A stretch of DNA of 64,000 nt from Cetobacterium sp. 8H (GTDB lineage Bacteria > Fusobacteriota > Fusobacteriia > Fusobacteriales > Fusobacteriaceae), in the NCBI RefSeq assembly GCF_014250675.1, contig NZ_JACHTG010000004.1:807501-871500 (forward strand), in the 5' to 3' direction. How positions within the stretch are numbered: position 1 is the first letter of the stretch; every line of letters starts with the position of its first letter. Positions 1-64,000 of this stretch are shown here, in pieces. The notes beneath the pieces are model-generated. The model was not told the DNA's origin and made no database searches. It saw only the letters and a list, made by a program, of their open reading frames with translations. A program made the position numbers and the translations under genes.

Positions 1-444
1 GCAACGAGCGCAACCCCTATTGTATGTTGCTACCATTAAGTTGAGCACTCATGCGATACTGCCTGCGATGAGCAGGAGGAAGGTGGGGATGACGTCAAGT
101 CATCATGCCCCTTATACGCTGGGCTACACACGTGCTACAATGGGCAGTACAGAGAGTTGCCAACCCGCGAGGGTGAGCTAATCTCTTAAAGCTGTTCTTA
201 GTTCGGATTGTACTCTGCAACTCGAGTACATGAAGTTGGAATCGCTAGTAATCGCAAATCAGCATGTTGCGGTGAATACGTTCTCGGGTCTTGTACACAC
301 CGCCCGTCACACCACGAGAGTTGGTTGCACCTGAAGTAGCAGGCCTAACCGTAAGGAGGGATGTTCCTAAGGTGTGATTAGCGATTGGGGTGAAGTCGTA
401 ACAAGGTATCCGTACGGGAACGTGCGGATGGATCACCTCCTTTC
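1..444 (+). rRNA. rrs: 16S ribosomal RNA, 3' part
   Basis: The window opens inside 16S at the conserved GCAACGAGCGCAACCC segment. It continues through the TGTACACACCGCCCGTCACACC decoding region (two parts, near 292-312) and helix 45, and ends with the anti-Shine-Dalgarno GGATCACCTCCTTT near 429-443. The CCUCC core matches the GGAGG ribosome binding sites seen before nearly every gene here. The exact 3' end is uncertain by a few bases and the 5' two thirds lie outside the window. Confidence 0.97.
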
Positions 445-494
445 TAAGGAGACTAACTTTTTCTCTATTCGATTGATGGTGTTCTTCACTATCA

Positions 495-522
495 TTCTTG
501 GACATTGGAAACTATATAGTAG
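495..522 (+). other. 5' arm of 23S precursor processing stem
   Basis: This 28-nt segment in the 16S-23S spacer pairs with 3545-3572 just after 23S: 25 Watson-Crick pairs, two G-U pairs and one mismatch. Such stems around 23S are the usual RNase III substrate. The 5' arm lies about 97 nt before the mature 23S start, and the stretch between holds a smaller hairpin (about 547-552 with 585-590). The spacer has no tRNA gene. Confidence 0.85.
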
Positions 523-619
523 ATATTGAGAAAATATTCTAAATTAACTAACAATTCATTTTTAAGTCAATCTTAAATTGAGTAGTTAGTCTGTCTAAAT
601 AATATGAATTATATTACAA

Positions 620-3537
<2,918 letters not shown>

Positions 3538-3544
3538 TAATATA

Positions 3545-3572
3545 CTACTATATAGTTTCAAGTGTTCAAGAA
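3545..3572 (+). other. 3' arm of 23S precursor processing stem
   Basis: Complement of 495-522, starting about 8 nt after the mature 23S 3' end and ending about 16 nt before 5S. Pairing with the spacer arm would loop out the whole 23S precursor. Confidence 0.85.
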
Positions 3573-3588
3573 ACACAAAAAAATATTG

Positions 3589-3705
3589 ATTGGCAACGAT
3601 AGCTATGGAGGTACACCCAGTAACATTTCGAACCTGGAAGTTAAGCCCATAAACGCTGAAAGTACTTGGGGGGCAGCCCTCTGGGAGGATAGGAAGTTGC
3701 CAATC
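3589..3705 (+). rRNA. rrf: 5S ribosomal RNA
   Basis: About 117 nt. Helix I is formed by ATTGGCAAC at the 5' end and GTTGCCAAT at the 3' end, and the conserved TAAGCCC and GAAAGTACTTGG segments lie between. Its 3' end runs straight into a T-rich tract, so helix I plus that tract probably also ends rrn transcription. Confidence 0.95.
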
Positions 3706-3720
3706 TTTTTTTTATTTTTT
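3696..3720 (+). terminator. probable rrn terminator at the 5S 3' end
   Basis: The 3' strand of 5S helix I is followed at once by CTTTTTTTTATTTTTT. The T tract then merges with the galE promoter region, so read-through into galE cannot be excluded. Confidence 0.5.
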
Positions 3721-3738
3721 GTAAAATTATGTTATAAT
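3711..3738 (+). promoter_or_regulatory. promoter of the galE-gltS unit
   Basis: -10 TATAAT at 3733-3738 with an upstream TG (extended -10) and a weak -35 TTTATT at 3711-3716, spacing 16. It carries the TTTTGTAA element also found in the rpsL, rpsJ and infA promoters. Confidence 0.6.
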
Positions 3739-3769
3739 CTATTTATAAAAAATAATAGAGGGGTGTTTC

Positions 3770-4744
3770 ATGAAAAATATTCTAGTAACAGGTGGAGCAG
3801 GCTATATAGGAAGCCACGCAGTAGTGGAGTTATTAGATTCAGGATATAATGTTATCGTTTTAGATAATTTAGAGAATGGATTTTTAGATTTAGTAGATAA
3901 AAGAGCTAAATTTTATAGAGGGGATATAAGAGATATATCAAGTTTTGAAAATATTTTTAAAGAAAATAAAATAGATGCAGTTATGAACTTTGCAGGCTAC
4001 ATAAAAGTTGGGGAAAGTGTATTAGAGCCTAATAAGTATTATTTAAATAATACTTATGGAGTGATGAATGTAATAGAAGTGATGAAAAAATATAATGTAA
4101 AAAATATAATTTTTTCTTCTACGGCTGCAGTTTATGGTGAAGTTCAGTGTGAAGGTCTAGTTTATGAAGATTATCCAACAAATCCAATAAATCCATATGG
4201 AGCAAGTAAATTGATGGCAGAAAGAGTAATACTTGATGCGGCAAAAGCATATGGAATAAATTATTCAATATTTAGATATTTTAATGTTGGAGGAGCTCAC
4301 GAAAAATATCAAATAGGACAAAAAGGTGACGGAGTAACGGCACTAATTCCAATTATTTTACAGACTGCTAAAGGTGAAAGAGAAGAGTTAAGTGTATATG
4401 GAAATGATTATCCAACTAAAGATGGAACGGGAATAAGAGATTATATTCATGTTGTTGATCTAGTGAGGGCTCATATCTCTGCATTGCCATCATTAGAAAA
4501 AAATATAAGTGGAATATACAATTTAGGAAATGGAAATGGATTTTCTGTACTAGAGATGTTAAATTCTGCTAGAGAAGTTACAGGTAAGGATATAAAATTT
4601 AAATTTGTTGATAGAAGACCAGGAGATCCAGCTTCAGTAGTTGCATCTAGTCAAAAAGCTAGAGAAATATTAGGATGGAAAGCAGAATATACAGATGTAA
4701 GTAGAATAATTGCTTCAGCATGGAACTGGTATAAAAAATTGTAA
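3770..4744 (+). CDS. galE: UDP-glucose 4-epimerase (copy 1)
   Basis: Cytoplasmic NAD-dependent epimerase that interconverts UDP-glucose and UDP-galactose, feeding galactose use and surface glycans. The 324 residues match the GalE length. Visible are the Rossmann motif GGAGYIG (8-14), the SST segment near 116-118, the catalytic pair Y143 and K147 in NPYGASK, and a typical C-terminal RRPGDPA stretch. The start is the first ATG after AGAGGGGTG. It heads a tight unit: the next gene begins 11 nt after its stop. A second copy lies at 39578. No galK or galT is present in the window, so the physiological role is probably UDP-sugar supply; that part is inference. Confidence 0.93.
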   Translation: MKNILVTGGAGYIGSHAVVELLDSGYNVIVLDNLENGFLDLVDKRAKFYRGDIRDISSFENIFKENKIDAVMNFAGYIKVGESVLEPNKYYLNNTYGVMNVIEVMKKYNVKNIIFSSTAAVYGEVQCEGLVYEDYPTNPINPYGASKLMAERVILDAAKAYGINYSIFRYFNVGGAHEKYQIGQKGDGVTALIPIILQTAKGEREELSVYGNDYPTKDGTGIRDYIHVVDLVRAHISALPSLEKNISGIYNLGNGNGFSVLEMLNSAREVTGKDIKFKFVDRRPGDPASVVASSQKAREILGWKAEYTDVSRIIASAWNWYKKL

Positions 4745-4755
4745 AAGGAGCAGAT

Positions 4756-5574
4756 ATGAATTTTTTTAAGAAATTATTTTCTAAAAAAAAAGCTGATACT
4801 GAGATAGAAGTTATTAAAGAGGATGAATGTAATTTAGAAAATTGTGGATGTAAAAGTTGTGAAAATGAAAAACATGGAGATTATTTGAAAAAAATATGTT
4901 TAGAGATAGAAACTATTCCATGTGAGCCAAATCCTTATTTTAATGTTGCAAGTGAAAGTGCAAAGTTTTTTGAAGAATTTGAATTGAGAATGACAACGGT
5001 ATATAGAATGTTTGGTGTAAGCAATAAATTTTTGAAAGAGTACCAAAAGATATCAAAAGAATCATTATCTTTAACAAAAGAAAATAAAAATGAATTTTCA
5101 AAATATAGTAAATGTTATTTTATAAATAATAATGCTTTTAAAGAAATTTCAAATATGAGTAATCTATTAAATATATTTACAATTTTTGAAGTATTATTAA
5201 AGAATGTTGTAAAAGATTTAGCTTATGATAAAAATATAGAATTAGAAGAGATTCAAAATAAAAATATGTCATATTTAAATAGCTATATAATATTTTTAGA
5301 AGATTCTTTAAAAAATAGTTTTAACTTGAATGATGAAGAGAAGAATTTTATAAGTATAGTAAGAAAAATTAGAAATGATTATTTACATGACTATATGAGT
5401 GAGATTCCAGAGTCTATGGAAAAAGAAATTGTTAAGATATTTGATTTAAGAATAGGAAAAAGAATAGTTGTAGACGAGTATTTTATAGAAAATACTTCTA
5501 AAATATTTGGAAGTATAGCAAAGAGACTTGAAAAATCTTATTGGGAGTATAAAAATAAAACTTTTACCAAGTAA
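4756..5574 (+). CDS. unknown protein, possible HEPN motif and N-terminal Cys cluster
   Basis: I do not recognise this 272-residue protein as a named family. It has a basic N-terminus (residues 1-12), a cysteine cluster C25-x4-C30-x-C32-x2-C35 that could bind a metal, then a mainly helical, lysine/asparagine-rich body with no signal peptide or membrane segment. Near the C-terminus R206-N207-x3-H211 sits in a predicted helix, which fits the R-N-x3-4-H signature of HEPN ribonucleases, preceded by a hydrophobic helix (residues 137-153) of the kind that packs in HEPN bundles. The RBS AAGGAG is 11 nt after galE and the gene is co-transcribed with molybdenum-enzyme genes. The HEPN link is inference from a short motif. 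Confidence 0.8.
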   Translation: MNFFKKLFSKKKADTEIEVIKEDECNLENCGCKSCENEKHGDYLKKICLEIETIPCEPNPYFNVASESAKFFEEFELRMTTVYRMFGVSNKFLKEYQKISKESLSLTKENKNEFSKYSKCYFINNNAFKEISNMSNLLNIFTIFEVLLKNVVKDLAYDKNIELEEIQNKNMSYLNSYIIFLEDSLKNSFNLNDEEKNFISIVRKIRNDYLHDYMSEIPESMEKEIVKIFDLRIGKRIVVDEYFIENTSKIFGSIAKRLEKSYWEYKNKTFTK

Positions 5575-5591
5575 AGAATAGGGGGAAGAAT

Positions 5592-6431
5592 ATGTTAGTT
5601 ATAGTTAGGGGGGCTGGAGATATAGCAACAGGAGTTATTCATAGACTTTTTAAAAGTGGATTTAAAATTTTAGCTTTAGAAACAGATAATCCAAGTGCTA
5701 TTAGAAGAACTGTTTCTTTTTCAGAATGTATTTATAAAGAGAAACAAGAAGTAGAAGGTGTAGTGGCACGTAAAGTTATATCTTTAGAAGAAATGGAAGA
5801 GTGTTGGAAAAATTTTGAAATACCAGTAATGGTAGATTCAGAATGTAAATGTATAAAAAAACTTAAACCATATATATTAATAGATGCTATTTTAGCAAAA
5901 AAAAATTTAGGAACAAAACAGGATATGGCGCCAATAACTATAGCATTAGGGCCTGGGTTTGAAGCAGGCAAGGATGTGGATTTAGTTATAGAAACTATGA
6001 GAGGGCATAACCTAGGAAGAGTTATAAATAGTGGAAGTGCAGCTAAAAATACAGGAATACCAGGAAATATAGCAGGATTTTCTAGTGAAAGAGTTATTTA
6101 TTCAGCAAATACTGGAATTTTCACAGGATATAAAAAAATTGGTGATTTAGTTGAAGTAGGACAAATTATAGGAGATATAGATGGATACCCTGTGAAAGCA
6201 ACAATATCTGGACTTTTGAGAGGAATAATTTCAGACGGGTATTATGTAAAAGATAGATTTAAAATTGCGGATATAGATCCAAGAAAAACAGAATATCAAA
6301 ATTGTTTTTTAATTTCAGATAAAGCAAGAACTATCGGTGGAGCTGTATTAGAAGGAATTTTAAAAAAAATAATAGGGGTGGAAAGAGAGAATGGACTTAC
6401 ATATTTTAGAGAAAACTTCCCAACTAGTTAA
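5592..6431 (+). CDS. yqeB: selenium-dependent molybdenum hydroxylase maturation protein, YqeB/EF2563 type
   Basis: Soluble protein of 279 residues of the EF2563/YqeB family, which accompanies labile-selenium molybdenum hydroxylases (xanthine dehydrogenase-like enzymes) and is thought to help mature their cofactor. The N-terminal GAGDIATG (residues 7-14) is a nucleotide-binding-like loop, and a C-terminal segment around residues 190-235 resembles a barrel-like lipoyl/RnfC fold. The start has a GGGGG ribosome site 7 nt upstream. Its last 41 nt overlap the next gene, a xdhC homologue, which supports a shared role. No hydroxylase structural gene is in the window. Confidence 0.85.
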   Translation: MLVIVRGAGDIATGVIHRLFKSGFKILALETDNPSAIRRTVSFSECIYKEKQEVEGVVARKVISLEEMEECWKNFEIPVMVDSECKCIKKLKPYILIDAILAKKNLGTKQDMAPITIALGPGFEAGKDVDLVIETMRGHNLGRVINSGSAAKNTGIPGNIAGFSSERVIYSANTGIFTGYKKIGDLVEVGQIIGDIDGYPVKATISGLLRGIISDGYYVKDRFKIADIDPRKTEYQNCFLISDKARTIGGAVLEGILKKIIGVERENGLTYFRENFPTS

Positions 6432-7164
6432 ATTAGGAAAAAGAGTAGCACTGGTAACTTTAACGAAATCAACTGGGTCAACACCTAGAAAAGAAGGAAC
6501 ACTTATGTGTGTTTGGGATGACGGTTTTGCAGGAACTATAGGTGGGGGAATGATTGAGTATAAAGTGATACAGCTAGCTCGAAAGAATTTAGAATTAACT
6601 AGAAACGAACCTTTTTCTTTTGACTTAAATAAAGAAGCTGAATTAGGAATGAGTTGCGGTGGAAATGTAGAAGGATACATAAAAATTGTAAAACCTAAAA
6701 ATAGAATTGTAATTGCCGGTGCAGGACATATAGGACAAAAACTTTATCAAATATTAAAAGAATCAGATTTTGAAGTAATTCTGATTGATGATAGAGATGA
6801 GTTTAAAAACTTAAATTCAAATATTTTAATTGGTGATTATAAAGATATTTTAAAAGATTTAATTGATAATGAAAATACATATTTTATAATTGTAACAAAA
6901 GGACATTCAACAGATTCACAAGTTTTAGAAAGTGTTTTAGAAAAAAAATCTAGATATATAGGAATGGTAGGAAGCAAAAAAAAGGTTCTTGAAATAAAGA
7001 ATGATTTAAAATCTAGAGGGTTAATAATTCCTGAAGAAAAATTCTATTCTCCAATAGGATTAAAGATTTCAGACGGAACTCCATACGAAATTGCAATAGA
7101 GATTTTAGCTGAAATATTAAATGTAAAAAATGATGGTGAATTGAGAAATAGGAGGAATTATTAA
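6391..7164 (+). CDS. XdhC/CoxI family molybdenum-cofactor sulfuration factor
   Basis: XdhC-type chaperone of 257 residues that binds and helps sulfurate (or, in this family branch, possibly selenate) the molybdenum cofactor before insertion in a hydroxylase. The N-terminal XdhC domain shows STGSTPRK (27-34), GTIGGG (48-53) and MSCGG (87-91), whose cysteine is the conserved family cysteine. The C-terminal Rossmann part begins at GAGHIG (110-115). It overlaps yqeB by 41 nt, and its stop shares one base with the moaC start (TAATG), so translation is probably coupled. Confidence 0.88.
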
Positions 7165-7634
7165 TGTTAACACATTTTAATAAAGATGGAAAAGCAATAA
7201 TGGTAGATGTTACAGAAAAAAATGAAACGAAAAGAGAAGCGATAACTTCAGGAAAAATCTTTATGAATTTTGAAACTTTTCAAAAAATAAAAGAAGGTAC
7301 TATTGAAAAAGGAGATGTTTTAGGAGTAGCAAGAGTTGCAGGAATAATGGCTGCTAAAAAAACTAGTGATTTGATTCCAATGTGTCATCCTTTATTTATT
7401 ACAGGAGTTGATATAGAATTTGTTTTAAATGAAGAAAAGCTTATGATAGAGGCTAGAGCGATAGTGAAAACTCAAGGCAAAACAGGAGTGGAAATGGAAG
7501 CTTTGACAGCAGTGACTACATCGTTGTTGACGATATATGATATGTGTAAGGCTATGGACAAGGCAATGACAATTACAGATATTAAACTTTGTAAAAAAAC
7601 CGGTGGTAAATCTGGAGAGTTTATAAATGAATAG
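7164..7634 (+). CDS. moaC: cyclic pyranopterin monophosphate synthase
   Basis: MoaC converts the 3',8-cyclo-GTP made by MoaA to cyclic pyranopterin monophosphate, the first stable precursor of molybdopterin. All family marks are present in 156 residues: MCHPL (73-77), GVEMEAL (108-114), DMCKAMDK (126-133) and the C-terminal KTGGKSG. The start overlaps the xdhC-like stop by one base, and the 3' end overlaps the next gene by 8 nt. The other cofactor genes (moaA, moeA, mogA) are not here, so moaC has been moved beside the maturation factors. Confidence 0.96.
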
Positions 7635-8976
7635 TTTTTTATCTATTTTTTCTTATTTAAGTTTTTTACTTATATTAGGAGTAATAATAAAAAATAAAGT
7701 TAAAATTTTTCAAGAGTTATTTATACCTTCATCTGTTATAGGTGGATTTATAGGATTATTTCTAGGTTCATCTTTTTTAAATAATTATTTTGAAATTATA
7801 CCCTTTTCTTGGCAAAAAGATATAAGCTCATTACCAGGAATGTTAATAATCCCAATAATAATTTCAGTTCCATTAGGACTAAATTTTGGAAGTAGAAAAA
7901 AATCTATAAAGAATGTTATTAATATGAGTGGGATATTGTTTATAGTGACTTTTACTCAACTATTATTAGGATACTTAATCAGTTATCTATATAAATATAT
8001 TTTTAATAAAGATATATATCCAGGATTTGGATCAGAATTAAATTCAGGATTCGCAGGTGGTCATGGAACTGCTGGACTCGTATCAAGAACTTTAAAAGAA
8101 TTAGGAAGTCAATACTGGGAGTTAGCTCAAGGAATAACAGTTACAATGGCAACAGTGGGATTAATTTCAGGTATATTTTTTGGAATATATCAAATAAATA
8201 AAGGAACTAAAAATGGTAAAACAGAAATAATAAAAGATGTTTTAGAGCTTCCTATAGAATTAAAAAAAGGCTATTATAAAGAGGTAGCAAAACAAGATTC
8301 TTTAGGAAGAGAAACAATGCTAAGTACTTCGATAGATACTTTAGCCTTTCATTTAGCTATAATAATGAGTGTTTGTGGATTATCACAGATAAGCTTAATT
8401 TTTTTTAAAAAGCATAATGTTTTTATAATTTCAAAGCTTTCCCTATGGTCTTATGGGATGATAATCATGTTTATAGTTTGGTATATAATAAAAAAAATGG
8501 GATTAGATTGGAGTATAGACTCTAAAGTAAGAGGAAAAATAACAGGAACATTCACAGAATTTGCTGTTGTCTCTGCCATAGCATCCCTTCCTTTTAAGGC
8601 TGTTTCAATATATTTTATAACTATTTTTACAATATGTCTAATAGGCTTAATTCTAACATGGAAGATTATTTTATTATTAAGTAAAAGATATTTTGAGAAA
8701 GATTTTTATTTTGAAAGAGCTTTAGCTATGTTTGGAACATCTACAGGAGTTTTTATAACAGGGTTACTTTTATTAAGAATATGTGATCCAAAACTAGAAA
8801 GTAAAGTTTTACAAGATTATTCATTAGGATTTACAATGACAGCATTATTAGGACCTATATTAATAACATCGTGTATTCAATTGAGTTTTTTATATGGATT
8901 CTTAATACCTGTAGTAATAATGAGTTTATTAACTATAATAAATATTGTTTTTTTAGAACTCTATAATAAAAGATAA
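7627..8976 (+). CDS. gltS: GltS-type sodium/carboxylate symporter
   Basis: Integral membrane protein of 449 residues with about 10-12 hydrophobic segments, of the GltS glutamate:sodium symporter family. The two internally related halves carry the family loops GGHGTAG (about 144-150) and [11 protein letters not shown] (about 373-383), the latter followed by LLLRICDP. It overlaps moaC by 8 nt and is the last gene before a strong terminator. Because it is tied to molybdenum-hydroxylase maturation genes, its substrate might be a hydroxylase substrate or product rather than glutamate; that is inference and the gene name is by family only. Confidence 0.85.
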
Positions 8977-9007
8977 AGAATGGAAAATTAAAATCCATTC
9001 TTTTTTA
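8977..9007 (+). terminator. intrinsic terminator after gltS
   Basis: Stem AGAATGGA (8977-8984) with TCCATTCT (8994-9001) followed by a T tract to 9007. It closes the galE-gltS unit. Confidence 0.85.
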
Positions 9008-9018
9008 TTGGTTATTTA

Positions 9019-9027
9019 TGATATAAT
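9019..9027 (+). promoter_or_regulatory. extended -10 promoter of the ABC-F gene
   Basis: TGATATAAT, an extended -10, lies 34 nt before the start codon. No good -35 is visible; the expected position falls in the preceding terminator. Confidence 0.5.
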
Positions 9028-9060
9028 TAATTAAAATGAAAAATTTAAGGAGAAGTTAAA

Positions 9061-10974
9061 ATGGCTTTATTAAATGTGAATAATCTATATAAAGGGTTTT
9101 CAGGTGAAACTCTTTTTAGAGATATAACTTTTTCAATAGATGAAAAAGATAGAATTGGTATAATTGGAGTTAATGGTGCCGGGAAATCAACACTAATAAA
9201 AATGATGATGGAATTGGAAGAAAATGATGTAGATCCAAGAACTAATCTGAGAGGAAGTGTTTCAAAAAAAGGAAATTTAAAAATAGGATATCTTTCTCAA
9301 AATGTAAATTTAAATAAAGAAAATAAAGTTTTTGATGAATTAATGGGTGTTTTTTCAGAATTAAAATCAGATTATGAAAGAATACAAGAGTTAAATATCT
9401 TAATAGCTACAGATTTAGAAAATTTTGATGAACATATGGAAGAGTTAGCAAAATTATCTAGTAAGTATGAGCAAGAAGAAGGATATGCAATCGAATATAA
9501 AGTTAAACAAGTATTGATAGGATTAAGTATTCCAGAAGAGATGTGGAAAATAAGAATTGAAGATCTTTCTGGTGGGCAACAAGCAAGAGTAGCTTTAGGA
9601 AAAATATTATTGGAAGAGCCAGAACTGCTTATATTAGATGAGCCAACAAATCATTTGGATTTAATAGCAATAGAGTGGTTAGAGAAATTTTTAAAAGATT
9701 ATCCAAAAGCTTTTGTTGTGATATCTCATGATAGATATTTTTTAGACAATATTGTAAATAGAGTTTTTGAAATAGAGGGTAAAACATTAAAAACATATAA
9801 AGGAAACTTTACTGAGTATGTAATTCAAAAAGAAGCTTTTTTATCTGGAGCAGTTAAATCATTTGAGAAAGAGCAAGATAAAATAAGAAAAATGGAAGAG
9901 TTTGTTAGACGTTATAAAGCTGGACAGAAATGTAAACAGGCTAGGGGAAGACAAAAACTTTTAGATAGAATGGAAAAAACTGAGAATCCAATATTAAATG
10001 TTAGAAAGATAAAACTTAAATTTGAAACTGAAAGTGTAAGTGTTGATAAAGTTTTGACTTTAGAGAATTTAGGTATGTCTTTTGGTGAAAAACAGCTTTT
10101 TAAAAACCTTGATCTTACTTTATATAGAGGTGATAGAGTAGGGATAATTGGAAAAAATGGTGTAGGAAAATCAACTATTTTAAGAATAGTTAATGGTTTA
10201 GAAAAACAAAAATCAGGAATTGTTAGTATTGGTGAAAGAGTAAAAATAGGTTACTATGACCAAAATCATCAAGGTCTTCATATGGAGAATACAATCTTAG
10301 AAGAGATTTTAAATAACTTTGTAATGAGTGACGAAGAAGCTAGAACAATAGCGGGAGGTTTTTTATTTTCAGCAGATGATGTAAATAAAAAAATAAAATC
10401 ATTATCAGGTGGAGAGAAAGCAAGAATTGCTTTTATGAAATTAATTTTATCAAAACCTAACTTCCTAATATTAGATGAGCCGACAAACCATTTAGATATA
10501 TATTCTAGAGAAATATTAGAAGAGGCTTTAGAAGATTATGATGGAACAATATTAGTTGTTTCTCATGATAGATATTTTTTGGAAAGTGTAGTTAATAGCA
10601 TATATGAAGTAAACCAAAGTGGAGCGACATTATTTAAAGGAGATTACGAATCGTACATATCTCAGAGAGATAATATAAAACAAAAAGATGAAACTGCAGG
10701 TCTAAGCTATGAAGAGCAAAAAAGAAGCAGAAATAGACTTTCTTCATTAGAGAAAAGATATAAACGGTTAGAAGATGACATTGAGAGATTAGAAAGTGAA
10801 AAAATAATCTTGGAAATGGATTATGAGAAAGCTGGAAAAATTAATGATGTCGATGAGCTAATGAAGCTTCAAGAAAAAATAAATTTGAAAGATTTAGAAA
10901 TTTTCGAGACTATGGAAAGCTGGGAAGAGATAGGGTTGGAGATAGAAGAAATAAAAAATAGTTGTAAAAATTAA
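9061..10974 (+). CDS. ABC-F family ribosome-associated ATPase
   Basis: Soluble twin-ATPase of 637 residues without membrane segments, of the translation-factor ABC-F class (Uup/YdiF-like). Domain 1 has Walker A GVNGAGKST (36-44), signature LSGGQQ and Walker B LLILDEPTNHLD. A charged linker with EFVRRYKAGQKCKQARGRQ follows, the arm that reaches toward the peptidyl-tRNA. Domain 2 has GKNGVGKST, LSGGEK and FLILDEPTNHLD. The last 90 or so residues form a coiled coil as in Uup. RBS AAGGAG. It sits alone between a terminator and the str operon promoter. A housekeeping role on stalled ribosomes is likelier than antibiotic resistance, but sequence alone does not settle this. Confidence 0.92.
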   Translation: MALLNVNNLYKGFSGETLFRDITFSIDEKDRIGIIGVNGAGKSTLIKMMMELEENDVDPRTNLRGSVSKKGNLKIGYLSQNVNLNKENKVFDELMGVFSELKSDYERIQELNILIATDLENFDEHMEELAKLSSKYEQEEGYAIEYKVKQVLIGLSIPEEMWKIRIEDLSGGQQARVALGKILLEEPELLILDEPTNHLDLIAIEWLEKFLKDYPKAFVVISHDRYFLDNIVNRVFEIEGKTLKTYKGNFTEYVIQKEAFLSGAVKSFEKEQDKIRKMEEFVRRYKAGQKCKQARGRQKLLDRMEKTENPILNVRKIKLKFETESVSVDKVLTLENLGMSFGEKQLFKNLDLTLYRGDRVGIIGKNGVGKSTILRIVNGLEKQKSGIVSIGERVKIGYYDQNHQGLHMENTILEEILNNFVMSDEEARTIAGGFLFSADDVNKKIKSLSGGEKARIAFMKLILSKPNFLILDEPTNHLDIYSREILEEALEDYDGTILVVSHDRYFLESVVNSIYEVNQSGATLFKGDYESYISQRDNIKQKDETAGLSYEEQKRSRNRLSSLEKRYKRLEDDIERLESEKIILEMDYEKAGKINDVDELMKLQEKINLKDLEIFETMESWEEIGLEIEEIKNSCKN

Positions 10975-10994
10975 AAATTGTGGTAAAATTATCT

Positions 10995-11023
10995 TTGACT
11001 TTTTGTAATAAAGTTATTATAAT
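10995..11023 (+). promoter_or_regulatory. str operon promoter
   Basis: -35 TTGACT at 10995-11000, 17-bp spacer, -10 TATAAT at 11018-11023: near consensus for the housekeeping sigma factor. TTTTGTAA follows the -35 directly, as in three other promoters here. A short AT hairpin lies in the leader before rpsL. Confidence 0.85.
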
Positions 11024-11082
11024 ACTAAAGTTAAATATTATTTAAAAATAATAAATAAAAAATTAAGAGGAAGGAGGGTAAA

Positions 11083-11451
11083 ATGCCTACTTTAAGTCAA
11101 TTAGTAAAAAAAGGAAGACAAACTCTAGAAGAGAGTAAAAAATCACCAGCATTACAAGGAAACCCACAGAGAAGAGGAGTATGTGTAAGAGTTTATACTA
11201 CTACACCTAAGAAACCAAACTCAGCGTTAAGAAAGGTTGCCAGAGTAAAGTTAACTAACGGAATCGAAGTTACTTCATACATCCCAGGAGAGGGACACAA
11301 CTTACAGGAGCACTCAATCGTTCTAGTAAGAGGAGGAAGAACAAAAGATTTACCAGGAGTTAGATATAAAGTTATCAGAGGAGCTTTAGATACAGCTGGA
11401 GTTGCAAAGAGAAAACAATCAAGATCTAAATACGGAGCTAAAAAAGCGTAA
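11083..11451 (+). CDS. rpsL: 30S ribosomal protein uS12
   Basis: Decoding-centre protein of the 30S subunit, 122 residues, first gene of the str operon. The conserved KKPNSALRK and [13 protein letters not shown] loops are intact; both carry the wild-type lysines whose change gives streptomycin resistance elsewhere. The C-terminal basic tail is normal. The RBS is a strong AAGGAGGG 5 nt before ATG. Confidence 0.98.
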
Positions 11452-11479
11452 TAATTATTAAGGAGGTGGACAGTAAAAA

Positions 11480-11950
11480 ATGTCAAGAAGAAGAGCAGCA
11501 GTAAAAAGAGATGTATTACCTGATTCAAGATATTCTGATAAGGTTGTAACTAAGGTTATAAACTCATTCATGGTAGATGGAAAAAAATCAATCGCTGAAG
11601 GAATTTTCTATTCTGCAATGGATTTAATAAAAGAAAAAACTGGTCAAGAGGGGTACGATGTATTTAAACAAGCATTAGAGAACATCAAGCCACAGATCGA
11701 AGTTAGATCAAGAAGAATCGGAGGAGCTACTTATCAAGTTCCAGTAGAAGTAAGAGTAGAGAGACAACAAACTTTAGCAATCAGATGGTTAACTCTTTAC
11801 ACAAGACAAAGAAAAGAATATGGAATGATCCAGAAAATGGCATTAGAGTTAATAGCAGCAGCTAATAACGAAGGAGCTACAATTAAGAAAAAAGAGGATA
11901 CTTACAAAATGGCTGAAGCTAACAGAGCTTTCGCACACTATAAGTTCTAA
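11480..11950 (+). CDS. rpsG: 30S ribosomal protein uS7
   Basis: 156 residues, the full length of uS7, which nucleates assembly of the 30S head and contacts the E-site tRNA. It begins MSRRRAA and shows the conserved central [13 protein letters not shown] region. An AAGGAGGTG ribosome site lies 28 nt downstream of rpsL, so it is in the same transcript. In other bacteria S7 autoregulates this operon through the rpsL-rpsG gap; here that gap is only 28 nt with no clear structure. Confidence 0.98.
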
Positions 11951-11985
11951 TTTTAGTTGTAATTTAAATTTAGGAGGATAACAAA

Positions 11986-14067
11986 ATGGCTAGAAGCGTT
12001 TCGCTTGAAATGACTAGAAACATTGGTATCATGGCTCACATCGATGCAGGAAAAACTACTACAACAGAAAGAATATTATTCTATACTGGAGTAGCACATA
12101 AAATTGGAGAGGTTCACGAAGGTGCCGCTACAATGGACTGGATGGAGCAAGAGCAAGAGAGAGGTATCACAATTACTTCTGCTGCTACAACATGTTTCTG
12201 GAAAAATCACAGAATAAATATAATAGACACACCAGGACACGTGGACTTTACAGTTGAGGTTGAAAGATCTCTAAGAGTACTTGACGGAGCAGTTGCTGTA
12301 TTCTCAGCAGTTGACGGAGTACAACCACAATCTGAAACAGTTTGGAGACAAGCTGACAAATACGGTGTACCAAGATTAGCATTCTTCAACAAGATGGACA
12401 GAACTGGAGCAGACTTTAAGATGTGTGTAAACGACATCAGAGAAAAGTTAGGAGCTAACCCAGTTGCTATTCAGTTCCCAATTGGTGCTGAAGAGGACTT
12501 CGAAGGTGTTATCGATTTAATTACAATGAAAGAAATCGTTTGGCCAAAAGATTCTGACAATGGACAGAACTTTGAGGTTAGAGATATCAGAGCTGAATTA
12601 GCTGATGAAGCTGAAGAGCTAAGAAACACTATGATAGAGTCAGTAGTAGAAACTTCTGATGAGTTAATGGAGAAATTCTTTGGTGGAGAGGAAATTTCTG
12701 AAGAAGAAATCAACTCTGCATTAAGAGCTGCAACATTAGCTAACACTATCGTTCCAGTAACTTGTGGAACAGCTTTCAAAAACAAAGGAATTCAAGCTTT
12801 ACTTGACGCTGTAATCAACTACATGCCAGCTCCAACTGATAAAGGAATTATCAGAGGAACTGACGTTAAGAATGATGAGTTAGAAGTTACAAGAGAAATC
12901 TCTGACGACGCTCCATTCGCTGCATTAGCGTTTAAAGTAATGACAGATCCATTTGTTGGAAGATTAACATTCTTCAGAGTTTACTCTGGAACTTTAACAA
13001 AAGGTTCTTATGTATTAAACTCAACAAAAGGTAAGAAAGAAAGATTAGGAAGAATCCTTCAGATGCACGCAAACAAAAGAGAAGAAATCGAAGTTGTTTA
13101 CTGTGGAGATATCGCAGCTGCGGTAGGATTAAAGGATACAACTACTGGAGATACATTATGTGCTGAGAATGCACCAATGGTATTAGAGAAGATGGAATTC
13201 CCTGAGCCAGTTATCTCAGTTGCTGTTGAACCTAAGACAAAAGCTGACCAAGAGAAAATGGGATTAGCTTTATCTAAACTAGCTGAAGAGGACCCTACAT
13301 TCAGAGTTAAAACTGACGAGGAAACTGGTCAAGTTATCATCTCTGGAATGGGAGAACTTCACTTAGAAATCATCGTTGATAGAATGAGAAGAGAATTCAA
13401 AGTTGAATCAACTGTTGGAAAACCTCAAGTTGCTTATAGAGAAACAATTTCTATGGCTCAAGACCAAGAAGTTAAGTATGCTAAGCAATCAGGAGGAAAG
13501 GGACAATTTGGACACGTTAAGATTACTCTTGAGCCAAACCCTGGAAAAGAATTCGAATTCGTTAATAAAATTTCAGGAGGAGTTATTCCTAGAGAATACA
13601 TTCCTGCTGTAGAAAAAGGATGTAGAGAAGCATTAGAAGCTGGAGTAGTTGCAGGATACCCTATGGTAGACTTAAAAGTTACTCTTTATGATGGATCATA
13701 CCATGAGGTTGACTCATCAGAGATGGCATTCAAAATTGCAGGATCTATGGCTCTTAAACAAGCAGCTGTAAAAGCTAAGCCAATCATTCTTGAGCCAATC
13801 TTCAAAGTAGAAGTAACTACTCCAGAAGAGTACATGGGAGATATCATAGGAGATATCAACTCAAGAAGAGGAATGATCGGTGGAATGACTGAGAGAAACG
13901 GAGCGAAGATAATCAACGCTAAAGTACCTCTATCAGAAATGTTCGGATATGCAACTGACTTAAGATCTAAATCTCAAGGAAGAGCAACTTATGCTATGGA
14001 ATTCGAAGAGTACGCTCAAGTTCCAAACTCTGTTCAAAAAGCTATCCAAGAAGAGAGAGGAAGATAA
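11986..14067 (+). CDS. fusA: translation elongation factor G
   Basis: GTPase that drives translocation and, with RRF, ribosome recycling. The 693 residues contain the P-loop AHIDAGKTT (17-25), switch [10 protein letters not shown], the NKMD base-recognition motif and all five domains, ending in domain IV-V with the usual GHVK and RGMI segments. RBS TAGGAGG 35 nt after rpsG. Codon use is shifted to C-ending ATC, AAC and TAC, as expected for a very highly expressed gene in an AT-rich genome. Confidence 0.98.
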
Positions 14068-14102
14068 TAACTTCTTAAACTTCAACTTGTAAAAGTTTAA
14101 AA

Positions 14103-14128
14103 ATATTGTGGCCGAAAGGCCACAATAT
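14103..14128 (+). promoter_or_regulatory. perfect GAAA-capped hairpin between fusA and tuf
   Basis: An 11-bp perfect stem, 14103-14113 with 14118-14128, closed by a GAAA tetraloop. There is no T tract after it, so it is not a standard terminator. Likely roles are a processing or mRNA-stability element, or partial attenuation that separates fusA from tuf expression. Confidence 0.75.
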
Positions 14129-14164
14129 AAATTATAAATAATATAAAACAGGAGGAAATTTCAA

Positions 14165-15352
14165 ATGGCTAAAGAAAAATTTGAAAGAAGCAAACCGCAC
14201 GTTAACATCGGAACAATCGGACACGTTGACCACGGAAAAACAACAACAACAGCAGCAATCTCTAAAGTATTATCAGATATGGGACTAGCTAAGAAAGTAG
14301 ATTTCGCTAACATCGACGCAGCACCAGAAGAGAGAGAAAGAGGAATCACAATCAATACAGCTCACATCGAGTATGAAACAGAAGCTAGACACTACGCACA
14401 CGTAGACTGTCCAGGTCACGCGGATTACGTAAAGAACATGATAACTGGAGCAGCACAAATGGACGGAGCAATCCTAGTTGTATCTGCAGCAGATGGACCA
14501 ATGCCTCAAACAAGAGAGCACATCCTATTATCAAGACAGGTTGGAGTTCCATACATCGTAGTATACTTAAACAAAGCTGACATGGTAGACGACGAAGAGT
14601 TACTAGAGTTAGTAGAGATGGAAGTAAGAGAGTTATTAACAGAGTACGGATTCCCAGGAGACGACTTACCAGTAGTAATGGGATCATCATTAGGAGCGAT
14701 GAACGGAGAAGAGAAATGGGTAAACCAGATTAAAGCTCTAATGAACGCAGTAGATGAGTACATACCAACACCTGCAAGAGCAGTAGACCAACCATTCCTA
14801 ATGCCAATCGAGGATGTATTCACGATAACAGGAAGAGGAACAGTAGTAACAGGAAGAATCGAAAGAGGAATAGTAAAAGTTGGAGAAGAGATTGAGATCG
14901 TAGGAATCAAAGAAACTTCATCAAAAACAACTTGTACAGGAGTAGAGATGTTCAGAAAGCTATTAGACCAAGGTCAAGCTGGAGATAACGTAGGAGCTCT
15001 ATTAAGAGGAATCAAGAAAGAAGATGTAGAGAGAGGACAAGTACTAGCTAAGCCAGGATCAATCTTACCTCATACAAACTTCAGATCAGAAGTATACGTA
15101 TTAACAAAAGAAGAGGGAGGAAGACATACTCCATTCTTCTCAGGATACAGACCACAGTTCTACTTCAGAACTACAGATATAACTGGAGCAATCGCTTTAC
15201 CTGAGGGAGTAGAGATGGTAATGCCAGGAGATAACATAGAGATGAACGTAGAGTTAATCCACCCAATCGCAATGGAGCCAGGATTAAGATTCGCAATCAG
15301 AGAGGGAGGAAGAACAGTAGCTTCTGGAGTTGTTGCAGAAATTACTAAGTAA
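14165..15352 (+). CDS. tuf: translation elongation factor Tu
   Basis: GTPase that delivers aminoacyl-tRNA to the ribosome; 395 residues. The P-loop GHVDHGKTT (19-27), [12 protein letters not shown] and the beta-barrel domains II and III are complete. The AGGAGG site is 7 nt before ATG. Codon choice is extreme and A-ending (GTA, GCA, ACA, GGA, CTA) combined with ATC, AAC and GAC, unlike fusA, which uses more GTT and GCT. It is the last gene of the str operon and the only tuf in the window. Confidence 0.98.
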
Positions 15353-15396
15353 TCTTACTTATTAAAAATATAAAGAGCTAGTGAAAATTAGCTCAA

Positions 15397-15427
15397 GTAT
15401 AGAAGGGGAATTGTTCCCCTTTTATAC
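15397..15427 (+). terminator. strong hairpin after tuf
   Basis: A 14-bp stem (one G-U), 15397-15410 with 15414-15427, including GGGG/CCCC and a 3-nt loop. The TTTT lies within the 3' arm and no long T tract follows. A smaller stem GAGCTA/TAGCTC (15375-15394) precedes it. It most likely ends the str operon. Confidence 0.7.
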
Positions 15428-15474
15428 CTTTGTTATCAAGCTCAAAAAAACTTTTGTATATAAACAAAAAACAT

Positions 15475-15502
15475 TTGCTTTTTGTAAAAAATGTGGTATA
15501 AT
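15475..15502 (+). promoter_or_regulatory. S10 operon promoter
   Basis: -35 TTGCTT at 15475-15480, spacer 16, -10 TATAAT at 15497-15502 with a TGG extension. It carries the shared TTTTGTAA element. The leader holds a 9-bp hairpin, AAAAGAATT (15516-15524) with AATTCTTTT (15529-15537), before the rpsJ ribosome site. Confidence 0.8.
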
Positions 15503-15570
15503 TACCAGAGTGTACAAAAGAATTATTTAATTCTTTTAATCGAAACTTTTAAGGAGGTGCGAAAGGTAAA

Positions 15571-15882
15571 ATGGCTTCTAACAAGTTAAGAATTTACTTA
15601 AAAGCTTATGATCACACTTTATTAGATCAGTCAGCTAAGAAGATAGTGGAGGTTGCTAAGAAATCTGGTGCAGAGATCGCAGGACCAATGCCACTGCCTA
15701 CAAAAATCAAGAAATACACAGTACTAAGATCAGTACACGTAAACAAAGACTCGAGAGAACAATTCGAGATGAGAGTACACAGAAGAATGGTTGAGATTAA
15801 AAACTCTAACCCTAAGACAATTGCTTCTTTAACAGCAGTTAACTTACCAGCTGGTGTTGGAATCGAAATAAAACAAGCTTAA
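15571..15882 (+). CDS. rpsJ: 30S ribosomal protein uS10
   Basis: 103 residues, first gene of the S10 operon. uS10 (NusE) works in the 30S head and, outside the ribosome, in Nus-dependent antitermination of rRNA transcription. The family hallmark [19 protein letters not shown] is present and the long loop is intact. RBS AAGGAGGTG. A 180-nt structured gap separates it from rplC, longer than any other gap in the S10 part of the cluster. Confidence 0.98.
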
Positions 15883-16062
15883 TAGTTTGAAAAAAGGGTT
15901 CTGAAAAAAAGGCAAACAGCTGATTTTCGGGTAATTTGATGCTAATTGAAGAATTAAATTATCCTTACAGAATAATACAAGTTGGCGTTTTTTTTAAAGA
16001 AAAGTGGTGGAACCACGAGGGCAAGTTGTCAACCAATATATTATTTGATGGAGGTAAAACAC
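15883..16062 (+). promoter_or_regulatory. structured leader between rpsJ and rplC
   Basis: 180 nt without a gene. It contains a long hairpin near 15934-15963 (GGGTAATTT with AAATTATCC plus an inner TAATT/AATTA stem), a TTTTTTTT run after TTGGCG near 15989-15996, and a compact GTGGT-GGA-ACCAC hairpin near 16006-16018 just before the rplC ribosome site. This looks like a ribosomal-protein leader that could control rplC onward; the ligand is unknown. Confidence 0.5.
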
Positions 16063-16689
16063 ATGTCAGGAATTTTAGCTAAAAAAATTGGAATGACTCA
16101 AATTTTCGAAAACGGAAAGTTTATTCCAGTTACAGTAGTTGAAGCAGGACCTAACTTCGTTCTTCAGAAGAAGACTGTAGAGAATGATGGTTACTCAGCT
16201 TTACAACTAGGTTTTGACGAAAAAAGAGAAAAAAATACTACAAAGCCATTAATGGGAATCTTTAACAAGGCTGGGGTTAAACCTTTAAGATTTGTTAAAG
16301 AGCTAAAAGTAGATTCAGTAGAAGGAATCGAACTTGGACAAGAAATTAAAGTTGACACTTTAGCAGAGGTTGCTTTCGTAGACATTACTGGAACTTCAAA
16401 AGGTAAAGGAACATCAGGTGTTATGAAGAGACATAACTTCTCTGGAAACAGAGCAACTCATGGTGTATCTAGAAACCATAGACTTGGAGGATCAATAGGA
16501 ATGTCGTCTTGGCCTGGAAAAGTTCTTAAGAACAAGAAAATGGCTGGACAATATGGAAATGCAACTGTAACAGTTCAAAATTTAAAGATTGTTAAAGTTG
16601 ACGCAGAAAACAACTTACTACTAATTAAAGGTGCAGTACCTGGTCCTAAAAACGGATATATCGTTGTTAAGCCAGCTGTAAAAAAATAA
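16063..16689 (+). CDS. rplC: 50S ribosomal protein uL3
   Basis: 208 residues. uL3 is an early assembly protein whose loop reaches the peptidyl-transferase centre; the loop GGSIGMSSWPGKVLKNKKM is recognisable. The frame stays open upstream to 15982, but the ATG at 16063 is chosen because it follows GGAGG by 8 nt and gives the canonical MSGILAKKIGMTQ start. Confidence 0.97.
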   Translation: MSGILAKKIGMTQIFENGKFIPVTVVEAGPNFVLQKKTVENDGYSALQLGFDEKREKNTTKPLMGIFNKAGVKPLRFVKELKVDSVEGIELGQEIKVDTLAEVAFVDITGTSKGKGTSGVMKRHNFSGNRATHGVSRNHRLGGSIGMSSWPGKVLKNKKMAGQYGNATVTVQNLKIVKVDAENNLLLIKGAVPGPKNGYIVVKPAVKK

Positions 16690-16719
16690 TTAGTTAGTAG
16701 ATGAGGAAGGAGGAAAATA

Positions 16720-17352
16720 ATGGCAGTTTTAAACATATATGACTTAGCAGGTAACCAAACTGGTACTGTAGAAGTTAAAGATTCTGTATTTGGAATCGAG
16801 CCTAATAAAGCAGTTTTACACGAAGTATTAACTGCAGAGTTAGCAGCTGCTAGACAAGGAACTGCAGCTACTAAAACTAGAGCTATGGTTAAAGGTGGAG
16901 GAAGAAAGCCTTTTAAACAAAAAGGAACTGGAAGAGCTAGACAAGGTTCTATCAGAGCACCTCACATGGTAGGTGGAGGAGTTACTTTCGGACCACACCC
17001 AAGATCATATGAGAAAAAAGTAAACAAAAAAGTAAGAAACCTTGCTTTAAGATCAGCACTTTCTGCGAAAGTTGCTGCAGGAGAGATCTTAGTTCTTGAT
17101 GGAACTATCGAGACTCCAAAAACAAAAACAATAATCGCTTTAACAAATGCTTTAACAGCAAACACTAAGCAATTATTTGTTGTAAATGACCTTGCTACAG
17201 AAGCTGATTACAATTTATATTTATCAGCTAGAAACTTAGAGAACGCAGTAGTTCTTCAACCAAATGAGATTGGAGTTTACTGGTTATTAAAGCAAGAGAA
17301 AGTTATCGTTACTAAGGAAGCGTTAACGACAATCGAGGAGGTGCTTGCATAA
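16720..17352 (+). CDS. rplD: 50S ribosomal protein uL4
   Basis: 210 residues. uL4 lines the peptide exit tunnel with its extended loop ([19 protein letters not shown], about residues 60-80). In E. coli it represses its own S10 operon, so it is a candidate ligand for the leaders seen in this cluster. RBS AAGGAGG. Its stop shares a base with the rplW start (TAATG). Confidence 0.97.
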
Positions 17353-17639
17353 TGACTGCTTACGATATCGTAAAGAAGCCTGTAATCACTGAAAAGACTG
17401 AAATCTTAAGAAGAGATTACAACAAGTACACATTTGAAGTAAGTCCTAAAGCAAACAAGATTGAGATCAGAAAAGCTATTGAAACAATATTCAACGTAAC
17501 TGTTGAGTCTGTAGCTACTATGAACGTAAAGCCTGTGACTAAGAGACACGGAATGAAGCTTTACAAAACTCAAGCTAAAAAGAAAGCTATTGTAAAATTA
17601 GCTGCTGGAAACACAATAACTTACTTCGCAGAAGTTTAA
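17352..17639 (+). CDS. rplW: 50S ribosomal protein uL23
   Basis: 95 residues. uL23 is at the tunnel exit, where it docks trigger factor and the signal recognition particle. It has the family DIVKKPVITEKT start and YTFEV segment. It overlaps rplD by one base, with its GAGGAGG ribosome site inside the rplD end. Confidence 0.97.
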   Translation: MTAYDIVKKPVITEKTEILRRDYNKYTFEVSPKANKIEIRKAIETIFNVTVESVATMNVKPVTKRHGMKLYKTQAKKKAIVKLAAGNTITYFAEV

Positions 17640-17729
17640 TTTGAATAATAATTAGAAGTTTAATTCTTTATATAAGGATGAAAGCTAAAGATAATTATAG
17701 GTCAGGAAAAATTTTGGAGGTTAACAGAA

Positions 17730-18560
17730 ATGGCAATTAGAAAGTTAAATGCTATAACTAATGGAACTAGACATATGTCTAGATTAGTTAACGAAGATTT
17801 AGATAAAGTTAGACCTGAAAAGTCTTTAACTACACCATTAAAATCTGCTTATGGTAGAGATAACTATGGACACAGAACATGTAGAAATAGAGAGAAGGGA
17901 CACAAAAGACTTTACAGAATCATCGACTTTAAGAGAAATAAATTAGATGTACCTGCAAAGGTAGTATCACTTGAGTACGATCCAAATAGAACTGCAAACA
18001 TTGCATTACTATCGTACGCAGACGGAGAGAAGAGATATATTCTTGCTCCAAAGGGACTTAAGAAAGGTGATATCGTAATGGCTGGTTCAAATGCTGAAAT
18101 AAAGCCAGGAAATGCTCTTAAATTAAAAGAGATGCCTGTTGGATCACAGATACACAACGTTGAGTTACAAAGAGGAAAGGGTGGACAATTAGTTAGATCT
18201 GCAGGAACTGCGGCAAGACTAGTTGCAAAAGAGGGAACTTACTGTCACGTTCAGTTACCATCAGGTGAGTTAAGATTAGTTCACGGAGAATGTATGGCGA
18301 CAATTGGTGAAGTAGGAAACTCTGAACACAGCCTAGTTTCACTAGGAAAAGCTGGAAGAAATAGACACAAAGGAAGAAGACCTCATGTAAGAGGATCTGT
18401 AATGAACCCTTGTGATCACCCACATGGTGGAGGAGAAGGTAAAGCTCCTGTTGGAAGAAAATCTCCAATGACTCCTTGGGGTAAACCAGCTCATGGTGTT
18501 AAAACAAGAGGAAGAAAAACTTCAGACAAGTTTATCGTAAGAAGAAGAAACGAAAAGTAA
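17730..18560 (+). CDS. rplB: 50S ribosomal protein uL2
   Basis: 276 residues. uL2 is needed for subunit association and peptidyl-transferase structure; the functional [11 protein letters not shown] motif with its conserved histidine and the C-terminal KTRG-RK tail are intact. RBS TTGGAGG after a 90-nt gap from rplW in which I see no clear structure. Confidence 0.98.
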
Positions 18561-18584
18561 TTTTCGAGAGGAGGCTAATAGGTA

Positions 18585-18866
18585 ATGGCTAGATCATTAA
18601 AAAAAGGACCTTTTTGTGACCACCACTTAATGAAAAAAGTTGAGGAAGCAGTAGCTACTGAGAATATAAAAGCGGTAATAAAGACTTGGTCTAGAAGATC
18701 AACAATATTCCCTAACTTTATAGGATTAACATTTGGTGTTTACAACGGTAAAAAGCACATACCAGTTCATGTAACTGAGCAAATGGTTGGACATAAACTA
18801 GGAGAGTTTGCACCGACAAGAACATATTATGGTCACGGTGTTGACAAAAAGAAAAAGAAAAAATAA
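18585..18866 (+). CDS. rpsS: 30S ribosomal protein uS19
   Basis: 93 residues, head protein of the 30S subunit that contacts the A-site tRNA side of bridge B1. The [15 protein letters not shown] start and GEFAPTRTY segment are typical; the C-terminus is a run of lysines. RBS GAGAGGAGG 24 nt after rplB. Confidence 0.97.
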
Positions 18867-18910
18867 ATCGATTTAATATAAATTGATAGTATGAAAAGGA
18901 GGTTGGACTA

Positions 18911-19243
18911 GTGGAAGCTAGAGCAATAACTAGATTCGTAAGATTATCTCCAAGAAAAGCTAGACTTGTAGCAGACTTAGTGAGAGGAAAATCAGCATTA
19001 GAAGCTTTAGATACGTTAGAATTTACTAACAAGAAAGCGGCTAGATTTATAAAGAAAACACTAGCATCAGCAATTGCTAATGCAACTAACAACTTCAATA
19101 TGGATGAGGAGAAGTTAGTAGTATCAACTATAATGATAAACGACGGACCAGCGCTTAAGAGAATAATGCCAAGAGCGATGGGAAGAGCGGATATAATAAG
19201 AAAACCAACAGCACACATTGTTGTGGCAGTGTCTGAAAAGTAG
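18911..19243 (+). CDS. rplV: 50S ribosomal protein uL22
   Basis: 110 residues, tunnel-wall protein; the hairpin tip GRADIIRKPTAHI is present near the C-terminus and shows no obvious macrolide-resistance insertion. The start is GTG, with AAGGAGG 8 nt upstream. It begins a series of non-ATG starts in this cluster. Confidence 0.96.
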   Translation: MEARAITRFVRLSPRKARLVADLVRGKSALEALDTLEFTNKKAARFIKKTLASAIANATNNFNMDEEKLVVSTIMINDGPALKRIMPRAMGRADIIRKPTAHIVVAVSEK

Positions 19244-19258
19244 TAAGGAGGTAAGACT

Positions 19259-19915
19259 GTGGGACAAAAAGTAGACCCTAGAGGACTAAGACTTGGAATA
19301 ACAAGAACTTGGGAATCTATCTGGTATGCAGATAAAAAAGAATACGCAAAGTTCTTCCATGAGGATATAAAGATCAGAGAAATGATCAAGAAGAGCTACT
19401 TCCACGCGGGAATTTCGAAGGTAAAAATCGAGAGAACTTCTCCATCACACGTTGTAGTTTTAATATACACAGCTAAAGCTGGTATAGTAATTGGAAGAAA
19501 AGGTTCTGAAATTGAATCTTTAAGAGCAAAGCTTGAGACATTAACTGGAAGAAAAGTAACAGTTAAAGTTCAAGAAGTAAAAGAATTTAACAAAGATGCA
19601 ACTTTAGTTGCTGAAAATATAGCTACATCTATCGAAAAGAGAGTAGCGTACAAGAGAGCAGTAAGCCAAGCTGTAATGAGAGCTATGAAATCTGGAGCAA
19701 AAGGAATCAAAGTTATGGTTTCTGGAAGATTAAATGGTGCTGAGATCGCAAGATCTGAGTGGGTAGTAGAAGGAAAAGTACCTCTACACACATTAAGAGC
19801 AGACATTGACTATGCTACAGCAACAGCTCACACTACGTATGGAGCTCTTGGAATCAAAGTTTGGATCTTCCACGGTGAAGTACTTCCAACTAAGAAGGAA
19901 GGAGGGGAAGCGTAA
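19259..19915 (+). CDS. rpsC: 30S ribosomal protein uS3
   Basis: 218 residues. uS3 lines the mRNA entry channel and has helicase activity with uS4 and uS5. The KH domain motif [10 protein letters not shown] is near residues 75-84. The GTG start follows AAGGAGG 15 nt after rplV, and the rest begins [12 protein letters not shown] as in most bacteria. Confidence 0.97.
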
Positions 19916-19917
19916 TC

Positions 19918-20340
19918 ATGTTAATGCCTAAAAGAACAAAACATAAAAAAATGTTTAGAGGAAGAATGAAGGGTACAGCTCAAAGAGGTAACACTGTTGC
20001 TTTCGGAGATTACGGATTACAAGCCCTTGAGCCAGCTTGGATAACTAACAGACAAATAGAGTCTTGTAGAGTTGGAATCAACAGAACATTCAAAAGAGAA
20101 GGAAAAACTTTCATCAGAATATTCCCAGATAAGCCAATAACTGCTAGACCAGCTGGAGTTAGAATGGGTAAAGGTAAAGGAAACGTAGAAGGTTGGGTAG
20201 CAGTAGTTAAACCTGGAAGAATGTTATTCGAGGTATCTGGTGTTACTGAGGATAAAGCATTAGCAGCTTTAAGAAAAGCTTCTATGAAACTTCCTATTAG
20301 ATGTAAGATTGTAAAAAGAGAGAATGGTGGTGAGAACTAA
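19918..20340 (+). CDS. rplP: 50S ribosomal protein uL16
   Basis: 140 residues, late-assembling protein at the A-site finger and tRNA elbow. [11 protein letters not shown] at the start is the family signature and settles the first ATG. The ribosome site is GGAAGGAGG inside rpsC. The stop overlaps the rpmC start by one base. Confidence 0.97.
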
Positions 20341-20522
20341 TGAGAGCTAAGGAAATAAGAGAAATATCTACTGAAGACTTAGTAGTAAAGTGTAAAGAGC
20401 TTAAGGAAGAACTATTCAACCTAAAGTTTCAACTATCATTAGGACAAGTAACTAACACTGCTAAGATAAGAGAAGTAAGAAGAGAGATCGCAAGAATAAA
20501 TACTATATTAAACGAAAGATAA
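20340..20522 (+). CDS. rpmC: 50S ribosomal protein uL29
   Basis: 60 residues, small helical hairpin at the tunnel exit beside uL23. The MRAKEIRE start and LKFQLSLGQ-NT-KIREVRR segment fit. It overlaps rplP by one base (TAATG). Confidence 0.96.
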   Translation: MRAKEIREISTEDLVVKCKELKEELFNLKFQLSLGQVTNTAKIREVRREIARINTILNER

Positions 20523-20567
20523 TACTTTAACGTTATTATAGATTCTTAAGAAGAGGAGGTCAAAATC

Positions 20568-20819
20568 TTGAGAAACGAAAGAAAAGTAAGAGAAGGTATC
20601 GTTGTTTCTGATAAGATGGACAAGACGATAGTTGTTGCTATCGAAACAACAACATTACACCCAATCTACAAAAAAAGAGTTAAGAAGACTACAAAGTTCA
20701 AAGCACATGACGAGAACAACGTAGCTCAAACTGGAGATAAAGTAAGAATCATGGAAACTAGACCATTATCTAGAGATAAGAGATGGAGACTAGTTGATAT
20801 TATAGAGAAAGCTAGATAA
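20568..20819 (+). CDS. rpsQ: 30S ribosomal protein uS17
   Basis: 83 residues, primary 16S-binding protein of the 30S body. [17 protein letters not shown] and the C-terminal [14 protein letters not shown] are diagnostic. The start is TTG, placed by GAGGAGG 8 nt upstream and by the normal family length. Confidence 0.96.
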
Positions 20820-20853
20820 TAATTCAAATTATTGTTGAGAGGAGGATATTTTA

Positions 20854-21222
20854 ATGGTACAACAACAAACTATCCTTAATGTTGCTGATAACTCGGGAGC
20901 TAAAAAACTTATGGTTATAAGAGTTCTTGGAGGATCTAGAAGAAGATTCGGTAGAATCGGTGACATTGTTGTGGCATCAGTTAAGGAAGCAATACCTGGT
21001 GGAAACGTTAAAAAGGGAGACGTAGTTAAAGCAGTTATTGTTAGAACTAGAAAAGAATTAAGAAGAGAAGACGGATCATATATTAAATTTGATGATAACG
21101 CAGGAGTTATCTTAAATAACAATAATGAACCAAAAGCAACAAGAATCTTCGGACCTGTTGCAAGAGAATTAAGAGCTAAAGACTTCATGAAGATAGTTTC
21201 ACTAGCTCCAGAAGTAATATAA
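20854..21222 (+). CDS. rplN: 50S ribosomal protein uL14
   Basis: 122 residues, the canonical length. uL14 helps form intersubunit bridges and is the docking site of the silencing factor RsfS. It begins [17 protein letters not shown] and contains [22 protein letters not shown]. First gene of the spc section, with no separate promoter visible. Confidence 0.98.
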
Positions 21223-21244
21223 TTGAGAGAGGAGGCTAATTGTC

Positions 21245-21586
21245 GTGGCTAAACCTAAGATTAAATTCGTACCAGAGTCATTACATGTAAAAACTGGAGA
21301 TACAGTTTTCGTAATATCTGGAAAAGATAAAGGTAAAACAGGGAAAGTTGTAAAAGTATTCCCTAAAAAAGGTAAAATCGTTGTTGAGAATATCAACATG
21401 GTTACTAAGCACATGAAACCTTCACAAATAAACCCACAAGGTGGAGTTGTAACTAAACCAGCTCCAATGTTCTCTTCAAAAGTAATGTTATTTGATGAGA
21501 AAGCTGGGAAACCAACAAGAGTTGGTTACAAGTTTGTGGATGGTAAAAAAGTAAGATACTCTAAAGTATCTGGAGAGACTTTATAA
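21245..21586 (+). CDS. rplX: 50S ribosomal protein uL24
   Basis: 113 residues, assembly initiator with an N-terminal KOW motif ([19 protein letters not shown], about 15-33). The start is GTG, with GAGGAGG 9 nt upstream. Synteny between rplN and rplE is as in other bacteria. Confidence 0.96.
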
Positions 21587-21604
21587 GAGAGGAGGAGAAC
21601 GTAA

Positions 21605-22156
21605 GTGTCTAAATACGTTTCTAGATATCACAAATTATATAACGAAACAATAATTGCTAACTTAGTAAAAGAGTTAGGATTATCAAACGTTATGGAATGT
21701 CCTAAACTAGACAGAATCGTTATCAACATGGGTGTTGGAGAGGCAACTCAAAACGCTAAGTTAATCGATGCTGCTATGGGAGATTTAGCAATAATTTCAG
21801 GACAAAAACCAGTTGTAAGAAAAGCAAAAAAATCAGAAGCTGGATTTAAGTTAAGAGAAGGAATGCCAATCGGTGCAAAAGTTACTTTAAGAAAAGAGAG
21901 AATGTACGATTTTCTAGATAGATTAGTAAATGTAGTTCTTCCAAGAGTAAGAGACTTCGAAGGAGTTCCAGCTGATTCATTCGACGGAAGAGGAAACTAT
22001 TCTCTAGGATTAAGAGATCAATTAGTTTTCCCTGAGATCGAATTTGATAAAGTTGACAAGCTTTTAGGAATGTCTATCACTATAGTATCTTCAGCTAAAA
22101 CAGATGAAGAAGGAAGAGCTTTACTTAAGGCATTTGGAATGCCTTTTAAAAAGTAA
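21605..22156 (+). CDS. rplE: 50S ribosomal protein uL5
   Basis: 183 residues, 5S-binding protein of the central protuberance. The [10 protein letters not shown] and [19 protein letters not shown] segments are typical. The GTG start follows GAGGAGG by 8 nt. Confidence 0.97.
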
Positions 22157-22177
22157 TAGTGAGGAGGTTAAAGTTAA

Positions 22178-22465
22178 ATGGCTAAAAAGTCAATGATCGC
22201 TAGAGAAGTTAAGAGAACTACTTTATGTGATAAATATGCTGAAAAAAGAGCTGAACTGAAGAAGAGAATCAATGAGGGAGACATGGAAGCTATGTTCGAG
22301 CTAAACAAGTTACCAAAGAACTCTTCAGAAGTTAGAAAGAAAAATAGATGTCAATTAGATGGAAGACCAAGAGGATTCATGAGAGAATTCGGAATTTCGA
22401 GAGTTAAGTTCAGACAATTAGCAGGTGCTGGACTTATCCCAGGTGTAACGAAGTCATCTTGGTAA
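22178..22465 (+). CDS. rpsN: 30S ribosomal protein uS14, long zinc-free form
   Basis: 95 residues. This is the long form without the CxxC...CxxC zinc ribbon of the 61-residue type; only two isolated cysteines remain. The C-terminal [20 protein letters not shown] and the final KSSW are characteristic. RBS GAGGAGG. The long form does not need zinc, in contrast to the zinc-type bL36 in this same cluster. Confidence 0.97.
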
Positions 22466-22488
22466 TTGATGAAAGGAGGATTTAATAG

Positions 22489-22884
22489 ATGTTTTTAACA
22501 GATCCAATTGCAGATATGTTAACAAGAGTTAGAAATGCAAATGCTGTAATGCATGAGAAAACAGATGTTCCTCACTCTAACATAAAAGAGAGAATCGCTG
22601 AGATTTTAAAAGAAGAGGGATATATTTCTAACTACAAGGTAGTAACAGATGGAAATAAAAAGAATATAAGAGTATACTTAAAGTATGACGGAAGAGAAAG
22701 AGTAATCAAAGGAATCAAGAGAATCTCTAAACCAGGAAGAAGAGTTTATTCTTCTGTAGAAGATATGCCTAGAGTATTATCAGGTTTAGGAATCGCTATC
22801 GTTTCAACTTCTAAAGGAATCGTAACTGACAGAGTTGCTAGAAGAGATAACGTTGGTGGAGAAATTCTTGCATTCGTTTGGTAA
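22489..22884 (+). CDS. rpsH: 30S ribosomal protein uS8
   Basis: 131 residues, central assembly protein of the 30S platform and, in E. coli, the spc operon repressor. [13 protein letters not shown] at the start and [13 protein letters not shown] at the end are diagnostic. RBS AAAGGAGG. Confidence 0.97.
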
Positions 22885-22902
22885 AAACTAGGAGGTAGCC
22901 AT

Positions 22903-23439
22903 ATGTCAAGAGTAGGTAAAAAGATCATAGTGGTACCTGCTGGGGTAGAAGTTACAATAGCTGCTGGAAATGTAGTTACTGTAAAAGGTCCTAAAGGTAC
23001 TTTAACTAAAAAGTTTAACGAAGAGTTAACAATAAATATGGAAAACAACGAAATAAACGTTGTAAGACCAAATGATTTACCAGCAGTAAGAGCTATACAT
23101 GGAACAACAAGAGCTCTTATAAACAACATGATTTTAGGAGTTTCTGAAGGATTCAAGAGATCTCTTACATTAGTTGGAGTTGGATACAGAGCAGCAGAGA
23201 AGAATAACGGATTAGAGATGGCTTTAGGTTACTCTCACCCAGTTATTATTGATGCTGTAGATGGAATCAAAATGACAGTTGAGAAGAACACAACTGTTCA
23301 CATAGAAGGAATCGAGAAAGATGTAGTAGGTCAAGTTGCCGCTGACATCAGATCGAAGAGAGCTCCAGAGCCTTATAAAGGAAAAGGAGTTAAGTATTCT
23401 GACGAAGTAATCAGAAGAAAAGAAGGTAAGAAATCATAA
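22903..23439 (+). CDS. rplF: 50S ribosomal protein uL6
   Basis: 178 residues with two similar domains, near the factor-binding site. The MSRVGKK start and the C-terminal RAPEPYKGKGVKY signature are present. RBS TAGGAGG 18 nt after rpsH. Confidence 0.97.
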   Translation: MSRVGKKIIVVPAGVEVTIAAGNVVTVKGPKGTLTKKFNEELTINMENNEINVVRPNDLPAVRAIHGTTRALINNMILGVSEGFKRSLTLVGVGYRAAEKNNGLEMALGYSHPVIIDAVDGIKMTVEKNTTVHIEGIEKDVVGQVAADIRSKRAPEPYKGKGVKYSDEVIRRKEGKKS

Positions 23440-23484
23440 TACTAGTTTAAGATAACTAGTGTGCTGAATAAGGAGGTTAAAAAG

Positions 23485-23853
23485 TTGTTTAAGAAAGTTA
23501 ATAGAGACGCTATTAGAAGAAGAAAGCACTTATCTATCAGAAATAAAATTTCTGGTACAGCTGAGAGACCAAGACTTTCTATATATAGATCAAACAACAA
23601 CATCTTTGCTCAACTGGTTGATGACGTAAATGGAGTTACTTTAGTTTCTGCATCTACAATCGATAAAGAGATCAAAGGAAATGTAAAGCATGGTGGAAAC
23701 ATCGAGTCTGCTAAGCTTGTTGGTAAAGCAATCGCTGAGAGAGCTGTAGCAAAAGAGATATCTGTTGTAGTATTCGACAGATCTGGATATAAATACACAG
23801 GAAGAGTAGCTGCCCTTGCAGAGGCTGCAAGAGAAGCAGGACTTAAATTCTAA
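23485..23853 (+). CDS. rplR: 50S ribosomal protein uL18
   Basis: 122 residues from the TTG at 23485; uL18 binds 5S rRNA. The frame is open from a GTG at 23461, but the only ribosome site, AAGGAGG at 23470-23476, lies inside that extension, and the TTG 8 nt later gives the usual start that leads into [15 protein letters not shown]. The C-terminal [20 protein letters not shown] is canonical. Confidence 0.94.
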
Positions 23854-23877
23854 TTCTTGTAGAGAGGAGGACTTAAC

Positions 23878-24378
23878 TTGTCTAAGTTAGTTAAAGAAGA
23901 AAAACAATTTCAAGAGAAATTACTTAAAATTTCTAGAGTTTCTAAGACAACTAAAGGAGGAAGAACAATATCTTTCTCAGTTTTAGCTGCTGTAGGAGAC
24001 GCTGAAGGAAATGTTGGAATAGGTTTAGGAAAAGCGAACGGTGTACCTGATGCAATCAGAAAAGCAATCGCTTCTGCTAAGAAAAACATGGTAAAGGTTT
24101 CTTTAAAAGGAACTACTATTCCTCACGAAATCGTTGGTAAGTGGGGAGCAACATCAATCTGGATGGCACCAGCTTACGAAGGTACTGGAGTTATCGCAGG
24201 TTCATCTTGTAGAGAGGTTCTTGAATTAGCAGGGGTACACAATATCCTTACTAAAATCAAAGGATCTAGAAACAAGCACAACGTTGCAAAGGCTACAATC
24301 GAAGGTTTAGCAGCATTAAGAACTGCTGAAGAGGTTGCAGCATTAAGAGGAAAAGAAGTAAAGGAAATCTTAAGCTAG
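23878..24378 (+). CDS. rpsE: 30S ribosomal protein uS5
   Basis: 166 residues. uS5 acts in decoding accuracy and mRNA unwinding. VSKTTKGGRTISFSVLAAVGD and the GVPDAIRKA segment identify it. The start is TTG, with GAGAGGAGG 8 nt upstream. Confidence 0.97.
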   Translation: MSKLVKEEKQFQEKLLKISRVSKTTKGGRTISFSVLAAVGDAEGNVGIGLGKANGVPDAIRKAIASAKKNMVKVSLKGTTIPHEIVGKWGATSIWMAPAYEGTGVIAGSSCREVLELAGVHNILTKIKGSRNKHNVAKATIEGLAALRTAEEVAALRGKEVKEILS

Positions 24379-24391
24379 GAGGTAAATAAAG

Positions 24392-24574
24392 ATGGCAAAG
24401 CTTAGAATAGAGCTTGTAAAAAGCATAATCGGAAGAAAGCCTAACCATATAGCTACTGCAAAGTCGCTAGGGCTTAAGAAGATGAATGATGTTAGAGAGC
24501 ACAATGTGACTCCAGAGTTAATGGGAAAGATTGCTCTAATTTCTTACCTAATAAAAGTAGAGGAGGTGCAATAA
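24392..24574 (+). CDS. rpmD: 50S ribosomal protein uL30
   Basis: 60 residues, with the family [19 protein letters not shown] segment. RBS TAGGAGG overlaps the rpsE stop. Confidence 0.96.
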
Positions 24575-24577
24575 TCT

Positions 24578-25057
24578 ATGAAATTAAATGAATTAAAGCC
24601 TTCTGTACCAAGAAAAGCTAGAAAAAGAATAGGTAGAGGAGAGTCTTCAGGTTTAGGAAAGACTGCTGGTAAAGGAAGCAACGGTCAAAACTCTAGATCA
24701 GGAGGAGGGGTAAAACCTTACTTCGAGGGTGGACAAATGCCTTTATACAGAAGAACTCCAAAAAGAGGATTCTCGAATGCATTATTCAGAAAAGATTATG
24801 CAATTATAAACTTATGTGATTTAAATAGATTCGAAGAGGGAACTGAGGTAACTCCAGAGTTATTAGTAGCTGCTGGTGTAATCAAGAAAACTCTTGCTGG
24901 AATCAAAGTATTAGGAAACGGAGAGCTTGAGAAGAAAGTTTCTATAAAAGCTCACAAAGTTTCTGCTTCTGCGAAAGCAGCTATCGAAGCAAAAGGTGGT
25001 TCAGTAGAAATACTTGAAGTTAAAACTTTTGCTGATGTAGCAAAAAATAACCAGTAA
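24578..25057 (+). CDS. rplO: 50S ribosomal protein uL15
   Basis: 159 residues, late assembly protein. The glycine- and arginine-rich N-terminal extension ([19 protein letters not shown]) and [17 protein letters not shown] are diagnostic. GAGGAGG is within rpmD, 3 nt between genes. Confidence 0.97.
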
Positions 25058-25092
25058 TAAACGCTTGTTATTTCAATGTGAGGTGAAGAATT

Positions 25093-26373
25093 TTGGGTTT
25101 AATTGAAAAGTTTGAAACGAAGCTTAGAGGTATATTTAAAATTCCAGAACTGAGAGAGAGAATCATCTTCACCTTATTAATGTTCCTAGTAGCTAGGGTA
25201 GGGACTTACATCCCTGCTCCTGGTGTGGACATTGATCGTTTAGCTCAAATGACTGCACAAAGTGATTTACTAGGATATATTAATATGTTCTCAGGTGGGG
25301 CTTTCCAAAGAGTATCAATATTTGCATTGGGAATTGTACCTTATATCAATTCATCAATTGTATTTAGTTTACTAGCAGTAATTATTCCTAAGATTGAAGA
25401 AATTCAAAAAGAGGGAGAATCTGGAAGAAACAAGATAACTCAATGGACTAGATATCTGACAATTGTAATCGCCATAGTTCAAGGAATTGGAGTATGTACT
25501 TGGTTACAATCAGTAGGATTGGTAACAACACCAGGGGTAACATTTTTCTTAACAACGATAGCAACTTTAACGGCTGGAACAATATTTTTAATGTGGGTAG
25601 GGGAACAGATTTCTATCAAAGGGATAGGAAACGGAGTTTCGCTACTAATCTTTTTAAATGTAATTTCTGGAGCACCGGGAGCTGTTATTCAAACTATACA
25701 AGATATGAGAGGGAGTAAGTTTCTTATTCCTGTTTTGTTATTAGTGGGGGTTGCTGCAATTTTAACAATTGCAGGAATTGTTGTGTTCCAATTAGGACAA
25801 AGAAAAATACCAGTTCACTATGTTGGAAGAGGATTTGCTGGAAATAACGGAATGGGTCAAAATTCATATATTCCATTAAAGCTAAATAGCTCAGGTGTAA
25901 TGCCAGTTATTTTTGCTTCAGTGGTTATGATGATACCTTCTTTAGTGGTAAATATTCTTCCAGGAGAGTTTTCTGGGAAAGTAATACTTGCTAGAATATT
26001 TAGTGACCAGCATCCTGTATATTTAATACTATATGCTGCTGTAATTATATTCTTCTCGTTCTTCTACACTTCAATAGTTTTCGATCCTGAAAAGGTTGCA
26101 GAAAATTTAAAACAAGGTGGGGGTACGATTCCAAGTATTAGACCTGGAGCAGATACAGCTGATTATCTTGAAGGAGTTGTAACTAGAATAACTTGGGGAG
26201 GAGCTATATTTTTAGCTTTAATCGCCATTGCACCAATGGTACTATTTAAATCATTTGGATTACCGATATTTTTCGGTGGAACAGGAATTATAATAGTTGT
26301 TGGAGTAGCTCTAGATACAGTACAACAGATAGATGCTCATCTTATCATGAAAGAGTATAAAGGATTTTTATAA
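25093..26373 (+). CDS. secY: preprotein translocase subunit SecY
   Basis: Channel subunit of the Sec translocon in the inner membrane, 426 residues with ten hydrophobic segments. The plug-side PAPGVD, the cytoplasmic loop IPVHYVGR (about 236-243) and the C-terminal QQIDAHLIMKEYKGFL fit. The start is TTG after GAGGTGAAG. Unlike in many bacteria a strong terminator follows directly. Confidence 0.97.
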   Translation: MGLIEKFETKLRGIFKIPELRERIIFTLLMFLVARVGTYIPAPGVDIDRLAQMTAQSDLLGYINMFSGGAFQRVSIFALGIVPYINSSIVFSLLAVIIPKIEEIQKEGESGRNKITQWTRYLTIVIAIVQGIGVCTWLQSVGLVTTPGVTFFLTTIATLTAGTIFLMWVGEQISIKGIGNGVSLLIFLNVISGAPGAVIQTIQDMRGSKFLIPVLLLVGVAAILTIAGIVVFQLGQRKIPVHYVGRGFAGNNGMGQNSYIPLKLNSSGVMPVIFASVVMMIPSLVVNILPGEFSGKVILARIFSDQHPVYLILYAAVIIFFSFFYTSIVFDPEKVAENLKQGGGTIPSIRPGADTADYLEGVVTRITWGGAIFLALIAIAPMVLFKSFGLPIFFGGTGIIIVVGVALDTVQQIDAHLIMKEYKGFL

Positions 26374-26379
26374 AAATCT

Positions 26380-26406
26380 TGGCACGGCATAAGTCGTGCC
26401 ATTTTT
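26380..26406 (+). terminator. intrinsic terminator after secY
   Basis: Stem TGGCACG (26380-26386) with CGTGCCA (26395-26401), loop of 8, then TTTTT. It splits the S10-spc transcript from adk-map. Confidence 0.85.
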
Positions 26407-26434
26407 ATTTAAAAGGATAAAGGAGATGGATAGA

Positions 26435-27076
26435 ATGAATATAATGTTATTTGGAGCCCCTGGAGCAGGGAAAGGAACTCAAGCAAAGTTCATAATAGAT
26501 AGATATGGCATTCCTCAAATTTCAACAGGAGATATGCTAAGAGCGGCTATTTCTGAAGGAACAGCAATGGGAATGGAAGCTAAAAAATTTATGGATGAGG
26601 GAAAATTAGTTCCAGATTCAACAATCATAGGAATAATTAAGGATAGACTTTCAGAAGAAGATTGTAAGAAAGGATTTATACTTGATGGATTTCCAAGAAC
26701 ATTAGCTCAAGCAGAAGCTTTAGAAATTTTATTAAAAGATTTAAATATGAATTTAGATAAAGTTATATCTTTAAATGTTCCAGACGAATTAATAGTTGGT
26801 AGAGTAGTTGGAAGAAGAGTTTGCCCTACTTGTGGAGCATCTTTCCATATTGTAAATAATCCACCAAAAGTAGAGGGGAAATGTGATTATTGTGGTTCAG
26901 ATCTAATATTAAGAAAAGACGACAATAAAGAGACTGTTGAAAATAGATTAACAGCTTATCATGAGCAAACAGCTCCATTATTTGATTTTTATAGCCAAAG
27001 AGGAGTTATGTTTGAGATAGATGGAACTAAAGATATTAATGATATAACAAAGGAAATCTTTGCTATTTTAGGATAA
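26435..27076 (+). CDS. adk: adenylate kinase, zinc-LID type
   Basis: Converts ATP and AMP to two ADP. 213 residues from the ATG at 26435, placed by AAGGAG 9 nt upstream; an in-frame opening from 26396 lacks a ribosome site. The P-loop GAPGAGKGTQ is at residues 7-16 and DGFPRT follows. The LID carries four cysteines (CPTC and CDYC), the zinc-binding type common in Gram-positive bacteria. No promoter is obvious between the secY terminator and this gene. Confidence 0.96.
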   Translation: MNIMLFGAPGAGKGTQAKFIIDRYGIPQISTGDMLRAAISEGTAMGMEAKKFMDEGKLVPDSTIIGIIKDRLSEEDCKKGFILDGFPRTLAQAEALEILLKDLNMNLDKVISLNVPDELIVGRVVGRRVCPTCGASFHIVNNPPKVEGKCDYCGSDLILRKDDNKETVENRLTAYHEQTAPLFDFYSQRGVMFEIDGTKDINDITKEIFAILG

Positions 27077-27101
27077 TTAAGAGCCTAGAAAGGATTAGAA
27101 T

Positions 27102-27869
27102 ATGATTATGTTAAAAACATTGGAAGAAATTGAACAGATAAAAAAACCATGTCAGTTAATTGCTAAATTATACAAAGAGGTTTTACCTCAATACATAAAG
27201 CCTGGAGTTTCTACTGCAGAATTAAATGATATAATTGAAAGTTATTTAATAGAAAATGGTGCTGAACCAGCAACAATAGGTGTTGGTGGACCAATTAATC
27301 CATATCCAGCAGGATCTTGTATCTCTGTGAATGATGAGGTTGTCCATGGGATTCCTAAAAAGGAAAACTTTTTAAAAGAGGGAGATATTGTGAGTGTTGA
27401 TGTAGTTGCAAGAATGAATGGATACTACGGAGATGCTGCTATAACTTACCCTGTTGGAGAAATTGATGAAGAATCTCAAAAACTGATAGATGTTACAAAA
27501 GAAGCTAGAAGAATTGGAATCGAACAGATGGTTGCAGGAAATAGATTGGGAGATGTAGGAAATGCAATACAAAAATATGTAGAATCTAATGGTTTTAGTG
27601 TTGTAAAAGATTTTGCAGGACACGGTGTTGGAAAAGCAATGCACGAAGATCCTTGTATCCCGAACTTTGGAAGAAAAGGTAGAGGTATAAAGATAGAAAA
27701 TGGAATGGTTTTAGCACTAGAACCAATGGTAAATATAGGTAGTTATAAGATAGATATAACTAATGATGGATGGACAGTTGTTACAAAGGACGGAAAAAGA
27801 TCTGCGCACTTTGAGCACACTGTTGCAATAGTAGATGGAAAACCAGTTGTTTTAACTGAATTAGACTAG
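27102..27869 (+). CDS. map: type I methionine aminopeptidase
   Basis: Removes the initiator methionine from nascent proteins; 255 residues. The metal ligands of the M24 fold are visible in VSVDVVARMNGYYGDAA (two Asp), the GHGVGKAMHEDP histidine, and the glutamates of ALEPM and the C-terminal HFEHTVAI. Two ATGs (27102 and 27108) are possible; the first has AAAGGA at a better distance. Confidence 0.96.
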   Translation: MIMLKTLEEIEQIKKPCQLIAKLYKEVLPQYIKPGVSTAELNDIIESYLIENGAEPATIGVGGPINPYPAGSCISVNDEVVHGIPKKENFLKEGDIVSVDVVARMNGYYGDAAITYPVGEIDEESQKLIDVTKEARRIGIEQMVAGNRLGDVGNAIQKYVESNGFSVVKDFAGHGVGKAMHEDPCIPNFGRKGRGIKIENGMVLALEPMVNIGSYKIDITNDGWTVVTKDGKRSAHFEHTVAIVDGKPVVLTELD

Positions 27870-27922
27870 ATAAATATTGGTTATAAAGGTGTTTTAAAAC
27901 ATAAAAAAACACAAAATTTCTC

Positions 27923-27951
27923 TAGACTTTTTGTAAAATAAATGTTAAAAT
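27923..27951 (+). promoter_or_regulatory. infA promoter
   Basis: -35 TAGACT at 27923-27928, spacer 17, -10 TAAAAT at 27946-27951 with a TG extension. It carries the shared TTTTGTAA element. A 7-bp hairpin GTGTTTT/AAAACAC (27889-27912) without a T tract lies upstream. Confidence 0.7.
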
Positions 27952-27981
27952 AATATGAATTTCTGTTCGATAGGAGGTAGT

Positions 27982-28200
27982 ATGTCGAAAAAGGATGTTA
28001 TCGAATTAGAAGGAACTATATTAGAGGCCCTTCCAAACGCGATGTTTAAAGTAGAGTTAGAAAATGGACACACAATTTTAGGGCACATCTCTGGTAAAAT
28101 GAGAATGAACTATATCAAAATTTTACCTGGAGACAAAGTAACGGTACAAATTTCCCCTTATGATTTATCTAGGGGAAGAATAGTATACAGAAAAAAGTAA
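27982..28200 (+). CDS. infA: translation initiation factor IF-1
   Basis: 72 residues, exactly the family length, starting [15 protein letters not shown]-1 occupies the 30S A site during initiation. An open frame begins at 27955, but TAGGAGG (27971-27977) precedes the ATG at 27982 and the predicted transcript start falls just before it. It heads the alpha section. Confidence 0.97.
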
Positions 28201-28228
28201 AGTTATGATCACGAGAGGAGGTAATTAA

Positions 28229-28342
28229 GTGAAAGTAAGAGTATCAATTAAGCCTATTTGTGACAAATGTAAAGTTATCAAGAGACACGGGAAGATCAGA
28301 GTTATCTGTGACAATCCTAAGCACAAACAAGTACAAGGATAA
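28229..28342 (+). CDS. rpmJ: 50S ribosomal protein bL36, zinc type
   Basis: 37 residues, too short for ordinary gene calling. It reads [20 protein letters not shown] after a GTG start with GAGAGGAGG 8 nt upstream. The zinc ligands of the C+ form are all there: CDKC, then C and H in CDNPKH. It lies between infA and rpsM as in most bacteria. Confidence 0.95.
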
Positions 28343-28499
28343 CTTGAAAAGTTTTACAAAACTAGTACTGACATGGGAAGTACTGTAAAGGTATGTTAGG
28401 CTGTAGAGCTCATACTCGAAAGAGGCATACCGAAGAAAGTCTTAGTCGGTTGATATACTGACGGATATATAAAAATTTTCGGAAGAGGAGGAACGAATT
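28343..28499 (+). promoter_or_regulatory. structured leader before rpsM
   Basis: 157 nt without a gene. Stems seen: AGTACT (28364-28369) with AGTACT (28379-28384); GGTATG (28390-28395) with CATACC (28426-28431), enclosing GGCT/AGCT and a CTC-GAAA-GAG hairpin; and ACCGA (28429-28433) with TCGGT (28446-28450). The last two share bases and cannot form together, as in a switch. Control of the alpha operon by S4 is known in other bacteria, so this may be an S4 leader; that is inference. Confidence 0.55.
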
Positions 28500-28856
28500 T
28501 TGGCTAGAATCGCAGGTGTAGATATTCCTAGAAATAAGAGAGTGGAAATCGCTTTAACTTATGTTTACGGAATTGGAAAACCAACTTCACAAAAAGTTTT
28601 AACAGAAGCAGGAGTAAACTTTGACACTAGAGTAAAGGATTTAACAGAAGAAGAGTTAAATAAAATCAGAGCCATTGTTGAAGGTGTAAAAGTAGAGGGA
28701 GATCTTAGAAAAGAGATCAGACTTGCAATAAAGAGACTTATGGACATCAGATGTTACAGAGGTTCAAGACACAAGATGAACTTACCAGTAAGAGGACAGA
28801 AGTCAAAGACAAATGCAAGAACTAGAAAAGGTCCTAAAAAACCTATAAAGAGATAG
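28500..28856 (+). CDS. rpsM: 30S ribosomal protein uS13
   Basis: 118 residues. uS13 forms head bridges and touches the P-site tRNA with its basic tail ([18 protein letters not shown]). [15 protein letters not shown] starts it. The start is TTG with GAGGAGG 8 nt upstream, following the structured leader. Confidence 0.97.
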
Positions 28857-28915
28857 TTTTAAGCTAATTGTAGTATAGTAAAAAACGGAATTTTATCGTA
28901 AGGAGGTAGCTTAAA

Positions 28916-29305
28916 TTGGCTAAGAAGAAAGTAGCTAAAGTTAAAAAGAAATTGAAAAATATTCCTAACGGAGTAGCTCATATACACTCAACTTTCAATA
29001 ACACAATAGTAGCAATTACTGATGTGGATGGTAAAGTAGTAAGTTGGAAATCAGGAGGAACTTCTGGTTTCAAAGGTACTAAAAAAGGAACTCCATTTGC
29101 GGCTCAAATCGCAGCAGAGCAAGCAGCTCATATCGCAATGGAAAACGGAATGAAAAAGGTTGAAGTAAAAGTGAAAGGACCTGGATCAGGAAGAGAAGCA
29201 TGTATCAGATCTCTTCAAGCTGCAGGATTAGAGGTTACAAAGATTACTGATGTAACTCCAGTTCCACACAACGGATGTAGACCACCAAAAAGAAGAAGAG
29301 TGTAA
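28916..29305 (+). CDS. rpsK: 30S ribosomal protein uS11
   Basis: 129 residues, platform protein at the mRNA exit. [18 protein letters not shown] and the C-terminal [15 protein letters not shown] are diagnostic. TTG start after AAGGAGG. Confidence 0.97.
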
Positions 29306-29368
29306 TTACTCAATATTCAAGCTCATTATCGTAGAAAAATTATTAAGTGAAGGAGGAACAAAAAAGAG

Positions 29369-29956
29369 ATGGCAAGAAATAGACAGCCTGTTTTAAAGAA
29401 ATGTAGAGCTCTAGGAATCGACCCAGTTGTTTTAGGAGTTAGCAAATCTTCAAATAGAGGGCCAAGACCAAACGCAAACAAAAAGCCTACTGAGTATGCA
29501 ATTCAGTTAAACGAAAAGCAAAAGGCTAAATTTATATACAATGTAATGGAGAAGCAGTTCAGAAAATTATATGATGAGGCTTCAAGAAAGGATGGAGTTA
29601 CAGGTTTAACTTTAATCCAGTATTTAGAAAGAAGATTAGAGAACGTAGTTTACAGACTAGGATTCGCTAAAACTAGAAGACAATCTAGACAAGTTGTGTC
29701 TCATGGACACATTGCAGTTAACGGAAGAAAAGTTAACATTGCATCTTATAGAGTAAAAGCAGGGGATGTAGTATCTGTAATCGAGAACTCTAAAAACTTA
29801 GAGATCATAAAGACTGCAGTAGAAGAGAAAACAGTTCCAGCATGGTTAGAGTTAGATAAAGCTAACTTCGCAGGAAAAGTTCTTCAGAACCCAACTAAAG
29901 ACGATTTAGATTACGATTTAAATGAGGCTTTAATAGTTGAGTTCTACTCAAGATAA
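29369..29956 (+). CDS. rpsD: 30S ribosomal protein uS4
   Basis: 195 residues. uS4 starts 30S assembly and represses the alpha operon in E. coli. This is the zinc-free form. LERRLENVVYRLGFAKTRRQ and the S4 RNA-binding domain (SHGHIAVNGRKVNIASYRVK, about 112-130) are present. RBS GAAGGAGG. Confidence 0.97.
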   Translation: MARNRQPVLKKCRALGIDPVVLGVSKSSNRGPRPNANKKPTEYAIQLNEKQKAKFIYNVMEKQFRKLYDEASRKDGVTGLTLIQYLERRLENVVYRLGFAKTRRQSRQVVSHGHIAVNGRKVNIASYRVKAGDVVSVIENSKNLEIIKTAVEEKTVPAWLELDKANFAGKVLQNPTKDDLDYDLNEALIVEFYSR

Positions 29957-29982
29957 TAAATCCTTTGACAGGAGTTGATTAA

Positions 29983-30960
29983 ATGTTAAAAATAGAAAAA
30001 CATGCTAAGGGTATTAACATTACCGAATTAAAAACAAGTGACTTTTCAGGTCAATATGTTATAGAACCTTTATATAGAGGATATGGACATACAATTGGTA
30101 ATGCTTTGAGAAGAGTTTTACTATCATCTATCCCAGGTGCTGCAATCAAAGGTGTTAGAATTGATGGAGTACTAAGTGAATTTTCAGTTATGGAAGGTGT
30201 TAAAGAGGCTGTAACAGAAATTTTACTAAACGTGAAAGAGGTAGTAATAAAGGCAGAAACTGCTGGAGAAAGAAAAATGACTCTTTCTGCAAAGGGACCT
30301 AAGACTGTTACAGCTGCTGATATAATACCAGATATCGGGTTAGAGATTGTAAATCCAGATCAAATTATCTGTACATTAACTACAGATAGAGAGATCGATA
30401 TGGAATTTATAGTTGATACTGGTGAAGGATTTGTTGTTGCTGAAGAGATAGAGAAAAAAGATTGGGCTGTAGACTTTATAGCAGTTGATGCTATATATAC
30501 ACCAATCAAAAAAGTATCATATTCTGTTCAGGATACAATGGTTGGAAGAATGACTGATTTCGACAAGTTAACTTTAGATATAGAAACTGATGGAAGTGTA
30601 GAGATAAGAGATGCTGTTTCTTATGCTATAGAGCTTCTAAAGTATCATCTAGATCCATTCCTAGATTTAGGAAACAAAATGGAGCACTTAAGAGTAGATC
30701 TTGAGGAAGAGGAGGAAACTCCAGCATCTATCAATAAAGTTGATGATGTAATGAACACTAGAATTGAAGAGCTTGATTTAACAGTTAGATCATTTAACTG
30801 CCTAAAGAAAGCAGGAATAGAAGAGGTTGGACAATTGGCTAAAATGTCAATGAATGAACTTCTAAAAATAAAGAATCTAGGAAGAAAATCACTAGATGAG
30901 ATCCTTGAAAAGATGAAAGAACTTGGGTTCGATCTTAATGGAAACGGATCTGTAGAATAA
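29983..30960 (+). CDS. rpoA: RNA polymerase subunit alpha
   Basis: 325 residues. The N-terminal dimerisation domain carries EPLYRGYGHTIGNALRRVLLSS (two parts, about 29-50); the C-terminal domain (about 245-315) binds UP elements and activators, with NCLKKAGI and LKIKNLGRKSLDEI. RBS CAGGAG 26 nt after rpsD. The conserved CTD fits AT-rich promoter upstream regions here. Confidence 0.98.
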   Translation: MLKIEKHAKGINITELKTSDFSGQYVIEPLYRGYGHTIGNALRRVLLSSIPGAAIKGVRIDGVLSEFSVMEGVKEAVTEILLNVKEVVIKAETAGERKMTLSAKGPKTVTAADIIPDIGLEIVNPDQIICTLTTDREIDMEFIVDTGEGFVVAEEIEKKDWAVDFIAVDAIYTPIKKVSYSVQDTMVGRMTDFDKLTLDIETDGSVEIRDAVSYAIELLKYHLDPFLDLGNKMEHLRVDLEEEEETPASINKVDDVMNTRIEELDLTVRSFNCLKKAGIEEVGQLAKMSMNELLKIKNLGRKSLDEILEKMKELGFDLNGNGSVE

Positions 30961-30985
30961 TTTAGATAAGGAGGCTAACTGACTA

Positions 30986-31336
30986 ATGAACCACAATAAA
31001 TCATATAGAAAGTTAGGGAGAAGAGCTGACCATAGAAAAGCTATGTTAATGAACTTAACAATATCTCTAATTTTATCAGATAGAATAGAAACTACTGTTA
31101 CTAGAGCAAAAGAACTTAGAAAGTTTGCTGAGAGAATGGTTACTCTTGGTAAAAAAGGAACTCTTGCGCACAGAAGACAAGCATTTGCATTCTTAAGAAG
31201 CGAAGAGGCTGTAGCTAAGATATTTAACGACTTAGCTCCAAAGTATTCTGAAAGAAATGGTGGATACACAAGAATCATGAGAACTTCTGTAAGAAAGGGA
31301 GATTCTGCTGAGATGGCTATAATCGAATTAGTTTAA
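30986..31336 (+). CDS. rplQ: 50S ribosomal protein bL17
   Basis: 116 residues, last gene of the alpha operon. [20 protein letters not shown] and the C-terminal GGYTRI segment are typical. RBS AAGGAGG. A strong terminator follows 14 nt after the stop. Confidence 0.97.
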
Positions 31337-31350
31337 TACTAATTCTTAGA

Positions 31351-31380
31351 AAGAGATTGAGTAATCAATCTCTTTTTTTT
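31351..31380 (+). terminator. terminator of the S10-spc-alpha cluster
   Basis: Perfect 10-bp stem AAGAGATTGA (31351-31360) with TCAATCTCTT (31365-31374), GTAA tetraloop, then T8. Confidence 0.93.
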
Positions 31381-31496
31381 ATTTATGTATAAAAAAAGAC
31401 TGATATTTTGAACTAAAATATTAAAAAATATTAAAAAATAAAATAATATTAATGAATAAAAATTTACATTTTTCTTCAAAAAACAAACGTTATGTA

Positions 31497-31525
31497 TTGC
31501 ATTTATAAATAGATTGGGGTATAAT
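31497..31525 (+). promoter_or_regulatory. cold-shock gene promoter
   Basis: -35 TTGCAT at 31497-31502, spacer 17, -10 TATAAT at 31520-31525. The leader is short (about 50 nt) and can fold in two ways: ATAAAGT (31532-31538) pairs with ACTTTAT (31558-31564) or, less well, with ACTTAT (31549-31554). Confidence 0.8.
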
Positions 31526-31582
31526 ATATCCATAAAGTGCCTAGGGGGACTTATATAACTTTATTTATATTTGGAGGTTGAA

Positions 31583-31783
31583 ATGTTAAAAGGAACAGTA
31601 AAATGGTTTAACAAAGAAAAAGGATTTGGTTTTGTAACTTGCGAAGAGGGGAATGATTATTTTGTACACTTCACAGGAATTGTTGGGGAAGGGTTTAGAA
31701 CTTTAGAAGAGGGGCAAAATGTTTCTTTCATCGTTGAAGATGGAAATAAAGGTCCAATAGCTAAAGAAGTAACAGCTGCTTAA
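31583..31783 (+). CDS. cold-shock domain protein
   Basis: Single-stranded nucleic acid chaperone of 66 residues with both RNA-binding motifs, KGFGFV (16-21) and DYFVHF (about 28-33). The ATG at 31583 has TTGGAGG 5 nt upstream; the frame is open from a TTG at 31571 that overlaps the ribosome site. It is monocistronic between two terminators. Whether it is cold-induced or constitutive cannot be told from sequence. Confidence 0.95.
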
Positions 31784-31795
31784 TAAAATAAAACC

Positions 31796-31828
31796 ATGGG
31801 TGGAATTTGATTTCACCCATTTTTTTTT
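31796..31828 (+). terminator. terminator of the cold-shock gene
   Basis: 10-bp stem with one G-U pair, 31796-31805 with 31811-31820, then T8. Confidence 0.9.
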
Positions 31829-31886
31829 ATAAAAAAACCTAGAAAATATGATAGAATATAATATATTCTTTAAAAGGAGAAAGATT

Positions 31887-32507
31887 ATGATATTGGGACT
31901 AACTGGTGGTATAGGAAGTGGGAAATCAACAGTAAGTAAAATTTTAGGTTCTATTGGGATAAAAATTTTTGATGCTGATGTGATAGCTAAAGATATATTA
32001 GAAACAGAAGAAACGAAAAAGGAAATAGAAAAAAAATTAGGAAAGAAGTTTATAACCGATAAAAATTTAATAGATAAAGACTATTTAAAAAAAGAAGTTT
32101 TTAATGATAGTAAAAAATTAAAAATTTTAAATAGTATAATTCATCCTAAAGTAAAAAAATATTATGAAAATTTAAGTAAAGAATTTTTTGATAAAAAAGA
32201 AATAGTTGTTTTTGATATACCGCTCCTTTTTGAAGTTGGATTAGAAGGATTTTGTAATAAAGTTATAGTAGTAGATATAGATTATAAATTACAGCTAGAT
32301 AGAGTAAGAAAAAGAGATAATTTGAGTCCTGAATTTATAAAAAAAATCTTAGAAAAGCAGATGCCAAGAGAAGAAAAATTAAAGAAAGCGGATATCATTA
32401 TTGAGAATAATGGAAGTTTGGAAGAGTTAGAAAATAAAGTATTAAATTTAATAGAAAGAATAAGAGAGGAAAAATATGAAAATTGTTGCCCCAGCAGGAA
32501 GTATTGA
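31887..32507 (+). CDS. coaE: dephospho-CoA kinase
   Basis: Last step of coenzyme A synthesis: phosphorylation of the ribose 3'-OH of dephospho-CoA. 206 residues. P-loop GLTGGIGSGKS at the N-terminus, DADVIAK, and the DIPLLFEVGL lid segment are all present. The ATG at 31887 follows AAGGAG; an upstream in-frame opening has no ribosome site. The last 32 nt overlap the U32 gene. Confidence 0.95.
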   Translation: MILGLTGGIGSGKSTVSKILGSIGIKIFDADVIAKDILETEETKKEIEKKLGKKFITDKNLIDKDYLKKEVFNDSKKLKILNSIIHPKVKKYYENLSKEFFDKKEIVVFDIPLLFEVGLEGFCNKVIVVDIDYKLQLDRVRKRDNLSPEFIKKILEKQMPREEKLKKADIIIENNGSLEELENKVLNLIERIREEKYENCCPSRKY

Positions 32508-34626
32508 AAGGTTTCATGCAGCTATAAAAGCAGGTGCTGATGAAATATATATGGGATTAAAAGGATTTGGTGCTAGAAGAAATGCAGTAAATTTGACATT
32601 AGAAGAGTATAAAGAAGCTCTTGACTATGCACATTTAAGAGGAGTAAAAGTATTTTTAACTTTAAATACAATAATGATGGATGTTGAGATAGAAGCGATC
32701 TCTATAAATTTAGGTGAATTATATAAACATGGTTTAGATGCAGTAATAGTTCAAGATTTTGGATTAGCAAAGTTTATAAAAGAAAATTATCCAGGATTAG
32801 AGTTACATGGAAGTACTCAAATGACAGTTGCAAATCATGTAGAAGCAAATTTTTTGAAATCTATTGGTTTTGAAAGGGTTGTTCTACCAAGAGAGTTAAG
32901 CTTCGAGGAAATAAAAGAAATTAGAGAAAAAACTGATATCGAGTTAGAAATATTTGTTTCAGGTGCTTTATGCATTTCTTATTCAGGAAATTGTTATATG
33001 AGTAGTTTCATAGGTGGACGTAGCGGTAATAGAGGGATGTGTGCACAACCTTGCAGAAAAAAATATGTATCAGATGAAAATACGAGCAGCTATGTATTGA
33101 GTCCAAAAGACCAATTTTATGGTTATGAAGAGATAGAAAAATTAAAAGAGATTGGAATAGACAGTATCAAATTAGAAGGTAGAATGAAAGAGCCAAACTA
33201 TGTATTCCAGACAGTTTCTTATTATAAAGAGTTAATTGATGGAAAAAAAGTTGAAGAAAAAAGTTCTCATATTTTTAATAGAGGTTATAGTAAAGGATAT
33301 TTTTATAGTGATAGAGAAAATTTAATGAATTCTGATTATGCTAGTAATATTGGAAAAGAATTAGGTATTTTAAAAGGAAGAGAATTAAAACTTAAAGAGA
33401 GAGTAGTTTTAGGGGATGGAATTATTTTTCTATCTAAAGATTATGAAAATTTAGGTGGAACATACATAAATAAAATAGAATTAGTAGATAAAACTACAAA
33501 AAAATCAGCAGAAAAGAATGAAACTATAATCATTAAAGAAACTCCTAAAGGTACAAAATATATTTTTAGAAATTACTCTAAAGAAATTAATGATTTAACA
33601 GAAAACAGATTAAAACAAGTTGATAAAAAACATTTAATAGAGTTTAATTTTAAAGGTAAAATTGGAGAAAAGGCAAGAATAGAAGCGACTACTTATAATA
33701 ATAGAAATGAAAAAATAACAGCAATACTAGAAAGTGATAATTTATTAGAATTAGCTAAGAATAAAGGAATTTTAAGAGATGTAATAGAAGAAAAAATATT
33801 AGAGATAGGGGATACTACATTTATTGGAAAAATTAAGAATGTAGAAATTGATGAAAATCTCTTTTTACCAGTTTCTTTATTAAAACAGTTAAAAAGAGAT
33901 GTAGTAGCAAAGCTTTCAAAGCAATTGATTTTAAGTTATAGGAAAAATCTAGCAGAAGAAATAAAAAAAATTGAAAGAAAAGTACCTATTCAAAAGGACA
34001 TGATATTATCGGCGATTGTATCAACGGAAAAGCAAAAAGAGATATTGAAAAAATTAGGAATAGAAAAAATATACTTTAGAGGATATGATGTAGCAAGAGA
34101 GGGTATTTTAAAAGAGATAGATTTAAACAATAAAATGGCTACAAATCTTTATCAATTACTTGAAAATAAAAATTCAAAGGTTACATTAGGATGGAATCTG
34201 AACATTTCAAATCGTTATGCTTTTGATTATTTTTCATCATTAGAAAAGGTTGATACAATAATAGTATCACCAGAAATAAGCTATAGAAGATTAGAAGAAA
34301 TTGGAGAAACAAAAATAAAAAAAGCCATATTAGCATATGGAAGACCGAGAGCTATGTATACAGAGCTTTCATTATTTGAAGATAACAAAATTGAAATTCA
34401 AAATGACCAAGGGGATAAATTTACTGTTTTAAAAAACTCACTAGGAAATAGTGAAATATATTTAGAAAAACCTCTTAATATTTTAAAAGATAAAGAATAC
34501 TTAAGAAAAATAGGAGTTTCAGAACTTGTTCTAGAGTTTACAACAGAATCAGAAGAAGAGATTAAATCTGTATTAGAAGGTCAAGGAGAATACAGAGCAT
34601 ACAACTATGAAAAAGGGGTGTTTTAG
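32476..34626 (+). CDS. U32 family protein, RlhA-like 23S rRNA hydroxylation factor
   Basis: 716 residues. The N-terminal U32 peptidase-type barrel starts MKIVAPAGSIERFHAAIKAG (20 residues) and carries the cysteine set C166, C173, C189 and C193 in the CISYSGNC and RGMCAQPC segments. In RlhA (YdcP) of E. coli such cysteines bind an iron-sulfur cluster used to hydroxylate C2501 of 23S rRNA. The long C-terminal part (about 390-716) matches the extra DUF3656-type region of RlhA rather than the short TrhP proteins. It overlaps coaE by 32 nt and abuts pgpA. It could also be one of the other U32 clades; protease activity is unlikely to be its main role. Confidence 0.85.
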   Translation: MKIVAPAGSIERFHAAIKAGADEIYMGLKGFGARRNAVNLTLEEYKEALDYAHLRGVKVFLTLNTIMMDVEIEAISINLGELYKHGLDAVIVQDFGLAKFIKENYPGLELHGSTQMTVANHVEANFLKSIGFERVVLPRELSFEEIKEIREKTDIELEIFVSGALCISYSGNCYMSSFIGGRSGNRGMCAQPCRKKYVSDENTSSYVLSPKDQFYGYEEIEKLKEIGIDSIKLEGRMKEPNYVFQTVSYYKELIDGKKVEEKSSHIFNRGYSKGYFYSDRENLMNSDYASNIGKELGILKGRELKLKERVVLGDGIIFLSKDYENLGGTYINKIELVDKTTKKSAEKNETIIIKETPKGTKYIFRNYSKEINDLTENRLKQVDKKHLIEFNFKGKIGEKARIEATTYNNRNEKITAILESDNLLELAKNKGILRDVIEEKILEIGDTTFIGKIKNVEIDENLFLPVSLLKQLKRDVVAKLSKQLILSYRKNLAEEIKKIERKVPIQKDMILSAIVSTEKQKEILKKLGIEKIYFRGYDVAREGILKEIDLNNKMATNLYQLLENKNSKVTLGWNLNISNRYAFDYFSSLEKVDTIIVSPEISYRRLEEIGETKIKKAILAYGRPRAMYTELSLFEDNKIEIQNDQGDKFTVLKNSLGNSEIYLEKPLNILKDKEYLRKIGVSELVLEFTTESEEEIKSVLEGQGEYRAYNYEKGVF

Positions 34627-35124
34627 TTGAAAAAAAGAACTGTTAAAAATTTGGCAACAGTATTTGGTTTAGGAGAAATGCCTGTAGCTCCAGGAACGTT
34701 TGGAACTTTAGGTGGAATTCCATTATATATAGGGCTGGTAATGTTAAAAAAGATATTTCCTAACAATATGATATATAACTCTTTTTATTTTATGTTTTTA
34801 ATGACATTTTTTGCGGTTGCAGTTTATGTATCAGATATTGCAGAAAGAGAGATTTATAAGGAAAAAGATCCACAAGCTGTAGTTATAGATGAAGTTTTAG
34901 GATTTCTAACGACATTATTTTTAATAAATCCAGTTGGAATTTTTCAAACATCAATGGCAATTATAATAGGTTTTGTTATTTTTAGATTTTTCGACATAAC
35001 AAAGATAGGTCCGATATATAAGTCACAATTTTTTGGAAATGGAATTGGAGTAGTATTAGATGATTTTCTAGCAGGAGTTATTGGAAACTTTTTAATGGTT
35101 TGTATTTGGACTATATTTTTCTAA
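34627..35124 (+). CDS. pgpA: phosphatidylglycerophosphatase A
   Basis: Inner membrane phosphatase of 165 residues that makes phosphatidylglycerol from its phosphate. FGLGEMPVAPGTFGTLGG near the N-terminus and the acidic VVIDEVLGF motif (about 86-94) are family marks; three to four hydrophobic segments follow. The TTG start abuts the stop of the preceding gene, with GGGG upstream. Confidence 0.92.
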   Translation: MKKRTVKNLATVFGLGEMPVAPGTFGTLGGIPLYIGLVMLKKIFPNNMIYNSFYFMFLMTFFAVAVYVSDIAEREIYKEKDPQAVVIDEVLGFLTTLFLINPVGIFQTSMAIIIGFVIFRFFDITKIGPIYKSQFFGNGIGVVLDDFLAGVIGNFLMVCIWTIFF

Positions 35125-35139
35125 TGGAGATGGTTAAAT

Positions 35140-36348
35140 ATGAAATGTACTTTAGTATTAGTGGGAACAGAGTTATTAAATGGAGCTACAATAGATACAA
35201 ATAGTATATATATGGCTGAAGAATTAAATAAATACGGGATTAAAATAGCATATAAATTAACTATTGGAGATTCATTGGAAGAGATTATAGAAGCATTGAA
35301 ATTTGCAAAAAAAAATAGTGATTTAACAATAGTTTCTGGTGGATTAGGACCTACTGATGATGATTTAACAAAAATGGCAATAAGTAAATTTTTAAATAAA
35401 AAACTTATCGTTGAAAAAGATGAACTTTTAGAGTTGAAAGAAAAGTTTAAAAATTTAAATATAAAGTTTTTAGATAAAAATCATAAAGAGGTTGAAAAAC
35501 CTGAAGGAGCACTATCTATAAAAAATGATGTAGGGATGGCACCAGCCTTTTATATAGATGACGTAGTGGCTTTTCCAGGTGTACCAAGAGAACTATTTAA
35601 TATGTTTCCCAAATTCTTAGAATTTTATTCAAAAGAAAAGAATAGAAAAGTAGATCCAATATATATAAAAGATTTAATCGTTGTTGGAATACCAGAATCA
35701 CATTTAGAAGAAAAAATAAAAAAGTATTTTACAAGTCCAGATATAGAATATGAGTTTTTAGTAAAAGATTATGGTATAATAGTTAGAATGCAAACTACAC
35801 AAGTGTATAAAAACACAGTAGAAAAAATTAAAGAAAAGATATATAATAGTATAGGCAAGCACATATTCGGAGAAGATAAAGAAACATTAGAAAACAAAAT
35901 TGTCAATTTATTAAAAAGTAAAAAATATTCAATTTCAATTGCGGAATCATGTACAGGAGGGCAATTAACATCCAAGTTTATAGATGTTCCTGGAGTTTCT
36001 GAAGTTTTTAAAGAGGGAATTATTTCATACAGTAATGTTTCTAAGGTGCAAAGGTTAAATATAGATAAAAATATAATAGATACATATGGGGCTGTAAGCA
36101 AAGAGGTAGCGAAGAAGATGGTATTAGGTTTAGATACAGATATAGCTATCTCTACAACTGGCATAGCTGGACCAACAGGGGGGACAGAGGAAAAACCAGT
36201 GGGACTTGTTTATGTGGGGATTAAAGTTAAAGAAAAGGTATCAACTTTTAAATTTAATTTTAAAGGAGATAGAAGTCGAATAAGACAAAAAACAGTTCTC
36301 CATAGTCTATTTGAACTTTATAAAATGTTAGAGGAGGATGAACAGTAG
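35140..36348 (+). CDS. cinA: CinA family protein (nicotinamide-nucleotide amidase)
   Basis: 402 residues in two parts. The N-terminal MoCF/CinA domain (about 1-170) has GTELLNG and SGGLGPTDDD; in this family it is linked to ADP-ribose or NAD-derivative pyrophosphatase activity. The C-terminal CinA/PncC amidase domain (about 250-400) has SIAESCTGG and TTGIAGPTGGTEEKPVG and deamidates nicotinamide mononucleotide. Its stop overlaps the next start by one base. No recA or competence genes are adjacent. Confidence 0.93.
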   Translation: MKCTLVLVGTELLNGATIDTNSIYMAEELNKYGIKIAYKLTIGDSLEEIIEALKFAKKNSDLTIVSGGLGPTDDDLTKMAISKFLNKKLIVEKDELLELKEKFKNLNIKFLDKNHKEVEKPEGALSIKNDVGMAPAFYIDDVVAFPGVPRELFNMFPKFLEFYSKEKNRKVDPIYIKDLIVVGIPESHLEEKIKKYFTSPDIEYEFLVKDYGIIVRMQTTQVYKNTVEKIKEKIYNSIGKHIFGEDKETLENKIVNLLKSKKYSISIAESCTGGQLTSKFIDVPGVSEVFKEGIISYSNVSKVQRLNIDKNIIDTYGAVSKEVAKKMVLGLDTDIAISTTGIAGPTGGTEEKPVGLVYVGIKVKEKVSTFKFNFKGDRSRIRQKTVLHSLFELYKMLEEDEQ

Positions 36349-36896
36349 TGAGTATAGGAGAAAGAATAAAGAAGAGCAGAAATGAAAAATCATTATCATT
36401 AAGAGAATTAGCAACGATGGTTGATTTATCAGCGAGCTTTTTATCACAAATTGAACAGGGAAAAGCATCTCCTTCAATAGAAAATTTAAAAAAGATTGCC
36501 AATTCACTAGATGTAAGAGTTAGCTATTTGATTGAGGATGAGGAAGTTAAAAAAAATTCAGATTTAATAAGAGCAAAAGAAAGAAAGTTTGTAGAAAGTG
36601 TGGATTCAAATACAACTATTTCCTTATTAACGTCTTCAAATATAGAAAAAAGTATGGAACCAATTTTATATGAAATAGGTCCAGGTGGAGAAAGTGGAAG
36701 AAGTTATTACACTCATTCAGGAGAGGAATTTATTTTCATTCTGGAGGGAAGTTTAGATATATATTTAGAAGAAACAGTTCACTCATTGCATGAAGGGGAT
36801 AGTTTCTACTTTAAATCTAGTCAAAAACATAGATTTAAAAATAATTCAGATAGAAGAGCAAAAGCTCTTTGGGTGGTAAATCCACCAACATTTTAA
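36348..36896 (+). CDS. XRE-family regulator with cupin domain
   Basis: 182 residues. An XRE helix-turn-helix (about 5-60; LRELATMVDLSASFLSQIEQ) is joined to a C-terminal cupin (about 105-180; SGEEFIFILEGSLDIYL and GDSFYFKSSQKHRFKN). Regulators of this PuuR/MSMEG-like class sense small ligands. GTG start overlapping the cinA stop, with GAGGAGG. It sits directly before the FakA-FakB fusion, which makes lipid precursor control a reasonable guess, but nothing in the sequence proves the target. Confidence 0.9.
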   Translation: MSIGERIKKSRNEKSLSLRELATMVDLSASFLSQIEQGKASPSIENLKKIANSLDVRVSYLIEDEEVKKNSDLIRAKERKFVESVDSNTTISLLTSSNIEKSMEPILYEIGPGGESGRSYYTHSGEEFIFILEGSLDIYLEETVHSLHEGDSFYFKSSQKHRFKNNSDRRAKALWVVNPPTF

Positions 36897-36911
36897 AGAT
36901 GGAGGAAAATA

Positions 36912-39428
36912 ATGAATATAGAAGTAAGAGTATTGAACTCTACAAGGCTAACAAAACTATTAATTGCGGCTAGTAGATGGTTATCAAAATATTCAGATGT
37001 TTTAAATGATTTAAATGTTTATCCTGTTCCAGATGGAGATACAGGAACAAATATGTCAATGACACTACAAGCGGTTGAAAATGATTTAATAAAATTAAAT
37101 CACGAACCTGATATGGAAGAATTAGCAGAAATAGTTTCTGAAGCTATATTATTAGGAGCAAGAGGAAACTCTGGAACAATTCTTTCTCAAATAATCCAAG
37201 GGTTTTTAGAGGGTGTTAGAGCAAAAGAAGAGGTTACTGTAGATGATGTTAAGATAGCCTTTAGATTAGCTAAAGAAAAGGCATATAAAGCAGTTAGTGA
37301 GCCTGTAGAAGGAACAATGTTAACTGTTATAAGAAGAGTAGCAGAAGAAGCTGAGAAATATACAGGACCTTCAGATAACTTTATTCCATTTTTAGTTTAC
37401 TTAAAAGAAGCGGCATATGATGCTGTACAAGAAACACCAAATCAATTACCAAAGTTAAAAGAAGCTGGTGTAGTAGATGCTGGTGGACAAGGAATATTCT
37501 ATATTTTAGAAGGATTTGAAAAATCAGTAACAGATCCAGAGATGTTAAATGATTTAGAAAGAATAGTTCAATCTCAAGCGAAAAGAAAAGACTTAATGGA
37601 ACATTCAACTATGCATGTATTTGAGGATATTAAATTTAAATACTGTACTGAGTTTGTAATAGAATCTGGAGATTTTGATTTAGATGATTATAAATCAAAA
37701 ATTGTAAATCTAGGAGATTCAATGGTTTGTGCTCAAACTTCTAAAAAAACAAAAACACATATCCATACAAATAATCCAGGATTAGTATTAGATATTGCTG
37801 GAAAATTGGGTAATCTTTCAAATATAAAGATTGATAATATGGAGATTCAGCATAAAAATATGTTATTAGCAGATGCAGAACATCATAAACCTAATAAAAC
37901 AGGAAAAATATTAGTTCAGAATGAAAATAGCAAACCAGTAGCATATTTTGCAATAGTTGATAATTCAGAGCTTGGAAATCTATTCCTAGATAATGGAGCA
38001 ACAGCAGTTCTTATAGGAGGACAGACACAAAATCCAAGTGTTGCAGATATAGAAGAGGGAATAAACAAGATAAAAGCGGATAAGATAGTTATTCTACCAA
38101 ATAATAAAAACATCATTTCATCAGCAAAACTTGCTGCTGAAAGATCATCTAAAGAGATAATAGTTTTAGAAACAAAAACAATGCTTGAAGGTGAATATGT
38201 TGTAAAAAATAAAGATTTTGGTATAGATGATATATTGAAGCAATTACCTTTTAACAATTCAATAGAAATAACACAAGCAGTAAGGGATACAAAAGTGGAT
38301 GAGATAGTTATTACACAAGGAGATTATATAGCTTTAATAGATGGAAAAATAAAGTTGAGAGCATCAACTTTAGAAGAGACTATTGAAAAAGTTTATAAAA
38401 TGTGTGTAAATAGCGAAACATTGAATATATTTGCATGTATTGGTAAAGGGTCAACAGAGGAAGCTAATAAAGTTTTAAAAGATATAAAATCAACAGTTAA
38501 GTTCTGTGATATGGTTATAGGTCAAGATAACTATCCATATTATATCTATATAACAAATAGAAATCCAGAGTTACCAGAGATAGCAATAGTTACAGATTCA
38601 ACATCAGATTTAACTACAGATATGATAAAAGGATTAGATGTAGATATAATACCTTTAAAGATTAAACTTGAAGGAGATACATATTACAGAGAAGGTGTAG
38701 ATATATCAAAAGGTGAATTCTGGAGACAATTATTAAAAGATGGAGTTATACCAAAAACATCACAACCATCTCCAGCTGAATTCAAAGAATTGTATGAAAA
38801 ACTACTTGAAAAGGGATATAAAAAAATAATATCAATTCATATTTCAAGTAAATTAAGTGGAACTCAACAAGCTGCAAGAGTAGCGAGAGGAATGTTAAAT
38901 AAAGAGGATGATATAGCTATAGTTGACTCAAAAGCAGTAACATTTGCATTGGGTCATATAGTAATAGAAGCTGCAAAAATGGTTCAGAATGGTAGCTCGT
39001 TTGATGATATTATTGAATGGATTGATGAAACTAAAAATAAGATGAAAGTATACTTCGTTGTAAAAGAGTTATCATATCTAGAAAAAGGTGGAAGAATAGG
39101 TAGAGCTTCTTCTGTAATAGGTGGATTCTTAAAAATAAAACCAGTTTTAAAATTAGAAAATGGTGAAGTTTGTATTGAAGCTAAAGCTTTAGGAGAAAGA
39201 GGAGCTTTATCTTATATGGAGAAAATAATAAAGAATGAAAAGAATTCAATAATCATGTATACTGCTTGGGGTGGAACTCGTAGTGAATTAGAGGCTGCCG
39301 ATCAACTGAGAAGTATCGCTGAAAAAACAAAGAAATTAGATTATAGAGGAAGATTTGAGATAGGAGCAACAATTGCATCTCACACTGGACCTGTATATGG
39401 AATGGGAATATTAAATAAAATAAGATAG
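36912..39428 (+). CDS. fatty acid kinase FakA fused to DegV-type FakB
   Basis: 838 residues that join two proteins normally separate. Residues about 1-205 are a DhaL/DAK2 kinase domain with the magnesium loop PVPDGDTGTNM (38-48). The middle domain carries KYCTEF and HIHTNNPG, matching the zinc ligands of FakA. A FakA C-terminal domain runs to about 550, and residues about 555-838 are a complete DegV domain (IVTDSTSDL, SKLSGTQQAA, YLEKGGRIG). In Staphylococcus FakB presents a fatty acid to FakA for phosphorylation before phospholipid synthesis. A fusion would tether carrier and kinase. RBS GGAGG 15 nt after the regulator gene. Confidence 0.9.
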   Translation: MNIEVRVLNSTRLTKLLIAASRWLSKYSDVLNDLNVYPVPDGDTGTNMSMTLQAVENDLIKLNHEPDMEELAEIVSEAILLGARGNSGTILSQIIQGFLEGVRAKEEVTVDDVKIAFRLAKEKAYKAVSEPVEGTMLTVIRRVAEEAEKYTGPSDNFIPFLVYLKEAAYDAVQETPNQLPKLKEAGVVDAGGQGIFYILEGFEKSVTDPEMLNDLERIVQSQAKRKDLMEHSTMHVFEDIKFKYCTEFVIESGDFDLDDYKSKIVNLGDSMVCAQTSKKTKTHIHTNNPGLVLDIAGKLGNLSNIKIDNMEIQHKNMLLADAEHHKPNKTGKILVQNENSKPVAYFAIVDNSELGNLFLDNGATAVLIGGQTQNPSVADIEEGINKIKADKIVILPNNKNIISSAKLAAERSSKEIIVLETKTMLEGEYVVKNKDFGIDDILKQLPFNNSIEITQAVRDTKVDEIVITQGDYIALIDGKIKLRASTLEETIEKVYKMCVNSETLNIFACIGKGSTEEANKVLKDIKSTVKFCDMVIGQDNYPYYIYITNRNPELPEIAIVTDSTSDLTTDMIKGLDVDIIPLKIKLEGDTYYREGVDISKGEFWRQLLKDGVIPKTSQPSPAEFKELYEKLLEKGYKKIISIHISSKLSGTQQAARVARGMLNKEDDIAIVDSKAVTFALGHIVIEAAKMVQNGSSFDDIIEWIDETKNKMKVYFVVKELSYLEKGGRIGRASSVIGGFLKIKPVLKLENGEVCIEAKALGERGALSYMEKIIKNEKNSIIMYTAWGGTRSELEAADQLRSIAEKTKKLDYRGRFEIGATIASHTGPVYGMGILNKIR

Positions 39429-39431
39429 ATA

Positions 39432-39463
39432 AAAAATAGCTAGATTAAAATCTAGCTATTTTT
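39432..39463 (+). terminator. terminator after the FakA-FakB gene
   Basis: Perfect 13-bp stem AAAAATAGCTAGA with TCTAGCTATTTTT, 6-nt loop; the T run is in the 3' arm. Confidence 0.88.
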
Positions 39464-39522
39464 ACAAATCAATCTTTTTTTAATAATTAAAAAAAGTCTT
39501 CAGATAATCGTTGCTAAAAAGA

Positions 39523-39551
39523 TTGACTGAACCTTGAAAACTAAATATAAT
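39523..39551 (+). promoter_or_regulatory. promoter of galE copy 2
   Basis: -35 TTGACT at 39523-39528, spacer 17, -10 TATAAT at 39546-39551. Lacks the TTTTGTAA element of the translation promoters. Confidence 0.85.
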
Positions 39552-39577
39552 AAAGAAAAAACCTAGAGGAGGAAAAA

Positions 39578-40567
39578 ATGGCAATATTAGTTTGTGGTGG
39601 TGCTGGATATATAGGAAGTCATGCTGTAAAAGCTTTAATAGAGGCTAAAAGAGAGGTTATAGTATTAGATAATATGCAAACTGGTCATATAGAAGCTGTC
39701 CCAGAGAATATCAAGTTGGTTCTAGGAGATTTGAGAGATATAGAGTTTTTAAATAGGGTATTTGAAGAGAATAAAATAGATGGAGTAATACATTTTGCAG
39801 CGGATTCATTAGTGGGAGAAAGTATGACTAATCCTGCTAAGTATTTTGAAAATAATGTCATGGGAAGTATGAATTTATTAAATACGATGAAAAAGTATGG
39901 AGTAAAAAACATAGTATTTTCTTCAACTGCAGCAACATACGGAGAACCTAAAAATATTCCGATATTGGAAACGGATGAAACTAAACCTACAAATCCATAT
40001 GGAGAGAGTAAACTAATGGTTGAAAAACTTCTTAAATGGTATGACTACGCTTATGGTATAAAGTATACTGCTCTTAGATATTTTAATGTAGCAGGAGCAT
40101 ATCCAACAGGTGAAATAGGTGAAGATCATTCACCAGAAACACATTTAATTCCTATTATATTGCAAGTTGCTTTAGGAAAAAGAGAAAAAATAGCTATCTA
40201 TGGTGATGATTATCCAACTGAAGATGGAACTTGTATTAGAGATTATGTTCATGTAATGGACTTAGTTGATGCACATATCTTAGCACTAGATAGACTTGCA
40301 AAAGGGGAAGAAAGTGCAATCTACAATCTAGGAAATGGAGAAGGATTTTCTGTTAAACAAGTTATAGAAGTTGCAAGAAAAGTAACAAAGCATGAAATTG
40401 TAGCAGAGGTATCGCCAAGAAGAGCTGGAGATCCAGCAAAATTAGTTGCAAGTTCAAAGAAGGCAATTGATGAATTAAAATGGAAACCTAAGTATTCATC
40501 TTTAGAGGCAATGATAGAAACAGCATGGAAATGGCATAAAGGAAATCCTGAAGGATATAACGATTAG
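39578..40567 (+). CDS. galE: UDP-glucose 4-epimerase (copy 2)
   Basis: 329 residues, same reaction as the copy at 3770. Rossmann GGAGYIG (7-13), SST (116-118) and the catalytic pair Y141 and K145 in NPYGESK are intact. It has its own promoter and terminator and is thus independent, while copy 1 is tied to molybdenum genes. The two proteins are clearly diverged along their length, so this is an old duplication or separate origins. One of them might prefer N-acetylated UDP-sugars. Confidence 0.94.
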   Translation: MAILVCGGAGYIGSHAVKALIEAKREVIVLDNMQTGHIEAVPENIKLVLGDLRDIEFLNRVFEENKIDGVIHFAADSLVGESMTNPAKYFENNVMGSMNLLNTMKKYGVKNIVFSSTAATYGEPKNIPILETDETKPTNPYGESKLMVEKLLKWYDYAYGIKYTALRYFNVAGAYPTGEIGEDHSPETHLIPIILQVALGKREKIAIYGDDYPTEDGTCIRDYVHVMDLVDAHILALDRLAKGEESAIYNLGNGEGFSVKQVIEVARKVTKHEIVAEVSPRRAGDPAKLVASSKKAIDELKWKPKYSSLEAMIETAWKWHKGNPEGYND

Positions 40568-40569
40568 AA

Positions 40570-40605
40570 AAAATTAGGCAGAATGTTATCTGCCTAATTT
40601 TATTT
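40570..40605 (+). terminator. terminator after galE copy 2
   Basis: 13-bp stem AAAATTAGGCAGA (40570-40582) with TCTGCCTAATTTT (40589-40601), followed by ATTTT. Confidence 0.88.
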
Positions 40606-40626
40606 TCTAAAATTAAAAGGAGAGAG

Positions 40627-41334
40627 ATGAGAGTTTATAAATTTGATGAGATAGATTCAACAAATAAATTTTTGAAAGAAAAATTAGATTTAGAAGAAAG
40701 AGATTTAGCAATAGCTAGAGTTCAAACAGCTGGAAGAGGAAGAAGAGGTAATAAATGGGTTTCTTCAGAAGGAGCAGCCTTATTTTCATTTGTTTTAAAA
40801 TATGATATGTCAGTTCCAGAAGATGAATACATGAAGTTATCTTTAGTTGTAGGTTATTCTCTTTTAAAAACAATGAAGAAGATAGAGCCTTTAGAGTATA
40901 AATTTAAATGGACAAACGATTTATATTTAGAAGATAAAAAATTAAGTGGAATATTGATAGAGAAGATAGGAAATTATTTTATAATAGGAATAGGTATAAA
41001 CATAAATAATCTTGAATTTGGAGAAGCTAAAGACATTGCGATATCTTTGAAAGCAAAAACAGGAAAAAGTTATGATTTAGAAAGCATAATAGAAAATGTT
41101 GTTAATTCATTTTTTGAAGATTTTATTAAATTTAAAAATGGAAATTGGAAAGAGATGTTAAAAGAAATAAATGATATTAATTATCTATATGGAAAGAGAA
41201 TTGATATTGTAGGACTAAGTAAAGAAGAAAGCGGTATAGCTGGCGATATACTAGCAGACGGAACACTTGAAGTTTTTGTAGGAAATGAAATAAAAAAATA
41301 TAATATAGGTGAAATTCACATTTCAAAAAGATAG
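40627..41334 (+). CDS. birA: biotin-protein ligase, non-regulatory type
   Basis: 235 residues. Activates biotin with ATP and attaches it to carrier lysines, such as those of acetyl-CoA carboxylase or sodium-pumping decarboxylases. The biotinyl-AMP loop GRGRRGNKW (36-44) and KWTNDLY (94-100) with the catalytic lysine of KKLSGIL are present. There is no N-terminal winged helix, so it is the class I enzyme without repressor function. RBS AAAGGAG. Start of a three-gene unit. Confidence 0.94.
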   Translation: MRVYKFDEIDSTNKFLKEKLDLEERDLAIARVQTAGRGRRGNKWVSSEGAALFSFVLKYDMSVPEDEYMKLSLVVGYSLLKTMKKIEPLEYKFKWTNDLYLEDKKLSGILIEKIGNYFIIGIGININNLEFGEAKDIAISLKAKTGKSYDLESIIENVVNSFFEDFIKFKNGNWKEMLKEINDINYLYGKRIDIVGLSKEESGIAGDILADGTLEVFVGNEIKKYNIGEIHISKR

Positions 41335-41343
41335 AGGAAAAGA

Positions 41344-42387
41344 ATGGATAGAAAAAAAGTAGTTTTAGGATTAAGTGGAGGTGTAGATTCTTCTACATCA
41401 GCGTATATGCTAAAAAGTGATGGATTTGAAGTTATTGGAGTTACATTAGTTTGTAGTGAAGAACAAAAAAAATCTCAAGACCTAATTGATGCAAAAAAAT
41501 TAGCAGAAAAATTAAATATTAAACACATAGTATTGGATGTAATAGAAGAGTTTAAAGAGAAAATAGTGAAATATTTTTTAGATGAATATTCAAATGGAAT
41601 GACACCATCGCCGTGTGTAATTTGTGATGAAGGAATAAAAATAAAAAAACTTTTAGAAGTAGCAAATTTGGAGAAGGCATATTTTATAGCCACAGGTCAT
41701 TATTGTGAAGTAGACGATCAAAATATTTTTGAAGAAACTCTTTTAAAAAAACCAAAGGATGAAAAAAAAGATCAAGGCTATATGTTATATAGAATAAAGC
41801 CAGAAGATCTAAAAAGAATGATTTTCCCATTAGCTAAATATGAAAAAATGATTGTTAGAGAAAAGGCTAAAGAGTATGGAATAGATGTTCATGATAAAAA
41901 AGATAGCCAAGGAATATGTTTTGCAAAAGAGGGATATATTGAATTTTTAAAGAAGAATTTAAAAGAAAAAATAAAACCAGGAAACTTTATAGATAAAACA
42001 GGAAAAATTTTAGGTCAACATCAAGGGTATCAATTATATACTATAGGACAGAGAAGAGGATTAGGTGTACTTTTTTCAAAAGTATATTTTATTATAGATA
42101 TAATACCAGAATCAAATGAAATAATTTTAGGAGACTATGTTGAGTTAAATAGGAAAAAAATAAGACTAGAAAATTTTGTATTACACGTTTCTAAAAGCAA
42201 ATTAAAAGAAATGGAATTAATTGGAAAGCCTAGATTTTCAAGTAATGGTTTTAGTGGAAAAATTGTAGAAGATGAAGGTAGTTTTTATTTTGAATATGAA
42301 AAAGAAAATCCACAAAATGCAAAAGGACAACATCTTGTAATATATTCAGGAGAACTTGTAATTGGTGGAGGAAAAATAATATTTTAA
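41344..42387 (+). CDS. mnmA: tRNA 2-thiouridylase MnmA, atypical copy
   Basis: 347 residues. MnmA makes 2-thiouridine at wobble U34 of Lys, Glu and Gln tRNAs. The PP-loop SGGVDSS (11-17), the nucleophile C91 and the second cysteine C192 in DSQGICF are all in place. The segment around C91, PSPCVICDEGIKI, and KDQGYMLYRI differ from the usual PNPCxxCNxxIKF and KDQSYFLY. That suggests the second of two MnmA copies, as known for some fusobacteria, with possible change in tRNA choice. It starts 9 nt after birA. Confidence 0.88.
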   Translation: MDRKKVVLGLSGGVDSSTSAYMLKSDGFEVIGVTLVCSEEQKKSQDLIDAKKLAEKLNIKHIVLDVIEEFKEKIVKYFLDEYSNGMTPSPCVICDEGIKIKKLLEVANLEKAYFIATGHYCEVDDQNIFEETLLKKPKDEKKDQGYMLYRIKPEDLKRMIFPLAKYEKMIVREKAKEYGIDVHDKKDSQGICFAKEGYIEFLKKNLKEKIKPGNFIDKTGKILGQHQGYQLYTIGQRRGLGVLFSKVYFIIDIIPESNEIILGDYVELNRKKIRLENFVLHVSKSKLKEMELIGKPRFSSNGFSGKIVEDEGSFYFEYEKENPQNAKGQHLVIYSGELVIGGGKIIF

Positions 42388-42397
42388 GGGGGTAAAA

Positions 42398-43459
42398 ATG
42401 AAATTAGAAAGATTAATGAAAGAACAGGGTATGGATGCAATACTGATAACAAATATGCTAAATATTAGATACTTTACAGGTTTTACGGGAACAACAGGAA
42501 CAGCGTTAGCAATAGGAGATAAAAGATATTTTATAACAGATTTTAGATATGTTTCTCAAGGGAAAAATGAAGTGGAAAAAAATGGATTTGAATTAGTTTG
42601 TGAAAATATATCTACTTTAAAAAAGGTAGGTGAGCTATTAAAAGAAAATAAAGTAAAAAAATTAGGAATTGAAAATCAATCAGTTACTCTTGATCAATTT
42701 GATCTTTTTAAAAATAATTTTGAAAATATAGAATATTTAAATTTAAATGATTTATTTACAAAAGAAAGAGAGATTAAGAATGAATTTGAAATTAAAACAA
42801 TTGAAGAATCTATAAAAATAGCAGAAAAAGCTTTAGAGATAACTATTCCAAAAATAAAAATAGGGGTAAAAGAAAGAGATATAGCTGCTGAATTAGAATA
42901 TCAAATGAGAAAATTAGGAGCATCAAAACCATCATTTGATATTATTGTAGCCTCAAATGAAAGATCAGCTCTACCTCATGGGGTAGCTAGTGAAAAGCTT
43001 ATAGAAGAAGGTTTTTTAACAATTGATTATGGATGTTTTTATAATGGTTATGCATCAGATATAACAAGAACATTTTATATGGGAGAAACTCCAGAAGACA
43101 AACATTTAGAAATTTATGAAATAGTAAAAACTGCAAATGAAATGGCAATAAAAGCTGTAAAACCAGGAGTTTCAACAAGTGAATTAGATGCAATAGCTAG
43201 AAATTATATAACAGAAAAAGGATATGGAGAATATTTTGGACATGGATTAGGCCACGGGATAGGACTTCAAATTCATGAATATCCAGGCGTATCTTTTAAA
43301 GCTGAAAATAAAATTTTAAAAGAAGGAATGGTTATAACAATCGAACCAGGTATCTATATTTCAAATTTTGGTGGAGTTAGAATAGAGGATGATGTACTTG
43401 TAACAAAAGATTCATATAAAGTTTTAACTAATTTAAATAAAAAATTTATAAAGTTATAA
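42398..43459 (+). CDS. M24 family Xaa-Pro aminopeptidase
   Basis: Cytoplasmic metallopeptidase of 353 residues that removes N-terminal residues before proline. The N-terminal creatinase-like domain covers about 1-125. The catalytic pita-bread fold has all five metal ligands: two Asp in DYGCFYNGYASDITRTF, His in GHGLGHGIGLQIHE, and Glu in TIEPG and VRIEDD. RBS AAGGGGG 10 nt after mnmA. PepP/YpdF-like by length; exact specificity open. Confidence 0.93.
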   Translation: MKLERLMKEQGMDAILITNMLNIRYFTGFTGTTGTALAIGDKRYFITDFRYVSQGKNEVEKNGFELVCENISTLKKVGELLKENKVKKLGIENQSVTLDQFDLFKNNFENIEYLNLNDLFTKEREIKNEFEIKTIEESIKIAEKALEITIPKIKIGVKERDIAAELEYQMRKLGASKPSFDIIVASNERSALPHGVASEKLIEEGFLTIDYGCFYNGYASDITRTFYMGETPEDKHLEIYEIVKTANEMAIKAVKPGVSTSELDAIARNYITEKGYGEYFGHGLGHGIGLQIHEYPGVSFKAENKILKEGMVITIEPGIYISNFGGVRIEDDVLVTKDSYKVLTNLNKKFIKL

Positions 43460-43633
43460 AAAATGTTCGCAAAATATACGAAATGATGAATAATATATAT
43501 ATTTTTTATAAAGGATATATAAAATTAATCTTTTTAATTTGTACAAGAATATGATATTCTTTATCTAGAGTTGGAAATTTTATTAAGCATTTTAAATAAA
43601 AATGAAAAAAAATTATCAAAAATGGAGGGGAAT

Positions 43634-45166
43634 ATGGAAGCAGAATTAAAGCAACAAGAAACTCAAAAAAAAGGTCTGGTAGACAAATTTTTAAACATAG
43701 TTGAAAAAGGGGGAAACGCGTTACCACATCCAGCAACATTATTTGCAATATTAGCAGTAGCAATAATATTTATTTCAGGGATTGGATCAGCATTAGGATG
43801 GTCAGTTGATTTTGTGGGAATCAACAGTAAAACAATGAAGACAGAAGAGATGCTTATCTCAACAAGATCTTTAATGTCAAAAGAAGGTGTAAATTACATA
43901 TTTACATCTATGGTAAAGAATTTTACTGGATTTGCACCATTAGGAACTGTACTGGTTGCAATTATTGGAATTGGTCTAGCTGAAAGATCTGGGCTTATGG
44001 CAGCAGTATTAAAAAAGGCAGCTTTGTCAACACCTAAAAAATTAGTAACGGTTATGGTTATATTTTTAGGAATTATGTCTAACGTTGCTTCAGATGCAGG
44101 TTATGTTGTATTACCACCACTTGCGGCATTGATATTTATGTCATTTGGAAGACATCCGATAGCAGGTCTAGCAGCAGCATTTGCAGGGGTATCTGGGGGG
44201 TTCTCAGCAAACTTATTAATTGGAACAATAGATCCATTGTTAGGAGGAATTTCAACAGAAGCAGCTAGAATATTAGATCCTACATATGAAGTTTTACCAA
44301 CAGCAAACTGGTACTTTATGATGGCATCAACATTTGTAATAGCGGCTATAGGAACATTTATAAATGATAAAATTGTAGAACCAAGACTTGGTAAATATAC
44401 AGGTGAAGAGAAGATGGAATTCCAAGAAGTTTCACCTGAAGAAAAGAAAGCTCTAAGAGCAGCAGGATTAGCAGCAGTAGCAATGATTCTAGCTATGATT
44501 CCATTATACTTTGCTTTAGGGAAGAACTTCTTAGGAAGCGGATTAGTACCAGTTATCGTTTTATTCTTTGCTATTCCAGGACTTGCATACGGAAAGTCGA
44601 TTGGAACTATTAAAAATGATTCAGATGTAATGGCAATGCTAGGAAAATCAATGCAAGGAATGTCAGGATATATTATTTTAGTTTTCTTTGCGGCTCAGTT
44701 CATAGCATATTTTAACTATACAAACTTAGGAACAATATTAGCAGTAAAAGGTGCAGATTTCCTTGAAACAACAGGGATTACAGGAATTCCACTAATTATA
44801 GGATTTATTTTGATTGTAGGATTCTTAAATCTATTTATGGGATCAGCATCAGCTAAATGGGCTATATTAGCACCAGTATTTATTCCTATGCTGATGAGAG
44901 TTGGATATACTCCTCAATTTACACAGTTAGCTTATAGAATTGGAGATTCAAGTACAAATATTATCTCTCCACTAATGTCTTACTTTGCTATGATAATAGT
45001 ATTTATGCAAAAGTACGATAGAAAAGCATCACTAGGAACACTTATATCAGTAATGCTTCCATATTCAATGGCATTCTTAGTTGGATGGAGTATTTTCTTA
45101 GCGATTTGGATGGTAAGTGGATTACCAATTGGTCCAGATTCATTTATGAGATTAGCAGGAATGTAA
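43634..45166 (+). CDS. abgT: AbgT family transporter
   Basis: Inner membrane transporter of 510 residues with about 11-13 hydrophobic segments. AbgT proteins import p-aminobenzoyl-glutamate (a folate fragment) or, in relatives, export sulfonamides by proton or sodium coupling. NALPHPATLFAILA near the N-terminus and SNVASDAGYVVLPPLAA are hallmarks. The ATG at 43634 follows GGAGGGG by 3-4 nt; the frame is open from a TTG at 43571 with no ribosome site. The 174 nt upstream hold no feature I can support apart from weak -10-like sequences. Substrate direction is not predictable. Confidence 0.92.
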   Translation: MEAELKQQETQKKGLVDKFLNIVEKGGNALPHPATLFAILAVAIIFISGIGSALGWSVDFVGINSKTMKTEEMLISTRSLMSKEGVNYIFTSMVKNFTGFAPLGTVLVAIIGIGLAERSGLMAAVLKKAALSTPKKLVTVMVIFLGIMSNVASDAGYVVLPPLAALIFMSFGRHPIAGLAAAFAGVSGGFSANLLIGTIDPLLGGISTEAARILDPTYEVLPTANWYFMMASTFVIAAIGTFINDKIVEPRLGKYTGEEKMEFQEVSPEEKKALRAAGLAAVAMILAMIPLYFALGKNFLGSGLVPVIVLFFAIPGLAYGKSIGTIKNDSDVMAMLGKSMQGMSGYIILVFFAAQFIAYFNYTNLGTILAVKGADFLETTGITGIPLIIGFILIVGFLNLFMGSASAKWAILAPVFIPMLMRVGYTPQFTQLAYRIGDSSTNIISPLMSYFAMIIVFMQKYDRKASLGTLISVMLPYSMAFLVGWSIFLAIWMVSGLPIGPDSFMRLAGM

Positions 45167-45174
45167 TGGTTACT

Positions 45175-45203
45175 AAAAAGGCTTGATTTAATCAAGCCTT
45201 TTT
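45175..45203 (+). terminator. terminator after abgT
   Basis: 12-bp stem AAAAAGGCTTGA (45175-45186) with TCAAGCCTTTTT (45192-45203), loop of 5. Confidence 0.9.
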
Positions 45204-45224
45204 AAATTTATATAGAGGTGGAAA

Positions 45225-45932
45225 ATGAAGGAAAATATAGTATTAATCCATGGAGCAGGAGTAGGTGGATGGGTATATAGAGATGTTGAAAAAGTTTTGA
45301 AATATTATGGGAATAATGTATACTCTCCTACTTTGTCAGGAATGGGAGATAGAAAAGCATTGTTAGAAAAAAAAATTACTTTAACAGATTATGCCAACGA
45401 AATTATTGATATTATTTTAAAAAATAATTTGACGGATGTCTATTTAGTAGGCCACTCTTTTGGTGGCGCAGTGATATCTGTTGTGGTAGAAAAAATACCA
45501 GAAAGAATAAAATTTCAGATATATATAGATAGTTTTTTCTTGGAAAATGGAGAAAGTATTTTAACTTTATTTGGAGAGAAGAGGGAAAAGGAATTAAAAG
45601 AAATATCAACTAATGAAGGAGAGGGGAAATATCTTCCAAAAAGATTATTTGGAAAAGATCATCCATTAATAAAAGATATGCCATTTTATCCGTATTTAGA
45701 GAAAGTGCATTTTAATGGAATTGGGAAAAATATAAAAGGAGCATATATAGACTGTTTAGATGGCACAGGTTTTGAGCATTTAGAAAAACCTAAGAAAATA
45801 ATGAAACAAAGAGTTAAAGAAAGAGGATGGGAATATATAACTTTAGACTCTAATCACACTCCTATGACAAAATCTCCAGCAAGAGAACGGTTAATAGAAA
45901 TAATAGTTAATTTAATAGAAAAAACCAGCTAA
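45225..45932 (+). CDS. alpha/beta-fold hydrolase (esterase-like)
   Basis: 235-residue cytoplasmic hydrolase with oxyanion HGAG (about 9-12), nucleophile elbow GHSFGG (Ser about 77) and a C-terminal catalytic histidine in SNHTPM. The arrangement and length fit the plant esterase/hydroxynitrile-lyase-like branch often annotated as salicylate esterase. No signal peptide. RBS AGAGGTGG. It lies alone between two terminators, so context gives no hint of the substrate. Confidence 0.87.
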   Translation: MKENIVLIHGAGVGGWVYRDVEKVLKYYGNNVYSPTLSGMGDRKALLEKKITLTDYANEIIDIILKNNLTDVYLVGHSFGGAVISVVVEKIPERIKFQIYIDSFFLENGESILTLFGEKREKELKEISTNEGEGKYLPKRLFGKDHPLIKDMPFYPYLEKVHFNGIGKNIKGAYIDCLDGTGFEHLEKPKKIMKQRVKERGWEYITLDSNHTPMTKSPARERLIEIIVNLIEKTS

Positions 45933-45947
45933 TTTAGCTGGTTTTTT
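45921..45947. terminator. bidirectional terminator between the hydrolase and the purine permease
   Basis: Stem AAAACCAGCT (45921-45930) with AGCTGGTTTT (45936-45945), T7 on the plus strand and A-rich sequence that gives a T tract on the minus strand. Confidence 0.88.
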
Positions 45948-45949
45948 TA

Positions 45950-47242
45950 TTAGACAATTAGGCTAAGAACAGATAATACTCCAATAAATAATAGAGTAGG
46001 ATTTATTTTCTTAACATCTCCAGTTCCAGCATGAATAACAATATAAGATATAAAACCAAAAGCTAGCCCAGTACTAATACTGTATGTTAATGGCATCATA
46101 AGAATTGTTACAAAAGATGGGAAAAGAGTTTTATAATCTTTCCAATCAAGATCACAAATATTTTTAAACATATATACTCCAACAATTATAAGAGCAGGTG
46201 CAGTTGCAAATGATGGAACTATAGAAACAAGAGGTGTAAAAAATAAAGAAACAATAAAGAAACAAGCAGTTACAACAGATGCTAATCCAGTTCTTGCTCC
46301 AGCTGCAATACCTGCTGCAGTTTCAGAAAGAGTTGTTACAGTACTTGTTCCCAGTACAGCTCCAACCATAGTAGAAGTTACATCAGCATAAAGCATTTTT
46401 CCTAAATCTTTTACATTACCATCTTTATCAGCAATTCCAATCTCTTTAGAACAAGCTATAAGAGTTCCAAGTGAATCAAATAGGTCAACAAACATAAATG
46501 AGAATGCAGGTCCTAAAAGAGATAGCTTAAGAGCACTTAAAATATCAAGTTTAAATGCAATTGGAGCGATACTTGGTGGCATAGATACGATTGATGTAGG
46601 TAAAAGTGTATCTCCTGTGAAAAATCCAATGACAGTAGAAGTAACTATACCAATTAAAATTCCACCTTTAACTTTTTTTATTTCTAATATTATTGCAATA
46701 AAAAGACCAACTATACCAATAAGAATTTTAGTATTAAATCTAGCTAAACCTATAATTGTAGCAGGGTTTGATGCAACGATACCAAGAGTCTTTAATCCAA
46801 TAAATGCAATGAAAAGACCAATACCACCGGTAACTGATATTTTTAAACAAAGAGGGATAGCATTTGCAATTCTTTCTCTAATACCACCGATAGAAAGAAT
46901 AAAGAAAAATACACCTGAAAGAAAAACAATACCAAGAGCAGTTTCCCAAGGGATACCTCTTCCAATTACAAGAGAATATGTAAAGAATGCATTTAATCCC
47001 ATACCTGGTGCAAGAGCAAAAGGAACATTAGCAAGAAAGGCAGCTAAAAGTGTACCAATTGTTGCAGATAAAATAGTAACAGTTATAAGGGCCCCTTTAT
47101 CCATACCGGCTTCACTAAGAATTGCTGGATTTATAAAAATAATGTAAGCCATAGTAAGAAAAGTCGTAGTACCACCAATGATTTCGTGTTTAATTGTACT
47201 ATTTCTTTCCTTAATTTTAAAAAAAGTGTTTAAAAAATTCAT
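45950..47242 (-). CDS. NCS2/AzgA-type purine permease
   Basis: 430 residues with 12-14 membrane segments, of the adenine/guanine/hypoxanthine permease (AzgA) branch of NCS2. GGTTTFLTMAYIIFINP at the N-terminus, APGMGLNAFF and GTSTVTTLSETAAG are the family motifs. The start is ATG at 47242, because AGGGAG lies 6 nt upstream; an in-frame ATG at 47266 coincides with the predicted transcription start. Single gene. No purine riboswitch is visible upstream. Confidence 0.93.
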   Translation of the reverse strand: MNFLNTFFKIKERNSTIKHEIIGGTTTFLTMAYIIFINPAILSEAGMDKGALITVTILSATIGTLLAAFLANVPFALAPGMGLNAFFTYSLVIGRGIPWETALGIVFLSGVFFFILSIGGIRERIANAIPLCLKISVTGGIGLFIAFIGLKTLGIVASNPATIIGLARFNTKILIGIVGLFIAIILEIKKVKGGILIGIVTSTVIGFFTGDTLLPTSIVSMPPSIAPIAFKLDILSALKLSLLGPAFSFMFVDLFDSLGTLIACSKEIGIADKDGNVKDLGKMLYADVTSTMVGAVLGTSTVTTLSETAAGIAAGARTGLASVVTACFFIVSLFFTPLVSIVPSFATAPALIIVGVYMFKNICDLDWKDYKTLFPSFVTILMMPLTYSISTGLAFGFISYIVIHAGTGDVKKINPTLLFIGVLSVLSLIV

Positions 47243-47268
47243 GATCAACTCCCTAAGTTTTTCCATAT

Positions 47269-47297
47269 ATTATACATGAAAAAATTATACAATTCAA
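47269..47297 (-). promoter_or_regulatory. purine permease promoter
   Basis: Minus strand: -35 TTGAAT (47292-47297), spacer 17, -10 TATAAT (47269-47274). Confidence 0.75.
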
Positions 47298-47380
47298 AGA
47301 TATATAATAAAAAAATTGACAAAATATAGAAAATACTATACTATAACAGTGTACAAAACAAAAACCAAATATAATTTATA

Positions 47381-47407
47381 AAAAATAGGAGCATAAGCTC
47401 CTATTTT
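47381..47407 (-). terminator. terminator after the SEC-C gene
   Basis: 11-bp stem (47382-47392 with 47397-47407) with a 4-nt loop just after the stop codon, followed on the minus strand by T-rich sequence. Confidence 0.85.
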
Positions 47408-47408
47408 A

Positions 47409-48488
47409 TTATTTACCACAACATTTTTTGTATTTTTTACCAGACCCACACGGACAAGCATCATTTCTACCAATTTTAGTAACAGTTCTAGGAGCTTGGG
47501 CTTCACCAAAAACTTCAATAAAAGAATGCCCTTTTAAACACCATAGAGGGATTGTATTAGCTATTCTAGATATAATATTAGTAAATATTTGCTCTGCATC
47601 TGAATTATCAAAAATAACTCTTGTTTTAAAGTCATCAATAATTTCATTTACAGGAACATTATTTTTAATCTTATCTATAATAGTAGTTATTTCAAAACCA
47701 ATTTGAGCACCTTGAAGCTTGTGCGCCATAAGAAGAGCTATTAAATCTGCAACTTCTTGAGTTTTTTCAATGAAGAAATAGTTCCAATAATTTTTATATT
47801 CATCATTTGTTAAAATTTTATAATCTAGATTTTCATATTTTATTGTTTCATGTAAAATATCTACTGGTTCTGAAACTGAATCTGCAACAAAGTAAACAAG
47901 ATTGCTTCCAGAATCCTGTATTTTAGTAACAAAAACATTTAAAATCCATCTATTATCAATAAAAGAGTGTATTTTATTTAGAGTTATATCCTTAAAAGTA
48001 GGGATTAATAGCTCTAGAAGTTTTTCCTCATCAATCACTCCATAAAATCTAATCATTCCTAAAATAAGCATTTCAAGTTCTTGATTAAAATCAATTACTT
48101 TTTTGTTATCTTCAGTATTAGAAATTTTATTTATAACTTCTAAAAACCAAGTTGAAATAATATAGTGATTATTATCTTTTTCTTTTATAATATTTTTAGA
48201 TATAAATCCAAAACTTTGAAGTGGAATTAAGAACTCCTCGTATTCGTAGAAATCTTTTTCACTTACTTGATTACTATCTTTATTGTATTGAGAAAGAAGT
48301 GTAATAGTATCTTTTGAAAAAATTTCTAAAAACACCTCAGTATCATTTTGATATAACTCAATTATTTTTTCAATTATTTTACCTTTAACAGTACTTTTAG
48401 CAAGCTTTATATCAAACTTAGCTAAAATTTTAAAAAGATCATCTTTTAGTAAGCTGTTTAAAGATTCCATTAAAAATTTATCTTCCAC
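47409..48488 (-). CDS. SEC-C motif protein of unknown function
   Basis: 359 residues. Only the last 22 or so are recognisable: a SEC-C metal-binding motif ([19 protein letters not shown]) like the SecA tail, which binds zinc and contacts SecB or ribosomes. The remainder is acidic, mainly helical, with no membrane segments, and matches nothing I know. GTG at 48488 is chosen as start because GGAGG lies 5 nt upstream; a TTG at 48500 overlaps that site. Monocistronic with its own terminator. Such proteins often act in protein quality control; no more can be said. Confidence 0.85.
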
Positions 48489-48584
48489 ATTGACCTCCAA
48501 ACATTTTTATTATTATTATACCATAAAAATATAAAAATACAAAAATGTATAATCAATCAATTAAAGGAGAGCCATAGAATAAAC

Positions 48585-48613
48585 TTTTCATGTAGTTAGA
48601 ATTAATATATAAT
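48585..48613 (+). promoter_or_regulatory. yfcE promoter
   Basis: -35 TTTTCA (48585-48590), spacer 17, -10 TATAAT (48608-48613). Confidence 0.5.
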
Positions 48614-48655
48614 AAAAAGTAATTTAGATATAAAAATTAAAGATGGAGGTAAATT

Positions 48656-49204
48656 ATGAAAATTTTTGTAATTTCAGATATACATGGATCTAGTTATTTT
48701 TTGAAAAAATCTTTAGAAGCTTTTAAAGTGGAAAATGCAGATTATATCTTAATACTAGGAGATGAACTGTATCATGGACCTAGAAATCCTCTTCCTGAAG
48801 AGTATAATCCAAAAGAAGTAGCGGAAGTATTGAATAGTTATAAAGAAAAAATTGTTGCAGTTAGAGGAAATTGTGACAGTGAAGTTGATCAAATGTTACT
48901 AGAATATCCAATTATGGGAGACTATACAACTTTATTTTTAAATAAAAAAAGAATATTTGCCACACATGGACATATTTTTAATAAAGAGAAATTACCTAAT
49001 TTATCTAAAGGAGATATCTTAATTTATGGACACACTCACATTCCTTTAACAGAAGAAAAAGAAGGAATATTTATTCTAAATCCAGGATCAATTTCATTAC
49101 CAAAAGATGGAAATGAAAATAGTTATGGAATTTTTGAAAATGATAATTTTTATGTTAAAAACCTAGATGGGAAGATATTAAAAAGTATCTGTATAAAAAA
49201 ATAA
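48656..49204 (+). CDS. yfcE: YfcE-type metallophosphodiesterase
   Basis: 182 residues, calcineurin-like fold. The metal-binding motifs appear in order: SDIHGS (7-12), GDELYHGPRN, GNCD, then HGH and GHTHIP. The GPRNPLP insertion is typical of YfcE, which cleaves phosphodiesters in vitro; the natural substrate is unknown. RBS TGGAGG. Single gene ending in a shared terminator with lon. Confidence 0.92.
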   Translation: MKIFVISDIHGSSYFLKKSLEAFKVENADYILILGDELYHGPRNPLPEEYNPKEVAEVLNSYKEKIVAVRGNCDSEVDQMLLEYPIMGDYTTLFLNKKRIFATHGHIFNKEKLPNLSKGDILIYGHTHIPLTEEKEGIFILNPGSISLPKDGNENSYGIFENDNFYVKNLDGKILKSICIKK

Positions 49205-49248
49205 AAAAAGATCTCATATCTGAAAATTTAAAGATATGAGATCTTTTT
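49205..49248. terminator. bidirectional terminator between yfcE and lon
   Basis: 17-bp perfect stem (49205-49221 with 49232-49248) with A and T runs at its ends, serving both converging genes. Confidence 0.92.
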
Positions 49249-49262
49249 AATAATATAGTTTT

Positions 49263-51650
49263 TTATTTTTTAACTAAAGCATATTTTAAAACATCTGTAA
49301 AATAATCAACATAATTTACAGTAATTCCATTTTTTAGAAAATCAGGAAGTCGATCAAAATCTTTTTTATTGTCTTTAGGAAAGATTAACTCTTTTACTCC
49401 GACTCTTCTAGCAGCAATAGTTTTTTCTCTAACACCACCAATAGGTAAAATTTTACCTGTTAGAGTAAGTTCTCCAGTCATTGCGATTCCTTTTTTTACA
49501 GGCGTATTTAAAGCTAGAGAATAAAGCGCTAAAGCCATTGTTATTCCAGCAGAAGGACCATCTTTTGGTGTAGCTCCTTCGGGAACATGTAAATGAATTT
49601 TATTTTTCTCAAAGTATTCTTTAATTTCAATAGGAAGATTTTTATCTTTAGATAGAAGTGAACGAATATAAGAATATGCAATTTCAGCAGATTCTCTCAT
49701 TACATCTCCAAGTTGTCCAGTTAATTTAAGACCACCTTCCTTGTTACTAATACTAACAGCTTCTATATATAGTGTAGCACCACCCATCGATGTCCAAGCT
49801 AAACCTAAAGTTACTCCAGGGCTTTCTTTTTGGTAAAGCTCTTCGGTAATGAAAAAAGGGACACCTAAATAAGACTCAATATTCTTTTCACTGATTCTAA
49901 CTTTCTCTTTATTTCCTTCAGCAATTTTTAGGTTTACTTTTCTCATTATTTTTCTAATACACTTATCTAAAGTTCTAACTCCAGCTTCACGTGCATACTT
50001 ATCAATAATAAATTTTAAAGCATTTTTACTTATTGAGATTTCATTATTATTTAAAGCATGAGCTTTCAGTTGCTGAGGTATTAAGTATTTTAATGCAATT
50101 TGTAATTTTTCTTCTAAAATATAACCAGAAAGATGGATAATTTCCATTCTATCTAATAGAGGTCTAGGGATTGTATCTAATTGGTTAGCAGTTGTAATGA
50201 ACAATATCTTAGATAAGTCATATCTAATATCAAGATAATGATCTAGGAAATCTTTATTTTGTTCAGGATCAAGAACTTCTAAAAGTGCAGAAGCGGGATC
50301 TCCCCTATAACTATTTCCAATTTTATCTATTTCATCAATCATAATAACCGGATTAGATTTTTGAACCAATTTTAAAGATTGAATAATTTTTCCAGGCATA
50401 GCTCCAATATATGTTCTTCTGTGTCCTTTAATTTCAGCTTCATCAATCATACCACCTACAGAAAATCTATAGAACTCTCTATTTAATGATTCAGCAATAG
50501 ATTTACCAATAGATGTTTTACCAACTCCCGGAGGACCAACTAAACAAAGAATAGATCCGTTGACATTACCAGTTTTTATAACAGTACTGACGAATTCTAA
50601 AATATTGTTTTTAATATCTTCTAGCCCGTAATGGTCTCTATCCAAAATTGTTTTAGCTTTTTTTATATCGAGTCGATCCTTTGAAAATACTCCCCAAGGA
50701 AGCTCGACAATAGATTCAATATATGTTCTAGCTACATGGTATTCTGGTGAGCCTTGGTCAAGTAGGGATAGTTTTTCTATTTGCTCATTAACAACTTTTT
50801 CAGCTTCTGGAGATAAAGTTATATGGCTGATACGTTCTAAAATTTTATCTATAACTGTAGATTTTTCATCTTTTTCTAATCCAAGCTCTTGTTTGATAAG
50901 TTTAAGTTGTTCTCTTAAAAAATATTCTTTTTGTTGTTTACTAACTTTATCTTCTATCTGTTTAGAGATTCTAGCTTGAAGTTGAGAAATTTCTAGCTCA
51001 TTTTTTAGCATTGTAAGTAATCGTTGAGAACGATCAACAATATTAAATTCTTCTAGAAGCTCTTGAAGATCTTTAGCCTCTGCTTTTAACATAGAAGAAA
51101 CAAAATCTATAAAAATTCCGGGATGATCGTACGATGCTTGAGAGACCAAAAGCTTTAATTCTTCTTTTAAAATAGGGTTTACCTCAAAAATTTCTTTTAA
51201 AGATGTCATTATAGCTAGCATATAAGCTTTTAATTCAATGGAAGAATCATCATTTTCTCGATTATATTTAACTTTCCAGCAAATACGCGAGTTACCATTA
51301 ACTACTTTTTTTCTCTTAAAACGTTCAACTCCAAAAACAATAGCTTGAACTGAATCTTGAGATAATGATGTAACTTTATTTATTTTTACAACGGTTCCAA
51401 CTTCATATAAATCAGAATTAAAATAATCAGAATCATCAATATTTTTTGTGAAAACTAAACCAATAAATCCATTATAGTGTTCTTCAGCATCTTGGATAGC
51501 TTTTAGAAAATCTTCACCAGTAAATGCTATAGGAGTTAAAATATTTGGGAATATAGGTCTTATAACAAGAGGTAAAATAGGGATATCCTCAGGAAGTAAA
51601 TCTCTTATATTTACAAGGTCAGTTGAATTACTAGGGTTACTATTACTCAT
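49263..51650 (-). CDS. lon: ATP-dependent protease Lon
   Basis: 795 residues, cytoplasmic AAA+ protease for misfolded and regulatory proteins. Order: N-terminal LON substrate domain (about 20-210), coiled coil, AAA+ module with Walker A GPPGVGKTS and Walker B VIMIDEID, and the C-terminal protease with the catalytic serine in PKDGPSAG and lysine near GGVREKTIAA. ATG at 51650 with AAAGGAGG upstream. No CIRCE element is seen in the 198-nt gap to gnd; its promoter is not obvious to me. Confidence 0.97.
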   Translation of the reverse strand: MSNSNPSNSTDLVNIRDLLPEDIPILPLVIRPIFPNILTPIAFTGEDFLKAIQDAEEHYNGFIGLVFTKNIDDSDYFNSDLYEVGTVVKINKVTSLSQDSVQAIVFGVERFKRKKVVNGNSRICWKVKYNRENDDSSIELKAYMLAIMTSLKEIFEVNPILKEELKLLVSQASYDHPGIFIDFVSSMLKAEAKDLQELLEEFNIVDRSQRLLTMLKNELEISQLQARISKQIEDKVSKQQKEYFLREQLKLIKQELGLEKDEKSTVIDKILERISHITLSPEAEKVVNEQIEKLSLLDQGSPEYHVARTYIESIVELPWGVFSKDRLDIKKAKTILDRDHYGLEDIKNNILEFVSTVIKTGNVNGSILCLVGPPGVGKTSIGKSIAESLNREFYRFSVGGMIDEAEIKGHRRTYIGAMPGKIIQSLKLVQKSNPVIMIDEIDKIGNSYRGDPASALLEVLDPEQNKDFLDHYLDIRYDLSKILFITTANQLDTIPRPLLDRMEIIHLSGYILEEKLQIALKYLIPQQLKAHALNNNEISISKNALKFIIDKYAREAGVRTLDKCIRKIMRKVNLKIAEGNKEKVRISEKNIESYLGVPFFITEELYQKESPGVTLGLAWTSMGGATLYIEAVSISNKEGGLKLTGQLGDVMRESAEIAYSYIRSLLSKDKNLPIEIKEYFEKNKIHLHVPEGATPKDGPSAGITMALALYSLALNTPVKKGIAMTGELTLTGKILPIGGVREKTIAARRVGVKELIFPKDNKKDFDRLPDFLKNGITVNYVDYFTDVLKYALVKK

Positions 51651-51848
51651 AAAAATCCTCCTTTATGCTATTTATCTACCATTAGAGTACATATAAACAT
51701 AGGCATTTCCTTTTATTAAAAAAAAATTATAAAATATTGAAATATATATTTTAAATTACAAAAGGAAGGTATATAAAAAATAAGTAAATGCTTAAAAGCA
51801 CAATTAGAAACTTAAGTTTAAAAAGGATTTTTAAATAGGAGGTTATTG

Positions 51849-52751
51849 ATGAAGATTGGAATAGTTGGTTTGGGAAAAATGGGAGGAAATATTGCTAGAA
51901 AACTTTTGATTAAAAACCATGAAGTTGTAGGTTTTGATGTTGATAAAAAAGCTTTAAATGAGATAAAAAAGTTAGGTGGGGTTGTAACTGATAGTTTAGG
52001 AGAGTTTATAGAGAGATTAAATACACATAAAAATCCTGTAGTTTGGGTAATGTTACCATCAGGAAAAATAACAAATGGAACCTTGATGCTATTGAAAGAT
52101 AAGCTTAAAAAAGGAAGTATAATTATTGATGCTGGAAATTCAAATTATAAAGATAGCATAGAAAATAGTGAAAAAGTAAAAAGTAAGAATTTAAACTGGT
52201 TGGATATAGGAACTAGTGGTGGAGTGCTAGGGTTTGAACGAGGATATTGCTTCATGGTTGGTGGGGATGAAGAAGCATACACTTATATCTTACCAATATT
52301 AAAAGATCTTTCTAAAAAAGATGGCTATGAATACATTGGAAAATCAGGCAGTGGACATTTTGTTAAAATGATTCATAACGGAATCGAGTATGGAATGATG
52401 CAAGCATATGCTGAAGGATTTGAAATATTAGAAAAAAATAGTAAATATGAGTTGGATTTATCAAAAATAGCAAATCTTTGGCAGAATGGAAGTATAATAG
52501 AATCTTTGCTTTTAGATATTAGTAAGGATATATTTAAAGAAGATCCTAAACTTGAAAATATAAAAGGTTATGTAGAAGACTCGGGAGAGGGGCGTTGGAC
52601 TGTTGAAGAAGCGATATCAGAAAGAGTATCTTCACCAGTTATAACTATGGCATTAATGCAAAGATTTAGATCAAGACAAGAAGAGTCATTTTCAGATAAA
52701 GTTATTGCAAAAATGAGAAAAGAATTTGGAGGTCATAGTGTTAAAAGTTGA
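51849..52751 (+). CDS. gnd: 6-phosphogluconate dehydrogenase, short (GndA/type 2) form
   Basis: Decarboxylates 6-phosphogluconate to ribulose 5-phosphate with reduction of NAD(P). 300 residues, against about 470 for the long form; the short form lacks the duplicated C-terminal helical part. GLGKMGGN (7-14), the GTSGGVLGFERGYCFMVGG segment and the catalytic KMIHNGIEYGMMQ are present. ATG 51849 follows AGGAGG by 6 nt. First gene of the oxidative pentose phosphate cluster; overlaps zwf by 14 nt. Confidence 0.95.
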   Translation: MKIGIVGLGKMGGNIARKLLIKNHEVVGFDVDKKALNEIKKLGGVVTDSLGEFIERLNTHKNPVVWVMLPSGKITNGTLMLLKDKLKKGSIIIDAGNSNYKDSIENSEKVKSKNLNWLDIGTSGGVLGFERGYCFMVGGDEEAYTYILPILKDLSKKDGYEYIGKSGSGHFVKMIHNGIEYGMMQAYAEGFEILEKNSKYELDLSKIANLWQNGSIIESLLLDISKDIFKEDPKLENIKGYVEDSGEGRWTVEEAISERVSSPVITMALMQRFRSRQEESFSDKVIAKMRKEFGGHSVKS

Positions 52752-54267
52752 TATGAATGAATTTTGTAGCTATGAATTAGATGAGAATAAAATATCAGAA
52801 TTTATTTTTATTATTTTTGGTGGAATGGGAGATTTAAGTACGAAAAAGATAATTCCATCTCTTTATAATCTGTTTAAAAAAAGTAGATTAAAAAAAGATT
52901 TTAAAATTGTTTTACATGGAAGAACAAAAAGATCAAATGAGATGTGTTTTGAAATAATAAAAAAAAATTTAATAGAGTTAGAAAAAGAAAATTTTGATGA
53001 TAAATTATTTGAAATATTCTATCAAAAATTTAGCTATTACAGTGAAAATATAGAAGAACCAGAAAATTGTAAAATATTGAATGGTGTTATAAACGAATTT
53101 AGAAACAGCTCTAAAAATGAAAAACAGATAGTTTTTTATCTGTCAGTACCACCAGATTTAGTTTTAAAAACATTGAAAATAATTGAAAATACGGATGTAT
53201 TCGAAACAGAAATAAATAAAAAAATAGTTATGGAAAAACCATTTGGAACAGATTATAATTCAGCAAAAAATTTAAACAAAGAGTTAGAAAAAAAATTTAA
53301 AGAAAATGAGATATATAGAATTGACCATTACTTAGGAAAAGAAACTGTTCAAAATATTTTATTTTTTAGATTTGGAAATTTAATATTAGAACCAATATGG
53401 AAAAGAGAATATATTGATCATGTTCAAATAACAATTTCAGAAACAATAGGTATAGAAAATAGAGGAGAATTTTATGATAAAAATGGAATTATAAAAGATA
53501 TAATTCAAAATCATATGTTACAAATTTTGAGTATAATTTGTATGGAGTATCCAATAAGTTTTAATCCAGATTCGATTAGGGATGAAAAACTAAAAATTTT
53601 TAAAAGTATAAAAAAAATAGAAAAAAAGGATATTGAAAAAAATATTGTATTAGGTCAGTATAGGAAAGGGAAAGTTTTAGGAAAAGATGTCGTGAGTTAT
53701 TTAGAAGAAAAAAATATACAACAGGATTCAAAAACGCCAACATTTTTTTCAGGTAAAGTATTCATAGAAAATTGGAGATGGTCAGGTGTTCCATTTTATT
53801 TGAGGGCTGGAAAAAGATTGAAAGAGAAAGTGACTGAGGTTGTTATAATTTTTAAAAATCCTCCTTTAAATTTATTTGGAAATAGCTGTTCAAAAATTCT
53901 TCCTAATAAAGTTATATTTACAATACAGCCCGAAGAAAAGATAGAGATAACTATGAATGTGAAATATCCTGGAGATAAAAATTATCCTCATCCTATAAAA
54001 TTGACTTTTGATTACTCTAATTTGAAAAATAATACATATTTGAGTGCTTATGAAAGGTTAATTTTAGATATATTAAGAGGAGATTCAACTCTTTTTGCAA
54101 GAGAAGATGAAATAGAAAGTATGTGGAAGGTAGTAGAACCTATAATAGAAGCTACTGGAAATAATTTTCAAATTCAAGAGTATTTTTCTGGAAGTTGGGG
54201 ACCAGAAGCTAGTGATATGTTAATAGAAAATGACGAAAGAAGGTGGATTAGATATGAGGATAGTTAA
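52738..54267 (+). CDS. zwf: glucose-6-phosphate 1-dehydrogenase
   Basis: 509 residues; oxidises glucose 6-phosphate to the lactone, yielding NADPH. FGGMGDLSTKK is the nucleotide loop (a G for the usual A/S in GASGDL), EKPFG and the active-site RIDHYLGKE are intact. The GTG at 52738 is 5 nt after GGAGG; an ATG at 52753 is the alternative. The ribosome site and first 14 nt lie in gnd, and the last 14 nt overlap pgl. Confidence 0.95.
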   Translation: MLKVDMNEFCSYELDENKISEFIFIIFGGMGDLSTKKIIPSLYNLFKKSRLKKDFKIVLHGRTKRSNEMCFEIIKKNLIELEKENFDDKLFEIFYQKFSYYSENIEEPENCKILNGVINEFRNSSKNEKQIVFYLSVPPDLVLKTLKIIENTDVFETEINKKIVMEKPFGTDYNSAKNLNKELEKKFKENEIYRIDHYLGKETVQNILFFRFGNLILEPIWKREYIDHVQITISETIGIENRGEFYDKNGIIKDIIQNHMLQILSIICMEYPISFNPDSIRDEKLKIFKSIKKIEKKDIEKNIVLGQYRKGKVLGKDVVSYLEEKNIQQDSKTPTFFSGKVFIENWRWSGVPFYLRAGKRLKEKVTEVVIIFKNPPLNLFGNSCSKILPNKVIFTIQPEEKIEITMNVKYPGDKNYPHPIKLTFDYSNLKNNTYLSAYERLILDILRGDSTLFAREDEIESMWKVVEPIIEATGNNFQIQEYFSGSWGPEASDMLIENDERRWIRYEDS

Positions 54268-54904
54268 AGTTTCTAAAAAAAGCGATTTATTTAAAAAAGC
54301 AGTAGATATTTTTAAAGAGTCATCATATGGGAAAAGCGTTGTAAATGTAGCATTTTCAGGTGGGAAAACTCCAAAAGAGTTTTTTAAAAGATTATCAAAA
54401 GAGGATATAGATTGGAGTAAAATAAATATATTTTTAGTTGATGAGAGATTTGTTCCTTTAAATAGTCAAGATAGTAACTATAATCTTCTTAAAAAAAATC
54501 TTTTAGATAAGATAGAGATTCCAGAAAAAAATATTCATAGAATAGAAATATTAAAAACACCACTAGATTCAAAAATTGATTATGAAAAAAAATTAATAAA
54601 ATATTTTAAAGGGAATATAAAATTTGATTTAGTATACTTAGGAATAGGAGATGATGGTCATACAGCTTCTATTTTTGATATGGATGATGTAAACGTAGAA
54701 GACCCAACACTGATAACAGAAAGCTCTAAGTATCCACATAAAAGAATAACTTTGAGTATGGACACTATAAATAAAGCTGAAAAAAAAATAATAATAGCGA
54801 CAAAAGAAAAAATAAAAGTATTAGAAGATATATTTTTATTTAAATACCCAGCTTTTTTTGTAGAAGATCCAATTATATTAATAGAAAATGAACCAGTATT
54901 ATAA
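54254..54904 (+). CDS. pgl: 6-phosphogluconolactonase
   Basis: 216 residues, DevB type, hydrolyses the lactone made by Zwf. FSGGKTPKEFF, LVDERFVP with NSQDSNY, and GIGDDGHTASIF are the family motifs. ATG at 54254, with AGGTGG 7 nt upstream inside zwf. It completes the gnd-zwf-pgl set. Confidence 0.95.
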   Translation: MRIVKVSKKSDLFKKAVDIFKESSYGKSVVNVAFSGGKTPKEFFKRLSKEDIDWSKINIFLVDERFVPLNSQDSNYNLLKKNLLDKIEIPEKNIHRIEILKTPLDSKIDYEKKLIKYFKGNIKFDLVYLGIGDDGHTASIFDMDDVNVEDPTLITESSKYPHKRITLSMDTINKAEKKIIIATKEKIKVLEDIFLFKYPAFFVEDPIILIENEPVL

Positions 54905-54929
54905 AAAGGTGGAGTTTTCCACCTTTTTT
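54903..54929. terminator. terminator after pgl
   Basis: 11-bp stem AAAAAGGTGGA (54903-54913) with TCCACCTTTTT (54918-54928). It can also serve the converging gene on the minus strand. Confidence 0.9.
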
Positions 54930-54934
54930 GTTTG

Positions 54935-55540
54935 CTAAATATCTTTTGAGTAAATATTTTCGGCTATTTTTTTAAATCCTATTTTCTCTACATAATCTTG
55001 ATGAGCTTTGGTAGGAGCTATTTGTATAATTTTATTATAACCAAGATTTTTAAAGAAAGAGATATTATGAATAAAAAGATATTTCCCAAATTTAAAGTCT
55101 CTAAATTTGTCTACTACGTAGTCTACTTGAATAGTAATTTCTTCATGATTTTCATTCCAACCAATAATTCCAACAGTAGAGTTATTTCTAATCAAATAAT
55201 AAATCTTATCCATATCATCGAAAGATATTTTAGAAAAAAAATACTCTAAATCATTATAATTTTGATGGAGAAAAAATTTAAAATATTCACTCTCTTTATC
55301 GGCTAGAACTAGTTTAAAATCCTCTTTAGTAAGATAAAGTTGTTTTAAATAATATAGATTTAAAACAGCAATACCTAGATTTAAAAAAGTTGTGGCTATA
55401 GAGTGTATCATAATACCATATATAGCAAAAAGTAGGCATCCTAAAGTGTTGACCCAACGAAGCTTAATTATGGATGTCATGGCTAAAGAAATAAAAATTA
55501 CAACTGAAGCTATAATACCAAAAATTTCAATTAAATTCAT
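54935..55540 (-). CDS. YgjV-like membrane domain fused to a GNAT acetyltransferase domain
   Basis: 201 residues. Residues about 4-70 form three hydrophobic segments resembling the YgjV/inner membrane family (TLGCLLFAIYGIMIHS). Residues about 75-201 look like a GNAT fold: a VDYVVDKFRDFKFGKYLF stretch in place of motif A, then NLGYNKIIQIAP and the closing YVEKIGFKKI, the usual end of GNAT proteins. That predicts an acetyltransferase held at the inner face of the membrane. RBS AGGAGG. It follows the secreted protein gene on the same strand after 20 nt. Substrate unknown; GNAT assignment is by pattern. Confidence 0.82.
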   Translation of the reverse strand: MNLIEIFGIIASVVIFISLAMTSIIKLRWVNTLGCLLFAIYGIMIHSIATTFLNLGIAVLNLYYLKQLYLTKEDFKLVLADKESEYFKFFLHQNYNDLEYFFSKISFDDMDKIYYLIRNNSTVGIIGWNENHEEITIQVDYVVDKFRDFKFGKYLFIHNISFFKNLGYNKIIQIAPTKAHQDYVEKIGFKKIAENIYSKDI

Positions 55541-55560
55541 AGATACCTCCTAAATACTAT

Positions 55561-56004
55561 TTAGAAAAAATTACTTATAAGATTTACAAAGTCAGAGGTT
55601 ATTTTTTGTTCTCTAGTCAAAGTATCTCTAAAATTTCCACTAAAATTATATCCATTTACTCTGTTTGGGTAGTATAAAAAATCGTTAATAAAATATTTTA
55701 AAGGGTCATTGTAGTTTCTGTAAGCGGGTAGAGTGGCGATTTCTTTATGATATTTTTCAAAGGCTTTTCTCAAACGTTTCTCTTCTTTTAATTGATCTTT
55801 GTAAAATTTTTCTAATCGTTTTCTATCTTTATGTTTAAAGCTTGGATGTAAGTCTAACCAGTCATCAAAATCTGTTCTATTGTATCCCCAATTATCTTCT
55901 TGATTAAAATTTTTATGATGCTTATTCCCTTTGTTTGGGTTTGCAAATAAAACAGAAGATATTAAAGTTGTAAAAATAAAAATAAAACTCAAAATTCTTT
56001 TCAT
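55561..56004 (-). CDS. small secreted protein of unknown function
   Basis: 147 residues with a clear signal peptide (about 1-20, cleavage after LFA). The mature part is highly charged, rich in Lys, Asp, Phe and Tyr, with a helical KDRKRLEKFYKDQLKEEKR stretch. I recognise no family. ATG with AGGAG upstream. It leads the unit with the membrane-GNAT gene and is transcribed divergently from the thioredoxin-like gene. Confidence 0.78.
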   Translation of the reverse strand: MKRILSFIFIFTTLISSVLFANPNKGNKHHKNFNQEDNWGYNRTDFDDWLDLHPSFKHKDRKRLEKFYKDQLKEEKRLRKAFEKYHKEIATLPAYRNYNDPLKYFINDFLYYPNRVNGYNFSGNFRDTLTREQKITSDFVNLISNFF

Positions 56005-56039
56005 TGTTTATTCTCCTAATTTTAATAATAATATTGAGT

Positions 56040-56068
56040 ATTATACCTTGATTTTTAGAAAAATTAAA
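56040..56068 (-). promoter_or_regulatory. promoter of the secreted protein gene
   Basis: Minus strand: weak -35 TTTAAT (56063-56068), spacer 17, -10 TATAAT (56040-56045). Confidence 0.42.
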
Positions 56069-56090
56069 GTAAAAGAAAAATTAAAAATTC

Positions 56091-56119
56091 TTGACTTTTT
56101 TACTAAATTTTTATATCAT
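56091..56119 (+). promoter_or_regulatory. promoter of the thioredoxin-like gene
   Basis: -35 TTGACT (56091-56096), spacer 17, -10 TATCAT (56114-56119). Confidence 0.7.
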
Positions 56120-56158
56120 CTAATTATACTAAAAAAGTATTTTATGATGGAGGTTTTT

Positions 56159-56422
56159 ATGAAAATAATGTTATTTACAACACCAACTTGTCAATATTGT
56201 GGGCCAGCTAAAGAATTACTAGCAGATACAGAAGGTGTAGAGATTATAAACGCTTTAGAAAATCAAGATTTAGCAGGAATGTACGGGATTAGATCTGTAC
56301 CATCTTTAGTAGTAGAAAAATGTAGTGGAACAAATGTATTTGTAGGACTAGATCAAATAGCGAAATATATTGATGAAAGTGAAAATACATCTGGTGGATG
56401 TGGATGTAACTGCGGACATTAA
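56159..56422 (+). CDS. thioredoxin/glutaredoxin-like protein with cysteine tail
   Basis: 87 residues. Active site C11-Q-Y-C14 near the N-terminus and the cis-proline loop RSVPSLV make a small thioredoxin fold close to NrdH or glutaredoxin-3. It ends in a GGCGCNCGH tail, three extra cysteines and a histidine that could bind a metal or act as an internal redox relay. ATG 56159 has TGGAGG 6 nt upstream; the longer open frame upstream has no ribosome site. Single gene with its own promoter and terminator. Confidence 0.87.
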   Translation: MKIMLFTTPTCQYCGPAKELLADTEGVEIINALENQDLAGMYGIRSVPSLVVEKCSGTNVFVGLDQIAKYIDESENTSGGCGCNCGH

Positions 56423-56424
56423 TT

Positions 56425-56452
56425 AAAAAAACACTCGAAAGAGTGTTTTTTT
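56425..56452 (+). terminator. terminator after the thioredoxin-like gene
   Basis: 12-bp stem around ACACTC-GAAA-GAGTGT extended by A/T runs, with T tract. Confidence 0.93.
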
Positions 56453-56457
56453 ATTTG

Positions 56458-56486
56458 TTTATATATTTTAAAAAATAAAGTATAAT
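56458..56486 (+). promoter_or_regulatory. promoter of the antiporter unit
   Basis: -10 TATAAT at 56481-56486 and weak -35 TTTATA at 56458-56463, spacer 17. Confidence 0.45.
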
Positions 56487-56547
56487 ATTGGGACAATATT
56501 TAAAGGAGAGATCCTAAAATAAAAGAAGAAAATACAGAGGTGGAAAA

Positions 56548-56910
56548 ATGAAAAAAAAGATTTTTTTATTTCTTCTTTTTTTTATAATTTCCATCTTTGG
56601 AAATTTGAAAGAGGATATAAAACAAACAAAACATATCTACATTTCAATTGATCATGAAATAAAAGAAAAAAAATCTGAAAGAGATATTAAATATATAAAT
56701 TTTAATCATTCTGAATTAAAATCTATTTCAACAAGAAACAATAATAAAAATACTAATGGTATTGATGATGAAGAATTTCATTTGTTTAATTTTGATTTTA
56801 CTCCAATTATAAAAATTGACTTAGAAAAAAAAATCATCATAAATAAATATTTAAAAATACTACGTATAGGTATATTGGAAAGATATGCTCAAAGGGTTTT
56901 AAGAATTTAA
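56548..56910 (+). CDS. small secreted or anchored protein of unknown function
   Basis: 120 residues with an N-terminal hydrophobic signal (KKKIFLFLLFFIISIFG) and a low-complexity Lys/Asn/Ile-rich remainder. No known family. RBS AGAGGTGG. It starts the unit that leads to the antiporter. Its stop is 4 nt before a hairpin that masks the next ribosome site, so its translation may control the next gene. Possibly rapidly evolving; I would not rule out that only its translation matters. Confidence 0.6.
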   Translation: MKKKIFLFLLFFIISIFGNLKEDIKQTKHIYISIDHEIKEKKSERDIKYINFNHSELKSISTRNNNKNTNGIDDEEFHLFNFDFTPIIKIDLEKKIIINKYLKILRIGILERYAQRVLRI

Positions 56911-56913
56911 AAA

Positions 56914-56949
56914 CTTCCAAATTTAAATTATTTTAAATAAAATTGGAGG
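56914..56949 (+). promoter_or_regulatory. hairpin masking the ribosome site of the 54-aa gene
   Basis: CTTCCAAATTT (56914-56924) pairs with AAAATTGGAGG (56939-56949), with one G-U pair and one mismatch. The GGAGG is the ribosome site of the next gene. Confidence 0.55.
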
Positions 56950-56954
56950 TTAAG

Positions 56955-57119
56955 ATGAAAAGACTATTGTTAGACGAAGAAAATGAAATATTAAAAAAAG
57001 AAGAAAGTTATAGTGATAAAATTTTAAAAGTTCTATTTTTAACATTATTTGTAGGGTCATATTTAGTATTGGTTGGAGCGACAACATATGGATTACTTTT
57101 ACATTTTTTTAACAATTAG
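56955..57119 (+). CDS. 54-residue single-span membrane protein
   Basis: Short gene: ATG at 56955, stop at 57117-57119. The N-terminal half is charged (KRLLLDEENEILKKEESYS) and residues about 25-52 are one membrane helix ending LLLHFFNN. TTGGAGG lies 5 nt before ATG. It ends 14 nt before the antiporter start, which suggests a regulatory or accessory subunit of that transporter. No homologue is known to me. Confidence 0.75.
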   Translation: MKRLLLDEENEILKKEESYSDKILKVLFLTLFVGSYLVLVGATTYGLLLHFFNN

Positions 57120-57133
57120 AAGGCAGGTAGAAG

Positions 57134-58525
57134 ATGGGAATTGAAATATTAATTGTGGGAATAATTATATTGGTGAGCTTGTTTTCAATAAGAGTATCTA
57201 AGAGATTGGAGATACCGCTGCTGATAATGTTCCTTTTAGTTGGGATGTTGGCAGGGTCAGAAGGTATCGGAAGAATATATTTTGATAATGCTTTTTTAGC
57301 ACAAAATATTGGAAGTTTAGCTCTGATATTTATAATATTTTCAGGGGGACTTGAGACAAAAAAAGAGGATGTGAAGACAGCGTTTTATCCAAGTTGTACA
57401 CTTGCAACTATTGGAGTTTTGCTAACTGCTATTTTATCTGGGATAATAGTGTACTATCTGACAGGATTTACTTTGAAAGAGTCATTGCTGTTCAGTGCGA
57501 TGGTATCATCCACAGACGCTGCTGCCGTTATGTCTATTCTAGGTGACTCTAAGCTGAAGAAAAATATAAAATCAGTTGTGGAAATTGAGTCTGGAAGCAA
57601 TGATCCAATGGCATATGCACTGATATTATTTTTAATATCATTTTTTAAAAATGATAGTACATCACTTTTAAGTGGGAGTATTTTTTTGATAAAACAGATT
57701 GGATTAGGAGCTCTAATCGGTTACTGTTTTGGAAAATTAGCACTTCCATTGGCAAGTTATATAAGAATTGTGAGAGAGGAATTTCTAACAATCCATTTAA
57801 TAGCAGTTGTATTTATGTGTTTCGGATTAGCTACTGTGATAGAAGGAAATGGATATCTTGCAATATATATAGCTGGAATAATGATTGGAAATGAAAAGTT
57901 TAACTTTAAGTTAAATAGCATTAGAAACATGAGATTGATAACTTGGTTTATGCAGATTGCCATGTTCGTAATACTTGGATTGTTGGTATTCCCAAGTCAA
58001 TTGCTAGACTATATCTATATAGGAACTCTACTGTCTGTTTTAATGATAATTGTAGTTAGAATAATCGTGGTGTATGGATTGCTTTGGCCTTTTAAATTTA
58101 CGAATAAGGAAAAGTTTTTCATATCTTGGGCTGGCTTAAAAGGTGCCGTACCTATAATATTTTCTACAATGGCAATAACAGAAGGACTTCCTAATGCACA
58201 AGGTATGTTCAATCTAACATTTTACATCGTAGTTTTCTCTGTTTTGTTACAAGGGATGACATTGAAAAGTGTTGGTAAAAAATTGAAGCTATTCGATGAA
58301 GAAGAAATCGATGACAAAGAGATTGAGGTTGATGAATTAGAGGAGCTAGCTATAAAAAAGATGATTTTAGATAGCGATTCTGAATATATCAATAAAAAAA
58401 TTAAAGACTTAGAGCTTCCTAAAGGGATGTTGATTATTTCTGTAAAAAGAGACTCTAACTATATAACTCCTAAAGGTGACGCTATTTTATTGGAAGGAGA
58501 TATTATTTTATTTTCTCAGAATTAA
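57134..58525 (+). CDS. CPA1 cation/proton antiporter with RCK-C domain (NhaP2/CvrA-like)
   Basis: 463 residues. About 12 membrane segments carry the exchanger signatures SSTDAAAV and ESGSNDPMA, the latter with the transport Asn-Asp pair. After about residue 380 comes an acidic linker and a TrkA-C/RCK-C domain (IKDLELPKGMLIISVKRD) that gates by nucleotide or ion binding. Such proteins exchange potassium or sodium for protons to control pH and volume. RBS AGGCAGG. Two envelope proteins follow in the same unit. Confidence 0.92.
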   Translation: MGIEILIVGIIILVSLFSIRVSKRLEIPLLIMFLLVGMLAGSEGIGRIYFDNAFLAQNIGSLALIFIIFSGGLETKKEDVKTAFYPSCTLATIGVLLTAILSGIIVYYLTGFTLKESLLFSAMVSSTDAAAVMSILGDSKLKKNIKSVVEIESGSNDPMAYALILFLISFFKNDSTSLLSGSIFLIKQIGLGALIGYCFGKLALPLASYIRIVREEFLTIHLIAVVFMCFGLATVIEGNGYLAIYIAGIMIGNEKFNFKLNSIRNMRLITWFMQIAMFVILGLLVFPSQLLDYIYIGTLLSVLMIIVVRIIVVYGLLWPFKFTNKEKFFISWAGLKGAVPIIFSTMAITEGLPNAQGMFNLTFYIVVFSVLLQGMTLKSVGKKLKLFDEEEIDDKEIEVDELEELAIKKMILDSDSEYINKKIKDLELPKGMLIISVKRDSNYITPKGDAILLEGDIILFSQN

Positions 58526-58572
58526 CAAAAATAATGAAAAGTTTATTTTTTAAAATCAGAAGGAGGAAAAGT

Positions 58573-59136
58573 ATGGAAGTAAAAAGAGTGTTACTATCTA
58601 TGTCAGTATTTGTATTTGTAAGTGCATCAATTTTAGCAAATAAGATGCCGACTATGAAGTCAGAAACTCAAAGAAATATTGAGGTTGAAGAGTCTTTGAT
58701 AAGAGAGTTTTCTCTTGTAAGAGGAGAGGATAGAGTAAATTATTTTTATAATAATATCGATCTAGATGGAGATAAGAAGCCGGAGATAATAGTATATGCT
58801 TACGGACCTATGCTCGGAGGAAGTGGAGGATATTCTGGACTTGTTCTTAAAGAAAGAAGTGAAGGGTATGACACAGTTTCAAAGTTTACTAACTTACGTC
58901 CTCCAATTATAGTTAGTAATAAAACTACAAAAGGATGGAAAGATATAATTCTTGAAGTATCTGGAGGAGGCGCTCCTTCAGGAAAAGTAGTTATGAAGTT
59001 TAATGGTAAGAAATATCCATTAAATCCAACAACACAAACTCTGTTACCAAAAGATGTAAAAATAGACGGTGTTGAAATTATATCTGATAATTTAATGGAA
59101 TATCATGGAATCCCTTTAGAAAAACTTGGGAATTAA
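58573..59136 (+). CDS. periplasmic protein of unknown function with an Asp-rich loop
   Basis: 187 residues. Signal peptide to about residue 22 (cleavage after ILA). NNIDLDGDKKPEIIVYAYG resembles a calcium-binding DxDxD loop of FG-GAP-type repeats, found here once. The rest is beta-rich. ATG 58573 follows AAGGAGG; a longer opening at 58534 has no site. 47 nt after the antiporter. No named family recognised. Confidence 0.82.
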   Translation: MEVKRVLLSMSVFVFVSASILANKMPTMKSETQRNIEVEESLIREFSLVRGEDRVNYFYNNIDLDGDKKPEIIVYAYGPMLGGSGGYSGLVLKERSEGYDTVSKFTNLRPPIIVSNKTTKGWKDIILEVSGGGAPSGKVVMKFNGKKYPLNPTTQTLLPKDVKIDGVEIISDNLMEYHGIPLEKLGN

Positions 59137-59154
59137 CAGAAGGAAGGAGAAAAA

Positions 59155-59670
59155 ATGAAATTTTTTTTAATAATTATAGTTACAATATTTTCTTTAACAG
59201 CTTGTAAAAAGGATAGTGATGTATCTCTTTTAAAATTTTTTCCTGAGTCAAATTTAAAATATTCAGGTGGCTTTGAGAACAGTGGTTATACAATTATAAC
59301 TAAAAAATTGAGAGATGATTTAGTTTTACAAACAACTGAGACTACAGCACTAGAAACTTCAAGGGTTATAAAGATAACACCGGAGTCAGCTACTGTAATA
59401 TTTTTAAGTGGTGAAGGAGAAGAATATAAACCTGGAAAAATTAATAGTGATTTAATAATAATGAAGATGCCATTAGAAAAAGGTAATAGCTGGGAGTCTG
59501 AAGGAAATAGATACGAAGTTATTAGTTTTGATGGTAAGATACTTGTTATTGAAAGAGATAATGGAAACAGCAATATAAAGTATACCTATGAGATTGATAA
59601 AGGACTTATAAAAGAAAGTTTTGAATCGGAGGGATTTAAAAAGGAATCAGAATTACAAGAGAATAAATAA
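59155..59670 (+). CDS. putative lipoprotein
   Basis: 171 residues. Type II signal with lipobox LTAC (Cys 17), then a beta-rich domain of about 150 residues that I cannot assign. AAGGAGG upstream, 18 nt after the previous gene. Predicted to be anchored in the inner leaflet of the outer membrane or in the inner membrane. Last gene of the antiporter unit. Confidence 0.85.
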   Translation: MKFFLIIIVTIFSLTACKKDSDVSLLKFFPESNLKYSGGFENSGYTIITKKLRDDLVLQTTETTALETSRVIKITPESATVIFLSGEGEEYKPGKINSDLIIMKMPLEKGNSWESEGNRYEVISFDGKILVIERDNGNSNIKYTYEIDKGLIKESFESEGFKKESELQENK

Positions 59671-59680
59671 TATAAAAAGA

Positions 59681-59704
59681 CCGTATTGATAACTTTCAAT
59701 ACGG
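59681..59704. terminator. hairpin between the lipoprotein gene and MATE exporter 1
   Basis: CCGTATTGA (59681-59689) with TCAATACGG (59696-59704). The T tract is poor on both strands, so it is a moderate terminator for the converging genes. Confidence 0.6.
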
Positions 59705-59755
59705 CCTTACTATTATAACTAAAGTACCTCATAATAATTCTAAAGATAGAAAAAT

Positions 59756-61075
59756 TTATTGTTTTTTAGGTATAGATTTTATACAATAATTTAGTAAAAC
59801 TGATTTCAAATTTTTACAAAGCAGAAGATACCAAGTTATAAAGCAGAAAGTTTCAGAAAATAGAGGACTCAGCCAGATTCCTTTTAAACCCCAATAATAG
59901 CTTGCTATACTAATGGTAATGGGGAAAAATAAAAGTGCTCTAAAAAAAGATATAATATTAGAATTTTTAGGGTTATTTATAGCTTGATAGTATCCCGATT
60001 GAATAACATTAATTCCAATAATAAAAAAAGAAAGATTAAAAAGAATAAGCCCAATATATGTTTCATTTAAAATACTTCTATTTTTAGTAAATAATCCTAC
60101 AATATTGTATCCGTAAAAATATGATATAGCAAAATAGATAGAGTTAATAATAATAGAAGATATAATTGTAAATTTAAAAAATTTGGAAACATTTTCATAG
60201 TTTTTAGCCCCATGATTAAAACTAAATAGTGGCTGAACACCAAAAGATAAACCTAGTAAAAGCATATAGATTATGGTAGTTAAATAGTTTATTATTCCAA
60301 ATGAAGCCAATTGATTTTCATTTCCAATTTTGGAAATGGCTAGATTCATACAAAAGACCATTATTGAAAATGTGATTTCCATGAAAAAGGATGGAAATCC
60401 TAGTACAATAAAGCTCAGAATATTTTCTCTGTGTAGTTCAGTTTTTCCAAAAGAAAGATGTCCTTTTTTTAATAGAAAATGCAGCATAATAATTAGAACC
60501 GTTAAAATTTGTCCCAGTCCAGTAGCTATAGCAGCACCCTTTATCCCCCATTTAAAAATAAAAATGAATATATAATCTAAAACTATATTTAAAAAAGCAC
60601 CAGAAACGGTTGCCAGCATGGCAAGTCTGGGATTTCCATCATTTCTTATAAAGCTACTTAAAGCTATTCCTAGTATATTAGGGATGCAGAACATAACATA
60701 ATATATATTAGCTTTTTCTAAAATATTTCCATTGGCCCCTAAAATTAAAACTATCTTTTTTGAAAAAACAACAAAGATGAAACTCATAAAAAAGCTTAAA
60801 ATTAATAAAACTATAAAAGCTTCTCTAAAGATGCTGATCCCTTTTGGTATATTCTTTCTTCCAAAACTTTCGGAAATAAGAGTTCCACCTCCCACAGCAA
60901 ACATTGTTGCTATTCCAAAAAAGAAAATTGATACAGGTACTACTAAGTTAACAGCGGCAAGAGCTAAGTTACCAACTCCTTGTCCTACAAAAATTCCATC
61001 TATAATTACGTAAAGAGATGATATAAACATTGCGAATACAGATGGAACGGCATAATTAATAAATTTTTTTAACAT
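59756..61075 (-). CDS. MATE family multidrug exporter 1
   Basis: 439 residues with 12 membrane segments in two related halves, of the NorM/DinF/MepA superfamily. The N-terminal VPSVFAMFISSLYVIIDGIFVG and VVPVSIFFFGIATMFAVGGG stretches are typical; these pumps use a sodium or proton gradient to expel cationic compounds. ATG at 61075 follows GGAGGAAG on the minus strand; the frame is open to 61174, but that part covers the promoter. Divergent from a MerR regulator with its operator between them. Confidence 0.93.
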   Translation of the reverse strand: MLKKFINYAVPSVFAMFISSLYVIIDGIFVGQGVGNLALAAVNLVVPVSIFFFGIATMFAVGGGTLISESFGRKNIPKGISIFREAFIVLLILSFFMSFIFVVFSKKIVLILGANGNILEKANIYYVMFCIPNILGIALSSFIRNDGNPRLAMLATVSGAFLNIVLDYIFIFIFKWGIKGAAIATGLGQILTVLIIMLHFLLKKGHLSFGKTELHRENILSFIVLGFPSFFMEITFSIMVFCMNLAISKIGNENQLASFGIINYLTTIIYMLLLGLSFGVQPLFSFNHGAKNYENVSKFFKFTIISSIIINSIYFAISYFYGYNIVGLFTKNRSILNETYIGLILFNLSFFIIGINVIQSGYYQAINNPKNSNIISFFRALLFFPITISIASYYWGLKGIWLSPLFSETFCFITWYLLLCKNLKSVLLNYCIKSIPKKQ

Positions 61076-61100
61076 TTTACTTCCTCCTTCAATAAAAAAT

Positions 61101-61131
61101 AGTATATACTCTATTGTAGCAATAGAGTCAA
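61101..61131 (-). promoter_or_regulatory. MATE 1 promoter with 19-bp MerR-type spacer
   Basis: Minus strand: -35 TTGACT (61126-61131) and -10 TATACT (61101-61106), both good, separated by 19 bp. That overlong spacer is the hallmark of promoters activated by MerR proteins through DNA untwisting. Confidence 0.9.
61108..61128. promoter_or_regulatory. MerR operator
   Basis: Perfect inverted repeat with 9-bp arms, ACTCTATTG and CAATAGAGT, around TAG. It fills the spacer of the MATE promoter and lies 22 nt before the regulator start, so the regulator probably also controls itself. Confidence 0.9.
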
Positions 61132-61149
61132 AGGCAAATTGGAGGGAAG

Positions 61150-61932
61150 ATGATATTTTCAATAGGTGAAACATCTAAATTAACTAAAGTTTCGATTCAA
61201 GCTCTTCGTCACTATGATAAAGAGGGGCTTTTAAAACCAGTTTTTGTTGATGAAGATACAAAATATAGATATTATTCAATAGATCAGTTTTTACAAATAG
61301 ATTTCATAAAAAGATGTAAGTCTTTAGGATTTTCTTTGGAAAAAATAAAACAGATTTTATACGAGGGAAATAATTTGGAAGATATTTTAAAATCCATTAG
61401 TTTTCAGAAGGATATAATAGAAAAAGAGATTGAAAATTTAAAAAATATAAAGTCTAATTTAGTTAGATTAGAGAGTACTTTAAGTAGTGCTATGAATAAT
61501 TTAAATAAACCTCCTCAAGTAAAAGAGTTAGAATTTTTTGTTTTAGGAACTTCTAAAGGGGAGATAAAAGATAATAATGATATCGAAACTCACATAAGGA
61601 AAAATTTTAAAAAAATAGATATTTCTTATAATATAAATGATACTTTTATTATTTTAAAGGTAGATAAAAATAATTTTAATTGCTATGAAGAAATGATAGT
61701 GGCATCGAGTAGTATTAAAAGTGATATAATTTATAAAAATAAAGAAGTATCTTTATTTATCGAAGGAGCTGCTTTTAAAAATGAAATATATTTTGAAAAA
61801 ATAAAAAAATTTGAAAGAGATTCTAAGTTAAGCAGTTCTGAAAATTTTTTTGAGATATATTATATTTCAAAGTTAGACAATAAAAATGAGGAGTACTCTT
61901 TAATAAATATTTTTCATCCTTTTGAAATTTAA
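61150..61932 (+). CDS. MerR family regulator (BmrR-like)
   Basis: 260 residues. Winged helix at about 1-70 (FSIGETSKLTKVSIQALRHYDKEG in two parts, then YRYYSIDQF), a dimer coiled coil at about 75-115, and a C-terminal effector domain of about 145 residues, the BmrR/GyrI-type plan for binding bulky drugs. No metal-binding cysteine pattern. RBS TTGGAGG. With the adjoining exporter and operator it forms a self-contained drug-sensing module. Confidence 0.93.
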   Translation: MIFSIGETSKLTKVSIQALRHYDKEGLLKPVFVDEDTKYRYYSIDQFLQIDFIKRCKSLGFSLEKIKQILYEGNNLEDILKSISFQKDIIEKEIENLKNIKSNLVRLESTLSSAMNNLNKPPQVKELEFFVLGTSKGEIKDNNDIETHIRKNFKKIDISYNINDTFIILKVDKNNFNCYEEMIVASSSIKSDIIYKNKEVSLFIEGAAFKNEIYFEKIKKFERDSKLSSSENFFEIYYISKLDNKNEEYSLINIFHPFEI

Positions 61933-61968
61933 TGGTAGAAAAATATCCGTAGAGTAGCTTAAAAATAA

Positions 61969-62000
61969 AAAGACCATACTAAGAAATTAGTATGGTCTTT
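61969..62000 (-). terminator. terminator of tmRNA, perhaps shared with the merR gene
   Basis: 14-bp stem (61969-61982 with 61987-62000) with a GAAA loop on the plus strand. The minus strand has the better T tract, so it mainly ends ssrA. Confidence 0.88.
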
Positions 62001-62038
62001 ACTATTTCAACAACTAAATCATTAGTTGGTGGATTTCA

Positions 62039-62387
62039 TGGTGGAGATGACGGGAATCGAACCCGTGTCCAAAATTGCAAGCGCCATAAGCTTCTACAAG
62101 CTTAGTTTGCTATTAAATTTCGCAATAGTTACTCCCGCAAACAGGGCTAACTAATGCTATCCTCTAGAATGTCCCCTAGAACTTAGAGAAATCAGCTTAG
62201 GGTAATCTGTATTTAAGTGACACCTTTACTGAACGCTCCTACAGAATAGAAAGTTCAAAGGTGAGCTGACATTATGCAGCTAAAGCGTAATTATTGTTTC
62301 CATCTAAACGATGAGTTGACCTCTCACAGCGATCAACCTGGCCTGCTACCTATAACCTCACAACCCTGTCGAAACCTTTGCATCCCC
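62039..62387 (-). ncRNA. ssrA: tmRNA
   Basis: 349 nt in one piece. The 5' GGGGATG pairs with 3' CATCTCC to form a tRNA-like acceptor stem whose third pair is G-U, the alanine identity element; discriminator A and an encoded CCA follow. The T-arm is GGGTTCGATTCCCGTC-like. The tag frame (62272-62301) runs GGA AAC AAT AAT TAC GCT TTA GCT GCA TAA, that is GNNNYALAA after the tRNA-borne Ala. It rescues stalled ribosomes and marks proteins for proteolysis, for example by Lon, which is in this window. smpB is not. Confidence 0.97.
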
Positions 62388-62405
62388 ATTATTAAATTGT
62401 ACTTT

Positions 62406-62434
62406 ATTATAACACATATTTTTTTGAAACTCAA
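62406..62434 (-). promoter_or_regulatory. ssrA promoter
   Basis: Minus strand: -35 TTGAGT (62429-62434), spacer 17, -10 TATAAT (62406-62411). Transcription would start about 12 nt before the mature 5' end, leaving a short leader for RNase P. Confidence 0.8.
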
Positions 62435-62446
62435 TGAAACTTTATA

Positions 62447-63778
62447 TTAACTTTTTAGACTTTTAATCTTTTTTAATGTTAAAAAGAAAAGAACAATTGC
62501 TACAGTGGTATCAGCAATTGGAAAAGCTAACCAAACCCCTGTTTCTTGGAAAAAATGTCCTAAAATATAAACTAAAGGAATATTTAAAACAATAATTCTA
62601 GCTACAAAAAATCTGGTTGCGATAACGTTCTCTTTTATAGATTGAAAAAAATTGTTACAAGCTAAGAAAATAGCTGTAAATGGCATTAAAAATAGATTGA
62701 TTCTCATACTAGAAACAGTGAAATCAACAAGAGTAGGATCATTTTTTATAAAAAATGAAACAATTGTTTCTGTGTTTGTAAGCATCAAGACAACAAGTAC
62801 AAAAGACACACTGATAACTGTATAAAGCTGTATTTTTAACACATCTTTAACTCTTTTAAAATTATTAGAACCAAAGTTATAAGATATTATTGCAGCAGTA
62901 CCTTGATTAAATCCTTGAAGACTTGTATTCATAACACTTCTACAGATAGAAATGATACCGATAGCAGCAGTAGCAATATCCCCACCATAAATTCCAGCTT
63001 GTTTGTTAGTGACTGTTATAACTGAAGATTGAAGAAGTTGATTGTAGAATCGGGGACTTCCAATTCTAAATATCTCTTTTAAAATTTTAAGGTTCAAAGA
63101 GCAGTTTTTTTTAGAAAAGTTAATAGTGTCTGATTTTGTAAAATAATATAGAACGTAAAGAGCACTTAAAAAGGTTGCAATAAATGTAGCTAAAGAAGCC
63201 CCTTGAATTCCCATCCCAAATTTTAAAATAAAAATATAGTCTAAAATAACATTTAAGACTCCAGTAAAAATATTGACACCCATGGCTGTTACAGAATCTC
63301 CAATTCCTCTAATTAAGGTACTTTGCCCTAGAATCATTTGAAAAATTGCCACAGGGATCAAAAAGCTTGTGTATTTTTTAGCAAATGGAATAATCGAATC
63401 AGAAGCACCAAGATATCTAAGTATTGGAACATTGAAAGACCATAGAAAAATTGAAAGTAAAAATCCAACTATTATAATCCACATAAATCCTGTACATAAG
63501 ACTTTTTCAGCTCCATCTCGGTCATTGCTACCCAATTTAACTCCTATGATGATTGCAATACCAGAAAATGCAAAATTGAAACTATTGATAATCATGGCAT
63601 ATGGAAAAACTAGTGCAACAGCGGCCATGCCAGCTCTTCCAGCAACTTGTCCGATAAAAAATCTGTCTGTTAAAACACAAAGCATGCCTATAATAGCTCC
63701 AAAAGATGAAGGAACACTAAATTTTAAAATAGTAGATAGTGTTCCTTGTTTTTCAAATTTTATACTCAAATCATTCAA
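62447..63778 (-). CDS. MATE family exporter 2
   Basis: 443 residues with 12 membrane segments. The N-terminal FSVPSSFGAIIGMLCVLTDRFFIGQ and GTAAIISYNFGS in the second half are MATE motifs. It is only distantly similar to exporter 1 and closer to the MepA/DinF-like branch. The start is TTG at 63778, with GGGGG 9 nt upstream. It follows the hemolysin III gene by 24 nt, so both are in one transcript. Confidence 0.9.
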   Translation of the reverse strand: MNDLSIKFEKQGTLSTILKFSVPSSFGAIIGMLCVLTDRFFIGQVAGRAGMAAVALVFPYAMIINSFNFAFSGIAIIIGVKLGSNDRDGAEKVLCTGFMWIIIVGFLLSIFLWSFNVPILRYLGASDSIIPFAKKYTSFLIPVAIFQMILGQSTLIRGIGDSVTAMGVNIFTGVLNVILDYIFILKFGMGIQGASLATFIATFLSALYVLYYFTKSDTINFSKKNCSLNLKILKEIFRIGSPRFYNQLLQSSVITVTNKQAGIYGGDIATAAIGIISICRSVMNTSLQGFNQGTAAIISYNFGSNNFKRVKDVLKIQLYTVISVSFVLVVLMLTNTETIVSFFIKNDPTLVDFTVSSMRINLFLMPFTAIFLACNNFFQSIKENVIATRFFVARIIVLNIPLVYILGHFFQETGVWLAFPIADTTVAIVLFFLTLKKIKSLKS

Positions 63779-63802
63779 AATATTTCCCCCAAGTTGTGCC
63801 GA

Positions 63803-64000
63803 TTAAATTAAGAAGTATATTGAAAAATAGTTTAATATACTTCCGGCTAAAACAAAAATATGCCATATTCCATGAGAAAATTTTCTGTTTTTCATCATAT
63901 AAAATACAGTTCCAACAGAGTAGCTAACACCACCCCAAATTAATAATTTTAATGATATCGGAGATATAAGTGTTTTTAAATCATCGAAAACAAATACAAT
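63803..64000 (-). CDS. hemolysin III family protein, 3' end only
   Basis: The last 65 codons of a membrane protein whose start lies beyond the window. The visible part reads LIWGGVSYSVGTVFYMMKN, then HGIWHIFVLAGSILNYFSI, the two last conserved segments of the hemolysin III/YqfA (PAQR-like) family, including the HxxWHxFVLxGS histidines. The stop is at 63803-63805, 24 nt before the MATE 2 start. Despite the family name, hemolysis is unproven for most members. Confidence 0.88.
   Translation of the reverse strand: MVFVFDDLKTLISPISLKLLIWGGVSYSVGTVFYMMKNRKFSHGIWHIFVLAGSILNYFSIYFLI

Follow-up and report, generated by a model that had tools for sequence, protein, structure and literature searches.

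A predicted single-chain fatty acid kinase joined to its only carrier across the phylum Fusobacteriota

We analysed a 64,000-nucleotide stretch of DNA from Cetobacterium sp. 8H (the window) and found that one of its genes encodes an 838-aa protein which, judged by its domains and residues, is a fatty acid kinase covalently joined to its only carrier. The kinase FakA and the fatty acid carrier FakB are separate proteins in the organisms where they have been studied, a contrast already drawn in the first-pass annotation of this DNA and upheld here, as the fused protein is not a two-component enzyme but one chain. The fusion is a phylum-wide trait of Fusobacteriota. A literature search, partial in its coverage, returned no description of a FakA-FakB fusion; domain databases probably list the four-domain architecture already.

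Four Fak domains in a single reading frame

The gene (positions 36,912–39,428, + strand) starts with ATG behind a GGAGG Shine-Dalgarno sequence (36,901–36,905, +) and runs without interruption as a single frame. Pfam searches placed four domains on its product, all exceeding their cut-offs and in the order DAK2, FakA-like_M, FakA-like_C, DegV. These are the DAK2 (FakA_N) kinase domain at aa 38–203 (37,023–37,520, +; 9.6e-42), the FakA middle domain at aa 241–316 (37,632–37,859, +; 2e-24), the FakA C-domain, FakA_C, at aa 346–547 (37,947–38,552, +; 6.4e-49), and the DegV/FakB carrier domain at aa 557–833 (38,580–39,410, +; 1.9e-88), with a junction at aa 548–556 (TNRNPELPE; 38,553–38,579, +) between the last two. 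This search bears out the original proposal that kinase and carrier are fused in one chain. The protein also exceeded the cut-offs of TIGR03599 YloV (458.8 bits; cut-off 396.1) and TIGR00762 DegV, and scored 331.6 bits against the NCBIfam FakA_VfrB equivalog, below a cut-off of 975 bits that suggests a narrow model.

The same four-domain frame stands without internal stops in ~85 other genomes (43–97% identity), which excludes an assembly artefact. A Fusobacterium sp. locus (L192) is among them; its protein and that of another genome of the window's family (G033) are identical. Just 3' of the gene, a stem-loop with a T tail (39,432–39,463, symmetrical and assigned to neither strand) ends the unit as a probable terminator, although chance alone would give roughly one match of this kind in a region this large.

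Conserved catalytic and ligand residues

In S. aureus the key FakA positions are Asn32, Asp38, Asp40, Thr41, Asn82, Asp185, Cys240, His282 and His284, and the key FakB position is Arg173 (PMC9136124, PMC11617999). All have equivalents in the fused protein: N35, D41, D43, T44, N86 and D189 in the kinase part, the Cys-His-His set C245, H283 and H285 in the middle domain, and R728 in the carrier, where the ligand positions S645 and H824 are present as well. The weak point that the annotation had foreseen, a residue missing from the kinase domain or the DegV pocket, was looked for, and every checked residue was in place. The checked catalytic and pocket residues are likewise kept in 45/45 four-domain fusions.

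The fused protein matched S. suis FakA from 7w7h, a complex of FakA with FakB2 (2.5e-87), as well as many FakB structures. In the AlphaFold model the kinase, middle and carrier parts are confident, FakA_C is poor (pLDDT about 30–80), and the linker between FakA_C and DegV is of low confidence; with a pTM of 0.47, the domain arrangement is not readable from the model. The modelled kinase part matched S. aureus FakA_N structures with TM scores of 0.92–0.94 and the carrier part matched S. aureus FakB1 with 0.86, in both cases normalised by target.

The tether begins at the docking site

FakA_C is the FakB dock in S. aureus, where the terminal Glu548 of FakA pairs with FakB Arg205 (PMC9136124). 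Free FakAs of a first sample had this glutamate at the terminus or at most 3 residues from the end (16/16). In the fusions the YYIYIE motif continues through ~7 residues (e.g. NRDPNLP), after which the first FakB strand follows; the junction thus sits at the terminal Glu motif of FakA, and the tether starts at the dock itself. Glutamate occupies the Glu548 position in at least 29 of the 45 four-domain fusions and threonine in 12, from the window's genus and a neighbour; T548 holds that place in the window protein.

The position of Arg205 is basic in all 25 free FakBs, in none of the 45 Fusobacteriota four-domain fusions and in 5 of 44 other fusions, a comparison in which the independent fusion events on the tree are few (one pair, the starred branches) and fall below the reach of statistical testing. 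Arg173 is retained in all of the free FakBs and fusions so compared. Fusobacteriota fusions carry Leu, Phe or Ile in place of Arg205 (L760 here), Arg209 is basic in 0/45 (G764 here), position 207 is acidic in 42/45, and the mean net charge of a 15-residue segment drops from +3.3 in free FakBs to +0.4 in four-domain fusions, with other fusions at +2.6. In S. aureus R205 is required for FakA docking (PMC9136124), and R205, R209 and W180 for membrane binding (PMC10146087). The loss of Arg205 can be read in two ways: the docking charge is no longer required, or, since Arg205 also serves membrane binding in S. aureus, its loss may reflect altered uptake of fatty acid from the membrane rather than relaxed docking.

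One carrier per genome throughout the phylum

The window's own genome (2.57 Mb, 99% complete) holds a single DegV, the fused one; the count of separate degV genes suggested beforehand gave 0 besides it, and the two other DAK2 genes are both short DhaL-like frames. The fused gene was found in 93 of 98 phylum genomes, with one DegV each over the cut-off: about 86 have intact four-domain chains, four lack FakA_C and three are broken by contig ends. The earlier suggestion that the fusion favours one carrier is inapplicable to a genome without a second DegV, in a phylum where a single DegV is near-universal, and the accompanying question about the docking of free FakBs falls away because the sole DegV of the genome is the fused domain. 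With this one carrier only, the genome has a fixed 1:1 ratio and no carrier choice.

Fusions without FakA_C

Outside the phylum, 46 of 291 sampled genomes had matches, and among the inspected matches none was a four-domain chain. Eleven chains of 586–630 aa consisted of kinase, middle and carrier domains with no FakA_C, and a contig scan gave 37 such C-less fusion loci, at least one of them shared with the set of 11. The loci come from Caldithrix, Neomarinimicrobiota, Aminicenantes, Cloacimonadota, Bacteroidales, Gammaproteobacteria, Gemmatimonadota, Zixibacteria, Latescibacterota, Spirochaetes, WOR-3, Halanaerobium, Vagococcus and others. All 11 chains checked keep C240, H282, H284 and the Asn/Asp residues. 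Among 24 C-less-fusion genomes counted, 17 have no DegV other than the fused one (or, in G163, the adjacent one); the rest are five named Bacillota with four or five DegV and two Lysobacteraceae with two.

Some loci depart from this pattern. In G163 (L087:1219-3007) kinase-middle (315 aa) and DegV (283 aa) are overlapping separate genes with no FakA_C, and the DegV has Lys at the Arg205 position. The frames of a Pseudoxanthomonas and a Lysobacterales MAG (L148:1934-4270, L149:1805-4270) are 779–822 aa long, with ~180–220 additional residues N-terminal to the kinase, where the start may be misplaced.

Within Fusobacteriota, the C-less fusions of genus g12 (L064:2945-4825, L065:3107-4984, L066:3045-4946) have lost N82 (T), C240 (N), H282 (Q) and the FakB His, with frames intact in three species. 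Their dN/dS of ~0.09, from the one pair with measurable dS, points to purifying selection, although dN/dS figures are rough here because dS is near or beyond saturation; these proteins are perhaps repurposed. An independent loss of FakA_C occurred in G047 (genus g11, L067:3345-5246), whose congeners G048 and G049 retain the domain; its C240 is Ser and the remaining catalytic residues are kept. Given these substitutions in g12 and G047, we dropped the Fusobacteriota C-less forms as proof that FakA_C is dispensable.

Origin of the four-domain fusion

In the carrier-domain tree Fusobacteriota form one clade (support 100) within the free FakBs, apart from the main C-less group, and in the kinase-part tree they group with Bacillota FakA (96), away from most C-less fusions. 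From these positions, a single origin of the four-domain fusion by joining fakA to a fakB is most likely. Adjacent fakA and fakB, in the same order as in the fusion, are found in six Bacillota loci, which provide a route to it. Within the window's family, FakA_C was lost twice at a later stage. In a DhaL-rooted kinase tree long branches meet, and a single clade of C-less fusions was not rejected (p = 0.957).

Relative to the kinase domain, FakA_C evolves at a rate of 2.5 in fusions versus 1.5 in free FakA at short distances, and of 1.6 versus 1.4 at middle distance. A profile of Bacillota FakA_C is related to DegV across its whole length (E = 5.5e-6), in agreement with the published structural resemblance of FakA_C to FakB/DegV (PMC9136124). 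The same profile comparison with Fusobacteriota C-domains gave no match to DegV; in one C-less fusion the DegV exceeds the FakA-like_C cut-off.

PlsX is missing from one family that keeps the fusion

PlsY was found in 96 of the 98 phylum genomes, and the window's own genome has both PlsY and a plsX-fabH-fabD cluster. PlsX occurs in families f2, f3 and f6 and is almost universal in the window's family (f1). In family f4, which we take to be Leptotrichiaceae-like, PlsX was found in 0 of 33 genomes (G064–G096), with PlsY universal and the fused kinase in 32. The fused kinase is thus the only recognised acyl-phosphate source in f4, where phospholipid synthesis seems unable to bypass it. PF02504 matches in some f4 genomes could pass for PlsX; the one scanned, from G084, is GrdD, a glycine reductase subunit (NF040747), as are two matches from other genera.

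FabH is present in most f4 genomes; none over the cut-off was found in three small-genome f4 genera and G064. In E. faecalis, fatty acid from FASII reaches Fak via a thioesterase (PMC12288450). We set this route aside for the PlsX-less genomes, as no convincing acyl-ACP thioesterase (PF01643) match was found in f4. Among individual genomes, G065 (L209) has fabH and fabD close together and no plsX with them, and G064 (L210) is the only one with PlsY in which neither PlsX nor Fak was found. The 0.8-Mb genome G001 (f5) has none of these genes.

A proposed mechanism and its alternatives

We consider it very probable, on the evidence of residues and gene content, that the protein works as a single-chain fatty acid kinase whose tethered FakB serves the DAK2 domain and which passes acyl-phosphate to PlsY/PlsX. 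The C-terminal DegV/FakB domain would hold the fatty acid so that the carboxylate stays exposed, the DAK2 domain at the N-terminus would phosphorylate it with ATP, and the Cys-His-His site of the middle domain would complete the catalytic centre. The acyl-phosphate would then go to PlsY, and to PlsX where present. Docking affinity would come from the covalent link at the FakA C-terminus, after which the charged Glu548–Arg205 contact could have relaxed, with Glu548 becoming Thr in the window's genus. We infer kinase activity, docking within the chain or a dimer, and flow to PlsY. A fuller version is offered tentatively, as a possibility we somewhat doubt: a FakB unable to leave lost the Arg205/Arg209 wedge that serves FakA docking as well as membrane entry and became part of an in-place kinase, the f4 fusion replaced PlsX, the phosphate is added on FakB, and FakA_C is a dispensable, FakB-related dock.

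Two published Fak models disagree on the role of FakA_C in the active site, and no active Fak complex has been solved (PMC11617999). If the FakA_C pocket takes part in catalysis, as in the S. suis complex model, the fused FakB would be a mere feeder. Such a pocket is described for S. suis Fak (PMC11617999), and about 86 of the Fusobacteriota fusions retain FakA_C. We nevertheless regard this as improbable: S. aureus FakA without FakA_C is active, with a tenfold higher Km for FakB (PMC9136124), at short distances the fusions have a faster-evolving FakA_C, and C-less fusions of many phyla have their checked kinase and middle residues intact and mostly no other DegV. These residue-intact fusions of other phyla favour phosphorylation on FakB over an obligatory FakA_C pocket.

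Alternatively, the fusion could have ceased to work as a kinase, its Fak parts now making up a sensor or regulator. S. aureus FakA does affect gene regulation, and the g12 forms, stripped of N82, C240, H282 and the FakB His, are nonetheless under purifying selection; yet no checked catalytic residue is missing from the window protein or from any of the 45 four-domain fusions, and the fused Fak is retained where PlsX is absent, which makes this very unlikely. Least probable of all is that the linker is cleaved, so that one frame yields two proteins and nothing functional is fused. The linker is of low model confidence and Bacillota often have fakA and fakB as separate neighbours, but the linker is short and hardly varies in length across 45 fusions, and both this and the loss of the docking Arg205 fit a lasting link better.

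Comparison with known systems

Domain order, catalytic residues and kinase clade are those of FakA (VfrB/YloV) of S. aureus and other Bacillota, whereas here the chain continues into FakB and the terminal Glu548 is Thr in the window's genus. The carrier part resembles free FakB/DegV in its whole DegV domain, its Ser, Arg173 and His and its S. aureus FakB1 fold, and differs in being tethered, in the loss of Arg205 and Arg209 and, across the four-domain fusions, in a mostly acidic position 207. Free FakBs number two to four per genome, against one here. The C-less fusions (~600 aa; Calditrichota, Neomarinimicrobiota, Bacteroidales, Gammaproteobacteria and others) share the single chain and a mostly lost Arg205, but have no FakA_C, form separate branches in both trees and keep a net positive cap (+2.6). 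Single-chain DAK fusion kinases exist, and dihydroxyacetone kinase (DhaK-DhaL, DAK fusion kinases) resembles the present protein in its DAK2 kinase domain and partner-held substrate; it acts on another substrate and lacks the FakA middle domain.

Fak has been reviewed as a Gram-positive strategy (PMC10146087); in contrast, we find it phylum-wide in Fusobacteriota, and Bacteroidales and Gammaproteobacteria are among the other groups that have it. Single-chain enzymes, of which some have FakA_C and some lack it, do away with the binding step and offer fixed 1:1 complexes for assays and crystals, and relatives with the shorter, C-less version help to test how the Fak family works.

The genes upstream

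Two neighbours on the + strand precede the kinase gene: a cinA-like gene (35,140–36,348; ORF, Pfam) and, outside the enzyme itself, a gene for a 182-aa XRE-cupin regulator (36,348–36,896; HTH_3 and Cupin_2, Pfam), whose best NCBIfam match, PuuR, is well below cut-off. The regulator gene had been described as overlapping the kinase gene; its GTG start shares 1 nt with the cinA stop, and 15 nt separate its end from fak. None of the four C-less fak loci of the window's family has it, nor do the eight f4 loci that were read. Nothing seen supports a lipid-like ligand for this regulator, which the annotation had suggested could sense a related ligand. A regulatory link to fak is plausible, since 36 of 41 loci in the window's family (0 of 8 in f4) have the cupin gene beside fak or close to it, mostly 14–63 nt upstream and in some loci ~550 nt.
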